A stretch of 64,000 nucleotides of DNA from Geobacillus subterraneus. Lineage in GTDB: Bacteria > Bacillota > Bacilli > Bacillales > Anoxybacillaceae. The DNA lies in NCBI RefSeq assembly GCF_001618685.1, contig NZ_CP014342.1:2232001-2296000 (forward strand), read 5' to 3'. Of this stretch, positions 1-64,000 are shown piece by piece. The notes beneath the pieces were generated by a model that saw only the letters and a program-made list of their open reading frames with translations, did not search any database and was not told the origin of the DNA. Made by a program: the position numbers and the translations under genes. Positions within the stretch are counted from its first letter, which is position 1. Every line of letters begins with the position of its first letter.

Positions 1-622
1 AATCATCCGCCATATCAGGCATGCGCCGTCCTTTTGCATCGGAATAAAATTGGACCGAACCGCGCTCGCCGCTTAGTTCTTTGTCATAATACAGCTCAAG
101 CCCGGTGAGCCCTTGATTGTCAATGCCGGTGAAGCCGAGCACATGCGACAAATAGCTGCCAAACGGGTAGTAGCGCTTCGTATCTTCGGCGATATACACC
201 CCGTCTAAATCGAGCGCGCGCACGTTCGCCGCCTTTTCATCAGAAATTTTCCGTCCTTCCTTCAGGCGGACGATCGACGTTTTTTGCGTAATTTGCCTAT
301 AGATCGATTCGACTGAAGCGCCCAACACAGCGGACAGCTTTTCCGCCGCTTCCGCCGGGTTTTTCACTTGCCGGGGGATGATATACACTGTCGGCGCGCT
401 CATATTTGTCGCCAGCGGAACGCCGTTGCGATCCAAAATTTCGCCGCGCTTCGGCTCAAACGGGATGTTCCGGCCCCATAGCCCTTTCGCCCGTTCCGCT
501 AACATATCGCCGAGCCAAAATTGAACGTAACCAAGACGGAGATCGATAATCGCAAAGATGAAAATACCGATCAAAAACACGATCGTCAACCGCTTGCGCA
601 CGGTAACGTACGACACGCGCAT
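1..622 (-). CDS. spoVD: SpoVD, sporulation-specific class B penicillin-binding protein (partial, C-terminus outside window)
   Basis: About 207 codons of the N-terminus are present; the gene runs off the left edge. It begins with a short basic segment and one membrane helix (TIVFLIGIFIFAII, about residues 13-26), followed by the PBP dimerisation region with the RGEILDRNG motif (about 59-67) typical of class B transpeptidases. The transpeptidase and PASTA parts would lie outside the window. The start is fixed by GGAGG ten bases upstream of ATG. It follows pbpB on the same strand, as in Bacillus, where SpoVD makes the spore cortex peptidoglycan. Identity rests on the N-terminus plus synteny. Confidence 0.93.
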   Translation of the reverse strand, partial: MRVSYVTVRKRLTIVFLIGIFIFAIIDLRLGYVQFWLGDMLAERAKGLWGRNIPFEPKRGEILDRNGVPLATNMSAPTVYIIPRQVKNPAEAAEKLSAVLGASVESIYRQITQKTSIVRLKEGRKISDEKAANVRALDLDGVYIAEDTKRYYPFGSYLSHVLGFTGIDNQGLTGLELYYDKELSGERGSVQFYSDAKGRRMPDMADD

Positions 623-693
623 ATGGCGGAACCTCCTTCGTGATGGGCTCGTTCCACTATATGCTTGTACGCCCCGTTATAGAACGGCAAAAA

Positions 694-2904
694 TCATTCG
701 TGCGGCTCGTCGTCTTTCCGCTCAGCCGCCTCTTTTTCTTTCCTCGCCGCTGTTTCTTCCCATTGGCGCGGCGGGGCCAACTCGACAATCAAATAATCCC
801 CTTTGCGCACTTCCGCTCCCGGGCGAATGTTTTGGCTGACAACATAACCGGTTCCTTTCGTGCTCGGCCGCAGCCCGAGCACGTTGGCCACTTTCATGGC
901 ATCCCGCAGCGAAAAGCCGCGCAAATCAGGCATCGTTGCCGCTCCGTCCGTTTTCAGCACGACCCGCTCTCCCGGAAGAACGCGCTCCCCACCGCTCGGA
1001 AGCTGCTGTTCGACATATTTGCCGCTGCCGATGACGACCGGCACATATCCTTTTTCTTTCAGCTGTTCCGCCGCCGCGACGGCCGTCTGGCCGATCAACG
1101 AGTCAAGCGCGCGCCGCTCCGTTGTCTTCGTTTCCGGTCGTTTCTCCTCTACCGGCTCGATATGCAAATATTGCAGACTGCTTTTCATTACCGTCGTAAA
1201 AATTTGCGACACCGGCGCCGCCCCGGTTTCGGTGACATCGAGCTGCGGCTGCTGGACGGCCACGTACATCACGAGCCGCGGATCATCAGCTGGCGCCATG
1301 CCTAAAAACGAGAAAATATAGTTTTCCCGGCCGGTCAAGTAGCCGCCGGCGGCCGACGGAATTTGCGCCGTCCCTGTTTTGCCGGCGACACGGTAGCCAT
1401 CAATTTGGTACGGGCGGCCGGTGCCGTGTTCCGAGGTGACGACCGTCTCTAAAATATCGCGCACTTTGCGCGCCGTTTCCGCCGTGATCGGTTCACCGGC
1501 TACGGTCGGCTCATGATCAAGAACGACTTTGCCGCTGTCTGGATCGACGACTTTTTCAATGACGTACGGCTTCATCATTTTCCCATCGTTCGCGATCGCT
1601 GTTGCCGCTTGAATTTGCTGAATTGGCGTCACCGACGTCCCTTGGCCAAAACCGGTCGTAATCCGTTCGATCGGATATCGGTAGCGGATTTGCCCGACCG
1701 CTTCGTTCGGCAAGTCGATGCCGGTTTTCTGGTCGAAACGGAAACGGTGCAAATATTGCAAAAACCGATCTTCGCCGAGCTTTTCTTTCACTAAAATGGA
1801 AAAGGCGACGTTCGATGAACGCTGCATCCCTTCTTGAAACGTAATCGTCCCCCAACCGACATCGTTATGGTCGCGAATGATGTTTGGCCCGACCTTGTAC
1901 GACCCGGAGCGGTACGTTTCCTTGCCGTTATATACTCCTTCATTAATGGCCGCAGCGAGCGTAAACACTTTCATCGTTGACCCCGGCTCGTACGGATAGG
2001 AAATGGCGTCATTCAAAAAGTTCGTAATGTCGCGCTTGTTCGGATCGAAACTTGGACGGGTCCCCATGGCTAAAATTTTTCCTGTTTTCGGATCAGCGAC
2101 GATGGCGATCATTTTTTTCGGTTTGTACTGCTTCTCAACGCTGTTCATGGCGTCTTCTAAAAACGTTTGGATTTTTCCGTCGATCGTCAAATAGACGTTC
2201 GCTCCATTGTCCGGCTTAACGATCCGTTCTTTTGCCTCCGGCAGGCGAAAGCCGTTCACATCGCTGGTAAACGACACATAGCCGTCCGTTTCGTGCAAAT
2301 AGCGATCAAGCCATTTTTCCACTCCCATTTTGCCCACTGTTTCATTTTCCTCGTTTTTCTGCGCATAACCGATCACGTGCGAAGCAAACGTGCCGTTCGG
2401 ATAAAACCGGTTTGTATCGCGGATGAAAGCGATGCCCGGCAAGTCGAGCGCCTCAATTTTTTGCTTGAGTTCAAAGCTGATGTTGCGGCCGTAGGAGCCG
2501 AACTCGACTTGCTTCGCCTTTTTCGTTAAAATGCGCTCCATGTCCTCGACATCCATGCCAAGCAGCGGAGCAAGCTTTTTCGCCGTTTTTTCCGGATCGA
2601 CGACATGGCGCGGCCGGTCCGGGTCGGTCGTCATCTCTGGATCCAAAATGGCCACGACCGTATACGACGGCACATCCTGCGCCAAAATGGTGCCGTTGCG
2701 GCCAAAAATCGTCCCGCGCTTCGCTTCGATCGTCCGCGTTTGTTTATGCTGCTGTTCGGCTTTCGCGGCCAGCACATGGCCGTCCGCTTTTCCGGTCCAT
2801 TGCAGCTGGACAAAACGGGCAAAGAGCAGGAAAAAGAGCAGGCCGAAAACGATAAACAAAACTCCTGCCCCCCGATGGGTGTTGGCATGCTTTTTCATTT
2901 CCAT
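694..2904 (-). CDS. pbpB: Penicillin-binding protein 2B, division transpeptidase
   Basis: Class B PBP of 736 residues that cross-links septal peptidoglycan in the divisome. Visible features: cytoplasmic tail and one membrane helix at about 13-33; PBP dimer domain with KRGTIFGRNG at about 62-71; transpeptidase motifs STMK (catalytic Ser309), SSN (363-365) and KTG (509-511); and PASTA-type repeats over roughly 600-715. Length and the tandem pbpB-spoVD order match Bacillus. The ftsL stop lies six bases before the ATG, so the two are probably translationally coupled; an in-frame ATG two codons later is possible. It is the first of two paralogous PBP genes in the cluster. Confidence 0.96.
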   Translation of the reverse strand: MEMKKHANTHRGAGVLFIVFGLLFFLLFARFVQLQWTGKADGHVLAAKAEQQHKQTRTIEAKRGTIFGRNGTILAQDVPSYTVVAILDPEMTTDPDRPRHVVDPEKTAKKLAPLLGMDVEDMERILTKKAKQVEFGSYGRNISFELKQKIEALDLPGIAFIRDTNRFYPNGTFASHVIGYAQKNEENETVGKMGVEKWLDRYLHETDGYVSFTSDVNGFRLPEAKERIVKPDNGANVYLTIDGKIQTFLEDAMNSVEKQYKPKKMIAIVADPKTGKILAMGTRPSFDPNKRDITNFLNDAISYPYEPGSTMKVFTLAAAINEGVYNGKETYRSGSYKVGPNIIRDHNDVGWGTITFQEGMQRSSNVAFSILVKEKLGEDRFLQYLHRFRFDQKTGIDLPNEAVGQIRYRYPIERITTGFGQGTSVTPIQQIQAATAIANDGKMMKPYVIEKVVDPDSGKVVLDHEPTVAGEPITAETARKVRDILETVVTSEHGTGRPYQIDGYRVAGKTGTAQIPSAAGGYLTGRENYIFSFLGMAPADDPRLVMYVAVQQPQLDVTETGAAPVSQIFTTVMKSSLQYLHIEPVEEKRPETKTTERRALDSLIGQTAVAAAEQLKEKGYVPVVIGSGKYVEQQLPSGGERVLPGERVVLKTDGAATMPDLRGFSLRDAMKVANVLGLRPSTKGTGYVVSQNIRPGAEVRKGDYLIVELAPPRQWEETAARKEKEAAERKDDEPHE

Positions 2905-2910
2905 CGTCCA

Positions 2911-3267
2911 TCATTCCTGCACGACTTTTACATGGTTTTCGTTAAGCGACAGCCCGAGCTCCTTCGCCTTTTCCAAAATGCGTTCATATGCGCTCAATCG
3001 CTGCACTTCGACATACAGGTCATTATTTTCCTTTTTTTGTTCATCAATGGCCGTTTCCAACTTTTGCACTTCTTTATTCAGCTCGTAAATTTGCACTTGG
3101 CTTGAGATGAACTGAACCGCCACATAAAAGACAAACAGCAAAAACGAGACGATCAACAGCTTCTCAGCCAGCGTAAGACGAAAGCGCCGTTTTCGCTGCG
3201 GCTGCGGGCTCGGCGGCGCAGCCGGGCGCTTTTGCTCGCGCACTACTTTAACTGCCAAATCGTTCAC
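2911..3267 (-). CDS. ftsL: Cell division protein FtsL
   Basis: Small bitopic divisome protein of 118 residues: a charged, Pro-rich cytoplasmic tail, one membrane helix (about residues 40-60, LLIVSFLLFVFYVAVQFISS) and an extracytoplasmic coiled coil (YELNKEVQKLETAIDEQKKE) that pairs with DivIC. I chose the GTG start because it is preceded by GGAGGGG at six bases, and it gives almost exactly the Bacillus FtsL length; an upstream ATG would add eight residues with a poorer site. It sits between rsmH and pbpB as in Firmicutes dcw clusters. FtsL sequences diverge strongly, so position is a large part of the evidence. Confidence 0.9.
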   Translation of the reverse strand: MNDLAVKVVREQKRPAAPPSPQPQRKRRFRLTLAEKLLIVSFLLFVFYVAVQFISSQVQIYELNKEVQKLETAIDEQKKENNDLYVEVQRLSAYERILEKAKELGLSLNENHVKVVQE

Positions 3268-3313
3268 AGCTTTCCCCTCCTGTTTCTCCACTCGTTCTTT
3301 TTCATCATCAGCG

Positions 3314-4246
3314 TCACCGTTTTTCGGCGATGCGAAGCTTTGCCGAACGGGCGCGGTTGTTTCGTTCCAGCTCCTCGGCAGAAGGAACGATCGGTTTTTT
3401 TGTAATGATTTTCAGCACGGGGCGGTAATCATCGGGGAGAACCGGAAGCCCCGGAGGCAATGGCGGGCTCTCGCTTGCTTTTTTAAACGTTTCTTTGCAA
3501 ATGCGGTCTTCGAGCGAGTGAAACGTAATGACGCTCACACGGCCGCCTGGCGCTAACAGTTCAATCGCCTGTTCGAGCGCCTCGCGAAACGCTTCGAGTT
3601 CATCGTTGACGGCGATGCGGAGCGCTTGGAAAATGCGCTTGGCCGGATGTCCGCCGCTGCGGCGCGCCGGCGCCGGAATCGCCGCTTTGATCACCTCAAC
3701 GAGCTCCCCGGTCGTTTCGATCGGCCTTTCACGGCGCACCTCCTCAATTTTGCGCGCCACCTGCTTTGAAAACTTTTCCTCGCCGTAGCGAAAAAAAATG
3801 CGGACAAGATCCTCGTATGGCCAGCGGTTGACGATCTCCTCCGCCGTAAGCCGCTGCTTGCGGTCCATCCGCATGTCAAGCGGCGCATCATGCTGATAGC
3901 TGAAGCCGCGCTCCGGCTCGTCGAGCTGCGGCGAAGAAACGCCTAAATCAAACAATATACCGTCAACAGTATCGATGCCAAGGGCCAAAAGCTCCTCGCG
4001 CAAAAACCGGAAGTTCCGGTTTATCAACTGCACTTGTTCGCCGTAGCGGGCGAGCCGCTCGCGCGCGTGCAAAATGGCGGTCTCGTCCTGGTCAAAAGCA
4101 AACAGTTTCCCTTGTTTCGAGAGACGGGAGAGCAAATATTCGCTATGGCCGCCGCCGCCTAACGTGCAATCGACATAGACGCCGTCTGGACGGACGTTCA
4201 GCCCATCGACCGCTTCCTTTAACAACACGGTTGTATGTTGAAACAC
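3314..4246 (-). CDS. rsmH: 16S rRNA (cytosine1402-N4)-methyltransferase RsmH
   Basis: SAM-dependent enzyme of 310 residues that methylates N4 of C1402 in the ribosomal P site (formerly MraW). The SAM-binding region [14 protein letters not shown] lies near residues 26-39, and the family sequences [19 protein letters not shown] and ITFHSLEDR are present. The start is supported by AAAGGTGG just upstream. A TATAAT at about 4302-4307 on the same strand could begin the operon here. In most Bacillaceae mraZ would lie directly upstream; here that slot is a 277-base non-coding gap. Confidence 0.97.
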
Positions 4247-4523
4247 ATGTCCACCACCTTTACTGCTTCCGAACGCACTTGCATCGGCCAGTGGCCGCTT
4301 CCTTATTATATCGCAAAGACGGACAAAATTTTAGCTTTTTTTGTAAAAAAGCGTCCCTTTTTGTTTATTTTTGTCGGATGCAACCGATAAAACCTATAAT
4401 TGTAAAACCCCCCTTTACTTTTATTTCCATCCGTTTCGTGTTGTTTTGTTACTATTCATTTCAAGAAAAAAAAATCCTGCTCGAAACAGGATTTTTCTTT
4501 TCGACTTTTTCTTTGAAAAAGCC
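4247..4523 (-). promoter_or_regulatory. Intergenic gap upstream of rsmH, with -10-like TATAAT; mraZ absent
   Basis: The gap between rsmH and bshC contains no plausible reading frame of MraZ size (about 143 residues). On the minus strand a TATAAT at about 4302-4307 lies some 55 bases before the rsmH start; no convincing -35 box is seen. The far side of the gap is the bshC terminator. This is probably where the division operon now begins. Confidence 0.45.
4465..4500 (-). terminator. Rho-independent terminator of bshC
   Basis: Inverted repeat AAATCCTG / CAGGATTT around a seven-base loop, followed on the minus strand by a run of T. It lies just downstream of the bshC stop and separates bshC from the division genes. 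Confidence 0.85.
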
Positions 4524-6152
4524 TTATATATATACAATTTTGTGCATTCCGTTTTCCGGATGGCGGATTGCCAAAAGTTTTTCTACAAAATCAAATCCGT
4601 AACGGTTCACGTAGTAAAACACGTTCCAAACCCGCTCTTGGGGCGCACCGTTTGGGCGCAGCGCCGTTTCCACACGCCAAAATTTCCGCTGCTCGGCCTC
4701 ATGTTTGCGCAACAGCGCCCGCTCCAACGTTTGCTGAAGAAACTCGATTTGTGCCTGAATGAAGGCGGCATTTTTCGCCACCAATCCCTCTAATCCGCGG
4801 TCAATTTCCATGCCGAGCTCGCGCAGCGGCCGGTGCGCCGCTTCAATGCCGGCTTTCGCTTTGGCAAACGCCTCCGCCAGCGGGGCTTCGGCCGTTGCCT
4901 TGAGCCATTGCTGCTTGACCTCCTCAAGGCGCCCGGACAGTACATCATTCGCCTCAAGACCGATATCGGCGAGGTCGGTTTGCAGCGAACGGCTGACGAT
5001 CGTCGCCTGCAAACGCGGCACCACCGGCGGCATTTCCATCCTAAACAGCGGGAACACCTCTTTCAACTCCGCCCAATAGGCGATCTCCCCAGGACCGGCA
5101 ACAAAAGCGAGCGTCGGCAGCAAATATTCTTGCATAAGCGGACGGGTGACAACATTGTTGCTTAAACAGGCCGGCTTCGTTTCAGCGAGCTTGAGCAGCT
5201 GTTGCTTCGTCAAAATGACGCTCCCTGCTTTATTGCGAAACAGGCCGCTCTCCTCATCATAGTGCAAAAGAGAGCGTTCATGGCCATCGTAATAAAACAA
5301 GTTGGCCGCATCCGGCGCGATCTCAATGAGCGGTGCATATCCGAGCGCACGCAGCGCCTCTTGCTGAGACAGCACGGCTGACGTCACATCGCGATGGCGG
5401 TCAACGAGCGCGGCGAAGAAACAGCGCTCGAGCGGGCGCACCGCCGCATCGCCGGCGTTGAGGACGACTAGGCCGTCATCGGCAAACAAGCGCAGGACAA
5501 TAGCGGCAAAAAAGTCGACAAACGTGCGGGAATCGTCCAAGCACGCCGCTAGAAATGAGAGCAGTTCATTCGTCACGTCCGTTTCCCCATATGTTTTGAC
5601 GACGCGCTCAATCCACTCGTCAGCAAGCTGGCGATCGAGCGGGACATCGGCCGCCATCCTCCTTTCGTTCCGCCTGTGCGGGTACACCGCTTTTTTGACT
5701 TCGCCACCCTCGACGACGTATACATGGTCAACTTCACCGATGTCATGGTCTTCGCCGGCGATCCAAAACAGCGGCACAACCGGTACACCGAGTTTTTGCT
5801 CCTGCTCTTTGGCCAGCCGAATGATCGTAACGATTTTGTAAATCGTATAAAGCGGCCCGGTCAATAGCCCGGCTTGCTGCCCGCCGACGATGACAACGCT
5901 GTTTTCATCGCGCAGCTTGTCGATATTGCTCATCGTTGCCACGCTGGCCGAAAACCGGCGGTGATAGGCGTCTAAGTAATCAGCCAGCCCGCGGCGGTCA
6001 TACGTCCTTCCTTGCAAGTGGGACAGCCGCCGGCGAAACGCCTCATCATCCGCCCGGGCATAGGCAAACCCTTTTTCAGCCGGGAATGCACCGGTTATGT
6101 AAGCAGCAGCCAGCTTCGTTGCCGCCGGCAGCGGAACCTCGCGAACTTCCAT
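4524..6152 (-). CDS. bshC: BshC, bacillithiol biosynthesis cysteine-adding enzyme
   Basis: Putative cysteine ligase of 542 residues for the last step of bacillithiol synthesis (cysteine addition to glucosaminyl-malate). Family signatures are VGGQQAGLLTGPLYTIYK and FWIAGEDHDIGEVDHVYV in the N-terminal half and a C-terminal coiled coil (ending RNVFYYVNRYGFDFVEKLL-like). An in-frame ATG eleven codons upstream exists, but the internal ATG is preceded by GGGAG at eight bases and gives the usual MEVREVP start. The neighbour relationship to the dcw cluster is the same as B. subtilis yllA. Confidence 0.95.
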   Translation of the reverse strand: MEVREVPLPAATKLAAAYITGAFPAEKGFAYARADDEAFRRRLSHLQGRTYDRRGLADYLDAYHRRFSASVATMSNIDKLRDENSVVIVGGQQAGLLTGPLYTIYKIVTIIRLAKEQEQKLGVPVVPLFWIAGEDHDIGEVDHVYVVEGGEVKKAVYPHRRNERRMAADVPLDRQLADEWIERVVKTYGETDVTNELLSFLAACLDDSRTFVDFFAAIVLRLFADDGLVVLNAGDAAVRPLERCFFAALVDRHRDVTSAVLSQQEALRALGYAPLIEIAPDAANLFYYDGHERSLLHYDEESGLFRNKAGSVILTKQQLLKLAETKPACLSNNVVTRPLMQEYLLPTLAFVAGPGEIAYWAELKEVFPLFRMEMPPVVPRLQATIVSRSLQTDLADIGLEANDVLSGRLEEVKQQWLKATAEAPLAEAFAKAKAGIEAAHRPLRELGMEIDRGLEGLVAKNAAFIQAQIEFLQQTLERALLRKHEAEQRKFWRVETALRPNGAPQERVWNVFYYVNRYGFDFVEKLLAIRHPENGMHKIVYI

Positions 6153-6225
6153 GACAAAAACTCCCTTTCCTATGTATTCTTTCATGAGTATAGCACGTTC
6201 GGTGCAAAGAGAGAAAAATCATTGC

Positions 6226-6612
6226 TCAAAGGTTGGCGGCGACGCGCGCCACCATGCCGTATGCGAGCAACCCGGCATAAAGGGAAGCAAAAATGAGAAA
6301 ACTCGCCCGCCAAAATAGGCGGAACACCTCCGCCAAGCGAAAATCCCCCTTTTTCCTCCAATAACCGAGCGCGATAGCGGCGTGCAGCCCAAGCAAAAAG
6401 AGAAGGAGATGAATAAAATACGATTTTCCGAACAACACAGTCAACAAAAAATAGACCGCGGCGATGAAAAATGCGGTCGCAACGTTGACTGCGGCGTAAA
6501 ACGCCGCCCGCTTCCGCCCGCCAAACAGACGCACTCCAAAATAGACGAGCAAAAATAGCAAGAGCGGCAGCGTCACAAATGTCGCCAGCACCGGTGCGAG
6601 CCAATCACCCAT
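6226..6612 (-). CDS. DUF3397 family membrane protein
   Basis: A 128-residue, almost entirely hydrophobic protein with four predicted membrane helices (about 5-28, 36-58, 63-82 and 100-122). The pattern and position between a ketopantoate reductase and bshC match the DUF3397 family of Bacillaceae; function unknown. The start MGDWLAPV follows a GGAAGG-GGGG purine tract. Its first 40 bases overlap the end of the upstream panE-like gene in another frame, suggesting coupled translation. Confidence 0.8.
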   Translation of the reverse strand: MGDWLAPVLATFVTLPLLLFLLVYFGVRLFGGRKRAAFYAAVNVATAFFIAAVYFLLTVLFGKSYFIHLLLFLLGLHAAIALGYWRKKGDFRLAEVFRLFWRASFLIFASLYAGLLAYGMVARVAANL

Positions 6613-7496
6613 CCGCGTCCCCCCCCTTCCTTCCCTTTCAGCGCGCAAAAGACAAAACGGACGAGCGGCAGCGCCACACCGCGCGCTTCTCCTTGCTTGA
6701 GCACATAGCCTAAAATCGCATCGATTTCCGTCCGGCGCCCGTTCGCCACATCCATATACATCGACGAATAGTTGTCCGCCGTGTTTCGGCATATGTGGAC
6801 AATGCGCTGCCACGCCTGCTCGGCGCTGTGAAGCGGCAGCACTTGCCGCACTTCATCAAACAGCTGCGCCATCATGTCCCGATACGGCGCCACCTCAAGG
6901 AGCGCCCCGTTTTTTACTTGCAATAGCGCTGTGAGCGGATTGATCACCGCGTTAACGACGAGCTTGTCGACAAGAACCCGCTCCCAATCATCCGCCCATT
7001 CGATCGGAAAATCATCGTCCCCGGCCAATTCGGCGGCCATAGCAGGCGACCCGTATAACGGTGCGAGCGTCAGCTTGCCCGCGCCTGTATGCGCCACCGT
7101 CCGGTCGTCAAGCTTCAGCGCGCCATGCTCCACAACGCCGACGACGATGTTTTTGTCGGCAAAAGCGGACAACGTCTCGAGATGGCCCATGCCGTTTTGC
7201 AAAAACACAAGCGTGCGGATGCGGCAAAACGAATCAAGTTGTGCGCAAACAGCCGCGAGATCATACTGTTTGACCGTCACGAACACGAGCGGCTCAACGA
7301 GCTCCGCTCCGGCAAACGGCCGCGCCCGAACCGCCGCGACCGCTGTTTTCCCATCTTTTTTCAGCGCAACACCGTGTCTGGCCAGCTGCTCTGCTTGGGA
7401 CAAGCGTCTCGTATAAACGGTCACTTCGTGGCGCTGCCCGAGATAGGCGGCAAGCAGCAGCCCGACCGCCCCGCCGCCGATAATGCCAATGTTCAC
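6573..7496 (-). CDS. Ketopantoate reductase family protein (2-dehydropantoate 2-reductase)
   Basis: NADPH-dependent reductase of about 307 residues, predicted to reduce 2-dehydropantoate to pantoate for CoA synthesis. The N-terminal dinucleotide-binding motif GIIGGGAVGLLLA is at residues 4-16, FLQNGMG near 95, and the C-terminal ApbA helix domain has the catalytic-lysine-type stretch DKLVVNAVINPLTALL. GTG is chosen because it places GIIGGG at the extreme N-terminus and has GGGAGG upstream; an ATG ten codons earlier is the alternative. It corresponds to B. subtilis ylbQ rather than the main panE, so the substrate is an inference. The final tail (GGGRGWVIGSHRCWRHL) is unusual and overlaps the next gene. 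Confidence 0.87.
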   Translation of the reverse strand: MNIGIIGGGAVGLLLAAYLGQRHEVTVYTRRLSQAEQLARHGVALKKDGKTAVAAVRARPFAGAELVEPLVFVTVKQYDLAAVCAQLDSFCRIRTLVFLQNGMGHLETLSAFADKNIVVGVVEHGALKLDDRTVAHTGAGKLTLAPLYGSPAMAAELAGDDDFPIEWADDWERVLVDKLVVNAVINPLTALLQVKNGALLEVAPYRDMMAQLFDEVRQVLPLHSAEQAWQRIVHICRNTADNYSSMYMDVANGRRTEIDAILGYVLKQGEARGVALPLVRFVFCALKGKEGGGRGWVIGSHRCWRHL

Positions 7497-7565
7497 GCCC
7501 CTCCCCCCGCTTTCTCGCAAAGTCACGTTAGCCTTATTTTAGCAAATGTCCCCTCGATCCGTTAA

Positions 7566-7596
7566 GAAAAAAAGCCGGCTAAAAAGCCAGCTTTTA
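7566..7596 (-). terminator. Terminator overlapping the gerR stop codon
   Basis: Hairpin AAAGC(T)GGC-TTTTT-GCC(G)GCTTT followed by T7 on the minus strand; the TAA stop of the regulator gene lies inside the upstream arm. Confidence 0.8.
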
Positions 7597-8169
7597 TCCT
7601 TCACCGACGCCCTCGGCCGCCTGTTCCGCTTGGTTTTCCGCGCCCGCCACCATTTTCCGCGCCCGCTCCATAATGGCGAGCAGCGTTTTATACTCCTCTT
7701 GGACAGCCGCCAGCTGTTTTTGCAACGCTTCTTTTTCCAGCTGCAATTTTGTGACCATTTGCTGCAGCTGTTCCATATCGTTTTTTAATGCCCGATTCTC
7801 ATCGGCTGTCCGCCGGGCGTCGCGCGCCTTTTGCCCTTCAGCTTGCAAAAAAGCCAGCACCTCCGGCCATGACAGCTTGCTCTCAACCGCCGCTTCCATT
7901 TCCGTTTGCCCCCCGCCTTCTTTTCCGGTTGCCGTCTCTTTTTTTCGCGTTTTCCGCTCCTGTTTTGCCTGTTCGATCTCCTCTTTATACTGCTTACGGA
8001 CATACGAGTTCCAGCGAAATCCGCACGCCGCGGCCGTCCGCGACAAGCGCCGCCCTACTTCAGCAAACGCTTCTAGCTGGGTGCCGCCTTCGCGAATATA
8101 CTGGAGCACGACGTCGGCCAACAGTTCATCCTCTTCTTTCGTCCATGCGTCCTGGCGTACTCCTGTCAT
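7594..8169 (-). CDS. gerR: RsfA/GerR-type sporulation transcription factor (YlbO homologue)
   Basis: A 191-residue protein with an N-terminal Myb/SANT-like DNA-binding segment (DAWTKEEDELLADVVLQYIREG, then GRRLSRTAAACGFRWNSYVRKQY, residues 7-60), a basic linker, and a C-terminal coiled coil (about 120-175, DMEQLQQMVTKLQLEKEALQ). This is the RsfA family layout. In B. subtilis the gene at this place, ylbO (gerR), is a sigma-E-dependent regulator of late mother-cell genes. The symbol rests on synteny; the paralogue RsfA acts in the forespore, so the compartment is inferred. It has its own terminator. Confidence 0.82.
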   Translation of the reverse strand: MTGVRQDAWTKEEDELLADVVLQYIREGGTQLEAFAEVGRRLSRTAAACGFRWNSYVRKQYKEEIEQAKQERKTRKKETATGKEGGGQTEMEAAVESKLSWPEVLAFLQAEGQKARDARRTADENRALKNDMEQLQQMVTKLQLEKEALQKQLAAVQEEYKTLLAIMERARKMVAGAENQAEQAAEGVGEG

Positions 8170-8239
8170 CCCCTTCCCCTCCTTATCGCCGCTTTGTCAT
8201 TATATGTATGCGGCTAATAGAAACGGTAGAAGGAAAAAA

Positions 8240-8995
8240 TTACTTCTTGCGTAAAAAAGGACGCAGTGCCTGTTCATGCTCCGCCGATCCCCAAAGCCCG
8301 GCACACCGATCGATCTCGGCGAAAAACTGTTCGCGAAACCAAGCTGTTCGCCATTTTTCGCACGATACAGCCTTATAGGCTTGCAAGACAGTGAGCGATC
8401 GTGCCGCATAAGGGGCAAGCTGCGCCTGCCATTGTTCGCGCCAACGATCAGCCGGCAGAACGGCATCGGCCCAGCCGCACGCCGCCATCGCCTCAGCCGT
8501 CATCGGCTCGGCGCGCAACAACAAGTCGAGCGCCCGCGCGTATGGAAGCTTTTCCAACAGCATGGACGCGCCGCCCCAGCCGGTCGTAATGCCGAGCTGG
8601 CCTTGAACAAACCCAATCCGGCTTCCCTCCTTGACAAAGCGGAAATCACAGGCGGTCGCGAGCTCGCAGCTCCCTCCCATTGCCGTTCCGTTGACGAGCG
8701 CTGCTGTCGGTTTTGGAAACGTCAATAGTTTGTACAGCAGCTCCCCCATGCGCGTAAGCATTTGTTTTGCCTCCGCGCCGCGCAAATGTCCGAACTCGCT
8801 TAAATCGCCGCCCGAACAAAACGCCTCGCCGCCGGCGCCCGTAATGGCGAACACTTTTACGCCGTCATCAGCCGCCGCCTGCTCGATTGCCTGTTCAAGG
8901 GCATGCATAACGGCAAAATTGATCGCGTTGCGCTTTTCCGGGCGGCAAATCGTAAACAGCGCGACGCCGTTATGATGTTCCACCATCGCTTCCAT
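8240..8995 (-). CDS. Enoyl-CoA hydratase/isomerase family protein
   Basis: A crotonase-fold protein of 251 residues. Visible signatures are ICRPEKRNAINFAVM near 14-28, the oxyanion-hole sequence GAGGEAFCSGGDLSEFG near 57-73, and the second stretch NGTAMGGSCELATACDFRF at about 104-122. In the latter, glutamate follows the oxyanion turn where hydratases have a catalytic acid. Substrate not predictable. The start is chosen by GGGGAG eight bases upstream. It is a single gene: the TnpB element lies directly upstream and the regulator downstream. The equivalent B. subtilis interval carries ylbP, an acetyltransferase, so this is a lineage difference. Confidence 0.88.
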   Translation of the reverse strand: MEAMVEHHNGVALFTICRPEKRNAINFAVMHALEQAIEQAAADDGVKVFAITGAGGEAFCSGGDLSEFGHLRGAEAKQMLTRMGELLYKLLTFPKPTAALVNGTAMGGSCELATACDFRFVKEGSRIGFVQGQLGITTGWGGASMLLEKLPYARALDLLLRAEPMTAEAMAACGWADAVLPADRWREQWQAQLAPYAARSLTVLQAYKAVSCEKWRTAWFREQFFAEIDRCAGLWGSAEHEQALRPFLRKK

Positions 8996-9079
8996 GCCAT
9001 GTCTCCCCTTTCGTATGATAAATTGGGCATGGATGCACCATTTTCCTGCCCCGCGGCGAAAAAACGAATCCGCGGACAA

Positions 9080-9300
9080 ACAGCGTTGATTTTCCCCAAC
9101 CAGTGAACTACCCCCACTTAATTTTCTAGCGAAAATTTGAAGTGGGGGCTTCCAAAGAAGTTTGACTGCTTCAAGCAATCCTTATTCTTTGAGGCGTGTC
9201 CACTTCGCCGCTAGAGCATAAGACACTCAGGTCTACAGCTTTACTTTTCTTTAAGATGTTTAATGCGCCATTGACATCAGCATTAATTAGTTTGCCAGAC
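9080..9300 (-). ncRNA. Predicted omega (reRNA) guide RNA of the TnpB element
   Basis: In TnpB systems the guide RNA overlaps the 3' end of tnpB and continues through the right end into flanking DNA, which acts as guide. Here the right-end palindrome (9111-9148) lies 22 bases past the tnpB stop, so a transcript reading out of tnpB would carry host sequence beginning TGGTTGGGG or nearby. The boundaries are inferred; no promoter or processing site is identifiable. Confidence 0.35.
9111..9148. repeat. Right-end subterminal palindrome of the TnpB element
   Basis: Outer stem CCCCCACTT/AAGTGGGGG with an inner stem ATTTTC/GAAAAT around TAGC. Same outer stem as the left end. Confidence 0.8.
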
Positions 9301-10418
9301 TTTGTTCGATACAAGCCGCGCTTAATACGTTTGCCGCTGAACTTATATTCTTTTGGATTGTCGGCATTATATTCAGGAATCTCATCGCCGTCAAAAAAGC
9401 TGGCTTGAGACGTATATGATTCTTCCTGTTTCAAGAATTCAATGCCGTAAAATTCACAAAGATATTCTAGTTTTTCTTTTATGTTACCGAGAGGAATATT
9501 GACAAAGTTTTGATTTGTCTTTTTTCCTAGATTAATATTGCGTTGCCATGTTTCCGCATAGCCAATGACAAGTTTGCCAATTTGATTTTCAATACAGTAG
9601 TTAATGATGTAACGGCAAGTCTTGTTGATATAATCATTCACTTTATTATTGCGATTCATAGCAAGCAACGCCTGTTTACGAGTGGTGCCTTTGATTTTTT
9701 GCTTATCTTTTATGCTTTGAAGTCTGGCATTTTCTTTGTTAAACCATTGATTTATACTTTTTAATCTCCGCCCATCAATGATGAATGATCTGCCGTCTGA
9801 TGTGACACAAGTGGCAAGATTGTTTAATCCTAAATCAATGGCCAGTGCTTTTTGGTCATTTAATTCTCTTTGATCTTCAGGCATTTCATATTTGTACTGA
9901 ATCTCAAAGAACCTGGCATGATGCTTAGGAATGATTTCAATCTGCTTAATCTTTTTGTCCAGCAACACAGGCGGAATCGTTATCGTGATAGGCTTGTGAG
10001 TCTTTTTAAATAGGCGAGAATACGGTATCGTGAATTTGTTGCCGTCTATACGAATCTGGCCAATGATCAGTGAATGAAAGCCATCTTTTTTAAGATATTT
10101 TGGAATACTGATAGCCTTGTGGTCATATTTTCCTTGTTTGGCAAGACTGATCAAACCAAAGAAAGATTTAAAGGCTTCATTGACCTTTTTTAAAATTTGC
10201 TGTGCCATGTTGCTGTTTAACAGCTTATAGTTTTCGTTAGTTTTTGCAAGATGATCGTTTTTCTCATAATTAAGAAATTCCTTGTGTTCAAAATAGTATT
10301 GTCTGACATTGTACAATCCGACGTTGTACATGTTCTTGGCAATATGGCACAGTTCTCGAAGAGTCAAGTATTCTTCTTTGGTCAAACCATTTAGCTGTTG
10401 TTTGATACAAAAATACAT
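9171..10418 (-). CDS. tnpB: TnpB family RNA-guided nuclease (IS200/IS605 OrfB), variant without zinc ribbon
   Basis: About 415 residues. RuvC-like motifs are AIDLGLNN (Asp195), [10 protein letters not shown] (candidate glutamate 289) and [12 protein letters not shown] (Asp381). Canonical TnpB has a CxxC...CxxC zinc ribbon between the second and third motifs; here that stretch reads [19 protein letters not shown] with no cysteines, as in a subgroup of OrfB proteins. The start MYFCIKQQL has GGAGGTG eight bases upstream; a longer frame five codons upstream covers this site. Active TnpB cuts the vacated donor site and promotes element retention; whether this variant is active is unknown, since the glutamate position is not certain. 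Confidence 0.85.
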
Positions 10419-10502
10419 TTTTTCACCTCCCATCTAACTATATGATACTATATTTTACTGAATCTATCCTATTTTCAACAAAATATAGTTAAGGCGATTC
10501 AT

Positions 10503-10539
10503 CTCCCACTTACTCCGCTTCGCTTCGTTGAAGTGGGAG
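10503..10539. repeat. Left-end subterminal palindrome of the TnpB element
   Basis: Stem CTCCCACTT/AAGTGGGAG around a 19-base loop that itself contains a short CGCTTCG repeat. It lies upstream of tnpB. Confidence 0.8.
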
Positions 10540-10559
10540 TCTTCTCGCCTAATTAAGAT

Positions 10560-10590
10560 AAAAAAGGCTGTCCTAGTTTCGGACAGCCTG
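10560..10590 (-). terminator. Terminator of the ylbN-rpmF operon
   Basis: AGGCTGTCC/GGACAGCCT stem with a seven-base loop and TTTTTT on the minus strand, 18 bases after the rpmF stop. The TnpB element begins immediately beyond it. Confidence 0.9.
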
Positions 10591-10607
10591 TCGCGCGATG
10601 CCGGCGA

Positions 10608-10781
10608 TTATTTGTTGACGACATCTTTTCCTTTGTATGTTCCGCATGCTTTGCAGACGCGGTGCGCCAACTTCCATTCGCCGCAGTTCGGGCATTGCAC
10701 CATGCCTGGCACTTGCAGTTTAAAGTGTGTACGGCGCAGTCTTTTTCTCGTTTTCGATGTTCTTCTAAAAGGTACTGCCAT
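10608..10781 (-). CDS. rpmF: 50S ribosomal protein L32
   Basis: A 57-residue basic ribosomal protein beginning [19 protein letters not shown], with the zinc-binding CPNC...CKAC cysteine pairs (residues 30-33 and 43-46) of the zinc-containing L32 form. The start is fixed by GGAGGTGGG seven bases upstream. It follows ylbN, the widespread yceD-rpmF pairing. The paired cysteines mean this copy needs zinc; I see no second rpmF in the window. Confidence 0.97.
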
Positions 10782-10930
10782 CGTTCCCACCTCCTTGTCC
10801 GGCACATTCAGCTTATCGATGCCGGCAGGCGGACGGCCGCTTGTGTTGGACTTCCGCCTGCCGGCAAACAAGGCAGCTGCCGGACGGTGCGCATTTCATC
10901 GGCGCCATCGACCGGCAACGCCGGTAAATG

Positions 10931-11473
10931 TCATTCCTCGTTTTTCTCTTCAAAAAACTTGGCCAACCCTGCTAGACGAGGATCGACTTTGCTCGCCGCT
11001 CGCTGTTCCATCGCCTTCTCCCATTGCTCTTCCGAGAGGACGTCCCATCCTTCTCCGTGCTGCGGCGCCCCGTCGGCGGCCGGATTGTCAGCAATGAGCT
11101 GCAGCGGGATTTCTAGCAAAATAAGTTCGCGAATAATCGGATTCAGATCAATCGTTTCCCCGGTTACGACATGAGTATCCTCGTCCGTTTCGACAAAGTC
11201 GCCGCCGTCAGCAAAAAACGTCTCCGTCGTCTCGATGGAAAACGGATACGCCACATCGACGAGCGTCCGAGAACAAGGCAACACCATCGTCCCCGACAAC
11301 GTCAAATGAAACGTAAACTTTGTCGAACCGACGTCCGCTTTTCCTTGGACGCGAACCGGTGAAATATCACGGATCAACGTGTCGATTTGCTTTAAATCAG
11401 ACACATCGACCGTCTCATCAATCGCCATTTCTTTATGCTGGAAACGGCGAAGCTGTTGAACCGTCCATTTCAT
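10931..11473 (-). CDS. ylbN: YlbN/YceD family DUF177 protein
   Basis: A 180-residue acidic protein of the DUF177 family, conserved next to rpmF in many bacteria and linked to 23S rRNA accumulation and L32 in other organisms. The core LPCSRTLVDVAYPFSIETTETF and the downstream ETIDLNPIIRELILLEIPLQ (about residues 65-130) are characteristic; the Cys-containing element is reduced to one cysteine. It is the first gene of a two-gene operon with a consensus promoter upstream (11500-11528) and is separated from rpmF by about 150 bases. Confidence 0.92.
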   Translation of the reverse strand: MKWTVQQLRRFQHKEMAIDETVDVSDLKQIDTLIRDISPVRVQGKADVGSTKFTFHLTLSGTMVLPCSRTLVDVAYPFSIETTETFFADGGDFVETDEDTHVVTGETIDLNPIIRELILLEIPLQLIADNPAADGAPQHGEGWDVLSEEQWEKAMEQRAASKVDPRLAGLAKFFEEKNEE

Positions 11474-11499
11474 ATGATCACCTCAAGGCAACGAATAAA

Positions 11500-11528
11500 A
11501 TTATACGTTCCGTTTTTATTTTTGTCAA
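11500..11528 (-). promoter_or_regulatory. Consensus sigma-A promoter of ylbN-rpmF
   Basis: TTGACA (11523-11528) and TATAAT (11500-11505) separated by exactly 17 bases, reading on the minus strand towards ylbN. Both boxes match the consensus at every position, which fits a ribosomal protein operon. Confidence 0.9.
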
Positions 11529-11780
11529 TGTTTTTTCTTTACAACCGTTGTCCCTTTCGGAAAAGAGAAATGAGGCAGGAGGAAAGGCATACTCCCATCA
11601 TTGCCAAATTTCGCTGCCGGCATGCACGCTTTCGTCTCGCGGCAACTGCGCAAAAGTCGACACCGCTCCACCTGCCTGCCGGCGGCGCTTTTATCTCTTT
11701 GGCAGGCCCCATCCTTATACCCGCAGTTGACCTCCGCTGCCGCTTATTCCATACTAGATGACATACAGGAGGTGTAGCCA
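11529..11780. other. Intergenic stretch between divergent ylbN and tmcAL
   Basis: No convincing gene on either strand. It holds AGGAGGTG at 11767-11774, which serves the short leader frame described next, and an imperfect GCCGGCGG-rich segment. A promoter for tmcAL must lie here, but I see no clear boxes. Confidence 0.4.
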
Positions 11781-11840
11781 TTGACAAACGATCGTTTTGG
11801 CATCGGGCGACATGAATTCCGTTCGGGAGGGCGGCTATGA
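11781..11840 (+). CDS. Possible 19-residue leader peptide overlapping the tmcAL start
   Basis: A TTG codon preceded by AGGAGGTG opens a frame of 19 codons ([19 protein letters not shown]) whose TGA stop overlaps the tmcAL ATG as ATGA. The ribosome binding site is stronger than that of tmcAL itself (GGGAGG), so translational coupling is possible. Not recognised as a known peptide; it may be fortuitous. Confidence 0.35.
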
Positions 11841-13058
11841 AAGCCGTCGGCGTCATCGTTGAATACAATCCGTTTCATAACGGCCATTGGCATCATCTGC
11901 AAGAGACAAAAAAAAACGACGGAGGCAGACTGCATCATTGCCGTCATGAGCGGAAATTTCCTGCAGCGCGGCGAACCGGCCATCGTTTCGAAATGGGCGC
12001 GGGCGAAAATGGCGCTGGCGGCAGGCGTTGATCTCGTCATCGAGCTGCCGTACGCGTTCGCTGTTCAAGCGGCGGAGCAGTTTGCATATGGAGCGGTGCA
12101 GCTGCTTGATGCCCTCGGCTGTCAGGAGCTTTGCTTCGGCAGCGAATCAGGAGACATTACCGCCTTTTTGGCTGCCGCGGAAACATTGTTTCAACAAAAA
12201 GGAAAGTTTGACGTCCTCGTCCGCGCCGGGCTTGCGCGCGGGCAAAGTTTCCCGAAAGCGAACGCTGAAGCGTGGCGGCAGCTCGGTTCCGCCCCGCTCG
12301 ACTTATCCAAACCGAACAACGTGCTCGGCTTTGCGTACGTGAAAGCGATTCAGCAACATAAGCTGGCGATCGTACCGCGCACCATCCCGCGTCTAGCGGC
12401 CGGGTATCATGACGAATCGTTTTCCCATCCGTCCATCGCCAGCGCGACAAGCTTGCGGAAAGCGCTTGGGAAAACCGGACAGCTGGAACAAATCGCCGCG
12501 TACATCCCGCCTGCCACCGCCGAACAGCTGCGGCGATATCGAGAGACGTACGGGCGCTGGCACAATTGGGAGGCGTATTTTCCGTTGCTGAAATATCGGC
12601 TGCTGACGGCCACTGAAGGGGAACTGCGCCGCATTGCCGGAGTTGAGGAAGGCATCGAATATCGGCTGAAGCAAAAAATTGCCGGCGCCGAAACGTTCGC
12701 CGCCTTCATCGCCGCAACGAAGACAAAACGGTACACATGGACGAGGCTTCAACGCCTATGCGTGCATGTGCTGACGAATTTCACGAAGGAGGAACAAAAT
12801 CAGGCGTCCACTCCGACGTACATCCGGCTGCTCGGCATGAACGACACCGGCCGCCGCTACTTGCAGCAGGTGAAAAAGAAGCTGATGCTGCCGCTCGCCG
12901 CCAAAGCGGCCAAACTGAACGGCGACCCGCTGTACGAGCAGGAAAAAAAGGCGACAGCCGTCTATGCTGCCGCCTTCCCTGAGCCGTTGTACAGCGCCGC
13001 GCTGAAGGAAGAATACGCGACGGCGCCCATTTACGCCTCCGGCATGGAACGCAAATAG
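11837..13058 (+). pseudogene. tmcAL: tRNA(Met) cytidine acetate ligase TmcAL (YlbM), interrupted by a frameshift
   Basis: TmcAL activates acetate with ATP and acetylates the wobble cytidine of elongator tRNA-Met. The first frame (from 11837) encodes [26 protein letters not shown], including the nucleotidyltransferase motif NPFHNGH, and then leaves frame. The rest ([26 protein letters not shown]... to 13058, about 380 residues) is intact in the next frame. The shift lies in a run of nine A (11908-11916); eight would restore [12 protein letters not shown]. It may be a sequencing error, a true mutation or a slippage site. The 3' end overlaps the convergent ylbL by 28 bases. Confidence 0.88.
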
Positions 13059-14050
13059 CGGATCGCCTCGTCAAACGTATCGACCGGGACGATTTTCATC
13101 TTCGTCCCGATTTTTTTGGCCGTCCGGACCGCCTCCCGGTAGTTCGATGATGGTGCACCGTGTTCGTTCGGAGCGAAGAACACATCCGCCCCTTCGCGGT
13201 CGGCCGCTACCACTTTTTGCGAAATGCCGCCGATCGGGCCGACCTCCCCGTGAATGTCAATCGTTCCGGTGCCGGCGATTTTCCGTCCTTTTGCAATATC
13301 CTCATCGACGAGCTGATTGTAAATTTCAAGCGAAAACATGAGTCCGGCCGACGGGCCGCCGATTTGTTCCGAATCGACGTCCACCGGCGGGTCGGTGCGA
13401 ACGTCATAATCCGTCATCAACGTCACGCCAAGGCCGACCTGATTCGGATGGTTCGGAAACGGCTTCAACACAAGCTCCGCTTCATGCTGCTCCTTGCCGC
13501 GGACAAACGTGACACGGACACGATCACCGGCCTTTTTTCCCCGAACGTAGTTCACCATTTGTTCGAGCGTGTTGAGCGGCCGGCCGTCGATCGCGGCAAT
13601 GCGGTCGCCGGCTTCGAGGCGCCCGGCTGCCGGCATATCAGGAAGGACGCTCATCACGTACACGCCTTTCGCCTCATACGTGGCCGGCTTTCCAGCGTGC
13701 CGGTAGGCCACGACGATCGCCGCCTCTTTCGACTGTTCCATCAGCTGAAGCTGGCGCATCGTATATTCTTTATCGCTCTCCCCTTCCCGCTTGATCTCCT
13801 CGACTGGGTGCAGCTCATAAAACGGGCGGATATGGGCGAGCAAATACGCGACAACATTCGCCCGCCCCATGCGGACCGTCGTCAGCATGAACGTTCCCGC
13901 ATCGCGGTCGCCGTGTTCGACATGAACGAGCGGCTTTAAATTTTGCGCGCTTCCCGGCATCGTCACATAATACGGCAGTTTCATAAAAATCAGCAAAAAA
14001 GCGAGGACGATCCCAAAGAAAAATGCTGCGATGTACGTCCGTTTTTTCAT
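13031..14050 (-). CDS. ylbL: YlbL, SepM-type membrane-anchored PDZ / Lon-like serine protease
   Basis: A 339-residue protein with an N-terminal membrane anchor (about 6-27), a PDZ domain (about 115-200, [26 protein letters not shown]) and a C-terminal Lon-type protease domain. The Ser-Lys dyad is seen as [10 protein letters not shown] and, about 40 residues on, [10 protein letters not shown]. Homologues process pheromones (SepM) or, in B. subtilis, cleave the division inhibitor YneA after DNA damage. The ATG chosen overlaps the ylbK stop as ATGA; an in-frame GTG seven codons earlier is less likely. Confidence 0.92.
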
Positions 14051-14835
14051 TCGTGCCCTGGCTCCTTCCACTGTTCAATCGCTTGGCGGATCGCTCCGAT
14101 CTGTCTCCGCGCTTCTTCCTCGCCGCGGGCGATGATTTCCTCAACATCGGTAAACGCCCGCGAGCTGTACCGCTCAACACGCGGCCGGATCATCACATCC
14201 GAGGCGAGCTGGCGGTAAGCGACGAGCTCGGCTTGCAAAATATCGAGGCTCTGCCAGATGACATCGACAATCGATGCAATTTCCGCCTCCGTGTTAAGCG
14301 GGGCGACATCGACGGCGATGACGATATCCGCTCCCATCGACCTTGCGACCGACACCGGCACCCGGTCGACGACGCCGCCGTCGACAAGCAGCCGTCCGTC
14401 TATCTCGGCCGGCACAAAAATGCCGGGAATTGAGATGCTCGCCCGCACCGCCTGGGCTGCTTCTCCTTGCCGGAATACGACTTTTTCCCCCGTCTGCAAA
14501 TCGGCGGCGACAACCGCGACCGGCGGAGAAAGCTCCTCGATTTGCTTCCCTTTCGTCAACAACCGGATGAACTCGGCGATGCGCTCGCCGGCGATCAATC
14601 CCATTTTCGGCACCGTCCAGTCGAGAAAATCGTTGCGCCGGAACGATTTGGCAAGCCGGTAGAGCCGGTTGAGTCCGTGGCCGCTCGCATAAAGGACGGC
14701 GATCAGCGCCCCGATGCTGCTGCCGGCCAAGCAGGACACCGGAATGTCTTCTTCCTCCAATACTTTCAATACGCCAAGATGGGCAAATCCGCGCGCCCCT
14801 CCCGAGCCGAGCGCCAATCCGACTTTCGGCGGCAC
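14047..14835 (-). CDS. ylbK: Patatin-like phospholipase family protein YlbK (NTE/RssA type)
   Basis: About 262 residues of the bacterial patatin family. The oxyanion/phosphate loop LGSGGARGFAHLG is at residues 8-20, the nucleophile elbow GSSIG at about 39-43 and the catalytic aspartate motif DGG near 150 (LLVDGGVVDRVPVSV), so the Ser-Asp dyad is complete. Physiological lipid substrate unknown. GTG preceded by AAGGGGG is preferred because it gives the length of the Bacillus protein; an ATG 13 codons upstream is also open. Translation is coupled to ylbL by a four-base overlap. Confidence 0.9.
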   Translation of the reverse strand: MPPKVGLALGSGGARGFAHLGVLKVLEEEDIPVSCLAGSSIGALIAVLYASGHGLNRLYRLAKSFRRNDFLDWTVPKMGLIAGERIAEFIRLLTKGKQIEELSPPVAVVAADLQTGEKVVFRQGEAAQAVRASISIPGIFVPAEIDGRLLVDGGVVDRVPVSVARSMGADIVIAVDVAPLNTEAEIASIVDVIWQSLDILQAELVAYRQLASDVMIRPRVERYSSRAFTDVEEIIARGEEEARRQIGAIRQAIEQWKEPGHE

Positions 14836-14966
14836 GATCCTTCCCCCTTTCGCTGCGGCGCTCCCCGCTTTCATCTTATGGTCTAAAACGCCCCCCTATG
14901 CTCGTATATTAGGTTATATGAGGTTGTACCGCGCGAAGCCGCGCAGCGAGAAAAGGGGGGGGAACA

Positions 14967-16202
14967 TTGAAACGAAACTGGGGAACGAAACTAAAAACGG
15001 CACTGCTCGCTTCCGCCGTCACCTTATTCGCGTTTTCGCTCATTTGCTACCCAAAGCAGTCGCTTGAGGCGTCCATTCGCGGGTTAAATATGTGGTGGGA
15101 AGTCGTCTTTCCGTCGCTCTTGCCATTTTTCATCGTCTCGGAGCTGCTGATTAGCTTTGGCGTCGTCAACTTTCTCGGCGTCCTGCTCGAACCGCTGATG
15201 CGCCCGTTGTTTCGTGTCCCGGGCGTCGGCGGGTTTGCCTGGGCGATGGGAATGGCGTCCGGCTACCCGTCCGGAGCCAAGCTGACCGCCCGCCTGTACC
15301 AGGAAAAGCAACTGTCTACCATTGAGGCTGAGCGGCTTGCTTCCTTCACCAATTCATCGAACCCGCTGTTCATTTTTGGCGCGGTCTCGGCCGGATTTTT
15401 CAACAACCCGCATCTCGGTCTTGTACTGGCCGTTTCTCATTATTTAGGGAACATTAGCGTCGGATTGATCATGCGGTTTCACGGCATCCGGAAAGAAAAG
15501 GGGCGGCCAAAGCGAAGCCCCCGGCCGTTTTCATTTCCGTACGCGCTGCGCACGTTGCACAAAACGCGGTTGAAAAACGAACAGCCGCTTGGCAAGCTGC
15601 TCGGCGACGCTGTCCGCTCTTCCGTCCAAACGCTGCTAATGATCGGCGGTTTCATTATTCTCTTTTCTGTCGTCAACAAACTGCTGTACATGATGCACTT
15701 GACTGAACAGCTCGCTCCGTTGCTGCGCCAGCTGCTTCGCCTCACCCAGCTGCCGGAGCAGCTTGACATCCCGGTGTTTTCCGGCTTGTTTGAAATTACA
15801 CTCGGCAGTCAAATGATCAGCCAAACAGAGGAAGCCATGCTGCTTGAAAAGGCGGTGGCGACAAGCTTCATCCTCGCTTTCGGCGGATTTTCCGTTCAAG
15901 CGCAAGTGGCCAGCATCCTTGCCGAGGCCAACATTCGCTTTCAGCCGTTTTTCGTCGCCCGTCTGATGCATGGAGTGTTCGCGGCTTCATTTACATACTT
16001 GCTTTGGAAGCCGTTGTATGTACGGACAGCCACCGGAGAGCCGGGCAGCATTCCGGCGTTTCTTCCCGCCGTCCCGGGCGGCGCTTGGGACGAAGGCTGG
16101 CGGCTGCTGCAGCAATATGGACCGCTCGTGACGCTTCTCTTTCTTTGCCTTTATATATGGCTGACCGCCAAAGCGGCCAATGGAACCCGCGGGCGCTTGT
16201 AA
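14967..16202 (+). CDS. ylbJ: YlbJ, sporulation integral membrane protein
   Basis: A polytopic protein of 411 residues with about eight to ten hydrophobic segments and two nucleoside-recognition (Gate) type regions (GFAWAMGMASGYPSGAKLTARLYQ; LAFGGFSVQAQVASILAE). B. subtilis YlbJ is a sigma-E-controlled membrane protein needed for spore cortex/heat resistance, and homologues belong to the SpoVAA-like or transporter superfamily; the transported substrate is unknown. The TTG start follows a long AAAAGGGGGGGG tract, a strong but unusual Shine-Dalgarno. It is divergent from ylbK. Confidence 0.9.
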   Translation: MKRNWGTKLKTALLASAVTLFAFSLICYPKQSLEASIRGLNMWWEVVFPSLLPFFIVSELLISFGVVNFLGVLLEPLMRPLFRVPGVGGFAWAMGMASGYPSGAKLTARLYQEKQLSTIEAERLASFTNSSNPLFIFGAVSAGFFNNPHLGLVLAVSHYLGNISVGLIMRFHGIRKEKGRPKRSPRPFSFPYALRTLHKTRLKNEQPLGKLLGDAVRSSVQTLLMIGGFIILFSVVNKLLYMMHLTEQLAPLLRQLLRLTQLPEQLDIPVFSGLFEITLGSQMISQTEEAMLLEKAVATSFILAFGGFSVQAQVASILAEANIRFQPFFVARLMHGVFAASFTYLLWKPLYVRTATGEPGSIPAFLPAVPGGAWDEGWRLLQQYGPLVTLLFLCLYIWLTAKAANGTRGRL

Positions 16203-16352
16203 CCGTTAGGCGCCCGGCCTTCGGGCTCATCCAGCGAGTAAAGCTGCACGGTCCTCGTTCCGTTGTCAGTCGGCTTCATCTGCTCATCAATATGCGTCCA
16301 GCTTCAAAGCCGCGCTTCAGCTGCCAACTGGAGAGTGTCCTCCCCTTGGCTG

Positions 16353-17421
<1,069 letters not shown>

Positions 17422-17477
17422 CGCGTTTCACCTGATTCGTCGTTTTCACCGTAATCTTACCATAAAGTCGTCCATCG

Positions 17478-17597
17478 TCAAACCGAAGAATTTTTTATCA
17501 GCGCATGTATAGAAATCGGCAAACCGTCCATAATGAGTAATGGCAACATCGTTAATGGCGTTGTTGCCAATGACGGAGAAGACTTACGTTTCCCCAT
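17478..17597 (-). CDS. Possible 39-residue small protein upstream of rsmD
   Basis: ATG preceded by GGAGGAAGAACTT (eight-base spacing) opens a 39-codon frame (starts MGKRKSSPSLATTPL, ends ALIKNSSV) on the same strand as rsmD and about 60 bases before it. The N-terminus is basic, the middle hydrophobic. I do not recognise it. Support is limited to the ribosome binding site and position. Confidence 0.35.
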   Translation of the reverse strand: MGKRKSSPSLATTPLTMLPLLIMDGLPISIHALIKNSSV

Positions 17598-17642
17598 AAG
17601 TTCTTCCTCCGGTTTCTCCTCTCCCTTTTCTTTTTTCTTTCC

Positions 17643-17676
17643 GTTCCTTGTTCCGCTCCACGCGGAGGCAAGGAAC
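17643..17676. repeat. Nested inverted repeat of unknown role
   Basis: GTTCCTTG/CAAGGAAC with an inner CCGC/GCGG stem. It would fold stably on either strand and lies ten bases from the following terminator hairpin. Confidence 0.6.
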
Positions 17677-17685
17677 TGGAAAGGA

Positions 17686-17720
17686 CCTTGCGGATCATTT
17701 GAACCGCAAGGTTTTTTTTT
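17686..17720 (+). terminator. Plus-strand terminator without an assigned gene
   Basis: CCTTGCGG/CCGCAAGG stem, ten-base loop, then nine T. Strong, and oriented for plus-strand transcription, yet no recognised plus-strand gene ends before it. Confidence 0.85.
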
Positions 17721-17722
17721 GA

Positions 17723-17751
17723 TTGCAATTTTGGCAGATGACCGGTAAAGT
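17723..17751 (+). promoter_or_regulatory. Probable promoter of the DUF7147 gene
   Basis: TTGCAA and TAAAGT separated by 17 bases, starting just after the terminator T-run and about 35 bases before the gene. Confidence 0.5.
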
Positions 17752-17785
17752 TAAGGATGGACGATGATTGCAAGGGGGACCATAC

Positions 17786-18175
17786 ATGATCCAACGTTTT
17801 ATCGAACTTGGTGAAGGCTACTCCGATATATATGAATTGATCGAGCTGGCGCGGGCCAATCGTCATCGCTTATCCGGCTTCTTTGCTTTCCATACGGTGA
17901 AAAAAGACCGGCCCGTCGTCTCCTTGGCTGTTGTTCTTCATCCAACCGACCCGGGTGACTTTCAGCCGCTTTATATTTGCCGCGAAGGTATTCCCGATCC
18001 GTCCGTCAAGCCGAACAAACGGTACGAACTGTTCGCGGAAACCGCAAAAGAGCTTAACACAACCGTCATCCACCTCAATGTCAAGCCATCGACAATGTTC
18101 GCTGATCTTGACCTATACTATCAACACTTAATCGGCATTATGCGGATGAACCGCTTTATTCCGCCGCTTCAATAG
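17786..18175 (+). CDS. Conserved Bacillaceae protein, DUF7147-like
   Basis: A soluble, 129-residue protein with no signal or membrane helix. The middle has an alpha/beta pattern (HRLSGFFAFHTVKKDRPVVSLAVVLHP) and the C-terminus ends DLYYQHLIGIMRMNRFIPP. It resembles an uncharacterised Bacillaceae family (DUF7147) sometimes mis-annotated as methylthioribose kinase. I chose the ATG with AAGGGGG seven bases upstream rather than one six codons earlier. Function unknown. It is oppositely oriented to the rsmD and ylbG genes around it. Confidence 0.7.
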   Translation: MIQRFIELGEGYSDIYELIELARANRHRLSGFFAFHTVKKDRPVVSLAVVLHPTDPGDFQPLYICREGIPDPSVKPNKRYELFAETAKELNTTVIHLNVKPSTMFADLDLYYQHLIGIMRMNRFIPPLQ

Positions 18176-18179
18176 CGAG

Positions 18180-18225
18180 AAAAGAGCAGGCCCTGCGGCT
18201 GATGCCAGACGGGGTCTGCTCTTTT
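18180..18225. terminator. Bidirectional terminator between convergent genes
   Basis: AAAGAGCAG(G)CCC paired with GGG(T)CTGCTCTTT, followed by T-rich sequence on both strands; serves the DUF7147 gene and ylbG. Confidence 0.85.
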
Positions 18226-18228
18226 CTT

Positions 18229-18498
18229 TCATCCAAGCGGATACGGGGAGTCTTTTTCCTTCTCCCCTTTCGGTTCAAATTCCAGCCTTAAAAACGGTCG
18301 GTACGACGGCTCGACCCGCTTGACAAACGGCAGTGCGGCAAGCTTTTTCATCATATGGTCAACTTGTTCCATATCGCAGTAAAGAACCGCATACTTCAGC
18401 CGCTTGGAAATGTAATGAATGTTGCCAAACTTGCGCAGCTGTTTTCCGTATTTCAGTGAATGAAGCCAAACGATAATCCCTTGCCGTTTTGGAAACAT
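18229..18498 (-). CDS. ylbG: YlbG, UPF0298 / DUF2129 family protein
   Basis: A small basic protein of 89 residues starting [17 protein letters not shown], with the family motif [18 protein letters not shown] (about 25-42) and the segment [18 protein letters not shown]. Function unknown; it is conserved beside ylbF in Bacillaceae. The start is set by GGGA close upstream and by family length. It follows ylbF by 19 bases and shares its transcript. Confidence 0.93.
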
Positions 18499-18517
18499 AG
18501 TCCCTTCCCCTTTTTTT

Positions 18518-18964
18518 CTATGTGCGGCAGCCGCAGCCTCCGCCGCTCCCGCAACCACCGGAACAGCCAGCCGACAAAAAATATGGATTCCCGGTGGGCA
18601 CTTTCACGTGTTCCGATACGGCCTTGCCGATCAGCACGCTAATGTCGTCAAGCAGCTGCTGCAGCGCCCTTTCCGCCTCTTTAAAGGCGGCGACCGTTTC
18701 ATGCAAGTCAAGCTCCCGTTTCGCTTCGCGCACTTCTTTCATCACGTCGCGGTAATCGGGATGGTATTTGCCGAAGCGCTGCACTTCCTCGTACCGTTCC
18801 TTCAACTTGACAAAGCGGGCGATCAGCTGCTGGGCGCGGCGGTCTTGCTTGAGCCGCCAAAACGCGCGGCGATAGTCGTCCGCTACGTCTGATTCTACAA
18901 CCATGTTCGCTAATGCTTCTGCTTTATCCAAAATCTCGATGCGCTCGAGAGTAGCAATCCTCAC
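18518..18964 (-). CDS. ylbF: YlbF, RNase Y specificity (Y-complex) subunit
   Basis: A helical protein of 148 residues of the YlbF/YmcA family with the core [19 protein letters not shown] and [12 protein letters not shown] and a glycine/cysteine-rich tail ([13 protein letters not shown]). In B. subtilis YlbF, YmcA and YaaT form the Y-complex, which carries iron-sulfur clusters and steers RNase Y maturation of polycistronic mRNAs; it also affects competence, biofilm and sporulation. GTG with GGAGG ten bases upstream is the most likely start and matches family length. The Cys-rich tail is intact. Confidence 0.93.
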
Positions 18965-19041
18965 AAATATGGCACCTCCATCATTCATCATATCATGAAT
19001 GACGGAAAAATGGAAAGAGAAGAGATGAGACGAGGAAAGCA

Positions 19042-19092
19042 TAAAAAAAGGATATCCGAAAGCCGGAAAGACTTTATCGGATAGCCTTTTTA
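19042..19092 (-). terminator. Terminator after the secreted protein gene
   Basis: Repeat CGGATA / TATCCG with flanking AAAAAGG / CCTTTTT arms; T-run on the minus strand. About 105 bases after the stop at 19199. Confidence 0.7.
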
Positions 19093-19198
19093 GCGAACTG
19101 CCGATCCCGCAGTGCCACCTTGCCTTATGCCAGCGCGCTGGCGCGGATATTCGAGCGCCTTGTATATGTTTAGTGGACAGCAGACTGCACAGGCCTCT

Positions 19199-19570
19199 TT
19201 ATGGAATCTCGACGTCAAACTCATGTGCCATGCCAGTCATCTTTCCATCGTTATAGGCGAGCTCAAGGCGAATGACATGCTTTCCGCTTGGCAGACCGCG
19301 CACGACAAAGGCGGCTGTATACACTTCCGTCATCTTTTGCCCGTTGATATACACGTTGATGTGCCCGCCGCCGTTCCCTTTGCGAAACGGAAATTGAGCG
19401 GCAAAACACTCAATGAAGACGTCGTTCCCTTTCACCTCATGCTTTACTTCGAGCAGCCCGGCTGCCGATGATGCATGGGGGGCAGCTGCCGTTGCGTCCG
19501 TCCGGCCGATCGCAGGCGTCAATAACAGTATAGCGCATCCGAGCCATACAATCCATCTCAGCAAAGACAT
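19199..19570 (-). CDS. Predicted secreted protein of unknown function
   Basis: A 123-residue protein with a Sec signal peptide (MSLLRWIVWLGCAILLLTPAIG, cleavage likely near residues 21-30) and a small beta-rich mature domain (HINVYINGQKMTEVYTAAFVV, LPSGKHVIRLELAYNDG). The pattern resembles Ig-like or FixH/YtkA-like extracytoplasmic domains, but I do not assign it. ATG is chosen over the GTG directly before it. It lies between ylbF and ylbE, where B. subtilis has no gene, so it appears lineage-specific. Confidence 0.72.
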   Translation of the reverse strand: MSLLRWIVWLGCAILLLTPAIGRTDATAAAPHASSAAGLLEVKHEVKGNDVFIECFAAQFPFRKGNGGGHINVYINGQKMTEVYTAAFVVRGLPSGKHVIRLELAYNDGKMTGMAHEFDVEIP

Positions 19571-19610
19571 CACTCCCTTTCAAGGCTAGTCTTTGCCGTT
19601 TGCCGTCAAA

Positions 19611-19844
19611 TTAATCGCGCAACGCTTTAAACATTTGCCACATGAGCGAGGCCATTTGTAGCGATTGAGCCATTTTTTCTACCTTATCGGGGATTGTTTG
19701 CTCATAATGGCGCAAGGCGGCCAACTGAAACGCCGACAGCTCATGCGGGCGGCGGGCAAGCAGCCGATACCAGCGCGGCTGTTCGCGCAAAAACGCACGC
19801 AACATCGGGTTTGCCTGCACATATTGCCATACGTCCTTTCTCAT
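19611..19844 (-). CDS. ylbE: YlbE-like protein
   Basis: A 77-residue soluble protein with the family features MRKDVWQYVQANP, LREQPRWYRLLARRPHEL and TIPDKVEKMAQSLQMASLMWQMF, matching B. subtilis YlbE in length and pattern. Function unknown. ATG is preferred over two GTG codons just upstream because it matches the family start. It is directly downstream of ylbD (spacing 12 bases). Confidence 0.9.
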   Translation of the reverse strand: MRKDVWQYVQANPMLRAFLREQPRWYRLLARRPHELSAFQLAALRHYEQTIPDKVEKMAQSLQMASLMWQMFKALRD

Positions 19845-19856
19845 CGCCACCACCCT

Positions 19857-20240
19857 TTAGTCTTTGCGGAACGAAAACGGGTGCTCCTCTTTGTTTGGAC
19901 GCTGCAAGCCGGCCCCTTGAAATTCAGACAGAATGCGTTGAATCGCGGTGATCGCCTGTTGGACGTTCGCCAAATGTTTTTGCACTTCTGCCGCATCAAG
20001 CTGCCCGAGCATTGCAGCCAGCTTATCAAGCCATTTGTTTGTTCCTTTTTCTTCCTCTTTCTTCTTACCGCTTGCTTCGCGATACGGGTCCCATATTTCA
20101 TCGTCTTCCCCGAACAAATACCAATCCTCGTACACTTGCTTCCACGTCTTTTTGCCGCTGCGCACCTCTTGGATGATTTTCGGGTGTTTTTTTACAAACT
20201 GTTTGAACTGTTCAACCGAAGGATGCAGAGGCTTGGCCAT
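19857..20240 (-). CDS. ylbD: YlbD-like spore coat protein
   Basis: About 127 residues, highly charged, starting MAKPLHPSVEQFKQFVKKHPK with VRSGKKTWKQVYEDWYLFGEDD, which matches the YlbD family. B. subtilis YlbD is a mother-cell expressed coat-associated protein. The C-terminal part is a helical region rich in Gln (AAEVQKHLANVQQAITAIQRIL). The start is uncertain: in-frame ATGs four and fourteen codons upstream exist; the one used agrees with the family. Confidence 0.82.
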   Translation of the reverse strand: MAKPLHPSVEQFKQFVKKHPKIIQEVRSGKKTWKQVYEDWYLFGEDDEIWDPYREASGKKKEEEKGTNKWLDKLAAMLGQLDAAEVQKHLANVQQAITAIQRILSEFQGAGLQRPNKEEHPFSFRKD

Positions 20241-20320
20241 GGCGGTTCTCATCCCTTTCATCCACTCATGCCTATCTGCCATATCATATCGCGCCCAGCA
20301 AGCGAAGGTGCGCCCAATTT

Positions 20321-21328
20321 TTACAGCGGGGTAAAGAAGTTTTGCGTGTAATAATCGTCATAGACGCCAACACCAAGGTGAGTGAATTCCTCATTTAGCA
20401 TAATTTTCCGATGCTTCTCACTGTTGAGCCATCCAGCGGTCGCCTCTACACCATCCACCTGGTGGGCAGCGATATTTTCCCCGGCCAATTGGAAAGAAAC
20501 GTTCAACGCGCCGAGCCGTTTGGACAAATCGCCGTATTGCGGCGACTCGTGGGAGAAAAACCGATGGTCATGCATATCCCGGCTATGCTTGGCGGCGGCG
20601 GCGGCCGCTTTGCTATCCCAAATAAGAGGGGGGAGGCCATGACGGCGGCGGATCAAATTCGTCCAGTCAAAAATTTGTTTCGCATTGGCTGCATCAACGT
20701 TTCGTTGCTCTTCTTCCGACAAAGGGGCGGCCGCGGGCAGGCGGCCGCGGTAAACAAGCTCGTACGGCCGCAACTTAACGAACGTTTCCGCGTCCATCAG
20801 GCGAACGGCCGCCACGCTTCCGGTAAACCGGTCGATGTACAGCTGAGCATACGCATCGCCGACTTTGACGACCGGCCTTGACGAGTAGTCTTGTTCAGAC
20901 AGTTCAAACCGGTATGTTCCGCTGCTTAGCTTAATTTCAACGTTCGATAAGACCGGCATTGTTTGGAAAATCGTCTGCAGGCGCTGACCGACCGCAAACG
21001 GCTCGACGTTCACCTTTTCTCCGCCGACCAAAGCGGTGACAACCTTGCCGCGAAGCACGCCGATTTGCACGTACGATTCAGGACGGCGGCTGTACACCCA
21101 CCAATCATAACCATAGGCGGATGGGTCGATCCGATCTGGCGCACCGAGCTGTTTTTCCGCTTCTTGCGCCGGTTGGCCGATCAAGGCGACGATGCCAGCG
21201 GTCGCCTTTGGCTCTTTCAGCAAGTAGCCATCTGTCTTCGGTTGCTCCGGAGGGCTTGGCGGCGGCGGGCTCGGTGCGAAGTAATAAAACCCAATCATGA
21301 ATAACAAAAAAAGGAAGAACCATTTCAC
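20321..21328 (-). CDS. ylbC: YlbC-like CAP/SCP domain protein
   Basis: A 335-residue exported protein. An N-terminal hydrophobic signal/anchor (MKWFFLFLLFMIGFYYFAP) is followed by a Pro-rich linker (PSPPPPSPPEQP), a CAP-associated N-terminal domain (about 50-190) and a C-terminal CAP domain (about 210-330) with LIRRRHGLPPLIWDSKAAAAAAKHSRDM, FFSHESP and GENIA. The His and Glu of the CAP cavity are present. CAP proteins of this type are secreted in Bacillus, sometimes spore-linked; the biochemical activity is unknown. Confidence 0.9.
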   Translation of the reverse strand: MKWFFLFLLFMIGFYYFAPSPPPPSPPEQPKTDGYLLKEPKATAGIVALIGQPAQEAEKQLGAPDRIDPSAYGYDWWVYSRRPESYVQIGVLRGKVVTALVGGEKVNVEPFAVGQRLQTIFQTMPVLSNVEIKLSSGTYRFELSEQDYSSRPVVKVGDAYAQLYIDRFTGSVAAVRLMDAETFVKLRPYELVYRGRLPAAAPLSEEEQRNVDAANAKQIFDWTNLIRRRHGLPPLIWDSKAAAAAAKHSRDMHDHRFFSHESPQYGDLSKRLGALNVSFQLAGENIAAHQVDGVEATAGWLNSEKHRKIMLNEEFTHLGVGVYDDYYTQNFFTPL

Positions 21329-21387
21329 GCAGCAACTCCCGCTTTCTACACAATATCCTTACTGCCATTATAGCCGTTTTTCAAAGA

Positions 21388-21420
21388 CAAAAAAAAGAGG
21401 ACGCCCAAAAAGAGCGTCTT
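21388..21420 (-). terminator. Terminator of ylbB
   Basis: Short stem GACGC/GCGTC with a nine-base loop, then CTCTTTTTTTT on the minus strand. Confidence 0.65.
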
Positions 21421-21455
21421 ATCCGGTGAAAAGAAGGCACGTCTTGTCCGTTTGG

Positions 21456-21881
21456 TTAATGGACGGTATGTTGTTCGGAAATCTCGCTCAGCGCACGGCC
21501 GGCGCTTTCGTCGGAATAGCGGTTCGTCGCCAAATCACCGAGCGCCACAATGCCGACTAAACGGCCATTTTCAACAACTGGAAGGCGGCGAATTTGATGG
21601 CGCGCCATCACGTCTGCCGCCTTTTGCAACGAATCGTCCGGAGACAGCGTCACAAGATCGCGGCTCATTACTTCCGTCACTGCCGTCGAGCCGGGGTGCT
21701 TTTCCGCCATACCGCGCACGACTAAATCGCGATCTGTAATCATCCCAACAAGACGGCCATCATCGACGATCGGAATGGCGCCAACATTAAATTCACGCAT
21801 TTTCACCGCCACTTCGTAAATGTTGTCGAGCGGAGTGCAATATTGCACATCGGTGGACATGACGTCCCGTACTGTTTGCAT
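21456..21881 (-). CDS. ylbB: YlbB, tandem CBS domain protein
   Basis: A 141-residue protein made of two CBS motifs (about 7-60 and 72-125: VRDVMSTDVQYCTPLDNIYEVAVKM; VTEVMSRDLVTLSPDDSLQKAADVM), which usually bind adenine nucleotides and act as an energy or signal sensor. No effector domain is attached. The start with GGAGAGACGGGCC before ATG is preferred to a much longer in-frame extension that has no conserved sequence. Corresponds to B. subtilis ylbB. Confidence 0.9.
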   Translation of the reverse strand: MQTVRDVMSTDVQYCTPLDNIYEVAVKMREFNVGAIPIVDDGRLVGMITDRDLVVRGMAEKHPGSTAVTEVMSRDLVTLSPDDSLQKAADVMARHQIRRLPVVENGRLVGIVALGDLATNRYSDESAGRALSEISEQHTVH

Positions 21882-22055
21882 GGCCCGTCTCTCCTTTCTG
21901 TTTGTTATTGTGCGCGCCGTAGCGAGAAAAATACACGCAAAACGGAAACAATGGGAAACAATTCGTTGAAAAGCAAACCGTTTTCGTACTATTATAAATG
22001 AGGGGATAATTTCCGTTTTCGCGCTTTCCATACTGCGTTGTTAGGAGGAAGAAAG

Positions 22056-22415
22056 ATGAAATTTGAAAATAGCGGACTGGAAAATCAGACGGTTAAACTG
22101 TCCCGCCTTGATGACATGATGGAGCGGCTCGGTTTTGTGCGCGCGGCGCAATGGGATTATGAACGAGTCACGTACGACCGGAAATACGTTATTAAGGAAG
22201 GGACATACTATTTGCGCGTTCAAGGGTACGCGGTCGAGGGAGATGTCGATTCGCGTTATGCCCTCATCAAGCTGCTCACGCCGATTTTAGGGAAACATTA
22301 TTACCCGCATGGCGTCGAATACGGCGAGGGCGAGCATTTTCCATCTTCTCTTGTCAGCCAGTGCCAAAAAGTATTATCACAAATCAAAAGCGAACTCGAG
22401 AACATCAAAGAATAA
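22056..22415 (+). CDS. YugN-like family protein
   Basis: A 119-residue soluble protein (MKFENSGLENQTVKLSRLD) resembling the YugN-like family of Bacillaceae, with the pattern WDYERVTYDRKYVIKEGTYYLRVQGYAVEGDVD and HYYPHGVEYGEGEHFP. Function unknown; YugN is linked to glucose-6-phosphate isomerase loci in B. subtilis. GGAGGAAGAAAG directly precedes the ATG. It stands alone between divergent ylbB and a convergent small gene, with its own terminator. Confidence 0.8.
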   Translation: MKFENSGLENQTVKLSRLDDMMERLGFVRAAQWDYERVTYDRKYVIKEGTYYLRVQGYAVEGDVDSRYALIKLLTPILGKHYYPHGVEYGEGEHFPSSLVSQCQKVLSQIKSELENIKE

Positions 22416-22417
22416 TG

Positions 22418-22454
22418 AAAAAACGCATGAGAGCTCGTTTCTCATGCGTTTTTT
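22418..22454. terminator. Bidirectional terminator
   Basis: AAAAAACGCATGAG/CTCATGCGTTTTTT around a nine-base loop, between the convergent YugN-like and Asp23-like genes. Perfect 14-base arms. Confidence 0.9.
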
Positions 22455-22746
22455 ACGGCATGACAAGCCGCTTGACCATGACATCGATGGCCTCAGCCGC
22501 ATACGGCGTCATAGCGGCAATCTCCTCGGCAATTTGCTGCTGCAGCCCGCGGCAAACAGCGAGCACCGGCGCCCCATACCGGATCGACAGCTTCACGGTG
22601 ATGCGGCATCGGCCGTTTTGGGAGACAACTACAAACACATCGCAGTCATCGAGCACAACCTCTTCCCACTCACGCACACACATCATGACAACCGTCAGCA
22701 GCGTCGCTTCCACAGCGCTTCGCTTCCGGTATCGGAACGTATTCAC
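22453..22746 (-). CDS. Small Asp23/Gls24-like protein
   Basis: A 97-residue protein with alternating beta/helix character: EWEEVVLDDCDVFVVVSQNGRCRITVKLSIRYGAPVLAVCRGLQQQIAEEIAAMTPYAAEAIDVMVKRL. The VKLSIRYG...Q.I...I..MT....EAIDV order resembles Asp23/Gls24 envelope-stress proteins such as YloU, without the usual long tail. GTG with GGGGGAG six bases upstream is the start. I consider the family plausible, not proven. Confidence 0.6.
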   Translation of the reverse strand: MNTFRYRKRSAVEATLLTVVMMCVREWEEVVLDDCDVFVVVSQNGRCRITVKLSIRYGAPVLAVCRGLQQQIAEEIAAMTPYAAEAIDVMVKRLVMP

Positions 22747-22820
22747 CGCACACTCCCCCGCTCTGCATTCTCTGCTTATGTTATGCTATGCAGCGCCGGC
22801 GGCCGATGCTACCCGATTGG

Positions 22821-23276
22821 CTAAAAACCGAATACTGCTTTAATGAGCGAGGTCGTCTGTCCCCCCGGGTAAAGCACGTAAAGCAAGCAATATACAACAA
22901 CCCCAGTTGAGGCGCTGCCAAACCAAATGATGCTTGTCACCGGACCGAGACGGCGGTGGCGGGCTCGCTGATCTTTTAATCCGGTCCAAAGCGTTACGAG
23001 ACCAAACACCGCCCCCACCGTCGCTAAAACAATATGGAAAATGAGGAATGCTGTATAATACAACTTGATGTCCTCCGGTCCGCCAAAACTTGTGTTGCCG
23101 ATAAACAACGTCCGCGACATATAAATGACAAAAAACAAAAGCGCAAAAGCGGCAGCGGTCAACATCACCTTTTTATGCGCTTCGATCCGCCTGCGGCTGA
23201 TCAAGTACCAGCCGTAGGCGACAAGCAAAGCACTGATCACGATGCAGCTTGTGCTGATCGTCGGTAAAATCGCCAT
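22821..23276 (-). CDS. ctaM: DUF420 family protein, CtaM-like oxidase assembly factor
   Basis: A 151-residue protein with four membrane helices (about 5-24, 36-55, 75-98, 118-140) typical of DUF420 (YozB in B. subtilis, CtaM in Staphylococcus, where it is needed for a functional heme-copper oxidase). It follows ctaG in the oxidase locus, which supports a role in oxidase maturation. The symbol is by analogy. Residues R38-H33 and the second-helix region K36 resemble the conserved basic cluster. Confidence 0.85.
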   Translation of the reverse strand: MAILPTISTSCIVISALLVAYGWYLISRRRIEAHKKVMLTAAAFALLFFVIYMSRTLFIGNTSFGGPEDIKLYYTAFLIFHIVLATVGAVFGLVTLWTGLKDQRARHRRLGPVTSIIWFGSASTGVVVYCLLYVLYPGGQTTSLIKAVFGF

Positions 23277-23319
23277 AGCTTCTCTCCCTTTCCTTCGTCT
23301 CTTTATGGCGTATGGCGCC

Positions 23320-24222
23320 TTACAGTTTCGTCGGCCGCGGCGCCATATCCATGCTCGGTTCTTTTTCTCGTTCTTTCCGATACCACTCGCTAAAAATAAA
23401 GAACAACATCACTCCGTATACAATTTCTTGAATAATTTTCATCAATACTCCGCCGAGCTGCTGATCATGAAGCGGGGACATCGACAAAAACATTTGCGGT
23501 CCGGTCAAATCAAGCGACGCCAACACCCCCTGCGGCACGCAAAGCGCCAACCCAGTCATCCATGCTTCCGGATCCGTGTACGTCTCATACAGCGGAGTGC
23601 CGGCGAAAATAATGAGCGCACAAGCCGGTGTGAGCAGCATGCCGTCGGCAAAAATATAGCCCATTTTTTTTAACCCGGATAATGTCGTCCATCCGGAAAG
23701 TTTATTCACAAGCGGCCACCACATGAAGAAGGCTGCAATGAAAATGACCGTTGTGACAGACGCATGCAAAAACATGTTCGTTTTCACGATGTCAAAAACC
23801 ATTGGGACGTGGTACAAAGAAAATAACCCATTAAACAAAAGCAAAGACACAATCGGCTTTGTCAACAGCTGAAACGAACGGCGCACCGCTGCAATCCGGA
23901 ACATCCGCTCATAAAACTGCTCCGGAATCCCTAAAATAAAACATTGCGGCACTGTTAAGTAAAGCAACGCCATTTGCACCATATGGGCGGTGAACGTCAA
24001 ATGGCCCAGCAAGTCGAGCGGGGAGCCTTTGCATACGTAAAGAAGCACTATTCCTGTCAAAAAGTACGCTTTTTGTTTCCTCGAAACGGGGGCATCAAGG
24101 CCAAAGCGCTGCCGCCACGGTCCGGTGACTCCGAGATACAACAAGGCAACAGCCGCCAACGCCAACAGAAAAAACGGACTCCAAAGCGCAACTGGACCAA
24201 ACATTTGCAGCGATTGAAACAT
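23320..24222 (-). CDS. ctaG: Cytochrome c oxidase assembly factor CtaG
   Basis: A 300-residue polytopic protein with about seven membrane helices of the caa3-type CtaG family (DUF1404-like; unrelated to mitochondrial Cox11). Signatures include HLTFTAHMVQMALLYLTVP and WWPLVNKLSGWTTLSG. CtaG is thought to help insert the copper B centre of subunit I. It follows ctaF but behind a strong terminator (24284-24328) and has its own -10-like TATAAT (24253-24258), so it is at least partly separately expressed. Confidence 0.93.
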   Translation of the reverse strand: MFQSLQMFGPVALWSPFFLLALAAVALLYLGVTGPWRQRFGLDAPVSRKQKAYFLTGIVLLYVCKGSPLDLLGHLTFTAHMVQMALLYLTVPQCFILGIPEQFYERMFRIAAVRRSFQLLTKPIVSLLLFNGLFSLYHVPMVFDIVKTNMFLHASVTTVIFIAAFFMWWPLVNKLSGWTTLSGLKKMGYIFADGMLLTPACALIIFAGTPLYETYTDPEAWMTGLALCVPQGVLASLDLTGPQMFLSMSPLHDQQLGGVLMKIIQEIVYGVMLFFIFSEWYRKEREKEPSMDMAPRPTKL

Positions 24223-24252
24223 AGAAATTCCCTCCTGCCTTGTCCTTTCCCC

Positions 24253-24258
24253 ATTATA
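24253..24258 (-). promoter_or_regulatory. -10-like TATAAT upstream of ctaG
   Basis: Minus-strand TATAAT about 30 bases before the ctaG start, just past the ctaF terminator; the -35 region is poor. Confidence 0.4.
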
Positions 24259-24283
24259 CTACATGCCGCCGCATGAGCGCTAT

Positions 24284-24328
24284 TAAAAAAAGGGGAAACC
24301 GGTGCTGCAACACCGATCCCCCCCTTTG
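24284..24328 (-). terminator. Terminator after ctaF
   Basis: Two-tier stem: AAAGGGG...CCCCTTT outside and CGGTG/CACCG inside, ending in seven T on the minus strand. It follows the ctaF stop and lies before ctaG. Confidence 0.85.
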
Positions 24329-24329
24329 C

Positions 24330-24662
24330 TTACCACCAAATGACCGTCGAAAACGCCCACACAAGCAGAAGCATGACAAGCACACCGCCGTACATAAACA
24401 TCGATGGAAATTCATGCCCTTTATGACTCATATGCATGAAATAGTACAACTGAAACGCCACTTGCACGCCAGCTAAAAGCAAAATAAACGGAATGACAAA
24501 CCAATGGGAAAACTCTTCGTAGCCGACCGCAGCAAAGGCGATGAGCGTCAATAAAATCATCAGCACAAAGACAATCACTTGATGACGCATCTCTTCCGCA
24601 TTTTTCCGGCGGCGATACGCTAAGTCGATGCGCTCATTTCCTGAGTTCGTTTGGTTCGCCAT
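24330..24662 (-). CDS. ctaF: Cytochrome caa3 oxidase subunit IV
   Basis: A 110-residue membrane protein with three helices (about 32-50, 55-77, 87-108), the size and pattern of the small COX4-type subunit of SoxM-like oxidases. HMSHKGHEFPSMFMYGG lies between helices two and three. It starts five bases after ctaE ends, in the same operon. The role is stability of subunit I and its copper site. Confidence 0.93.
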   Translation of the reverse strand: MANQTNSGNERIDLAYRRRKNAEEMRHQVIVFVLMILLTLIAFAAVGYEEFSHWFVIPFILLLAGVQVAFQLYYFMHMSHKGHEFPSMFMYGGVLVMLLLVWAFSTVIWW

Positions 24663-24666
24663 ACGT

Positions 24667-25287
24667 TCACCCCACCATTCCCATTAAATATACGACGGTA
24701 AAAATGAACACCCAGACGACGTCGATAAAGTGCCAATAAAGGCTCGCGACGTAAAACTTCGGGGCATTATACAAGTTTAACCCGCGCTTGGCATTGCGAA
24801 TCATCAATGTTAAAATCCAAAGCAACCCAAACGCAACGTGGGCGCCGTGCGTGCCGACGAGCGTGTAAAAGGCGGACGCGAAGGCGCTCGTCGTAAACTT
24901 ATGGCCTTCATGAACATACTCATAAAACTCATAAATTTCCAAGGCCAAAAACCCAGCGCCAAGCAGCACCGTAATGCCAAACCAAAGTTGCATTTTTTGA
25001 AAATCAAAGTTTTTCATATGATAAATGGCGTAAACGCTCGTTAAACTGCTCGTTAACAGAAGCATCGTCGCCATAAACACGATCGGCATTTGGAACAGCT
25101 CTTCCGCGGAAGGGCCGCCGTTCGTTTTGTCTTTGAGCGCCAAATAGGTGGCGAAGAGAGAGGCGAACAGCACCGTCTCTCCGCCTAAAAAGAGCCAGAA
25201 ACCGAGAAACTTATTTTTCCCCTCAAGGGTGGCACGTTCCGGCGCCGCCGGGAACGTCTCGGCCGTCAGTTTTTCCTCCACGTGCAT
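24667..25287 (-). CDS. ctaE: Cytochrome caa3 oxidase subunit III
   Basis: A 206-residue subunit III with five membrane helices, beginning with a hydrophilic tail and then KFLGFWLFLGGETVLFASLFATYLAL. The C-terminal YVASLYWHFIDVVWVFIFTVVY is the diagnostic COX3 ending. The ATG overlaps the ctaD stop by one base (TGATG), so translation is coupled. It stabilises the subunit I active site during turnover. Confidence 0.97.
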   Translation of the reverse strand: MHVEEKLTAETFPAAPERATLEGKNKFLGFWLFLGGETVLFASLFATYLALKDKTNGGPSAEELFQMPIVFMATMLLLTSSLTSVYAIYHMKNFDFQKMQLWFGITVLLGAGFLALEIYEFYEYVHEGHKFTTSAFASAFYTLVGTHGAHVAFGLLWILTLMIRNAKRGLNLYNAPKFYVASLYWHFIDVVWVFIFTVVYLMGMVG

Positions 25288-27158
25288 CAGGCGTTCGCCC
25301 CCTTCTTCTCAAGTTCAAGCACTTCCTCTTTATGAATGTGGAAGCCGTGATCATCAATCACCGAGCGCAAGAACATCGCACCGAGCGTAATGAGCAAGCC
25401 GAGAACGCCGACCGGCAAGCCCCAAGCCGTCTCTTGATGATACGTAAAACCGAATGCCGCGACAAACAAGCCAAATGAAATGATAAACGGCAAGAATGAT
25501 GAATTCGGCATATGAATATCGCCAAGCGGCTCGGCCGGCGTCAATTCTTTTTTGCCTTCCATTTTTTCAAGCCAGAAAGCGTCCAACCCGCGGACGAGCG
25601 GCAGTTGGGCAAAGTTGTACACCGGCGGCGGCGAAGCGATGGCCCATTCGAGCGTGCGGCCGTCGCCCCACGCATCACCCGGCACTTTTTCGCCTTTTGC
25701 GGTCGTAATCACGATGTTAATGAGTAAAATGACCGTGGCGACCGCCATAAAGAACGCCCCGACCGTACTGATGAAGTTGCCGGTCTCCAATCCTTGCCCC
25801 GGCAAGAATGTGAACACACGGCGCGGCATTCCCATTAGACCAAGAAAATGTTGGATAAAGAACGTCAAATGGAAGCCGATAAAGAACAGCCAAAACGTCA
25901 TTTTGCCAAGCGTCTCATTCAGCATGCGGCCAAACATTTTCGGCCACCAATAATGGGTTCCGGCCAGCAAGGCGAACACAACCCCGCCGACAATGACGTA
26001 ATGGAAGTGGGCCACAACGAAATAGCTGTCGTGATACTGATAGTCGGCAGCTGCTGATGCCAGCATAACGCCAGTCACCCCACCCATAACGAACGACGGG
26101 ATGAAAGCAACCGCATAGTACATCGGGGTCGTAAACTTGATGCTTCCGCCCCACATCGTAAACAGCCAGTTAAAAATTTTCACCCCGGTCGGCACCGCAA
26201 TCGCCATCGTTGCCACAGCGAAGATCGCGTTCGCAATCGGTCCCATCCCGACGGTGAACATATGGTGCGCCCATACCATGAACCCTAAGAATGCGATCAA
26301 TACCGTCGCAAACACCATCGACGAATAGCCGAACAGACGCTTTCGCGAGAACGTCGCAAAAATTTCCGAGAAAATACCGAACGCCGGCAATACAAGAATG
26401 TATACTTCCGGATGTCCAAACACCCAGAATAAGTGCTCCCAGATAATCGTATTACCACCGGCAGCGGGGTTAAAGAAGTTGCCGCCAAACAACCGATCCA
26501 TCATCATGAAAATTAACGCCACAGTCAGCGGCGGAAACGCAAACAAAATGAGCGCTGACGTCACAAACGTCGCCCATGTGAACATCGGCATGCGCATAAA
26601 CGTCATGCCCGGGGCACGCATATTAATGATCGTAACAAGAAAGTTGATTCCACCTATTAACGTGCCTATTCCAGAAATTTGCAATCCAAGCGTGTAAAAG
26701 TCGACACCGTGGTGCGCTTTCGAATCGAGCGCCAACGACGCATACGACGTCCAACCGGCGTCAGGAGCTCCTCCTAAAAACCACGAACAGTTCAAAAACA
26801 CTCCGCCGAAGAAAAAGAGCCAAAATCCGAGCGCGTTCAAGAACGGGAACGCAACGTCGCGCGCGCCGATTTGCAACGGCACGACTGCGTTCATAAAGGC
26901 GAAAAGAAGCGGCATCGCAGCTAGGAAAATCATCGTCGTTCCATGCATCGTCAGCACTTCGTTGTACAAACCACCGACAAGAAAATCATTGTTCGGCTTC
27001 GCGAGCTGAATCCGGATGAACAGCGCCTCAAGACCGCCAAGCAGGAAGAAAAATCCTCCGGCGATTAGATACAGATGGGCGATTTTTTTATGATCGACTG
27101 TTGTCAAGTAATCCCATAAAACGGCGCCGACACCCTTTTTGCGAGTGATCGTACTCAC
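25287..27158 (-). CDS. ctaD: Cytochrome caa3 oxidase subunit I
   Basis: The 623-residue catalytic subunit of a heme-copper terminal oxidase reducing O2 to water and pumping protons. Visible landmarks: MHGTTMIF near 71 (heme a ligand), GHPEVYI (cross-linked His-Tyr at the active site), AHHMFTVG (copper B histidines) and VAHFHYVIVGG (heme ligands). It has at least 12 hydrophobic segments plus a C-terminal extension of two more. It lies between ctaC and ctaE in one operon. Confidence 0.98.
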   Translation of the reverse strand: MSTITRKKGVGAVLWDYLTTVDHKKIAHLYLIAGGFFFLLGGLEALFIRIQLAKPNNDFLVGGLYNEVLTMHGTTMIFLAAMPLLFAFMNAVVPLQIGARDVAFPFLNALGFWLFFFGGVFLNCSWFLGGAPDAGWTSYASLALDSKAHHGVDFYTLGLQISGIGTLIGGINFLVTIINMRAPGMTFMRMPMFTWATFVTSALILFAFPPLTVALIFMMMDRLFGGNFFNPAAGGNTIIWEHLFWVFGHPEVYILVLPAFGIFSEIFATFSRKRLFGYSSMVFATVLIAFLGFMVWAHHMFTVGMGPIANAIFAVATMAIAVPTGVKIFNWLFTMWGGSIKFTTPMYYAVAFIPSFVMGGVTGVMLASAAADYQYHDSYFVVAHFHYVIVGGVVFALLAGTHYWWPKMFGRMLNETLGKMTFWLFFIGFHLTFFIQHFLGLMGMPRRVFTFLPGQGLETGNFISTVGAFFMAVATVILLINIVITTAKGEKVPGDAWGDGRTLEWAIASPPPVYNFAQLPLVRGLDAFWLEKMEGKKELTPAEPLGDIHMPNSSFLPFIISFGLFVAAFGFTYHQETAWGLPVGVLGLLITLGAMFLRSVIDDHGFHIHKEEVLELEKKGANA

Positions 27159-27180
27159 AGTGAAACCTCCCTTTTATGCC

Positions 27181-28245
27181 TTATTCCACTTTTAAGCTCA
27201 TTAAATATTTCGTCAATGCATCAAGCTGCTCTTCTGTCAGTTCGCCATATGTACCTGTCATTTTGTTTCCAGGCTTTATGCTTTCGGGATCACGCAGCCA
27301 TCTTTTTAAGTTTTCTTCATTGTGTTCTAAAATACCGGCAATCCGTTCACGATCGCCAAAGTTCGCCAAATTCGGCGCTGTGCGTGCCGGACGCTTGTCC
27401 ACCGGCGACACGGCATGGCAGCCAATACAGCTTTTATTGAAAATGGCTTCCCCTTGTTTGGCGACCGGATCTGTCACAACCGGTTTTTTCGCATTTTGCA
27501 TTTTTTCGACCCAAGCATCAAACTCCGTGCGCGGCAACGGACGCACTTTGAAGTCCATCAACGCATGGGACGGCCCGCAAAGCTCCGCACATTTGCCGTA
27601 AAAGACGCCGCCCGCTTTGTCTGTCGCTTCTTGGTCAAAGACGAGCCAAAACTGGTTTTTGTTGTCGGTGTTTGTGTCCATTTTGCCGCCGACCGCCGGA
27701 ATCCAGAACGAGTGTTTGACGTCTGACGCAATCAAATTAAAATAGACTTTTTCGTTCGTCGGCACGACTAAGTCTTGGCTCGTAATAATGCCGTAATCCG
27801 GGTATTCAAATTCCCACCAGTACGAGTTGGCGCGCACGTTGACCACAACCGTGTCTTTATCACGGTTCTTGTCATTCATCGGCTTGACATCCGCCAGCTT
27901 AAACGTCGCCGATACTGTCGGCACCGCTAAAATCAGCAAGAGGATAATCGGAATGACAGTCCAAATAATTTCCAGTTTATGGCTTCCTTCCACTTGCTTC
28001 GGAATTTTATTTTCTTCCCCTTTGCGCCGCCGGAAGCGGATGACAACATAGACGAAGATGATCGCTACGACGACAATGACGAGCACCATGATCGACGTGC
28101 TCAACAACATGAGCGAATACTGCATGTCCGCTACTTCACCGGCAGGCTGAAGCGTCGATAAAAACGGCTTGCCGCAGCCGGCGAGCAACAGCGCCATCAT
28201 CCCGAACAAGGAAAATAAGCGCCAGTTTCGTAGCCCTTTCTTCAT
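27181..28245 (-). CDS. ctaC: Cytochrome caa3 oxidase subunit II with fused cytochrome c domain
   Basis: A 354-residue membrane-anchored subunit. The N-terminus is a lipoprotein signal with lipobox LLAGC (Cys about 24), then a second helix near 50-72. The CuA site is CAELCGPSHALM (about 216-227). A cytochrome c domain follows, with heme motif CIGCH (about 275) and a distal methionine (NKMTGTYGEL), which defines the caa3 class. Electrons pass from its own heme c to CuA and subunit I. The operon downstream is ctaDEF. Confidence 0.98.
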   Translation of the reverse strand: MKKGLRNWRLFSLFGMMALLLAGCGKPFLSTLQPAGEVADMQYSLMLLSTSIMVLVIVVVAIIFVYVVIRFRRRKGEENKIPKQVEGSHKLEIIWTVIPIILLLILAVPTVSATFKLADVKPMNDKNRDKDTVVVNVRANSYWWEFEYPDYGIITSQDLVVPTNEKVYFNLIASDVKHSFWIPAVGGKMDTNTDNKNQFWLVFDQEATDKAGGVFYGKCAELCGPSHALMDFKVRPLPRTEFDAWVEKMQNAKKPVVTDPVAKQGEAIFNKSCIGCHAVSPVDKRPARTAPNLANFGDRERIAGILEHNEENLKRWLRDPESIKPGNKMTGTYGELTEEQLDALTKYLMSLKVE

Positions 28246-28287
28246 AGCCTAATCAAACCCCTCTTTCTTTGATGGATAAATGTATAT

Positions 28288-28312
28288 AAATTCTTTCGCG
28301 GAGAAAGAATTT
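28288..28312 (-). terminator. Weak hairpin between ctaB and ctaC
   Basis: AAATTCTTTC/GAAAGAATTT with a five-base loop, followed on the minus strand by an imperfect T/A-rich tail. It probably allows read-through into ctaC or acts as a processing site. Confidence 0.5.
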
Positions 28313-28320
28313 TAACCTGT

Positions 28321-29250
28321 TCACCAAAGCGTGGCGATGACCATCGCCACGAACAGAATCGTCAAATAATTGAGCGAGTAGACGAACATCCACTTCGCCC
28401 ACTTTAAGTCATCTTTCATTTTCAAGCCCCACAGCCCCAAAAACAGCCAGCCGATGTTCAGCAGCGTCGCGACCGTTAAAAACGGCGCGCCGAGCGAGAA
28501 CAAATAAAACGGCAGCGGCAGCAAACAGGCCACCCAGACGATGATTTGCCGCTTTGTCATGGCGAAGCCGTGAACGACCGGCAGCATCGGAATGCCGGCG
28601 GCGCGGTATTCTTCACACCGCTTCATCGCCAGAGCCAAAAAGTGAGGCGGCTGCCATAAAAACATGATCAAAAAGAGAACAAGCGGGACGACATGGAAAC
28701 TTGGGTCAACCGCGGTCCAGCCGATCACCGGCGGCACGGCGCCGGAAATGCTGCCGACGACGGTGTTGAGCGTATAATGGCGCTTCGTCCAAAGCGTATA
28801 GAAAAAGACGTACGTCACCATGCCAATGAGCCCGACCACCGCTGCCGTAACCGTTGTCATGAGCAAGCTCATCGTGCCGACGGCGACCAGGGCAACTCCG
28901 AGCCAAAGCACGCGCCGCGGCTCCATCGTTCCAGTTACCGTCGGCCGCACTTTCGTCCGCTCCATATATTGATCGATGTCGCGGTCAATGTAGTTGTTAA
29001 TGGCGCATGAACCTGCGATGACGAACGCGGCGCCAAACAGCGTAAAAAACACAAGATGCAAATTCTCCAAAAAGTGCTCTCCAGTAAAATAAAACGCCAG
29101 CCACATTCCGGCAAACGTCGTGATCAAGTTCGAATTAACAATCCCGATTTTGACAACTGCCGACAATTCTCTCCAAATCGCCTTTGCGCTTGCCTGCGAA
29201 CGATGGCGAGCATCGGCCGCGGCCCCATGCACCGCTTTCAAATCGGCCAT
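28321..29250 (-). CDS. ctaB: Protoheme IX farnesyltransferase (heme O synthase)
   Basis: A polytopic UbiA-family prenyltransferase of 309 residues that adds farnesyl to heme B to make heme O. The aspartate-rich site [19 protein letters not shown] (about 87-105) and the second motif region with YTLWTKRHY are present, with eight to nine helices. It starts the minus-strand cta operon and is divergent from ctaA, its pathway partner. A 70-base gap with a weak hairpin precedes ctaC. Confidence 0.97.
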
Positions 29251-29632
29251 TTCTCCTGTTCCTCCTCACTGCGCCGCCTGCGATGAGACAGCGCCGTCAT
29301 ATGGCTTGAAATTTCATCCAATGCGAACGCGAAATAAAAAGAGTCGTTTTCTCTTTATATTAAATCACATTTTTTTCTCATCATGTGAACTTTTTTTGAA
29401 TAATTTGTGTCAAATTTTTGAATCCCTGAGGCCGAAAACGGCTTGTACGCTTGTCCCATTAATATTTCTAGCAAACTTAACCGACTTATTCAATATGTAA
29501 ACGTCATTTTGTGTTTCTTCGTCGCATCGTGTAAAATAGACTTGGCTTGGACGCACCGTTGGCTGCAATAAATTCCATCACTTTACTAATATGGACAAAA
29601 TCATAATTTCTCAATACAAGAAGGTGAAGATT
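29251..29632. promoter_or_regulatory. Divergent ctaB / ctaA control region
   Basis: A 382-base AT-rich interval without genes. It holds a plus-strand promoter for ctaA (29509-29537) and, on the minus strand, an ATATAA -10-like sequence near 29360 that could serve ctaB. TTTGACACAAATT near 29405-29417 is a possible regulator site; in B. subtilis this region binds ResD. The ResD assignment is inference. Confidence 0.5.
29509..29537 (+). promoter_or_regulatory. Probable ctaA promoter
   Basis: TTGTGT (29509-29514) and TAAAAT (29532-29537) with a 17-base spacer, about 95 bases before the ctaA start. Confidence 0.6.
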
Positions 29633-30586
29633 TTGCAACGTTCATTAAAATGGTTTGCTTCGGCAACAACGCTGGTGATGCTGTTTGTGCTGATCGGCGG
29701 GGCGCTCGTGACAAAAACGGGCTCCGGCATGGGATGCGGCCGGTCATGGCCGCTGTGCAATGGTCAATGGGTGCCGGACAACATCACGCCAGAACTCGTT
29801 ATCGAACTGAGCCATCGCCTCGTTTCCGGGCTCGCCGGCATCATGGTGCTCATCCTTTCCATTTGGGCGTGGCGGGCCGTCGGCCATATGCGGGAAACGA
29901 AGTGTTTGGCTGTCGTTTCGTTCGTCTTTCTCGTCCTGCAAGCATTAATTGGCGCCGCCGCGGTCGTCTGGGGGCAGTCCGATTTCGTTTTGGCCTTGCA
30001 CTTTGGCATTTCCCTCATTTCGTTCGCCGCTGTGCTGTTGTTGACATTGCTTATTTTTGAAATCGACAAAAAGTTTTCCGCCGCTTCGCTCAACCTTGGC
30101 AGGCCAATGCGGTTTCACATTTACGGCATCATCATTTACTCGTACATTGTCGTTTATACCGGGGCGCTCGTCCGCCATACGAACGCCAGCCTTGCCTGTC
30201 CGAGCTGGCCGCTATGCGCCAAGTCGCGCCCCCTCCCGATGCAGTTTCACGAGTGGGTGCAAATGGGCCATCGGCTGGCTGCTGCGGTTATCATCGTTTG
30301 GATTGCTGTTGCAGCGGTGCATGCCATCCGTCATTACCGCGAACAACCGGTCATTTACTGCGGGTGGATCATCGCCCTTCTTCTGGCTCTCGCGCAAATG
30401 GCGACCGGAGCGCTTGTCGTTTTTACCGGGCTGAATTTGTATATCGCTTTGGCACACGCCTTTTTTATCTCCTGCCTGTTCGGCGTGCTCAGCTATTTGC
30501 TGCTCTTGGCGCTCCGCACCCGCCGCAAGCCGGAGAAGGCCGCTGGCCATCCGGTCAGGGAAACGGCGCCGGCGACGTTAAAATAA
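29633..30586 (+). CDS. ctaA: Heme A synthase
   Basis: A 317-residue, eight-helix COX15/CtaA protein that oxidises heme O to heme A. Both halves carry heme-ligand histidines ([13 protein letters not shown] and [20 protein letters not shown] and LAHAFFISC), and the two cysteine pairs of type-1 CtaA are present ([17 protein letters not shown]). The start is a TTG with AAGGTG six bases upstream, giving [10 protein letters not shown] as in related species; an ATG 14 codons upstream lacks a ribosome binding site. It is divergent from ctaB. Confidence 0.95.
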
Positions 30587-30600
30587 CGGTCAGACTCCTC

Positions 30601-30641
30601 AAAAAAGGGATGCCCGCAAACGTTGGGCATCCCTTGTTTTT
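30601..30641. terminator. Bidirectional terminator between ctaA and pyc
   Basis: GGGATGCCC/GGGCATCCC stem with A- and T-runs on either side; serves convergent ctaA and pyc. Confidence 0.9.
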
Positions 30642-30672
30642 GGCAAACCGGTTTGTGGCGGTCGCGATGATT

Positions 30673-33600
30673 TTATTTGGACAGCTCAATCAACAAGTCT
30701 CCCGCTTGGATCGCATCGCCACTTTTGACGTAAATGTCTTTGACGACGCCGGCAAACGGGGCTTGCACCGTCGTTTCCATTTTCATCGCTTCCGTGACCA
30801 TTAAATGGTCGCCTTTATCGACTTTTTCCCCTTTTTCGACGAGCACTTTTACGACCGTCCCCGGCATTGTCGCCGCAATGTGGTTTGGGTTCGTCCGGTC
30901 CGCCTTAATACGCTCGACGACCGCAGCTTTAATGCTTTCGTCACGGATGACGACTTCACGCGGCTGGCCGTTCAGCTCAAAGTAGACGACGCGCGTCCCG
31001 TCCGCCTGCGGCTGGCCGATCGACACGAGCTTAACGATCAGCGTTTTTCCGCGCTCGATTTCCACTTCGATTTCCTCGCCGAGGCGCATGCCGTACAAGA
31101 ACGTCGGTGTATCGAGCACAGACACATCGCCGTATTTTTCAACCGTTTCCGCATACTCAAGAAACACTTTCGGATAAAGGGCGTACGCGATGACGTCGAA
31201 GTCGGTCACTTCGCGGCTGAGCTTGTCGTACAACTCCCGCTTGATTTGCTCGAAATCCACCGGCTCAAGCAGTTCTCCCGGACGGACGGTGATCGGCTCG
31301 CGCCCTTTCAAAATAATGCGCTGCAACTCTTTCGGGAACCCGCCGTGCGGCTGGCCTAAATAGCCCTCAAACAGCTCGACGACCGAATCCGGGAAGTTCA
31401 GCGTTTCTCCGCGCTCGAAAATATCTTGCTCCGTCAAGTTGTTTTGCACCATATAAAGCGCCATATCGCCGACGACTTTCGATGACGGCGTCACTTTAAC
31501 GATATCGCCGAACAAGTCGTTGACGCGGCGGTACATTTCTTTCACTTCATCCCACCGGTCGCCGAGGCCGACCGCCTTCGCCTGCTGCTGCAAGTTGCTG
31601 TATTGGCCGCCTGGCATTTCATGCATGTACACTTCCGTATGCGGCGCGTTCATGCCGCTTTCAAACTCCTGGTAAAACTTGCGCACATCCTCCCAATAGC
31701 GCGCCAGCTGCTCAAGGCCGTAAATGTCGACTTCCGGCGCCCGCTCGGTCCCTTCGAGCGCATAGTAAAGCGTATTGGCGCTCGGCTGTGACGTTAGGCC
31801 GGCCATCGAGCTGATGGCGACATCGACAATGTCGACGCCGGCTTCGATCGCTTTCGCATACGTATAAATGCCGTTGCCGCTCGTGTCGTGCGTATGCAAA
31901 TGAATCGGAATGTCGACCGTTTCCTTGAGCGCGGAAATGAGCACGTGCGCGGCCTGCGGCTTCAAGAGCCCGGCCATATCTTTAATGGCCAAAATGTGCG
32001 CGCCGGCCTGTTCAAGTTCTTTTGCAAGCGTCTTATAGTAGTCCAAATTGTACTTCGGCCGGCTTGGGTCTAAAATATCGCCCGTATAGCAAATCGCTGC
32101 CTCGGCGATTTTGCCGCTCTGCCGAACGGCGTCGATCGCCACCGTCATTCCTTTCACCCAGTTTAAGCTGTCAAAAATGCGGAACACATCAATGCCGGCT
32201 TGCGCCGATTTGTTAACGAACTCGCGGATGACGTTGTCCGGATAGTTTTTATATCCCACGGCGTTGGCGGAGCGGAGCAGCATTTGGAACAACACGTTCG
32301 GGATGCGCTCGCGCAGCTTGAGCAGCCGATCCCACGGATCCTCTTTTAAAAAGCGATACGCCACATCAAACGTCGCCCCGCCCCACATCTCAAGCGAGAA
32401 CAAATTCGGCAATAGGCGCGCCGTCGGTTCGGCTGCCCGCACTAAATCGACCGTGCGGACGCGCGTCGCCAACAGCGACTGATGGGCGTCTCGGAACGTC
32501 GTATCGGTCAAAAGCACGCGCGGCTGTTCTTGAATCCAGCGGACAAGGCCCTCTGGGCCGCGTTCATCCAAAATTTGTTTCGTTCCGGCCGGAATCGGCT
32601 CCGCCTCGCTCAATTTCGGCAAGCGCGGCTTATCAAACACCGGCTTTTTCTTTTTGCCGATGCCCGGGAAGCCGTTGACCGTCACCGTGCCGATGTATGT
32701 GAGCATTTTCGTTCCGCGGTCTTTCCGGCGCGGGAACACAAACAGTTCCGGCGTCGTATCGATGAACGACGTATCGTATTCGCCCGATAAAAACTTCGGA
32801 TGTTGGACGACGTTTTCCAAAAACGGAATGTTCGTTTTGATACCGCGAATGCGGAACTCACGCAAGTTGCGCAGCATTTTTCTTGCCGCCTGCTCAAACG
32901 TCAGCGCCCATGTCGACAGTTTAACAAGCAAGGAATCGTAATACGGCGTAATGACGGCTCCCTGGAAGCCGTTGCCGGCGTCCAAACGCACGCCGAAGCC
33001 GCCGCCGGAGCGGTACGCCATAATTTTCCCAGTGTCCGGCATAAAGTTGTTGAGCGGGTCTTCCGTCGTCACCCGCGATTGAATGGCATAGCCGTTAATG
33101 CGGATGTCTTCCTGCTTCGGAATGCCGACTTCCGGGCTGTGGAGCGAAAATCCGTCGGCGATTAAAATTTGCGACTGGACGATGTCAATCCCGGTGATCA
33201 TTTCGGTGATCGTATGCTCGACTTGAATGCGCGGGTTGACTTCGATGAAATAAAACTCGTCGCCCGAAACGAGAAACTCGACCGTGCCGGCATTGACGTA
33301 ACCGACGCTTCTCATCAGCTGGACCGCCGCCTCGCAAATGCGCTGGCGCAGCTCGTCCGACAGCGAGACGCTCGGCGCGACTTCCACGACTTTTTGATGG
33401 CGGCGCTGCACCGAGCAGTCGCGTTCATAAAGGTGAACGATGTTTCCTTCGTGGTCGCCCAAAATTTGCACTTCAATGTGCTTTGGCTTTTCGATTAATT
33501 TTTCAACGTACACGTCATCGCTGCCAAACGCCGCCTTCGCTTCCGATTTGGCGCGCTCGAACGCCTCTTTCACTTCCGACTTCGAGCGGACGATGCGCAT

Positions 33601-34116
33601 GCCCCGGCCGCCGCCGCCAAGCGCCGCTTTAATGATGATCGGGTATCCGTGCGTCTCGGCAAAGCGGACGACATCCTCAAGGCCGCCGACCGGTCCGTCG
33701 CTGCCCGGGATGACCGGAATGCCCGCCTTCATGGCCGCATGCCGCGCTTTCACTTTATCGCCGAACATATCCAAATGTTCTTCATTCGGGCCGATGAAAA
33801 TAATCCCCTCTTCGCGGCACCGTCTGGCAAATTGAATGTTTTCCGACAAAAACCCATATCCCGGGTGGATGGCATCAACATCGTGGGCTTTGGCGATCTC
33901 AATGATGCCTTCGATGTCCAAGTACGCTTCGATCGGTTTTTTCCCTTCCCCGACTAAATACGCCTCATCCGCTTTGTAGCGGTGGTACGATCCGGCGTCT
34001 TCCTTCGAATAAATCGCCACGGTGCGGATATCAAGCTCCGTGCAGGCGCGGAAAACGCGAATGGCGATCTCTCCGCGGTTGGCTACCAGCACTTTGCGAA
34101 TTCGTCTTGTCCTCAT
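30673..34116 (-). CDS. pyc: Pyruvate carboxylase
   Basis: A 1147-residue anaplerotic enzyme that makes oxaloacetate from pyruvate and bicarbonate. Domains in order: biotin carboxylase (about 5-455; KVLVANRGEIAIRVFRA, GGGGRGMR ATP loop, RDCSVQRRHQK), carboxyltransferase (about 530-800; LLTDTTFRDAHQSLLATRVR, metal-binding HLHTHDTSG), PYC/OADA conserved region (about 820-1010) and the biotinyl domain at the C-terminus with EAMKMET (biotin on about Lys1112). Full length, no defect. Acetyl-CoA activation is a family property. Confidence 0.98.
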   Translation of the reverse strand: MRTRRIRKVLVANRGEIAIRVFRACTELDIRTVAIYSKEDAGSYHRYKADEAYLVGEGKKPIEAYLDIEGIIEIAKAHDVDAIHPGYGFLSENIQFARRCREEGIIFIGPNEEHLDMFGDKVKARHAAMKAGIPVIPGSDGPVGGLEDVVRFAETHGYPIIIKAALGGGGRGMRIVRSKSEVKEAFERAKSEAKAAFGSDDVYVEKLIEKPKHIEVQILGDHEGNIVHLYERDCSVQRRHQKVVEVAPSVSLSDELRQRICEAAVQLMRSVGYVNAGTVEFLVSGDEFYFIEVNPRIQVEHTITEMITGIDIVQSQILIADGFSLHSPEVGIPKQEDIRINGYAIQSRVTTEDPLNNFMPDTGKIMAYRSGGGFGVRLDAGNGFQGAVITPYYDSLLVKLSTWALTFEQAARKMLRNLREFRIRGIKTNIPFLENVVQHPKFLSGEYDTSFIDTTPELFVFPRRKDRGTKMLTYIGTVTVNGFPGIGKKKKPVFDKPRLPKLSEAEPIPAGTKQILDERGPEGLVRWIQEQPRVLLTDTTFRDAHQSLLATRVRTVDLVRAAEPTARLLPNLFSLEMWGGATFDVAYRFLKEDPWDRLLKLRERIPNVLFQMLLRSANAVGYKNYPDNVIREFVNKSAQAGIDVFRIFDSLNWVKGMTVAIDAVRQSGKIAEAAICYTGDILDPSRPKYNLDYYKTLAKELEQAGAHILAIKDMAGLLKPQAAHVLISALKETVDIPIHLHTHDTSGNGIYTYAKAIEAGVDIVDVAISSMAGLTSQPSANTLYYALEGTERAPEVDIYGLEQLARYWEDVRKFYQEFESGMNAPHTEVYMHEMPGGQYSNLQQQAKAVGLGDRWDEVKEMYRRVNDLFGDIVKVTPSSKVVGDMALYMVQNNLTEQDIFERGETLNFPDSVVELFEGYLGQPHGGFPKELQRIILKGREPITVRPGELLEPVDFEQIKRELYDKLSREVTDFDVIAYALYPKVFLEYAETVEKYGDVSVLDTPTFLYGMRLGEEIEVEIERGKTLIVKLVSIGQPQADGTRVVYFELNGQPREVVIRDESIKAAVVERIKADRTNPNHIAATMPGTVVKVLVEKGEKVDKGDHLMVTEAMKMETTVQAPFAGVVKDIYVKSGDAIQAGDLLIELSK

Positions 34117-34174
34117 CGTCTCTCCTCCTTTCTAATTAAACTATAAAAATTTTTCTATTTTGTAAATACAGTTT

Positions 34175-35386
34175 CTAAAAAGTCAGACCTTTTTTCTGCC
34201 GGTCAGCAGCCATTTTTTCACCCTTTTTATACCGTTGTTCATACTTCGTAAACATCGAAATGTTGACGAGCAAGCCAAGCGAAGCCATCATGAGAACGAG
34301 CGACGTTCCCCCATAGCTGACGAGCGGCAGCGGCACCCCTGTAATCGGAATAAGGCCAACGACCCCACCAACGTTAATGAACGTTTGAAAGCCGATCATG
34401 ACGGAGATGCCGATCGCAAGCAGACTCCCAAACGCATCGTGGGAGCGGCGGGCAATCCAAAGCCCGCGCAGCACGATAAACGCCAATAACCCAAGCGTGA
34501 ACGCTACACCAAATAAGCCGAGCTCTTCGGCGATGACCGCCATAATAAAATCGGTGTGCGACTCTGGCAGGTAGCCGTATTTTTGAATGCCTTTGCCAAG
34601 CCCCACTCCTTTCAGCCCGCCAAGCCCGATCGCCAAATACGAATTAACGAGCTGGTAGCCATCGCCGTTTGCGTATTGAAATGGATCCAAAAAGCTGTAA
34701 AGACGCGATACCCGTTCAGGAGAAAAAATTTTTTTGCCGGCAACCGGGAGCCAAAACGGTGACAGCACCGTCCCGATCAATGTAAAAAAAAGCAGCTGCT
34801 TTAGAAGCAACACGAGGCGCAAACCGGACGAAACAATGATGCACATCGCGATGGCAAACACGATCGCCGCCGTTCCGAAGTCAGGCTGTATGGCAATCAG
34901 GAAACAAATCACCAATGTATAATAAATGGGGAACAAATTGCTTTTCGCCGGCTCGGCCAGCCGCTTCCGCTTGTTGGCAAACGCTGCGGCCAAGTATAAA
35001 ATCAGACCGAGCTTCGCGAGCTCCGCCGGTTGGATCGAAAGCGCCCCGACGCGAAACCAGCTTGTTGCGTTGTTGGCCGTATGGCCGAGAAAAGCGACGG
35101 CGATCAGCATCAATGGAGATGCAAAAAAGACGAGTTTCACCCATCGCTCCGCCCGCCACACTTTATACGGAATCGCCATCATGATGGCGAACGCGATGAA
35201 TCCGGCAATCAGCCACAGTTTTTGCCGCTCGTAAAAATAGTCGCTTGGCACTTCAAAGCGGATGACAGCGGTGACCATGCTTGAGCTGTACACCATAATC
35301 AATCCGAACAACGACAGCATGATGACCGCGGTGATCAGCGGATAATCATAGCACTTCAATACTTTTTTCCATAATTGTCGTTCCAT
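34175..35386 (-). CDS. ftsW: FtsW/RodA/SpoVE family SEDS protein FtsW
   Basis: A 403-residue, ten-helix SEDS glycosyltransferase that polymerises lipid II at the septum. Diagnostic stretches are GALSIQPAELAKLGLILYLAA (about 112-132) and the C-terminal PITGVPLPLVSYGGTSL (about 352-368). It is placed downstream of pyc and ylaN exactly as ftsW in B. subtilis, so ftsW is preferred over rodA or spoVE. It ends with a basic cytoplasmic tail (KKGEKMAADRQKKG). A probable partner of PbpB in this window. Confidence 0.93.
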   Translation of the reverse strand: MERQLWKKVLKCYDYPLITAVIMLSLFGLIMVYSSSMVTAVIRFEVPSDYFYERQKLWLIAGFIAFAIMMAIPYKVWRAERWVKLVFFASPLMLIAVAFLGHTANNATSWFRVGALSIQPAELAKLGLILYLAAAFANKRKRLAEPAKSNLFPIYYTLVICFLIAIQPDFGTAAIVFAIAMCIIVSSGLRLVLLLKQLLFFTLIGTVLSPFWLPVAGKKIFSPERVSRLYSFLDPFQYANGDGYQLVNSYLAIGLGGLKGVGLGKGIQKYGYLPESHTDFIMAVIAEELGLFGVAFTLGLLAFIVLRGLWIARRSHDAFGSLLAIGISVMIGFQTFINVGGVVGLIPITGVPLPLVSYGGTSLVLMMASLGLLVNISMFTKYEQRYKKGEKMAADRQKKGLTF

Positions 35387-35460
35387 CGTTCCTCTTCCCT
35401 GTGAACATGTATGTACTTAAAATCATTCGCAGCGACGCACCGTTTTCCTGCCGAAAAACA

Positions 35461-35498
35461 GAAAAACTCAAACGACGGCAGGCCAATCGTTTGAGTTG
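35461..35498 (-). terminator. Terminator of ylaN
   Basis: AACTCAAACGA/TCGTTTGAGTT with an 11-base loop and a minus-strand T-run, just after the ylaN stop. Confidence 0.85.
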
Positions 35499-35508
35499 CC
35501 ATGTATGG

Positions 35509-35796
35509 TTATCGTACGCGCTTTTTCGTTACTGCCTCATGCAACGCGGAGAGCTCACGCTCGAGCCGGTCAAGGAGCGCCTTCCCGTCTTTTGCCTCGA
35601 CAAGGCCGAGGCGCACCGCAAAATCAATTTCTCGCGACAAGCCGAACATTTGCGTGTCCAACACTTCTTCATACAACGGGCATTGCGGCATCGTCAAATG
35701 GTCCATTTGCACGCGGATGAGCTGAATAATTTTTTCCGCATCCGCTTGCAAAAGCGCGTACGCCTTTTCCCGATAGCTCATCGATCCGTCCGTCAC
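35509..35796 (-). CDS. ylaN: YlaN, UPF0358 family protein
   Basis: A 95-residue all-helical protein ([49 protein letters not shown]) closely resembling B. subtilis YlaN, reported as essential under iron-limited conditions and as interacting with Fur and iron. The GTG start follows GGAGGGATCGAT; the first internal ATG (MSYREK) is another option. It precedes ftsW on the same strand but ends in its own terminator. Confidence 0.9.
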
Positions 35797-35960
35797 ATCG
35801 ATCCCTCCGTTCTCTCCCCTATCCTTCTTTCAATCTTAACGTGAAACAAGCCATTTTGCAAGTTGAAACAGTTGACAGCCAAACGGCTTGGAACATGACA
35901 AACCTTTCATTTATTATTATACTAAAAACAGCGGGAAAATGCAGAGGAGAGGATGTTTTG

Positions 35961-36467
35961 ATGAGCGATATTATGATGCTGACTGGAAAAGTAAAGTTCA
36001 CGATCACGCTCGACCCCGGCGTGTGGATTTTTGACGACCGAAAAATCGATTTGGACACGTATTTTTCGCAACCGAAACCGGAAGTGATAGAAACGGACCA
36101 AGAGGAAGAGGAAATCAAAAAATGGTCGGCTTTTTGGGACCGGGAAATTCAGGAAGGCGCCGTTTTTCCGCCGACGTTGAAAACAGAGCGGCGCTTTTTA
36201 AAGGAGAAAATCATCACCGGTTCGTTCGGCATGCCGTTTGCCCCGTTTTTGCGAAACGCCGAACCGCATGAAGACGCTTCCGAACTTGTTATCGTGACGG
36301 AAAACGGGGAAGTTGCACTCCCGCTTGAGACAGCCTATGACTTGATTTTCGCTTTTTCAAAAAACGGAAAACCGCTGCGCGATGACGGTCCGGTACATAT
36401 TTATTTTGGCGACGGCTCAAACCGCGAAGCCCCGATTACGAATGTGCGCCAGCTGATCGTCCGCTAA
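35961..36467 (+). CDS. ylaL: YlaL-like conserved protein
   Basis: About 168 residues, soluble and acidic in the middle (VIETDQEEEEIKKWSAFWDRE), with a hydrophobic segment LTGKVKFTITLDPGVWIFDDRKIDL near the start and FGDGSNREAPITNVRQLIV at the end. The position between ylaN and phoH2-type ylaK fits B. subtilis ylaL, a protein of unknown function. The start is taken at the ATG following GGAGAGGATG; an ATG four codons later is also possible. A tight terminator follows its stop. Confidence 0.68.
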   Translation: MSDIMMLTGKVKFTITLDPGVWIFDDRKIDLDTYFSQPKPEVIETDQEEEEIKKWSAFWDREIQEGAVFPPTLKTERRFLKEKIITGSFGMPFAPFLRNAEPHEDASELVIVTENGEVALPLETAYDLIFAFSKNGKPLRDDGPVHIYFGDGSNREAPITNVRQLIVR

Positions 36468-36500
36468 CCGGGCGCCCCATGAAGGGGCCGCCCGGTTTTT
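36468..36500 (+). terminator. Terminator of the ylaL-like gene
   Basis: CCGGGCG/CGCCCGG stem with an inner GCCCC/GGGGC, then TTTTT, starting at the base after the stop codon. Confidence 0.9.
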
Positions 36501-36552
36501 GACTCCTTTTAGGGTGTCCGCTTTGGGCGGCCATTTGTTCCGGGAAGCGTGG

Positions 36553-37884
36553 CTAAAGCAAGTCGGCGGCAAGCTGCGCGAGCGCCGAGCGCTCCCCTTT
36601 GATGAGACGGATATGGCCGGCGATTTTTTGATCTTTAAACTTTTCGACCACATACGTCAAGCCGTTGTTATATTCGTCCAAATACGGATGGTCGATCTGC
36701 TCCGGATCACCCATTAAAATAATTTTGCTTTTCTCGCCGACGCGCGTTAAAATCGTCTTCACTTCATGCTTTGTTAAATTTTGCGCCTCATCGATGATGA
36801 TAAACTGCTCGGGCAAGCTGCGGCCGCGAATGTAGGTGAGCGCCTCAACTTCGATCGAGCTCATGCCGGCTAAAATGGCGTCCAGCTCTCCGGGTTTTTT
36901 CGTGTTGAACAAATATTCAAGGTTATCAAAAATCGGCTGCATCCATGGGCGCAGTTTTTCTTCTTTTTCCCCCGGCAAGAAGCCGAGATCCTTCCCCATC
37001 GGCACAATGGGCCGGGCGACGAGCAGTTTTTTATACGTTCGCAAATCCTCGGTTTGCATCAGCCCGGCGGCAAGGGCGAGCAACGTTTTTCCGGTTCCGG
37101 CTTTCCCGATTAATGTCACGAGCGGAATATCGTCGCGCATGAGCAGCTCAAACGCCATCGTTTGCTGCACGTTGCGCGGACGAATGCCCCATATATGCTC
37201 GTGATGGAAGACGAGCTTTTTCACCTTTTTTCCGCTTTGGTCGACGATGCCAATCGCCGAGGCCGAACTGCCAAATGCATCCTTCATAATGATGAACTGG
37301 TGCGGATAAAATGGATGGTCGGCGAGATCGGCCAACACAAGCTCTCCTTTCTCGTAAAACCGCTGCAGATGATCTTTTCCTATGTACAGCTCCAAAAACC
37401 CGGTGTAAATGTGGTCGACGTCAACGACGCGGTCGCTTAAAAAGTCCTCGGCCTGCAGCCCGATCGCATCGGCTTTGACGCGCACGAGCGCATCCTTGCT
37501 CACCAAAATGACAGAACGTCCGTTTTCTTTCGCCTGTTCCTCGAGCGATAAATTTTTTGCCACCGCCAAAATGCGGTTATCGTTTGTTTTTTCGACAAAA
37601 ATTTCTTGCAGTTGGTGAAAGGAGCGGTGGTTCAGTTCAATGCGCAGCACCCCTCCGTTTTCCAGCGGAATTTTCTCGTGCAGCTTGCCGTTTTCACGCA
37701 GGCGGTCGATCAGCTTCGACACTTGGCGGGCGTTTCTCCCGACTTCATCCATATACCGCTTTTTTGAATCCACTTCCTCCAACACAACAGCCGGGATGAC
37801 GACCTCGTTATCCTCAAAGGAAAAGATCGAATACGGATCCTGCAGCAATACGTTCGTATCGAGCACATAGATTTTCTTTCCCAA
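36553..37884 (-). CDS. ylaK: PhoH family PIN-ATPase (YlaK)
   Basis: A 443-residue protein joining an N-terminal PIN nuclease-like domain (YVLDTNVLLQDP at about 6-17, acidic residues of the PIN pocket) to a C-terminal PhoH ATPase with Walker A (LIGKAGTGKTLLALAAG near 258) and Walker B (QFIIIDEAQN). This is the PhoH2 arrangement; studied homologues unwind and cleave RNA. The TTG start follows AGGGGG and gives the B. subtilis length; longer frames upstream have no conserved sequence. It overlaps nothing and is divergent from ylaJ. Confidence 0.93.
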   Translation of the reverse strand: MGKKIYVLDTNVLLQDPYSIFSFEDNEVVIPAVVLEEVDSKKRYMDEVGRNARQVSKLIDRLRENGKLHEKIPLENGGVLRIELNHRSFHQLQEIFVEKTNDNRILAVAKNLSLEEQAKENGRSVILVSKDALVRVKADAIGLQAEDFLSDRVVDVDHIYTGFLELYIGKDHLQRFYEKGELVLADLADHPFYPHQFIIMKDAFGSSASAIGIVDQSGKKVKKLVFHHEHIWGIRPRNVQQTMAFELLMRDDIPLVTLIGKAGTGKTLLALAAGLMQTEDLRTYKKLLVARPIVPMGKDLGFLPGEKEEKLRPWMQPIFDNLEYLFNTKKPGELDAILAGMSSIEVEALTYIRGRSLPEQFIIIDEAQNLTKHEVKTILTRVGEKSKIILMGDPEQIDHPYLDEYNNGLTYVVEKFKDQKIAGHIRLIKGERSALAQLAADLL

Positions 37885-38018
37885 ATTCCGCTTCCCCCTA
37901 TAATATCCGTTTTTCACCTTTTGCACCGGATGGGAATGGCTGTGGTATAGCATATGAAAAAATGTATAAAGATAGAAGGATATTTGCAAAATAAAGTAAA
38001 AAAAGTCGAGGTGGACAG

Positions 38019-38624
38019 ATGATGAAAAGAAACTGCTGGCTGGCTGTTTTATGCTTTCTCCTTTTAAGCCTTTTAAGCGCGTGCACCATCGGAAACGATG
38101 ATGAGGCGAGGGAATCCGACCGCTCGCTCGTGCGCGTGAAAAATACGGTCGATGAGCGGGTGGAAAACAAATCCGGGCAGGAAATCGCCCGCCGGTTGGC
38201 AGAGATCGCCAACCGCGTCCCAAACGTTCATGACGCGGCAGCGATCGTCGTCGGCAAGTACGCCATCGTCGGCATTGACGTCGGCGCGAACGTCGATGCC
38301 TCGCGCGTCGGCACGATCAAATATTCCGTTGCCGAGGCGCTGCAAAAAGATCCGTACGGCGCCAACGCGATTATTGTGGCCGACCCGGACCTTTACGCCC
38401 GCGTGCGCAACATCGGTCGGCAAATTGATGACGGCCGCCCGGTGCGGGCGTTTATGGACGAGATTGCCGATATCGTTGGGCGGGTGATGCCGGAAGTGCC
38501 AAGCGACTTGTTTGAAACGACGCCTGAACCGACCGAGGAAAATGACGGGCAACTGAATGAGCGGGAAGAACGGCAGCTGAACGAACGCCAAGACAAACAG
38601 TCGAACGAACATTTAAACCGCTAA
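38019..38624 (+). CDS. ylaJ: YhcN/YlaJ family sporulation lipoprotein
   Basis: About 201 residues. A lipoprotein signal ends in LLSAC (Cys about 22); the mature part has the YhcN/YlaJ core DAAAIVVGKYAIVGIDVGANVDASRVGTIKYSVAEALQKDP and ends with a highly charged Gln/Glu-rich tail (REERQLNERQDKQSNE). Homologues are located on the forespore or spore membrane and affect outgrowth. GAGGTGG precedes two adjacent ATGs. Divergent from the PhoH gene. Confidence 0.88.
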   Translation: MMKRNCWLAVLCFLLLSLLSACTIGNDDEARESDRSLVRVKNTVDERVENKSGQEIARRLAEIANRVPNVHDAAAIVVGKYAIVGIDVGANVDASRVGTIKYSVAEALQKDPYGANAIIVADPDLYARVRNIGRQIDDGRPVRAFMDEIADIVGRVMPEVPSDLFETTPEPTEENDGQLNEREERQLNERQDKQSNEHLNR

Positions 38625-38966
38625 ACGATTCCGTGCGGCTATGGTGCAAGGAGATGGGGCAACAGCTCGCGACTTCGCTTCCCATTTACGAACAACAATC
38701 GGTTTCATCCCATGCACGGCACAAACCGTCTTTTGACATGGAATGAGCCGATTGCTTTGGCGTCGTGGAAGATGATATAATGTTCCTGCAGAGAGGAAAC
38801 ATTCCACGTTTTGCATCGGGCGTACAGGGCGTTAAGCACCACTTGGGGTGTTTGCCCATGAACGTCTTGCGGAACAAGGGCGAGCTTGGCACGCAGTGCA
38901 TGAGAACCCCTTCTGTACGCAAGACCCCCGCGGCGTCCGCCGTCGGGAGATTCAGTGAGGTGAACA
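38625..38966 (+). promoter_or_regulatory. Long leader and promoter region of ylaI
   Basis: No gene is supported in these 342 bases. A promoter-like TTGCTT-18-TATAAT (38752-38781) would give a leader of about 180 bases. The leader holds an ATGTTCC/GGAAACAT-type hairpin near 38781, an 8-base perfect stem GTCTTGCG/CGCAAGAC (38864-38871 with 38918-38925) enclosing three small hairpins, and a CGGCG/CGCCG hairpin before the ribosome binding site. Confidence 0.5.
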
Positions 38967-39167
38967 ATGAGAGTCAAATGTATGCTTTGCGAACAAATTG
39001 ATACGATTGATGATGAATCACCGCTCGCCAAACGGCTGCGCAACCGCCCGATCCATACGTATATGTGCCGCCAATGCCATGACCGCATTGCTGAAAAAAC
39101 AAAGCAGCGACTGGCGACCGGAAAATTCCGTTTCTACCGCGGCGTCCGCGCTGACGATGACTGGTGA
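38967..39167 (+). CDS. ylaI: YlaI, DUF2197 zinc-ribbon-like protein
   Basis: A 66-residue protein MRVKCMLCEQIDTIDDES with CxxC pairs at residues 5-8 (CMLC) and 34-37 (CRQC), a likely zinc ribbon, and the DUF2197 block RLRNRPIHTYMCRQCHDRI. Function unknown; widespread in Bacillaceae. The ribosome binding site GAGGTG is at seven bases. It is followed by a bidirectional terminator. Confidence 0.92.
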   Translation: MRVKCMLCEQIDTIDDESPLAKRLRNRPIHTYMCRQCHDRIAEKTKQRLATGKFRFYRGVRADDDW

Positions 39168-39171
39168 CCGC

Positions 39172-39217
39172 AAAAAGGGACGGCACTGAAAAGCGATCGC
39201 TTTTCAGTGCCGTCTTT
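39172..39217. terminator. Bidirectional terminator after ylaI
   Basis: A near-perfect palindrome of about 35 bases, GACGGCACTGAAAAGCG / CGCTTTTCAGTGCCGTC, between convergent genes. Confidence 0.9.
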
Positions 39218-39222
39218 CACTG

Positions 39223-39507
39223 CTACGAACCGTACTTTTCTGGTTCCGCTTCGATTTGCCGCCACATTGCCTCGGCCAACTCCACAGGAAAATAGGCCGA
39301 CTTTTTTTCCCCGCCTCGCACATATTCGACAACGTATCGGCCGTTCGTTTCATCTTTAACGGCATTCACCGCCGTCACGCCAAAATCGCTTTCCAAGATG
39401 GCGAGAAAAAACGACGCCGTGTCGCGCGCCGCCGCATCGTGCGGGCGGGCGTCAGCGACAAGATGAATCGTCAGCCAATTGTAAAGGGCGTCTTGCACCG
39501 ATTTCAT
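39223..39507 (-). CDS. Conserved small protein of unknown function
   Basis: A 94-residue acidic protein (MKSVQDALYNWLTIHLVADARPHDAAARDTA) with a C-terminal half suggesting an alpha/beta fold (NGRYVVEYVRGGEKKSAYFPVELAEAMW). I do not recognise the family with certainty. It is separated from ylaH by about 20 bases on the same strand and probably cotranscribed. No signal or membrane segment. Confidence 0.65.
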   Translation of the reverse strand: MKSVQDALYNWLTIHLVADARPHDAAARDTASFFLAILESDFGVTAVNAVKDETNGRYVVEYVRGGEKKSAYFPVELAEAMWRQIEAEPEKYGS

Positions 39508-39526
39508 CGCGCCACCGCCTTTTTAT

Positions 39527-39835
39527 TTATGGCTTCTCTTCCTGTTTCGCCTGCTTGAGGCGAACTTTGTAAATGATTAATACGAGAGCGGCCACCGCCA
39601 ATCCTTCCGCAACCGGCAAAAAAACGGCGAAAAACGTCAAAATCGTGCAGCCGAGCGCGAGCAACGTATAAATGATGACGCTTTTTAACAGCGGCAGGCG
39701 GCGGGCAAAGCCAAGCCGATACACGAGCGCCGAAAGCAGCAACACGGTGGCATAAAGCAGCCACATGCCGCGCTCGGGATTGCCGTGCACGTCATAGAGT
39801 GAAGCGAAAAACGTCAGCCGTTCGAGCACATTCAC
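39527..39835 (-). CDS. ylaH: YlaH-like membrane protein
   Basis: A 102-residue membrane protein beginning [16 protein letters not shown] with three hydrophobic helices (about 24-44, 50-70, 72-90) and a basic C-terminal tail ([13 protein letters not shown]). It matches the YlaH family in length and place, next to typA. Function unknown. GTG with GGGGAGGGAAC upstream is the start. Confidence 0.82.
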
Positions 39836-39941
39836 ACTGTTCCCTCCCCATTCACCCGGATGGCCTGCCGAAACTAAGCCATTCCAGATTTCTCAAGCGC
39901 TGAGCGCTGCAGCCAGCGGCCATGCATACGTCCGCTGCCTG

Positions 39942-41786
39942 TTATTTCGCCTGTTGGGCGGCTTTCTTTTTCTTCTCCGCTTTTTCGCGCTCACTTTTGT
40001 TTAAGATTTTTTTGCGCAAGCGGATCGATGTTGGCGTCACTTCGCAGTATTCATCGTCATTCAAATATTCAAGCGCTTCTTCAAGCGTCAAAAGACGCGG
40101 CTTTTTCATCGTTACCGTCTGCTCTTTCGTCGACGAGCGCACGTTTGTAATATGTTTTTCGCGGCAAATGTTGACGACAAGGTCGTTTTCGCGGTTGTGT
40201 TCGCCGACGATCATCCCTTCATACACTTCCGTACCCGGCTCTACAAAAATCGTGCCGCGGTCTTCAAGCTGCATGATGCTGTAAGCTGTCGCCTTGCCGG
40301 TTTCCATCGAGACGAGCACCCCTTGGCGGCGGCCGCCGATTGCACCGGGCTGCACCGGGGCGTAATGGTCAAACGAGTGGTTTAAAATGCCATACCCGCG
40401 CGTCAGCGACATAAACTCGCTCCGGTAGCCAATCAAGCCGCGCGACGGCACAAGAAAGACGAGGCGCACTTGCCCGTTGCCGCCGTGCACCATATCAGCA
40501 AGCTCGCCTTTGCGGCTGCCCAGCGATTCCATAACGGCCCCGGTGTATTCTTCAGGAACATCGATGACAACCCGCTCGACCGGCTCACATAGAACGCCAT
40601 CGATCTCCTTGACAATAACCTCTGGCTTCGATACTTGCAATTCGTATCCTTCACGGCGCATATTTTCGATTAAAATGGCTAAATGGAGCTCGCCACGGCC
40701 GGAAACGACCCACGCATCCGGCGACTCCGTCGGCTCAACGCGCAAACTGACGTCAGTCTCAAGCTGGGTGCGCAGCCGCTCTTCCAGCTTGCGGGCGGTG
40801 ACATGCTTGCCTTCACGCCCGGCAAACGGGCTGTTGTTGACGAGAAACGTCATTTTCAACGTCGGCTCGTCAATGTGAAGCGGCGGCAGCGGCTCTTGGT
40901 GGTCAGGCGGGCACACCGTTTCACCGACGTTAATGTCTTCCATTCCGGCGACAGCGACGATATCGCCCGCGTGCGCCTCTTCAATCTCGATCCGCTTTAA
41001 GCCGATAAAGCCAAACAGCTTCGTGACGCGGAACAATTTCACGGCGCCGTCGCGCTTTAACAAAGCGACTTGCTGGCCGGTTTTCATCGTGCCGCGAAAG
41101 ATACGGCCGATGCCGATGCGGCCGACGTATTCATTGTAATCGAGCAGCGCCACTTGAAATTGCAGCGGCTCGTCGCGGTTGTCAGCCGGCGCCGGAATAT
41201 GGCGGATGATCGTTTCAAACAAGGCGGTCATGTCGCCATCTTGCCGGTCCGGATCAAGGCTTGATGTTCCGCGCAGCGCCGACGTGTATACAACCGGAAA
41301 CTCAAGCTGCTCCTCGGAAGCGCCAAGCTCGATAAATAAATCGATCACTTCATCGACGACTTCCGCCGGGCGGGCGAACTCGCGGTCGATTTTGTTGACG
41401 ACGACGATCGGCACGAGCTGCTGCTCAAGCGCTTTTTTCAGCACGAACCGCGTTTGCGGCATGCATCCTTCGTATGCGTCGACGACGAGCAAAACACCGT
41501 CGACAAGGCGCATAATCCGCTCAACCTCCCCGCCGAAATCGGCGTGTCCCGGCGTATCTAAAATATTAATGCGTGTTCCTTTATATAACACCGCTGTGTT
41601 CTTCGCCAAAATCGTAATGCCGCGCTCCCGCTCCAAATCATTGCGGTCAAGCGCCCGCTCCTCGACTTGCTCGTTTTCACGAAACGTCCCTGACTGCCGA
41701 AGCAGCTGGTCGACGAGCGTTGTTTTTCCGTGGTCGACGTGGGCGATAATCGCAATATTGCGCAAATCCAATCGTTGATTCGTCAA
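39942..41786 (-). CDS. typA: Ribosome-associated GTPase TypA/BipA
   Basis: A translational GTPase of 614 residues. Motifs: G1 AHVDHGKTT (residues 15-23), G2 ERERGITI, G3 DTPGHADF, G4 NKID; then beta-barrel II, EF-G-like domains III and V and a family-specific C-terminal domain ending in a Lys-rich tail ([18 protein letters not shown]). TypA helps 50S assembly and stress or cold adaptation. The start is a TTG preceded by AGGAGTG. It is monocistronic-looking, divergent from the small ylaF. Confidence 0.97.
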
Positions 41787-41903
41787 TGTCGTTCACTCCT
41801 ATTAGGCAAACTGCTTGTCTATTATATCACAACCATAGAAAATCGGCATATTTTCCGGTAAACTAAAAACAAGTGCCTATTTTGCCAGAAAGGAGTCAAG
41901 CGG

Positions 41904-42077
41904 ATGAAACGCATCCAGCTCGTGCCGCTGCTGCTCGCGATTTTCGCGGTTGCCGCCATCATGGCGATCGGCGTTTTTATCGCCGAACAAAGCGTCATCG
42001 GCATCGCTGCCTCCACACTCATTTTTATCGCCATGATGGGCGTCGGGTTTGCTTATAAAAAACGGACGCGCGAATAA
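41904..42077 (+). CDS. ylaF: YlaF, DUF5325 small membrane protein
   Basis: A 57-residue protein consisting of two hydrophobic helices (about 7-27 and 32-50) with basic ends (MKRIQLVPLL ... YKKRTRE). AAAGGAG lies ten bases before the ATG. It fits YlaF of B. subtilis (DUF5325), which is conserved next to typA; function unknown. Its stop lies inside the terminator that follows. Confidence 0.82.
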   Translation: MKRIQLVPLLLAIFAVAAIMAIGVFIAEQSVIGIAASTLIFIAMMGVGFAYKKRTRE

Positions 42078-42111
42078 AAAAGGACAAGCTCCAGAGGCTT
42101 GTCCTTTTTTG
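42075..42111. terminator. Bidirectional terminator between ylaF and suhB-type gene
   Basis: AAAGGACAAGC/GCTTGTCCTTT stem with A- and T-runs at both sides. Confidence 0.9.
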
Positions 42112-42129
42112 TTGCGGCGCCCCGCGCTG

Positions 42130-42924
42130 TCATTGTTGCAGATAACGCTGCAAAATTTCCCCGTGTACTCCCGGTTTGGCGGCGAGCACCGAATTGCGGC
42201 TGAGCAGATCAAGCGGCTCACCGTCTAAGTTCGTCACGACCCCGCCCGCTTCCTCGATTAAAATCATCCCGCCGGCAAAATCCCATGGCGACAGGCGCGG
42301 TGAAATATACGCATCCAAACGTCCGGCAGCAACATACGCCAGCTCGAGCGCCGCCGACCCATACGAACGCGTGCCGCGCGCCTCTTTGGCCAGCCGCACG
42401 AGCGGACGGTGGTCGATGCGGCGGTTTTCCATCAGCCATGTCGCGTTGACAGCGATGATCGATTCCGCGATCGGCACCGGCTGCAGGCGGTCGAGCGGCT
42501 TGCCGTTGAAAAACAGCCCCCGCCCTTTTTGCGCGGAGTACAGCTCGTCAAAGACGACGTCATACACATAGCCAAGCTGGCCGGCTCCATCTTCAAAAAT
42601 GCCGACCGACACAGCGAAATGACGCTGCTGGTGGATGAAGTTCATCGTTCCGTCAATCGGGTCAATGACCCATACAATGCCGTCCAAGGCAGCGAGTTCA
42701 TCGCCGAACCCTTCTTCACCCAATACATGATGGCTGGGAAACTGACGGCGGATGTGTTCGGCAAAAAATTGTTCAATGCCGCGATCAACGTTTGTTACTA
42801 AGTCGTTGCGATTTTCTTTCGCTTCGACAGTCAGCTGTTCGGCAAACGAGGCGCGAATGCGCCGTCCTGCTTCTTTAATCCATTGCCGGGCATATTGGTC
42901 GATCTCTTCCCATTTTCCTGCCAT
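42130..42924 (-). CDS. suhB: Inositol monophosphatase family protein (SuhB/YktC type)
   Basis: A 264-residue metal-dependent sugar phosphatase. The magnesium-site motifs are GEEGFGDEL (about 70-78), WVIDPIDGTMNF (about 87-98) and SPWDFAGGMILIEEAGG near 205. In B. subtilis yktC has the same neighbours. The start (MAGKWEEIDQ) is set by GGAGGAATCGAC; an upstream in-frame ATG is not supported. The exact substrate is not determined by sequence. Confidence 0.9.
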   Translation of the reverse strand: MAGKWEEIDQYARQWIKEAGRRIRASFAEQLTVEAKENRNDLVTNVDRGIEQFFAEHIRRQFPSHHVLGEEGFGDELAALDGIVWVIDPIDGTMNFIHQQRHFAVSVGIFEDGAGQLGYVYDVVFDELYSAQKGRGLFFNGKPLDRLQPVPIAESIIAVNATWLMENRRIDHRPLVRLAKEARGTRSYGSAALELAYVAAGRLDAYISPRLSPWDFAGGMILIEEAGGVVTNLDGEPLDLLSRNSVLAAKPGVHGEILQRYLQQ

Positions 42925-43024
42925 GTCGATTCCTCCTGCCTTCGTTATGTATGCAGCAACCGGAAAGGGGTGGGCACCGTTCAAGAAAAAAACGAACCGC
43001 AAAGATGGTTCGCCTTAAAAATGG

Positions 43025-43213
43025 TCATACTTGAAGGCGCATCAGTTCTTGGCGCAGCTTTTCAAGCCGCCGTTTGCACTCTCTTTTCTTTTCTTCATCA
43101 TTTTCCATCATGGCTTCATACAGCGTCGCTAATTCGTAATCAAGTTCGAGCCGCAACACCGCCATGCGTTTGTCTCCGTCTGGCCGTTTCAGCGAATTGG
43201 CGGTTTTTTTCAT
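43025..43213 (-). CDS. Small helical protein of unknown function
   Basis: A 62-residue, highly charged protein (MKKTANSLKRPDGDKRMAVLRLELDYELATLYEAMMENDEEKKREC) that should form two helices. No known domain recognised. The start has GGGG immediately upstream; an ATG nine codons earlier is possible. It lies between suhB and the UPF0223 gene, on the same strand. Confidence 0.65.
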   Translation of the reverse strand: MKKTANSLKRPDGDKRMAVLRLELDYELATLYEAMMENDEEKKRECKRRLEKLRQELMRLQV

Positions 43214-43337
43214 CCCCGTCCGCACCCCTTTCCATATCATCCGCTAAACTTCCGGCGCCCTTCACGGAATGTGCTGCTTCGTTTTGTTTTATATTATATT
43301 ATGTGGAAAAAGGGGTGTATGCAACTAATTTGTGCAT

Positions 43338-43634
43338 TTACCTACCGCGCTTCAGCCCGCTTGGTTCGATGCGGATCCAGTCACCGTTTTTCGCCTCTTT
43401 CGCCCGCTTCATGACCGCATACGACGAATAGCCGCTTTCTTTTTCAAACTCGGCATACAGCCGGTTTTCCTCGCTTTTCGACGGGACGATCTCTTTGAAC
43501 CGACGGTAGACGTCCATCAGCTCTTCGCGCCTCATCCCTCGTTCATACACCGTTTCAACCGCCGTAAAAAATTTAATGACATCAATGATTTCCTTTGTTG
43601 ACCAATCATAGGAAAACGGGTAGGAATACCCCAT
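43338..43634 (-). CDS. yktA: UPF0223 family protein (YktA-like)
   Basis: A 98-residue protein starting [27 protein letters not shown], the UPF0223 signature, with a helical remainder and a basic C-terminus. Function unknown. GGAGGTGAAAC before the ATG sets the start. It follows the nitronate monooxygenase gene by 16 bases. Confidence 0.9.
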
Positions 43635-43650
43635 TGTTTCACCTCCGCCG

Positions 43651-44613
43651 TTAGTTTGCCCAGCGGCGCCGAATTTGTTCCGCCTCACCGATCATGCGGG
43701 CAAACAGCTCCGCGACGGACGGAATGTCGCGAATGAGCCCGATCGCCTGCCCGGCCCAAGCGAACCCTTCATCCACCTTTCCTTCATAAATGAAGCGCCG
43801 GTTTGCCTCCCCGCTAATATATTCTTTCAAGTCTTCGTACGTGCCGCCTTGGCGCTCGATTTCCAATATTTTTTCCGTCCACTGGTTGGCGATCGCCCGC
43901 CCCGGCGCCCCGAGCGACCGTTTAATGACAACCGTGTCATGCTCCGTGGCGTTAACGATCATTTCTTTATACACCGGATGGGCGTGGACGCATTCTTTCG
44001 TGGCAATAAACCGCGTCCCCATTTCGATTCCTTCGGCCCCGAGCGCCAGCGCCGCCATCAGCCCGCGCCCATCGGCGATGCCGCCAGAGGCGATGACCGG
44101 AATCGATACGGAATCAACGACTTTCGGGATGAGGACGAACGTGCCGGTGTCATATTTGCCAAGGTGGCCGCCCCCTTCCTGCCCGACGACCATCACCGCA
44201 TCGGCGCCAAGCTCTTCCGCTTTGACCGCTTGGCGAACAGCTGCGACAAGCACTAATGTTTTGACGTTCGTTCCTTTCAGCAGTTCAAAAAACGGCGCCG
44301 GATTGCCGCCGGTGACCGAGACGACCGGCACGCCCTCATCAAGCGCCGCCTCAAGCATATGAGCGAACGGGCGGCCGTGCTGGCCGATGGCAAAATTAAC
44401 TCCAAACGGCCGGTCGGTTTTGTCTTTCACTTTGCGGATTTCCTCGCGCAGCCGCTCCGGGCTTTCAAGCGACATCGCCGTAATTTGTCCGAGGCCGCCC
44501 GCATTCGAGACAGCCGCGGCCAAATCGGCGTACGCCAAGTAGGCAAGCCCCCCTTGAATGATCGGGTATGTAATGCCAAGCAGTTCTGTCACTCTCGTTT
44601 TCCATTCCATCAT
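43651..44613 (-). CDS. Nitronate monooxygenase family flavoenzyme
   Basis: A 320-residue TIM-barrel FMN enzyme of the NMO/2-nitropropane dioxygenase superfamily, which also contains the enoyl-ACP reductase FabK. Motifs: [27 protein letters not shown] at about 15-41, [11 protein letters not shown] near 140 and the phosphate-binding [11 protein letters not shown] near 177. The GQEGGGH motif occurs in both groups, so substrate is open. It is cotranscribed with the UPF0223 gene. Two ATG codons start the frame; either may be used. Confidence 0.87.
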
Positions 44614-44766
44614 CTTGCGCCTCCTTTTCGTTTTATTCTTCTTTTATTTCTTGTTTGCATCGCTGTTTTCCTTTTTTCGCGTGACATTCATTTCTTCTTT
44701 GCAAACGAAAAAATAAATGCTATAATGCATTTGTTTTATTTTAAGGTAAAGAGGTGTGGAAAACCA

Positions 44767-46239
44767 TTGTCGCAACTTGAAACACCATTGTTTACCGGAC
44801 TGCTGGAACACGCCAAAAAAGATCCGGTCCAATTTCACATTCCCGGCCATAAAAAAGGAGCCGGCATGGATCCGGAATTTCGCGCCTTCATCGGCGAAAA
44901 CGCCTTGGCGATCGATTTAATCAACATCAGCCCGCTCGATGATTTGCACCATCCGAAAGGGATGATTAAGCGGGCGCAAGAGCTCGCTGCTGAAGCGTTT
45001 GGCGCCGATTATACGTTTTTCTCGGTTCAAGGGACGAGCGGCGCGATTATGGCGATGGTCATGTCGGTCGCCGGACCGGGCGATAAAATCATTGTACCGC
45101 GCAACGTCCATAAATCAGTGATGTCGGCGATCGTGTTTTCCGGAGCCACGCCGATTTTTATCCATCCGGAAATCGATAAGGAGCTCGGCATTTCGCACGG
45201 CATTACGCCGCAGGCGGTGGAAAAAGCGCTTGAGCAGCACCCGGACGCCAAAGGAGTGCTCGTCATCAACCCGACGTACTTCGGCATTGCCGGCGACTTG
45301 AAAAAAATCGTCGAGATCGCCCACTCGTATAATGTTCCTGTACTCGTTGACGAAGCGCACGGAGTGCACATCCATTTTCACGAAGACTTGCCGCTCTCGG
45401 CGATGCAAGCCGGCGCCGATATGGCGGCGACAAGCGTTCATAAGCTCGGTGGATCGCTGACGCAAAGTTCGATTTTAAACGTGCGCGAAGGGCTCGTCTC
45501 GGCTAAACATGTACAGGCGATTTTAAGCATGTTAACGACGACGTCGACATCGTATTTGCTGCTTGCTTCGCTCGATGTCGCCCGCAAACAGCTGGCGACG
45601 AAAGGGCGGGAACTCATTGACAAGGCGATCCGCCTCGCCGACTGGACGCGGCGGCAAATCAACGAGATCCCGTATTTATATTGCGTCGGCGAGGAAATTC
45701 TAGGCACAGAGGCGACATACGACTACGATCCAACGAAGCTGATCATTTCTGTCAAAGAGCTCGGATTGACCGGCCATGATGTTGAGCAATGGCTCCGGGA
45801 AACGTACCACATCGAAGTGGAACTTTCCGACTTATATAACATTTTGTGCATCATCACCCCGGGTGATGGCGAGCGCGAGGCCAGCCTGCTCGTCGAGGCG
45901 CTCCGCCGCTTATCAGAGCAATTCAGCTACCAAGCTGAAAAAGGGGTGAAACCGAAAGTGCTGCTCCCGGACATCCCAGCGCTCGCCTTGACGCCGCGCG
46001 ATGCGTTTTATGCCGAAACGGAAATCGTGCCGTTTCACGAGTCGGCGGGCCGGATTATCGCCGAGTTTGTGATGGTGTACCCGCCGGGCATCCCGATTTT
46101 TATCCCGGGCGAGATCATTACGGAAGAAAACTTGAAGTACATCGAAACGAATTTGGCCGCCGGCCTTCCCGTTCAAGGCCCGGAAGATGATACGCTGCAA
46201 ACGTTGCGCGTGATTAAAGAATATAAACCGATTCGCTGA
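44767..46239 (+). CDS. speA: Arginine decarboxylase SpeA (Orn/Lys/Arg decarboxylase family)
   Basis: A fold-type I PLP enzyme of 490 residues. HIPGHKKG lies near residue 24, VQGTSGAIMAMVMSV near 95, DEAHGVHIHF near 195, and the PLP lysine in SVHKLGGSLTQSS near 228; a C-terminal Orn/Lys/Arg decarboxylase domain follows. The TTG start gives the 490-residue B. subtilis SpeA length; the GAGGTG site lies about 12 bases away. Arginine to agmatine for polyamines is expected from synteny with pdh and SR1; lysine remains possible. Confidence 0.92.
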   Translation: MSQLETPLFTGLLEHAKKDPVQFHIPGHKKGAGMDPEFRAFIGENALAIDLINISPLDDLHHPKGMIKRAQELAAEAFGADYTFFSVQGTSGAIMAMVMSVAGPGDKIIVPRNVHKSVMSAIVFSGATPIFIHPEIDKELGISHGITPQAVEKALEQHPDAKGVLVINPTYFGIAGDLKKIVEIAHSYNVPVLVDEAHGVHIHFHEDLPLSAMQAGADMAATSVHKLGGSLTQSSILNVREGLVSAKHVQAILSMLTTTSTSYLLLASLDVARKQLATKGRELIDKAIRLADWTRRQINEIPYLYCVGEEILGTEATYDYDPTKLIISVKELGLTGHDVEQWLRETYHIEVELSDLYNILCIITPGDGEREASLLVEALRRLSEQFSYQAEKGVKPKVLLPDIPALALTPRDAFYAETEIVPFHESAGRIIAEFVMVYPPGIPIFIPGEIITEENLKYIETNLAAGLPVQGPEDDTLQTLRVIKEYKPIR

Positions 46240-46241
46240 CC

Positions 46242-46277
46242 GCACAGGCTGGGCAAACACCGGCTTGTGCTTTTTTT
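46242..46277 (+). terminator. Terminator of speA
   Basis: GCACAGGC/GCTTGTGC stem, 13-base loop and seven T, directly after the stop. Confidence 0.85.
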
Positions 46278-46280
46278 GGG

Positions 46281-46321
46281 CAAAACAAACGGCGCACATG
46301 TGCCCCTTTCACATGTGCGCC
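46281..46321 (-). terminator. Terminator of the SR1 RNA
   Basis: Perfect 12-base arms GGCGCACATGTG / CACATGTGCGCC with a seven-base loop; minus-strand tail GTTTGTTTTG. Confidence 0.85.
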
Positions 46322-46353
46322 TATCCGTTCCTTCCCCCGTTTGTTTGACCGTC

Positions 46354-46479
46354 TTACTCTCTTTCTCCGCCTTCGTCGTCGTGTTCGCAGCAATCGCATT
46401 TTCCGTAAAGCGTTGTCACTTTTTCGTCTTCAAAATACGCAATCGTCGCTTCGCACGCTTGACATACGATCGTGCCCAT
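46354..46479 (-). CDS. sr1P: SR1P, GapA-binding small protein
   Basis: A 41-residue peptide MGTIVCQACEATIAYFEDEKVTTLYGKC with C6xxC9 and C28xCC31 cysteines, matching the SR1P family (B. subtilis YkzW, bound to GapA to promote GapA/RNase J1 interaction). AAAGGGG is seven bases upstream of the ATG. A longer frame upstream has no conservation. RNase J1 itself is encoded at 55230-56897. Confidence 0.9.
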   Translation of the reverse strand: MGTIVCQACEATIAYFEDEKVTTLYGKCDCCEHDDEGGERE

Positions 46480-46521
46480 CCCCAAAACCCCTTTATGATG
46501 ATAAATTTCGTTGTTGACTTT

Positions 46522-46550
46522 ATAATAATATATCATATTTTGATTGTCAA
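46522..46550 (-). promoter_or_regulatory. Promoter of SR1
   Basis: TTGACA (46545-46550) and TATTAT (46522-46527) with a 17-base spacer on the minus strand. In B. subtilis the SR1 promoter is repressed by CcpN and CcpA; no such operators were identified here. Confidence 0.75.
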
Positions 46551-46680
46551 CCCCTAATCTGTATGTCACATTTAAAAAAAGGATCACTTTTTCCATCCGC
46601 AAACTTTTTCGCCCTCGGCCGGAAAAACGTGGTACAATGAACATAAAGAGACAAAAGGTTGGTGAAAGGAGAGAGGAGAG

Positions 46681-47058
46681 TTGAACACGCGCCTGAAGCT
46701 GCCGGAAGGGAAAACGATTACAATCGAGGAAGCGAAACAGCTGCTCGAGCGCTACCGGACGGCGTTAAGCAAAACCGGGGAGCAGCTCGGCTGGGCGTAC
46801 GAACAGGCCGCTTTCCCGTATACGGTGCATGAACGCGAGGCTGTGCTATATTTGCAAGGGGACGGCCGTCTATACAAAGGAATGGCCATTTCGGTGCAAA
46901 CAGCCGGAGAAGAAACGTTCATTGATGTGGCGCTGCCGCCGGGAGCGACAAACGGGGATAAAGGGAAAGCGAATGAATTCAGCAAATGGCTGGCGAAAAC
47001 GCTTGGCGGTGAACTGCATTTGTTCAGCGGCCGAACGATGACATTTGGCGGCTTGTAA
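46681..47058 (+). CDS. DUF1885 family protein
   Basis: A 125-residue soluble protein whose frame opens with TTG (MNTRLKLPEGKTITIEEAKQLLERYRTAL) and has the DUF1885 layout: a beta-strand region, KTGEQLGWAYEQAAFPY and a C-terminal LAKTLGGELHLFSGRTMTF. GGAGAGAGGAGAG directly precedes the start. Function unknown; known only in Bacillaceae. It has its own terminator, and a TACAAT lies 55 bases upstream. Confidence 0.85.
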   Translation: MNTRLKLPEGKTITIEEAKQLLERYRTALSKTGEQLGWAYEQAAFPYTVHEREAVLYLQGDGRLYKGMAISVQTAGEETFIDVALPPGATNGDKGKANEFSKWLAKTLGGELHLFSGRTMTFGGL

Positions 47059-47059
47059 A

Positions 47060-47085
47060 CAGCGGGTGTTCAACCGCTGTTTTTT
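47060..47085 (+). terminator. Terminator of the DUF1885 gene
   Basis: CAGCGG/CCGCTG with an eight-base loop and six T, overlapping the end of the stop region. Confidence 0.8.
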
Positions 47086-47183
47086 ATGGCTCCAAAGACG
47101 GATAGAGAAGCGGCAACCGGACTTGCCTCGCTGAAAGGGGAACGCCGGAATCCTTGGCTCAAGCCGCGGATAAGCGGGGTGAG

Positions 47184-47426
47184 TCAATGGACGGCTTGCC
47201 AAATGAAATGCTGGCCGGCAAAATAAACAGCTGCCGTTACGACCGTCGTCAGCGCTGCCTTCCGCGTTGCCAAGCCGAGCTGGCGCGCCAGCAAAAACGC
47301 GATGTACATAAAGACGCACAACATCAGCCCACGGAAAAACAGCCGATCCCGCCCTGACAACCACTCGATTAATGAAAAACTGCTCCAAATCATCATCTGC
47401 AGCAAAAAGGCAACATACGCTTTCAT
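47184..47426 (-). CDS. Small membrane protein of unknown function
   Basis: An 80-residue protein with a hydrophobic N-terminus (MKAYVAFLLQMMIWSSFSLIEWL) and a second hydrophobic region (GLMLCVFMYIAFLLA), possibly a third (AALTTVVTAAVYFAGQHFIW). No family recognised. GGGAG precedes the ATG by 11 bases. Isolated between the DUF1885 gene and the pdh operon, opposite the former. Confidence 0.6.
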   Translation of the reverse strand: MKAYVAFLLQMMIWSSFSLIEWLSGRDRLFFRGLMLCVFMYIAFLLARQLGLATRKAALTTVVTAAVYFAGQHFIWQAVH

Positions 47427-47594
47427 TTTGACCCCATCTCCCGCTTTTCTTTACCATAACGATATGAAACAACAGCGGAAAATAGTATGGGAAGTTGGAC
47501 AAGAAATGGATGATCATCCGCTTTGGTGGGGGCATAAACAAACAAAAACCGTCCCTCTTCGGCCAGCCGTTACTCCGAAACGGCCATCTCAATA

Positions 47595-47636
47595 TAAAAA
47601 GCGACCGGATGAAGTCCGCGCTTCAATCCGGTCGCA
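47595..47636 (-). terminator. Terminator of the pdhABCD operon
   Basis: GCGACCGGAT/ATCCGGTCGC arms with inner GAAG/CTTC, followed by TTTTTATATT on the minus strand. Confidence 0.9.
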
Positions 47637-47642
47637 TTGCCG

Positions 47643-49055
47643 TTACTTCGCAATGATATGAATCGGTGTGCCAAGCGCCACCTCGGCCGCTTCCATGGCG
47701 ATTTCCCCAAGCGTCGGATGGGCATGGATCGTCAATGCGATGTCTTCTGCCGTCATGCCGGCTTCAATGGCCAATCCCAGCTCGGCGATCATATCGGATG
47801 CGCTCGGACCGATGATTTGCGCTCCGATGACGACGCCGTCTTCTTTGCGGACGACAAGCTTCAGGAAGCCGTCCGTGTCGTTTAACGCCAAGGCGCGGCC
47901 ATTGGCGGCAAACGGAAACTTCGCCGCGATGACATCGATGCCTTCATCTTTCGCCTGCTGCTCAAAGTAGCCAACCGAAGCGCATTCCGGATCGGAGAAA
48001 ACGACCGCCGGAATGGCGACATAATCAACGACGGACGGATGGCCGGCGATGGCTTCGGCCGCTACTTTCCCTTCATACGATGCCTTATGGGCAAGCGCTG
48101 GCCCCGGCACGATGTCGCCGATGGCGAAAATGTTCGGGACGCTTGTGCGGCATTGTTGATCCACTTCAATTAAGCCGCGGTCCGTCATTTTAATGCCGAT
48201 TTGTTCAAGGCCGAGCTCGTCGGTGTTCGGCCGGCGGCCGACCGTCACAAGCACGTAGTCAGCGTCAACGGTTTTCGTTTCACCGTTGGCTTCGTACGTG
48301 ACGGTAACGCCATCTGCGCGCTCTTCGGCACCTTTTGCGAGCGCATTCGTTACCACTTCGACGCCTTTTTTCTTTAGGCGGCGTTTAATGATGGCCGCCA
48401 TTTGCTTTTCAAAACCGGATAAGATTTCGCCGGCCCCTTCTAAAATCGTCACTTTCGTTCCGAAGTTGGCGTAAGCTGTACCAAGCTCGATGCCGATGTA
48501 GCCGCCGCCGATGACGACGAGCGATTTCGGAATTTCCCCGAGGCTGAGCGCTCCGGTCGAGTCGAGAATGCGGTTAGAAAACTTGAAGTTCGGCAGCTCA
48601 ATCGGGCGCGAACCGGTGGCGATAATAGCGTTTTTAAACGTGTACGTCTGCGCGCTGTCGCCGTTGACGACACGCACCGTGTTCGCATCGACGAAATAGG
48701 CTTCCCCTTTGACAATCTCCACTTTGTTTCCTTTTAACAGCCCTTCAACGCCGCCCGTCAACTTTTTGACGACGCTTGCCTTCCATTCCTGCACTTTTGA
48801 GAAGTCTACCGTGACGTTTTCTGCCTTAATGCCTATCTCCTCGGAATGTTTCGCCTGCTCATAGCGATGGCTGGCCGAGATGAGCGCTTTCGACGGGATG
48901 CAGCCGACATTTAAGCAGACGCCGCCTAAATTCCCTTTTTCAACAATCGTCACTTTTTGGCCGAGCTGTGCGGCGCGGATGGCGGCGACATAGCCGCCAG
49001 GGCCGGCGCCGACGACGAGCGTTTCCGTTTCAATTGCAAAATCGCCAACTACCAT
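47643..49055 (-). CDS. pdhD: Dihydrolipoyl dehydrogenase (E3) of the pyruvate dehydrogenase complex
   Basis: A 470-residue FAD disulfide oxidoreductase. FAD motif [19 protein letters not shown] (about 13-31), redox-active CLNVGC (about 47-52), NAD motif [19 protein letters not shown] near 180 and a C-terminal His-Glu pair (HAHPTLGE). It reoxidises dihydrolipoamide of E2. The frame begins four bases before pdhC ends. The same protein probably also serves the oxoglutarate complex. Confidence 0.98.
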
Positions 49056-49059
49056 CGTT

Positions 49060-50424
<1,365 letters not shown>

Positions 50425-50427
50425 CTA

Positions 50428-51405
50428 TTAGAAGTTCATCACTTTCTTCGCCGTTTCCATGACATCTTTAAAGTTCGGCAGCCACACCGATTCCGCTTGG
50501 GCGAACGGATACACGGTATCCGGCGCGGCAACGCGGAGCACCGGCGCCTCGAGGCTTAAAATGGCCCGTTCGTTAATTTCAGCAACGACGTTGGCGGCGA
50601 TGCCAGCCTGCCGCTGCGCTTCTTGAACGACGATGGCGCGGCCTGTTTTCTCCACCGAGCCGATAATCGTTTCGATATCGAGCGGCTGCACGGTGCGCAA
50701 GTCGACGACTTCGGCAGAAATGCCTTCCTTCTCTAATTCTGCCGCCGCTTTTAACGATTCATGCACCATGGCGCCGTAAGCGATGATCGTGATGTCTTTT
50801 CCTTCACGCTTCACGTCCGCTTTGCCGATCGGAATCGTGTACTCCCCTTCCGGCACTTCTTGGCGGAACGAGCGGTACAGCTTCAAATGTTCAAGGAAAA
50901 TGACCGGATCGTTGTCGCGGATCGCCGAAATGAGCAGCCCTTTGGCGTCATACGGCGTCGACGGAATCACGACCTTCAGCCCTGGCTGCTGGGCGACAAG
51001 CCCTTCTAGGCTGTCCGAGTGCAATTCCGGCGTATGGACGCCGCCGCCAAACGGTGAGCGGACCGTAATCGGCATATGGTAGCGGCCGCCGGTGCGATAG
51101 CGAATGCGCGCCATTTGTCCGGAAATCGAATCCATCACTTCGTAAACGAAGCCAAAAAACTGGATTTCCGGCACCGGACGAAATCCTTGCAGCGCCAAGC
51201 CGATTGCCAAACCGCCGATTCCCGATTCGGCCAGCGGCGTGTCAAACACGCGCTCTTCACCGAATTCGGCTTGCAGCCCTTCGGTCGCCCGGAATACGCC
51301 GCCGTTGACCCCAACGTCTTCCCCGAAAACAAGCACGTTCGGATCGTTTTTCAACTCGATGCGCAGCGCATCGGTGATCGCTTGAACCATTGTCATTTGC
51401 GCCAT
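50428..51405 (-). CDS. pdhB: Pyruvate dehydrogenase E1 beta subunit
   Basis: A 325-residue transketolase-type beta chain ([32 protein letters not shown]) with the FGEDVG active-site region near 27 and the transketolase C-terminal domain ([17 protein letters not shown]). It forms the alpha2beta2 E1 with PdhA. It begins four bases after pdhA ends, 72 bases before pdhC. Complete, no defect. Confidence 0.98.
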
Positions 51406-51408
51406 GGC

Positions 51409-52536
<1,128 letters not shown>

Positions 52537-52709
52537 TCATCAAAATTTGGAAACCAGGCTACATTCACCCATATACTATTAATGTACCCAAAATGAAGAA
52601 GAAATAAAAAATGGCCACCGTCCGGGGCAACGGCAAACAAATAAAACACCAAAAATCTGTATTATTGTTTTTCCTCTTTAAATTAGTACAATGCCCATTC
52701 ACAAACTTT

Positions 52710-52738
52710 AGTTTACACTTTATTTTCAGAGCCGTCAA
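52710..52738 (-). promoter_or_regulatory. Probable promoter of pdhABCD
   Basis: TTGACG (52733-52738) and TAAACT (52710-52715) with a 17-base spacer, reading to pdhA. Confidence 0.65.
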
Positions 52739-52898
52739 CATCTTTGATTTTCCCTGCTTTCTTTATCACTACTAAGGATAAATTTGGAATACGGAGGCTG
52801 ACGTTATAAAACTGTTATATTACATCTTCAACAATCTGTATTAATCCTGTTTTATATTTTTGGAAAAATATAAATCATATTGCCATCTTTCTTATTGT

Positions 52899-52912
52899 TG
52901 AGAGCGTTTTCT
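52899..52912. promoter_or_regulatory. Candidate catabolite-responsive element (CcpA site)
   Basis: TGAGAGCGTTTTCT matches the TGWAARCGYTWNCW consensus with one mismatch. It lies about 160 bases upstream of the pdh promoter -35 box and 133 bases before def. Control by CcpA is inference. Confidence 0.45.
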
Positions 52913-53044
52913 AAATTTAAACCTTCTTTTTCTTTATTCCTCAATAATATATCTAGGCAACCGCGTTTTCATTTACGGAAGCCGGGCATTTTTGTTAGAC
53001 TAACATGTAGACAGCGATGCCAAAGACAGGGAGTGAAAAAGCGG

Positions 53045-53599
53045 ATGATTACGATGAAAGATATTATTAAAGAAGGGCATCCGACGCTGCGGAAAGTCGC
53101 CGAACCAGTTCCGCTGCCGCCTTCAGAGGAGGATAAGCGCATTTTGCAAAGCTTGCTTGATTATGTCAAAATGAGCCAAGATCCGGAGCTGGCGGCTAAG
53201 TACGGGCTGCGGCCCGGCATCGGACTCGCTGCCCCGCAAATTAACGTATCAAAACGGATGATCGCCGTCCATGTGACTGACGAAAACGGAACGTTATACA
53301 GCTATGCCTTGTTCAATCCAAAAATCGTCAGCCACTCCGTACAGCAATGTTATTTGACGACCGGGGAAGGCTGCCTGTCGGTCGACCGCGATGTGCCGGG
53401 ATATGTGCCGCGCTATAGCCGCATCACCGTCACCGGCACGACGATCGACGGCGAAGAAGTCACCTTGCGCCTGAAAGGACTGCCATCCATCGTCTTCCAA
53501 CATGAAATTGACCATTTAAACGGCATTATGTTCTACGACCATATTAATCCATCGGATCCCTTTAGCGTTCCGGACGGGGCGGTTCCGATCGGTCGGTAG
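53045..53599 (+). CDS. def: Peptide deformylase
   Basis: A 184-residue iron/zinc metalloprotease that removes the formyl group from nascent proteins. Motifs GIGLAAPQ (about 60), EGCLS (about 111) and QHEIDHLNG (about 155) are all intact; the size and insert place it with Bacillus type-2 deformylase (YkrB). The ATG has GGGAG upstream. Divergent from pdhA. Confidence 0.97.
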   Translation: MITMKDIIKEGHPTLRKVAEPVPLPPSEEDKRILQSLLDYVKMSQDPELAAKYGLRPGIGLAAPQINVSKRMIAVHVTDENGTLYSYALFNPKIVSHSVQQCYLTTGEGCLSVDRDVPGYVPRYSRITVTGTTIDGEEVTLRLKGLPSIVFQHEIDHLNGIMFYDHINPSDPFSVPDGAVPIGR

Positions 53600-53601
53600 C
53601 A

Positions 53602-53634
53602 ACGGCCGGGGGCTAGAGGAGCGGCCGTTTCCTG
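53602..53634 (+). terminator. Possible weak terminator after def
   Basis: AACGGCC/GGCCGTT with a long loop, tail TTCC only. Confidence 0.4.
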
Positions 53635-53740
53635 CCAAGTGAGTGATTTCCTACATGAAGAAATGGTGTTCTCCACCGTACCTAACAACGGTTGCATGAA
53701 GGGAAACATTTCCGGGCGGCAGCTGACGTGTCTCACAAAC

Positions 53741-53778
53741 AAAAGGCGGTCCCGCTGGATGAGCGGAGGCCGCTTTTT
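53741..53778 (-). terminator. Terminator of the HAD phosphatase gene
   Basis: AAAGCGG...CCGC-type double stem with an inner CCGCT/AGCGG, ending in TTTTG on the minus strand. Confidence 0.75.
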
Positions 53779-54554
53779 TATGGAAGCAATTGCAATTGCT
53801 TCAGCCCGTACCATATCCCTTCCTCGCCGACCGGTTTCGTAACAAAGTCAGCGACCCGTTTTACTTCCTCATGGGCGTTGCCCATCGCCACCCCGGTTCC
53901 GACGAACGACAGCATTTCGATGTCATTTAATCCGTCGCCGAACGCATACACATCCTCTTTGCCAATCCCGAGCTTCTCGATCATAAAACGGATGCCTTCC
54001 GCCTTTGAGCCGCCCGCCGGCAGCACGTCCGTCGATACATCGTGCCAGCGGACGAAGCGGAACTCCGGATAGTTGCGCACATATGGCGCCTCTTCTTCCG
54101 CGCGGCAAAACAACAGCGCTTGATAAATGTCTTTGTTTTCGTAATACAACGGGTCAACGGGCGGATGGGCGAATTTCAGGCTCTCCATGCTGACGTGAAT
54201 GTGCGGATGATCGTCGACGCTCGCTCTCATTTGCTCGGCGTCCATAAAGACGAGCGGGTGGCCGTTTTGGTGGGCCTCTTCCGTCAGCGCCCTCACTTTC
54301 TCGCGGCGGAGCGGCTGTTTATACAGCACGTTCCCTTCAAAGACGACGTATTGTCCGTTAAAGCTGACGAACGAATCGATGCCAAGCTGGCGGCGCACAT
54401 GTTCAAACATAAACGGCGCCCGCCCGGTGGCGATGGCCACATAGACGCCGGCCGTTTTCAACTGGCGGATCGCTTCAATGGTTGACGGCGGCAGCTGTTT
54501 TTGCTCGTCAAGCAGCGTGCCATCGATGTCGAAAAACACGATTTTTCTGCCCAC
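53778..54554 (-). CDS. Cof-type HAD-IIB phosphatase (YkrA-like)
   Basis: A 258-residue HAD hydrolase. Motif I is FFDIDGTLL (nucleophile and acid aspartates about residues 8 and 10), motif II IATGR, motif III Lys in GGSKAEGI, and motif IV GDGLNDIEML; a cap domain of the IIB type lies between 80 and 185. Substrates of this family are sugar phosphates or FMN. GTG with GGGGAAGAG upstream is the start. Confidence 0.9.
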   Translation of the reverse strand: MGRKIVFFDIDGTLLDEQKQLPPSTIEAIRQLKTAGVYVAIATGRAPFMFEHVRRQLGIDSFVSFNGQYVVFEGNVLYKQPLRREKVRALTEEAHQNGHPLVFMDAEQMRASVDDHPHIHVSMESLKFAHPPVDPLYYENKDIYQALLFCRAEEEAPYVRNYPEFRFVRWHDVSTDVLPAGGSKAEGIRFMIEKLGIGKEDVYAFGDGLNDIEMLSFVGTGVAMGNAHEEVKRVADFVTKPVGEEGIWYGLKQLQLLP

Positions 54555-54744
54555 ATTCTCTTCCCCTTGCCAAAAATAAATTCATTGTCTACCGTACTGA
54601 AAAACAAGCTGAATGTCAACCAAAACGCCACGATCCGTTCCATTTTTACCCATGAAAAACAAGCCTTCGCCTACATATCATATATAATAGAACATTTACT
54701 TTCGTCGCAAAATGAGTACAATAAAAAGTAAGGAGTGATGAAAA
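54555..54744 (+). promoter_or_regulatory. Promoter region of the 23-residue peptide gene
   Basis: Contains two possible -10 boxes on the plus strand, TATAAT near 54685 and TACAAT near 54717, the latter with TTTACT about 16 bases upstream. No gene of its own. Confidence 0.4.
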
Positions 54745-54816
54745 ATGTTGAAAAAGCTGAAAAAAAAGCTGCTTCAACAATGGAAAGATTTGCTCCGAAA
54801 AAAGTTGATCGCCTAA
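54745..54816 (+). CDS. 23-residue cationic amphipathic peptide
   Basis: The frame MLKKLKKKLLQQWKDLLRKK-LIA has eight lysines and an arginine against one aspartate and would form an amphipathic helix. AAGGAG precedes the ATG by nine bases, and a clear terminator follows the stop by 13 bases, so a compact single-gene unit. Another frame starting seven bases earlier has a site too close to the start. I do not recognise it. Confidence 0.55.
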   Translation: MLKKLKKKLLQQWKDLLRKKLIA

Positions 54817-54829
54817 CCGTTACAACGAC

Positions 54830-54855
54830 AGCCCTTCCGTACGAAGGGCTTCTTT
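54830..54855 (+). terminator. Terminator after the 23-residue peptide gene
   Basis: AGCCCTTC/GAAGGGCT with a five-base loop, followed by TCTTT. Confidence 0.7.
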
Positions 54856-55017
54856 CCCACTTTGGCGAATGAAACGGTCAAAACTCGTCAAAGATGGTAC
54901 ATATCGTCGGCACATCTCCCGCCTGTTTTTTGCTGTTGGCAATAAAAAACATGAAAACGAGGATGAATTCCTATATAATAAAAAAGCAATCATTGTACGA
55001 TAAGGAGAGATTTCGCG

Positions 55018-55233
55018 ATGATTTTCAAAGTGTTTTACCAAGAAAATGCGGACGAAGTGCCCGTGAGAGAAAAAACGAAAACGCTCTACATCGAAGCAGA
55101 ATCAGAGCGGGACGTACGCCGAAAACTGCAAGATCGTCCGATCAATATCGAGTATATTCAGCCGTTAGAGGGGGCGCATCTGGAGTACGAAAAGCGAAGC
55201 GCTAACTTTCAAGTATTGGAGACTTCATCATGA
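55018..55233 (+). CDS. rpoY: RNA polymerase epsilon subunit RpoY
   Basis: A 71-residue protein ([38 protein letters not shown]) of the DUF1447 family, the small epsilon subunit of Firmicutes RNA polymerase. AAGGAG lies 12 bases before the ATG. It is coupled to rnjA by an ATGA overlap, as in B. subtilis (ykzG-rnjA). Confidence 0.95.
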
Positions 55234-56897
55234 AACTATTAACAGATCAACAAGTTGGCGTTTTTGCCCTCGGCGGACTCGGTGAAATCGGGAAGAATAC
55301 ATACGGCGTACAATTTCAGGACGAAATTATTGTGATCGACGCGGGCATTAAATTTCCGGAAGACGAACTGCTCGGCATCGACTACGTCATCCCGGACTAT
55401 TCGTATTTAGTGAAGCATGCGGAAAAAGTGAAAGGGCTGTTCATTACCCACGGGCATGAAGATCATATCGGCGGCATTCCGTACTTGCTCCGGCAGGTGA
55501 ACATCCCCATTTACGGCGGCAAACTGGCGCTCGGGCTCATTCGCAACAAACTCGAAGAACACGGATTGCTTCGCCAAGCTAAGCTCATTGAAATTCGCGA
55601 AGACGATGTCATCCGTTTTCAAAAAACAGCGGTCACCTTTTTCCGGACGACGCACAGCATTCCGGACAGCTACGGCATCGTCGTCAAAACGCCAGTCGGG
55701 CAAATCGTCCATACCGGAGACTTTAAATTCGACTTTACGCCGGTCGGCGAACCAGCCAATTTGACGAAAATGGCTGAAATCGGGAAAGAAGGCGTCCTTT
55801 GCCTGCTTTCAGACAGCACGAACAGCGAAATTCCGCATTTCACGATGTCAGAGCGGCGCGTCGGCGAAAGCATTCACGACATTTTCCGCAAAGTGGACGG
55901 ACGGATTATTTTTGCGACGTTTGCCTCCAACATCCACCGGCTTCAGCAAGTGACGGAAGCCGCAGTCGCCAACAACCGGAAAATCGCCGTCTTTGGCCGC
56001 AGCATGGAAGCGGCCATTGAAATCGGCCAAGATCTCGGCTACATTAAATGTCCGAAAGGCACGTTCGTCGATGCAAACGAAATCAACCGACTGCCGGCGA
56101 ATCGGGTGACGATTTTATGCACCGGCAGCCAAGGTGAACCGATGGCCGCCTTGTCGCGCATCGCCAACGGCACGCACCGGCAAATTCAAATCATCCCGGG
56201 TGACACCGTCGTCTTTTCTTCATCGCCGATTCCGGGCAACACGGTGAGCGTCAACCGAACGATCAACATGCTGTACCGGGCCGGCGCCGAAGTGATCCAC
56301 GGCCCGCTCAGCGACATCCACACGTCCGGGCACGGCGGACAGGAAGAACAAAAGCTGATGATCCGGCTTATGAAGCCAAAATATTTTATGCCGATCCACG
56401 GCGAATACCGGATGCAAAAAATGCACGCCAAGCTCGCCATCGACTGCGGCGTGCCGGAGGAAAACTGCTTTATTATGGATAACGGCGAAGTGCTCGGCAT
56501 CAGCGACAGCGAAGCGCGCATCGTCGGCAAAATTCCGTCCGGCTCGGTTTACATCGACGGCAGCGGGGTCGGCGACATCGGCAACATCGTCTTGCGCGAC
56601 CGCCGCATTTTGTCGGAGGAAGGGCTCGTGATCGTTGTCGTCAGCATCAACATGAAAGAGTTCAAAATCGCTGCCGGGCCTGATATTATCTCCCGCGGCT
56701 TCGTCTACATGCGCGAGTCGGGCGATTTGATCAGCGAGGCGCAGGCGCTCATCGCCAAACATCTCGAAAAAGTGCTTGAGCGAAAAACGAATCAATGGTC
56801 AGAAATTAAAAATGAAATTACTGAAACGCTCGCCCCGTTCTTGTACGAACGGACGAAACGGCGGCCGATGATCTTGCCGATCATCATGGAGATTTAA
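55230..56897 (+). CDS. rnjA: Ribonuclease J1
   Basis: A 555-residue metallo-beta-lactamase/beta-CASP RNase with both endo- and 5'-exonuclease activity. Zinc site HGHEDHIGG at about 74-82, HTGDFKFD near 162, beta-CASP domain 200-350 and PIHGEYRM motif. The C-terminal dimerisation domain is present. Key enzyme of mRNA decay; its partner SR1P/GapA link is encoded at 46354. Confidence 0.98.
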
Positions 56898-56898
56898 C

Positions 56899-56932
56899 AA
56901 AAAAAGGGGGCTTTCGCAAAGTCCCCCTTTTT
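56899..56932 (+). terminator. Terminator of rpoY-rnjA
   Basis: GGGGG/CCCCC core with CTTTCGCAAAG loop stem and TTTTT; directly after the rnjA stop. Confidence 0.85.
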
Positions 56933-57042
56933 CTATGACGTGAACGATATAACGCCGCCGGCTGCTGGATACAACGCCCGAAAAATCTCCCAAACGACCC
57001 GGCTGGGTCGAATTTGAAGAACAACCGTTTCCGATTATGCCG

Positions 57043-57705
57043 CTAGCCGACGACTTTTTCCTCAAACCGGTCGATGTCGCTGTCAGCACCGATCACGACC
57101 AACACATCGCCTTTGCGGATGATTTCCGAAGCAAGCGGTGAGACGATGACGCTCGCTCCGCGCTTAATGGCGACGATGTTAATGCCGTAGCGGGCGCGGA
57201 TGTCAAGCTCGAGCAGCGAATGGCCGTCAAGCCGTTCGCTCGCGACAATCTCGACGATGCTATGTTTGTCCGACAGCTCCAAATAGTCCAAGACGTTGTT
57301 CGAAATAAGGTTATGGGCGATCCGCTCCCCCATGTCCCGCTCCGGATGCACGATTTGGTCGGCGCCGATTTTTTTCAGCACTTTTTCATGGTAATCGTTT
57401 GTCGCCTTGACCGTAATATGGTTGACACCGAGCTCTTTTAAAATGAGCGTCGTTAAAATGCTCGCCTGAATGTTGTCGCCGATCGCAACAATGACATGGT
57501 CAAAGTTGCGGATGCCTAAGCTTTTCAGCACGTTTTCGTCCGTCGTATCGCCAACAACAGCGTGCGAGGCGATGGCTGCAAATTCGTTCACCCGATCTTC
57601 GTCAATGTCAATCGCGAGCACTTCCATCCCTTGTTCGCTCAATGTCCGGCAAATGCTGCCTCCAAATCGCCCGAGACCGATCACCGCAAACTGTTTCTTT
57701 TTCAT
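57043..57705 (-). CDS. ktrC: Potassium channel regulatory subunit KtrC (RCK, TrkA family)
   Basis: A 220-residue cytoplasmic gating protein. RCK_N with the nucleotide fold VIGLGRFGGSICRTL (about 7-21) and acidic end IDIDED, followed by the RCK_C domain (about 135-218, VASERLDGHSLLELDIRARYGINIVAI). It controls a Ktr potassium channel (KtrD-type), not in this window. Start set by GGAGGAATCAACG. Terminates near the rnjA hairpin, convergently. Confidence 0.92.
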   Translation of the reverse strand: MKKKQFAVIGLGRFGGSICRTLSEQGMEVLAIDIDEDRVNEFAAIASHAVVGDTTDENVLKSLGIRNFDHVIVAIGDNIQASILTTLILKELGVNHITVKATNDYHEKVLKKIGADQIVHPERDMGERIAHNLISNNVLDYLELSDKHSIVEIVASERLDGHSLLELDIRARYGINIVAIKRGASVIVSPLASEIIRKGDVLVVIGADSDIDRFEEKVVG

Positions 57706-57904
57706 CGTTGATTCCTCCACCAATTGTCAATCGTCGCTTCCCCCCTTATTGTAGCAAAAAAGAAAAGGAACGAAAACGATTCTTCGCTCCTTGTCGATCG
57801 TCGGTTACGCCTGCTCTGTCTTTTCCGTTTCTTTTTAACATGGCTGTTGCTCCGGTCAGCTCCGGCATTGGTTCACGCAGTTTCACGCTTCATTCCTCCA
57901 TTGG

Positions 57905-57937
57905 AAAAGAAAGGCCTAACGCCCCGTTAGACCTTTC
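57905..57937 (-). terminator. Terminator of the peroxiredoxin gene
   Basis: AAAGG(T)CTAAC/GTTAG(G)CCTTT with a GGGGC loop and TTTTCC tail on the minus strand. Confidence 0.8.
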
Positions 57938-57959
57938 TCCATGATTCACGCGAATGGCC

Positions 57960-58508
57960 CTACACCGTCAACGTCGCTTGCCCCGGCTTCCAGTTGGCCG
58001 GACAGAGGCCGCCGGTTTGCAGCGCTTGCAGCACGCGCAATACTTCATCAACATCGCGGCCGATGTTGTTATGGTGAACGACGGCATATTTCAGCTCGCC
58101 TTCCGGATCGATGATGAATAGTCCGCGCAGCGCGACGCCCTCTTCTTCAATGAGCACGCCGTAATCGCGCGAAACTTGCTGCGTCCGATCGGCAGCGAGC
58201 GGGTATTTAATTTGACCGATGCCGTTTTGGTCGCGCGGCACATCCATCCACGCCTTATGCGAGTAAACCGAGTCGGTCGACGCGCCGATCACGACCGCGT
58301 CTAAGTCTTCGAACTCGTCATAACGGTCGGAGATGGCCGTAATTTCCGTCGGGCAAACGAACGTAAAATCGAGCGGATAGAAGAACAGCACGGTCCACTT
58401 GCTGTTTTTCATGTTTTCTTCAAGGCTGACGCGGCCGAATTCTCCGTTCGGCAGGACAGCCTCCATTTCAAAACGCGGAGCTTGTTTTCCGACTAGGCGC
58501 TCTGCCAT
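57960..58508 (-). CDS. Typical 2-Cys peroxiredoxin (AhpC/TSA family)
   Basis: A 182-residue thiol peroxidase. The peroxidatic cysteine lies in DFTFVCPTEI (about residue 50) and the resolving cysteine in GGLCPANWKPG near 168, so it is a complete 2-Cys protein. It reduces peroxides using a thioredoxin-type donor. GGAGGGATTACAT sets the start. In B. subtilis this position between ktrC and ykuS holds other genes. Confidence 0.93.
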   Translation of the reverse strand: MAERLVGKQAPRFEMEAVLPNGEFGRVSLEENMKNSKWTVLFFYPLDFTFVCPTEITAISDRYDEFEDLDAVVIGASTDSVYSHKAWMDVPRDQNGIGQIKYPLAADRTQQVSRDYGVLIEEEGVALRGLFIIDPEGELKYAVVHHNNIGRDVDEVLRVLQALQTGGLCPANWKPGQATLTV

Positions 58509-58712
58509 ATGTAATCCCTCCACTGCCAAAAAATAGCGATGCCTACCGTTCGCTGACATCATTCATTGCAACACTCCGAACCTTCGGACAGAGGTTAAAA
58601 AGAGGCGAAATGATTTCCCATCTTCTTTTCATCGGTTCTGTTTTAAGGAGAAACGGCCGCTATGTCTTGATTTCGCCCAACCTTGATTGGTTTGCTCAGG
58701 CGAACGGCCCCA

Positions 58713-58744
58713 CAAAAAACGGGCTGCTGGCGCACACAGCCCGA
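58713..58744 (-). terminator. Terminator of the YkuS gene
   Basis: CGGGCTG/CAGCCCG stem with a ten-base loop and TTTTTTG tail on the minus strand. Confidence 0.8.
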
Positions 58745-58750
58745 TAATTG

Positions 58751-58993
58751 TTACCGAAGCTTTTGTTCAATTTTTTGGCAAATTTCTTCCGCGGTAAGTC
58801 CGCTCGCTTCAATGACCGGACCGGACGTGACCATGTTTTGAATGCCGGTGACGTTTGTATCTAAGCCGGTAATGACGCAACAATCGCAGCCTTTCGCATC
58901 TTGTTCGCTACGCAGCGGAACAACGTCATACCCTCTTTCCTTCAACGCCTCCTGCACGTCGGTCAGCGATTGCTCGACACCGATTTTCGCCAT
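58751..58993 (-). CDS. ykuS: UPF0180 family protein YkuS
   Basis: An 80-residue protein ([27 protein letters not shown]) with an alpha/beta fold and a central [18 protein letters not shown]. Function unknown; UPF0180. GGAGGTGGAGTGTG gives the start. It shares transcription direction with dapL, dapH and darB, as in the yku cluster. Confidence 0.92.
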
Positions 58994-59045
58994 CACACTC
59001 CACCTCCTCACACATAATGTGTCTTAATGGAGGCGGAACTATACT

Positions 59046-60179
59046 TCATTCCATATTCCCTTTCCACGAAAAATAGTCGATTAAAAAAGCGATGGCCCGA
59101 TCGATCGCCGCCTCATTTGGGGCCAGCTTCGCATGGTGCAGCCCGTATGGCGAATCGACGCCAAGCCAAAACATAAAACCGGGGATCTCTGCCAACATAT
59201 AGCCAAAATCTTCACCGGTCATCGCCTCTTTGCAGCGGATGACATTCATGTCGGCATGCGTTTCAGCAAATTGGATAAACTCTGTCGTCAACGACGGGTC
59301 GTTGTACACTTCGTGGTACATGGCGCCGTAATCAATCGCCGCCTCACATTCGTAAGCCACTTCCACCCCGCGGACGATCGCTTCAATCCGCCGCTTCACT
59401 GCCTGCATCGCCGCCGTCGACAGCGTCCGGATCGTCCCTTCGAGCCGAGCGCGTTCGGCGATGACGTTTTGCACGGTTCCGCCGGTAATTTTTCCGATCG
59501 TAATGACGGCGCTGTCAAGCGGATCAACGTTGCGGGCGACGATCGATTGCAGCTGGGTGACGAGCGTGCAGGCGGCGACGACCATATCGTTGGCTAAGTG
59601 CGGAAACGCCGCATGGCCGCCTTTCCCTTTTAAATCAATAAACAGTTCAGACGTATTGGCAAACAGCAGCCCTTCTTTCGTCGCGATCGTGCCGACCGGA
59701 TATTCCGGGGCGATATGCAAGGCGACGATCATATCCGGCTTCCACTCGCGCATTATATCGCTTTCTAACATCGGCTTCGCCCCGCCCGGTCCTTCTTCGG
59801 CCGGTTGGAAAATAAACAGCAAATCGTCTTTGAGCGGGTGATGGGCAAAATGAGTCAACACGCCAAGAGCGATGCTCATATGGACGTCATGGCCGCACGC
59901 ATGCATTTGCCCTTCATGTTCGGAGCGATACGGCAGGCCGGTTTCTTCGCTGATCGGCAAGCCGTCGATATCGGCGCGGTAGCCGATCGTTTTTTGCGGC
60001 GCTGTTCCGTTGACTTTCACAAAAATGCCGGTTTTCCACGTCCGGACATCAAGCCGCTCCTGCGGCAGCGACCGAATATACTCCAGCAAATATTGCTGTG
60101 TTTTAAACTCTTGAAACCCGAGTTCGGGAATTTTATGCAAGTCGCGGCGAATGGCGACAAATGGGCTGATCGCTTCCAT
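59046..60179 (-). CDS. dapL: N-acetyldiaminopimelate deacetylase DapL (YkuR)
   Basis: A 377-residue M20-type metallohydrolase. [11 protein letters not shown] near 14, the metal motif [14 protein letters not shown] (about 89-102) and [14 protein letters not shown] (about 126) are intact. It removes the acetyl group from N-acetyl-LL-diaminopimelate in the acetylase branch. ATG is preceded by GGAGGAG, which lies directly at the intron's 3' junction. Part of the dapHL unit that the intron separates. Confidence 0.93.
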
Positions 60180-60225
60180 CTTCTCTCCTCCAATCGAGTA
60201 GGAGAGGGTGACTAACCCTCGTCCT

Positions 60226-60264
60226 CTCACACCACCGTACGTACCGTTCGGTATACGGCGGTTC
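60226..60264 (-). ncRNA. Intron domain V (catalytic core)
   Basis: Hairpin CCGCCGTAT...GTACGGTGG with the GAAC loop region typical of group IIC introns. It lies a few bases after the reverse transcriptase stop. Confidence 0.85.
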
Positions 60265-60266
60265 CA

Positions 60267-61526
60267 TTAAGTCTGACGCAGAGATTCATATCGTTGATAA
60301 AGACTCTTCAGCCCTTGGCTCTCCCAATAGGAGTTGCCAAGGGCTTTATGCAAGATGGGACTAGCGGCCACTCTCCAATATTTCTTCCGAGTGTTTCCCC
60401 ATTCATATGCTTTCCGCTTGGGCACTCCTAAACTTTGCAGTTTTCGGACTCTGGTTCTCGGAAGTTTCCACTCTTTCCATTGGCACATGCGCAGCCTTCG
60501 TCGAATCCATCCATCTAGTTCTTTGAACACACTTGGAGTCTCTGCTAACGAGAAGTATCCACACCATCCCAGAATGTACTGGTTGAGCTGTTCGATTCGC
60601 TCGGGCATGGGAATCGGTTTCGATCGACTCGTCATGGTGCGTATCCTTTGCTTCATGCGCCGAATACTTTCCTTTGCGATCCGGATTTTTGGCTCCTTAT
60701 TTGGGGTGAAGCTAAAACCGAGGAATTTTCTCCTCCACGGTCGATCCACTGCCGATTTGGTTTCATTGACTTTCAGCCGGAGTTTCTTTTCAATGAATGC
60801 CGTGATCGATTTCATCACCCGTTCCCCGGCCTTCTTCGTCCTTACGTAGATATTGCAGTCATCCGCATACCGTACAAATTTGTGCCCTCGTTTTTCCAAT
60901 TCTTTGTCCAGCTCATCCAAGAGAATGTTGGACAAAAGTGGACTGAGCGGCCCTCCTTGTGGAGTCCCCTCTTGTGTTTCCATGACCACCCCGTTGATCA
61001 TGACCCCTGCCTGTAGATACTTCCGTATCAACTTTAGGAGGATTTTGTCTGGAATTCGTTTCGCTAATATCCCCATCAGTTTGTCATGGTTGACTCGATC
61101 AAAGAACTTTTCCAAGTCGATATCTACCACCCATGTATATCCTTCCTGAATATACTGCTTCGCCTTTTTCACCGCGTCGTGTCCTCTTCGACCGGGACGA
61201 AACCCGTAGCTGTGTTCCGAAAAGGATGGGTCAAAGATCGGCGTGAGCACTTGGGCGATGGCCTGTTGGATGAACCGGTCTGTCACGGTCGGGATTCCTA
61301 GTAACCTGACTCCTCCGTTCGGTTTCGGGATTTCGACCCGTCGGACCGGGCAAGGTTCGTAGGTCCCTTCTTCCAAAGCGCGCCGTATCACGTCCCAATG
61401 TTCCACGAGGTGTCTTCGCAGGTCTTTGACGGACATTCCATCGGTTCCATGGGACCCTTTATTCTTTTCCACTTGTTTGAGTGCTCGCAGGAGATTCTCC
61501 CGTGACAGTACCTGTTTCATCCACAT
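60267..61526 (-). CDS. ltrA: Group II intron reverse transcriptase/maturase (class C, thermostable type)
   Basis: A 419-residue intron-encoded protein in domain IV. RT motifs: VRRVEIPKPNGGVRLLGIP (about 61-79), YGFRPGRRGHDAV, DIDLEKFFDRVNHD (about 135-148), TPQGGPLSPLLSNILLD and YADD (220-223); maturase/thumb region follows (PWRRKFLGFSFTP, NQYILGWCGYF). No HNH endonuclease domain, as in class C. It resembles the thermostable GsI-IIC RT from Geobacillus. The stop lies a few bases before domain V. Confidence 0.95.
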   Translation of the reverse strand: MWMKQVLSRENLLRALKQVEKNKGSHGTDGMSVKDLRRHLVEHWDVIRRALEEGTYEPCPVRRVEIPKPNGGVRLLGIPTVTDRFIQQAIAQVLTPIFDPSFSEHSYGFRPGRRGHDAVKKAKQYIQEGYTWVVDIDLEKFFDRVNHDKLMGILAKRIPDKILLKLIRKYLQAGVMINGVVMETQEGTPQGGPLSPLLSNILLDELDKELEKRGHKFVRYADDCNIYVRTKKAGERVMKSITAFIEKKLRLKVNETKSAVDRPWRRKFLGFSFTPNKEPKIRIAKESIRRMKQRIRTMTSRSKPIPMPERIEQLNQYILGWCGYFSLAETPSVFKELDGWIRRRLRMCQWKEWKLPRTRVRKLQSLGVPKRKAYEWGNTRKKYWRVAASPILHKALGNSYWESQGLKSLYQRYESLRQT

Positions 61527-62080
61527 TCCGATTCTTCCTCTCTACGTGAACGATCCGTTCTATTTGTGCCATCTTCTTCTCCACCCTCTTGAGGTCCCCC
61601 ATGGACTTCACCATTTCCTCCCTCAAGCAGGCCCTTTCGGGTTGTCTGCTTCATCAAAGAAGATGAACGCCTAGTGGCCGTTCTCCTTCATGGTTCGGTC
61701 CTTCCCCTTCTATCTTAAGCTAGACGGGTACTATGACCTCTGCTGACTTCTGTCCGTTCAGCGTTGGATCGCTCCAACGGTTGCCAAGCGCACTTGGCTT
61801 CCCGGACAGACCTCCCCGGGTAAGAGTGCAGTCTTTCCTTCCATCTATCTGCTTCATTTACTCGGTATCACCTTCGGCAGAAAGGGCTTCGTTTTGTCGT
61901 GCAAACTCACCCAATGATACCCAGCCTCCTATGAAGTTCGTGTTCCTCAGACCGGAAGTTTGCCGCCCGCTTCCTTCAGATTCTGCGTCGCCGCAGACAC
62001 CCTTGCGTTAAGCTAACTGCTACTTCTGCCTTCGCAGTTCGGGACTTTCACCCTATAGACTGCACCCATGCCGGGCGCAC
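61527..62080 (-). ncRNA. Group IIC intron domains I-IV 5' part
   Basis: About 550 bases of non-coding RNA beginning GTGCGCCC and including GCAGTCTATAGGGTGAAAGTC and AACTGCGAAGGCAGAAG, the 5' scaffold of domain I. No protein gene here; ORFs in this stretch have no support. Confidence 0.85.
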
Positions 62081-62084
62081 TCGG

Positions 62085-62117
62085 AAAAAAGCTGCCCTGT
62101 GAGCGGACAGCTTTTTC
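62085..62117 (-). terminator. Terminator of dapH, used as intron insertion site
   Basis: AAGCTG(T)CC/GG(G)CAGCTT stem with a seven-base loop and TTTTTT on the minus strand; the intron starts four bases after the T-run. Confidence 0.85.
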
Positions 62118-62123
62118 ATGTCA

Positions 62124-62834
62124 TTATAATTGGCGAAGCTCTTGTTTAATTTCCGTTTTCGCTCTCGTTTGTTCGTCAATTTGCTTAATGACGCGCGCCG
62201 GCACGCCGGCCACGACCGTATACGGCGGCACGTCTTCGACGACGATTGCCCCAGCAGCGACGACCGCCCCTTTGCCGACGGTGACACCTTCCAAAATGAC
62301 GGCATTAGCTCCAACGAGAACATCATCTTCAATCACGACCGGCTTGGCCGATGGCGGTTCAATCACTCCGGCCAACACCGCGCCAGCGCCGATATGGCAG
62401 TTTTTCCCGACCGTTGCCCGGCCACCGAGCACGGCGTTCATATCGATCATCGTCCCTTCGCCGACGACGGCGCCGATGTTGATGACTGCTCCCATCATAA
62501 TGACCGCATTGTCGCCGATCTCGACGTGATCGCGAATAATGGCGCCCGGCTCAATGCGCGCTTTCACCCCTTTTAAATCCAATAGCGGAATGGCGGAGTT
62601 GCGGCGGTCATTTTCGACGACATAATCCTCGATTTTGTCCCGATTCGCCTCGATAGCGGCTTGAATGTCTTGCCATTCGCCAAACACCACGCCGGTGTTG
62701 CCAGCGATAAACGTTTTCGCGCCCGGGCCGAAGTCGATGCCTTCCACGTTCCCTTTTATGTATACTTTGACCGGGGTTGATTTTTTGCTGTTTTGAATAA
62801 ATGAGATGATTTCATTCGCATCCATCATTTTCAT
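62124..62834 (-). CDS. dapH: 2,3,4,5-tetrahydropyridine-2,6-dicarboxylate N-acetyltransferase (DapH)
   Basis: A 236-residue left-handed beta-helix acyltransferase starting [16 protein letters not shown]. The hexapeptide repeats run from about 85 to 205 ([37 protein letters not shown]). Acetylates tetrahydrodipicolinate, upstream of DapL. GGAGGAGC at nine bases selects the start; frames further upstream lack conservation. Ends before a terminator that precedes the intron. Confidence 0.97.
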
Positions 62835-62927
62835 GGGCCATTGCTCCTCCTTGTCCATGTTCGTTTCTTCTTTACTGTAGCAAAACAAAGATGATCGTGG
62901 CAAGCGTCAATTCCCGGGCGCGCCCAG

Positions 62928-63413
62928 CTATGGCTTAGGCGTGCCTTTTTGTTTACGCAGTTCTTTATTTAGCTGCTTTAAAATTTCCCGCCGGGTAAAA
63001 ATCCCTTCAAAATAGCCGTCATCGTTTTCTACGCAGACGAATGGATGATTGACGACAAGTCCGACCGCCTTCATCAAGCTGTCGTCGAGCCGGAGGCGCG
63101 GAATGTTTCGATTCATCACTTCTTCGACCTTCATCGTTTCGAGCCGTTCAAACTCGATGCGCTCTAATCCTAACATCGCATCCATAATCATCGTCATGCT
63201 GATGAGCCCATGCAGTTTATACGATGTATCGAGAACTGGGATCGCTGAATAACCGGTTTTTGTCAAGACGAGCAGCGCATGATCCAAATAGTTTTCAGGC
63301 TGAACGTGCGCGACTTTATCCGCAGGGATGAGGAATGGTTTAACCGTCATGTTGGCCGGCTGTTTGTTTCCTAACCATGTCATGCCAATGTTCCGCCTTT
63401 CTCTTTTTTGCAT
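62928..63413 (-). CDS. darB: c-di-AMP-binding CBS protein DarB/CbpB (YkuL)
   Basis: A 161-residue protein with two CBS motifs (about 25-80 and 95-150) and the DarB-like features ADKVAHVQPENYLDHALLVLTKTGYSAIPVLD and FVCVENDDGYFEGIFTRREIL. B. subtilis DarB binds c-di-AMP and regulates Rel and pyruvate carboxylase when c-di-AMP is low; pyc lies in this window at 30673. GGAGAGGG before ATG gives this start, ten residues longer than an internal ATG. Confidence 0.9.
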   Translation of the reverse strand: MQKRERRNIGMTWLGNKQPANMTVKPFLIPADKVAHVQPENYLDHALLVLTKTGYSAIPVLDTSYKLHGLISMTMIMDAMLGLERIEFERLETMKVEEVMNRNIPRLRLDDSLMKAVGLVVNHPFVCVENDDGYFEGIFTRREILKQLNKELRKQKGTPKP

Positions 63414-63441
63414 CTTTCCCTCTCCACTTTTATCATACCAT

Positions 63442-63474
63442 AAAAAAGACTATCGCTTCTTGCCAAGCGATAGT
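63442..63474 (-). terminator. Terminator of abbA
   Basis: ACTATCGCTT/AAGCGATAGT with a five-base loop and TTTTTTA tail on the minus strand. Confidence 0.85.
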
Positions 63475-63487
63475 ACAAAACGACATG

Positions 63488-63685
63488 TTACCTTTCTTCA
63501 GTTAAAAGGCGGTCGTACAAACGTAAAAGCTGCCGATATCGTCGTTCGTCAGCCTCCTTATCCCCGTTTTCAATATCCGCCAGCTCCGAACGGACAAGTT
63601 CGAGCGCATATTCCTGGCTGAACAGCACCTCAAGCAACAATGACGCCTCCTCGCCCGACAGCTGCAGCGGCAGCCGCTTCGCCAT
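63488..63685 (-). CDS. abbA: AbbA-like antirepressor of AbrB
   Basis: A 65-residue helical protein (MAKRLPLQLSGEEASLLLEVLFSQEYALELV) that shares length, the EYA-ELL-SE-DIE-G pattern and the C-terminal YDRLL with B. subtilis AbbA (ykzF), which lies in the same place beside ykuL. AbbA is Spo0A-induced and blocks AbrB DNA binding. AAAGGGGGAG precedes the ATG. Sequence similarity is limited, so synteny carries weight. Confidence 0.78.
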   Translation of the reverse strand: MAKRLPLQLSGEEASLLLEVLFSQEYALELVRSELADIENGDKEADERRYRQLLRLYDRLLTEER

Positions 63686-63774
63686 CTTCACTCCCCCTTT
63701 GCCTCTTCCGCTTTCATATATATTCAGCGGCAAAGGAAAAAAGTCGTGGAAAAAAGCGTCATTTGCGGACAGGC

Positions 63775-63810
63775 AAAAAGGCCACCCATATGAATGGAAT
63801 GGCCTTTTTT
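63775..63810 (-). terminator. Terminator of the right-edge gene
   Basis: AAAAAGGCC/GGCCTTTTTT arms around an imperfect ATTC repeat; overlaps the stop codon of the partial gene. Confidence 0.85.
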
Positions 63811-64000
63811 CAATAATAGCGCAACGCCAAATAACCAATGGCAAAAATGGCGAGCAAGGCCGCAAGTACGTAAGCGAGAAGCAGCGGGTTGCGCAAGTAG
63901 GCATGCTCCTCGACCGTTTTCGGAATCGGCCCGTCAAGCTCCCCTTGCCAACGCTGTTGGCGTCCGAGGCGAACCGTATAGACGAACCCGATGACCGCGA
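63810..64000 (-). CDS. C-terminal part of a small membrane protein (partial)
   Basis: The last 63 codons of a gene that enters from the right edge. It reads VIGFVYTVRLGRQQRW, a polar linker, then one hydrophobic helix (LLLAYVLAALLAIFAIGYLALRYY) as C-terminus, plus an N-terminal hydrophobic start. Product not recognised; the 5' end lies outside. Confidence 0.6.
   Translation of the reverse strand, partial: AVIGFVYTVRLGRQQRWQGELDGPIPKTVEEHAYLRNPLLLAYVLAALLAIFAIGYLALRYY

Follow-up and report, generated by a model that had tools for sequence, protein, structure and literature searches.

A recent, probably active group IIC intron behind a pre-existing hairpin inside the dapH–dapL gene pair of Geobacillus subterraneus

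INTRODUCTION

In Geobacillus subterraneus, two consecutive genes of the lysine pathway, dapH and dapL, are separated by a group II intron that has a terminator-like hairpin in front of it and the Shine-Dalgarno sequence of dapL immediately behind it. This arrangement raises the question of how dapL is expressed, and whether the intron may alter the dapH:dapL ratio, as the initial annotation of this DNA proposed. We have addressed it by delimiting the intron, by comparing its copies and their flanks, and by reading the region downstream of dapH across the order.

RESULTS

A full-length group IIC intron between dapH and dapL

The window, the whole stretch of 64 000 nt that was analysed (contig NZ_CP014342.1, positions 2,232,001 to 2,296,000), carries the locus on its minus strand in the order dapH, hairpin with T-run, CCGA, intron, T, GGAGGAG and dapL; positions given below are those of the window, and all features lie on the minus strand. 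The dapH gene (62124..62834; presumed start ATG at 62834, stop TAA at 62126..62124) encodes tetrahydrodipicolinate N-acetyltransferase (TIGR03532, 403.7 bits, cut-off 231.75). Upstream of it lies a weak promoter-like match, TTGCCA-18-TACAGT with TG before the second hexamer (62874..62903), in a region that gave five such matches against 4.4 expected in shuffles. The downstream gene (59046..60179, start ATG at 60179) encodes an M20 amidohydrolase (TIGR01891, 293.4 bits, cut-off 153.75; PF01546), which we take, by its family and its place behind dapH and not by a specific model, to be the N-acetyl-DAP deacetylase (‘dapL’).

The hairpin internal to this gene pair (62085..62117) has a folding energy of −18.2 kcal/mol (z −4.0), and an equal fold was found in none of 200 shuffles of the stretch 62127..62079. 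Its T-run (62090..62085) is followed by the four bases CCGA (62081..62084), which form IBS1, and then by the intron, for which the hairpin is the target stem-loop. The hairpin is absent from the output of a simple terminator scan; we think that the stem takes in the T-run, which is paired to an A-run, leaving no T tail behind the stem.

The intron is 1888 nt long (60193..62080); it starts with GTGCGCCC at 62080 and ends with CTCGAT at 60193. These ends are set by seven copies with differing flanks, in which GTGCG...CTCGAT is constant, and by an exact empty site in a relative (genome G005). The intron RNA matches RF02001 (group-II-D1D4-3; 61824..61997, 145.4 bits) and RF01998 (group-II-D1D4-1; 61698..61783, 76 bits), both above the gathering score, and its fold contains hairpins assigned by shape and position to domain V (60231..60262) and domain VI (60195..60229). 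An open frame of 419 codons (60267..61526) encodes a reverse transcriptase/maturase (TIGR04416, 444.2 bits) whose Pfam matches are RVT_1 and GIIM only; no endonuclease domain was found in the Pfam search. The best solved relative of this protein is the GsI-IIC RT (6ar1), matched over the whole length with an E-value of 1.6e-182. The element is a full-length group IIC (bacterial class C) intron, the class of the RT being assigned from TIGR04416, RVT_1/GIIM and the best solved relative and not from a class-specific model or tree.

The initial annotation had placed a group IIC intron between the two genes, with its 5′ junction four bases past the dapH T-run and its 3′ junction beside the GGAGG of dapL. 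The two Rfam families, the maturase and the empty site confirm the intron; the bases CCGA before position 62080 confirm the first junction; and the single T between the intron end and the Shine-Dalgarno sequence GGAGGAG (60185..60191), which begins one base past the 3′ splice site, confirms the second. What had been given as the end of the element, 62117, marks the foot of the hairpin on its 5′ side.

Near-identical copies and an exact empty site

The genome of the window (G000) contains five copies of the intron: three share one sequence, and the remaining two each carry two differences. Another genome (G004) has two copies, both with the sequence of one of these variants, and none of the seven full-length copies has an interrupted RT frame; in a third genome (G013) there is apparently one copy, split over two contigs. 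Among 14 genomes of the genus and 41 of the family, one per species and with all spacers read, only that of the window has the intron between dapH and dapL. In G005, where DapH is 100% and DapL 98% identical to the proteins of the window, the site (locus L062) is empty and reads TTTTTTCCGA followed directly by TGGAGGAG, exactly the joined exons (empty-site sequence TTTTTTCCGATGGAGGAGAGAAGATGG). The leader predicted earlier to arise by splicing is identical to this natural empty site, so that splicing would restore the ancestral leader. Judged by these comparisons, the insertion is recent and the intron has recently proliferated and is probably active; the near-identical copies and the exact empty site are indirect signs of possible splicing and mobility.

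Some partial or unusual copies were seen in relatives. In G004 a 3′-terminal relic of a related intron (L102, G004:C1:951002-951106; 87% over 105 nt) lies behind another terminator-like hairpin, ∼2.5 kb from dapL, and the matching place in the window (∼56932..56899) is without an intron. A truncated 5′ fragment of 123 nt (L103, G006:C1:1377418-1377540; 98%) lies behind a hairpin-like flank and looks like an incomplete insertion or a relic. At two loci of Bacillus massiliglaciei (L142 and L143) the 5′ end of an intron adjoins the 3′ end of another copy, the junction containing N, an arrangement produced either by head-to-tail insertion or as a scaffolding artefact.

The position behind a hairpin is the usual one

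We collected the flanks of 87 copies, the best 80 of at least 577 confirmed relatives and the seven full-length copies of G000 and G004. Many of these loci are not from separate genomes (Cytobacillus gottheilii, Bacillus massiliglaciei and others contribute several), and the junctions were placed by the best ungapped match. A terminator-like hairpin, defined by a fold of at most −6 kcal/mol with the last pair no more than 13 nt from the junction, was present directly 5′ of the intron in 77 of the 78 copies with a readable 5′ flank of at least 45 nt (a raw count, without shuffle control); the 77 include L142 and L143, where the end of another intron copy forms the hairpin. Class C introns are described as inserting behind terminators and hence as being rarely transcribed (PMC8919778), and the target rule is reported likewise in PMC3898094. 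The position directly behind a terminator, singled out in the initial annotation, is therefore the general rule for this class.

The 3′ side of the site is more distinctive. A next ORF was called, heuristically, for 79 of the 87 copies (seven lack a readable 3′ end and one an ORF), on the opposite strand in 42 cases and on the same strand in 37. Within this set of the best 80 of at least 577 relatives plus seven, the same-strand ORF lies within 50 nt in three of the 37, and by the same heuristic calling the window copy is the only one of the 79 with a Shine-Dalgarno-bearing start within 40 nt; at L174 and L190 an ORF opens within 40 nt of the intron without a Shine-Dalgarno sequence there. The position behind a hairpin is thus ordinary, and the site in a gene pair is less ordinary, the hairpin being internal.

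EBS1–IBS1 pairing at the dapH–dapL site

The candidate EBS1, ACGA (61897..61900), lies in the terminal loop GCACGACA, located from the Rfam alignment. The loop was compared with IBS1 in 19 rows of relatives matched by sequence pattern: 13 rows have the loop ACAA, with the sites UUGU (six) or with one or two letters changed or unread (seven); five have the loop CAUA, with the sites UAUG (two), AAUG, GGUG and UGUG; the remaining row is odd. The loop changes together with IBS1 in relatives, which supports ACGA as EBS1. With G-U counted, it pairs with 2 (window), 4, 3, 4, 4, 4 and 3 of the four bases before the seven copies. Short EBS1–IBS1 pairing, a trait of group IIC introns, is thus seen across the seven copies, and the weakest is that of the dapH–dapL site (CCGA, 2/4).

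This pairing bears on two readings that differ from a near-neutral, splicing intron. According to the first, to which we give a minor though appreciable chance, the intron would measurably lower dapL expression, 1.9 kb of structured RNA slowing elongation and the spliced intron RNA binding to and reopening the ligated dapH–dapL exons. The five full-length copies of the genome could supply the intron RNA, and a comparable route for lowering host mRNA expression is reported for Ll.LtrB, which when spliced reopens ligated exons with loss of mRNA; EcI5 and BhI1 are reported to reduce mRNA also (PMC6003770). Ll.LtrB as described there interrupts a relaxase gene, whereas the intron in question occupies a spacer and its EBS1–IBS1 pairing is short and weak; with 2/4 pairs, the weakest of the seven copies, targeting of the mRNA should be weak.

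The second reading, slightly less probable, is that splicing of the intron is poor or absent here, making it a passenger in the dapL 5′ leader. The 2/4 pairing does suggest that splicing may be less efficient here, but the intron sequence is identical to two other copies in the genome, the stem-loop is intact, and recognition of the 5′ site in group IIC introns is reported to rely on the stem-loop and not on extensive pairing (PMC7161350).

The spacer hairpin across the order

The regions downstream of dapH were read in 104 genomes: 41 belong to the family, and 63 were taken from the 178 dapH-positive genomes outside it (the 23 with the best scores and 40 selected mostly for coverage of further families); a dapH match at the threshold was missing in 14 of the 199 genomes of the order. 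In 94 of the regions (37 families) dapL directly follows dapH; of the other ten, one is that of the window, and in nine dapH is followed by an ORF that by eye resembles a class III aminotransferase. Hairpins with stems of 7 bp or more occur in 78 of the 94 dapH–dapL spacers, compared with 5.8 expected from dinucleotide shuffles, and 76 of the 94 have at least four Ts in seven at the stem end, T inside the stem being counted (the spacers of the survey are L062-L101, L108-L135 and L216-L255). The distance from the hairpin end to the dapL start is at most 25 nt in 50 of the 78 (ten families), and in 34 of the 40 family spacers without an intron; in 13 of the 78 it exceeds 40 nt. The 16 spacers without such a hairpin comprise four similar but interrupted stems (family members G033, G036, G037 and G038), six spacers of 0–25 nt and six others. 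The six short, hairpin-less spacers, from genomes in f46, f16, f17, f20 and f25, mean that the element is not indispensable.

A stem AGCGTGGA...TCCACGCT is common to many families, Geobacillus having another stem, and GCGTGG occurs in 39 of the 94 spacers. Among 25 sequences chosen from 16 families, pairing is kept in 96% of cells and both sides have changed in six of ten pairs, a number reached by three of 500 shuffles; the covariation score of the stem exceeds those of all 500 shuffles, a comparison that relatedness can inflate.

Hairpins of the AGCGTGG type were also sought in 20 genomes, most of them chosen for such a stem in the spacer. They occur at 24 distinct sites in 18 of these genomes (the control, the pattern read backwards, gave four matches). 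With 17 of the 24 sites at dapH–dapL, as judged by coordinates, and this the only site in 12 of those 17 genomes, the idea of a terminator repeated throughout the genome was not supported for this type.

By this comparison the hairpin predates the intron. The dapH–dapL spacing of intron-free relatives, the check proposed in the initial annotation, includes the hairpin as well as, in G005, the exact empty site; since the hairpin is present without the intron, the element that sets the ratio, if there is any, would be the hairpin, which is older than the intron.

The hairpin might instead be a conserved RNA-processing or mRNA-stability element that the intron used only as its stem-loop target, and it would then not be a terminator. 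We regard this as unlikely: the sequence and pairing of the stem are, by eye, more conserved than the T-tract, and a few genomes lack a good one (G141 of f29, G143 of f31), but hairpins with Ts at the stem end, counted as above, are found in 76 of the 94 spacers. A speculative extension, also unlikely, would be that the hairpin is an old locus-specific cis-regulatory RNA of the order, perhaps bound or regulated, which the intron has captured; one hairpin would then serve both as expression valve and as splice-site and target, coupling read-through in the lysine/DAP pathway to expression and spread of the intron. Compensatory changes support the widely shared stem AGCGUGGA/UCCACGCU of this element. 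Judged by titles and the starts of abstracts, no literature on the dapH–dapL spacer was found, and no paper mentioning both ykuQ and ykuR was found in the literature searched.

The survey and the window also yielded observations apart from the hairpin. The class III (by eye, ArgD-like) aminotransferase ORF that replaces dapL after dapH in nine sampled genomes (L217, L219, L223, L224, L238, L244, L246, L252 and L253) is a candidate for the N-acetyl-DAP aminotransferase step. Genome G012 has, beside whole dapH and dapL genes, a second, broken pair (G012:C1:3387755-3389114), with DapH pieces of 83 and 99% and DapL pieces of 79 and 63%, the last with two TGA codons. Elsewhere in the window there are Rfam matches to the SR1 sRNA (46282..46524; 48.1 bits, cut-off 45) and to the ylbH leader (17571..17719; 88.7 bits, cut-off 50).

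Read-through into dapL

In G005, with its empty site, the dapL start follows the end of the T-run at a distance of 17 nt. A weak scan found no promoter-like match there between positions 2248 and 1419 of L062, the nearest matches being one upstream of dapH and one inside dapL; the scan gave seven matches in the region against 4.1 expected (sd 1.9), which is about chance. In the window, the same kind of weak scan gave no match on the minus strand between 62874 and 60158. The 17-nt gap and the lack of a promoter-like match make read-through the most likely source of dapL transcripts, whether or not the intron is present. An internal intrinsic terminator combines a hairpin and a U-tract between co-directional genes that leave no room for a promoter; G005 and most of the family have this combination, and the 13 distant hairpins show that not all families do. 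That dapL has a promoter of its own, inside dapH or the intron, with the hairpin merely ending the dapH unit, is improbable: those 13 hairpins would leave it room, but the needed stretch gave no promoter-like match in the weak scans, and in 34 of the 40 intron-free family spacers the hairpin ends within 25 nt of the start.

The initial annotation had reasoned that, if the terminator holds, dapL needs either another promoter or read-through; this logic is borne out, with read-through favoured. Its proposal that the intron may alter the dapH:dapL ratio was to fall if an identical leader without the intron were found together with a separate dapL promoter. The former exists in G005; the latter was not seen in the weak scans. 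The intron itself may or may not affect the ratio. Translation of dapL need not await splicing, since its ribosome-binding site lies behind the intron. The mean unpaired probability of the Shine-Dalgarno sequence (37°C) is 0.46 in the spliced leader and, depending on the folded length, 0.59 or 0.32 in the unspliced RNA; from these values we do not propose that the intron hides or exposes this sequence.

DISCUSSION

We consider it likely that a recent, probably active group IIC intron has inserted behind a pre-existing hairpin internal to dapH–dapL, that dapL is expressed by read-through, and that the insertion is close to neutral. The intron would have retro-inserted behind the spacer hairpin because this hairpin and the short IBS1 together make up its DNA target. 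Transcription would start upstream of dapH; some transcripts would stop at the T-run and serve as dapH mRNA, and a fraction would continue into the intron and dapL. The read-through RNA would yield the maturase, and the intron could then splice, restoring the ancestral leader. As dapL has its own Shine-Dalgarno sequence behind the intron, its translation could in principle proceed on either RNA, spliced or not, and the intron is probably close to neutral at this site. We infer termination, read-through and splicing in the cell, as well as the near neutrality, from the anatomy of the locus, the empty site, the copies and the conservation of the hairpin.

The intron resembles GsI-IIC and other class C introns in having an RT related over its whole length and no endonuclease domain found, in its position behind a terminator-like hairpin, in its short IBS1 and in its several near-identical copies per genome. 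Its protein is not the GsI-IIC sequence itself, and the window intron lies inside a gene pair with the next Shine-Dalgarno sequence one base past its 3′ splice site. The hairpin has a parallel in the ABC importers of cellulolytic clostridia, where stem-loops between co-directional genes are proposed to cause partial termination, with reported efficiencies of 20.7% to 96.1%, and the downstream genes are proposed to depend on read-through (PMC9045158). Unlike in those operons, termination at dapH–dapL is predicted from sequence, and the stem sequence is common to many families of the order.

Group IIC introns are regarded as nearly harmless, sitting behind terminators where they are rarely transcribed (PMC8919778). 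Here the hairpin is internal to the gene pair, so that the intron copy should be transcribed with it, probably as part of a housekeeping operon. The dapH–dapL copy thus offers a natural test of the cost of a group IIC intron and of the source of intron RNA. The intron is an ordinary one of its group in an unusual and informative place, and the conserved internal hairpin is of greater interest than the intron: it suggests that many bacteria of the order may set the dapH:dapL ratio by partial termination.
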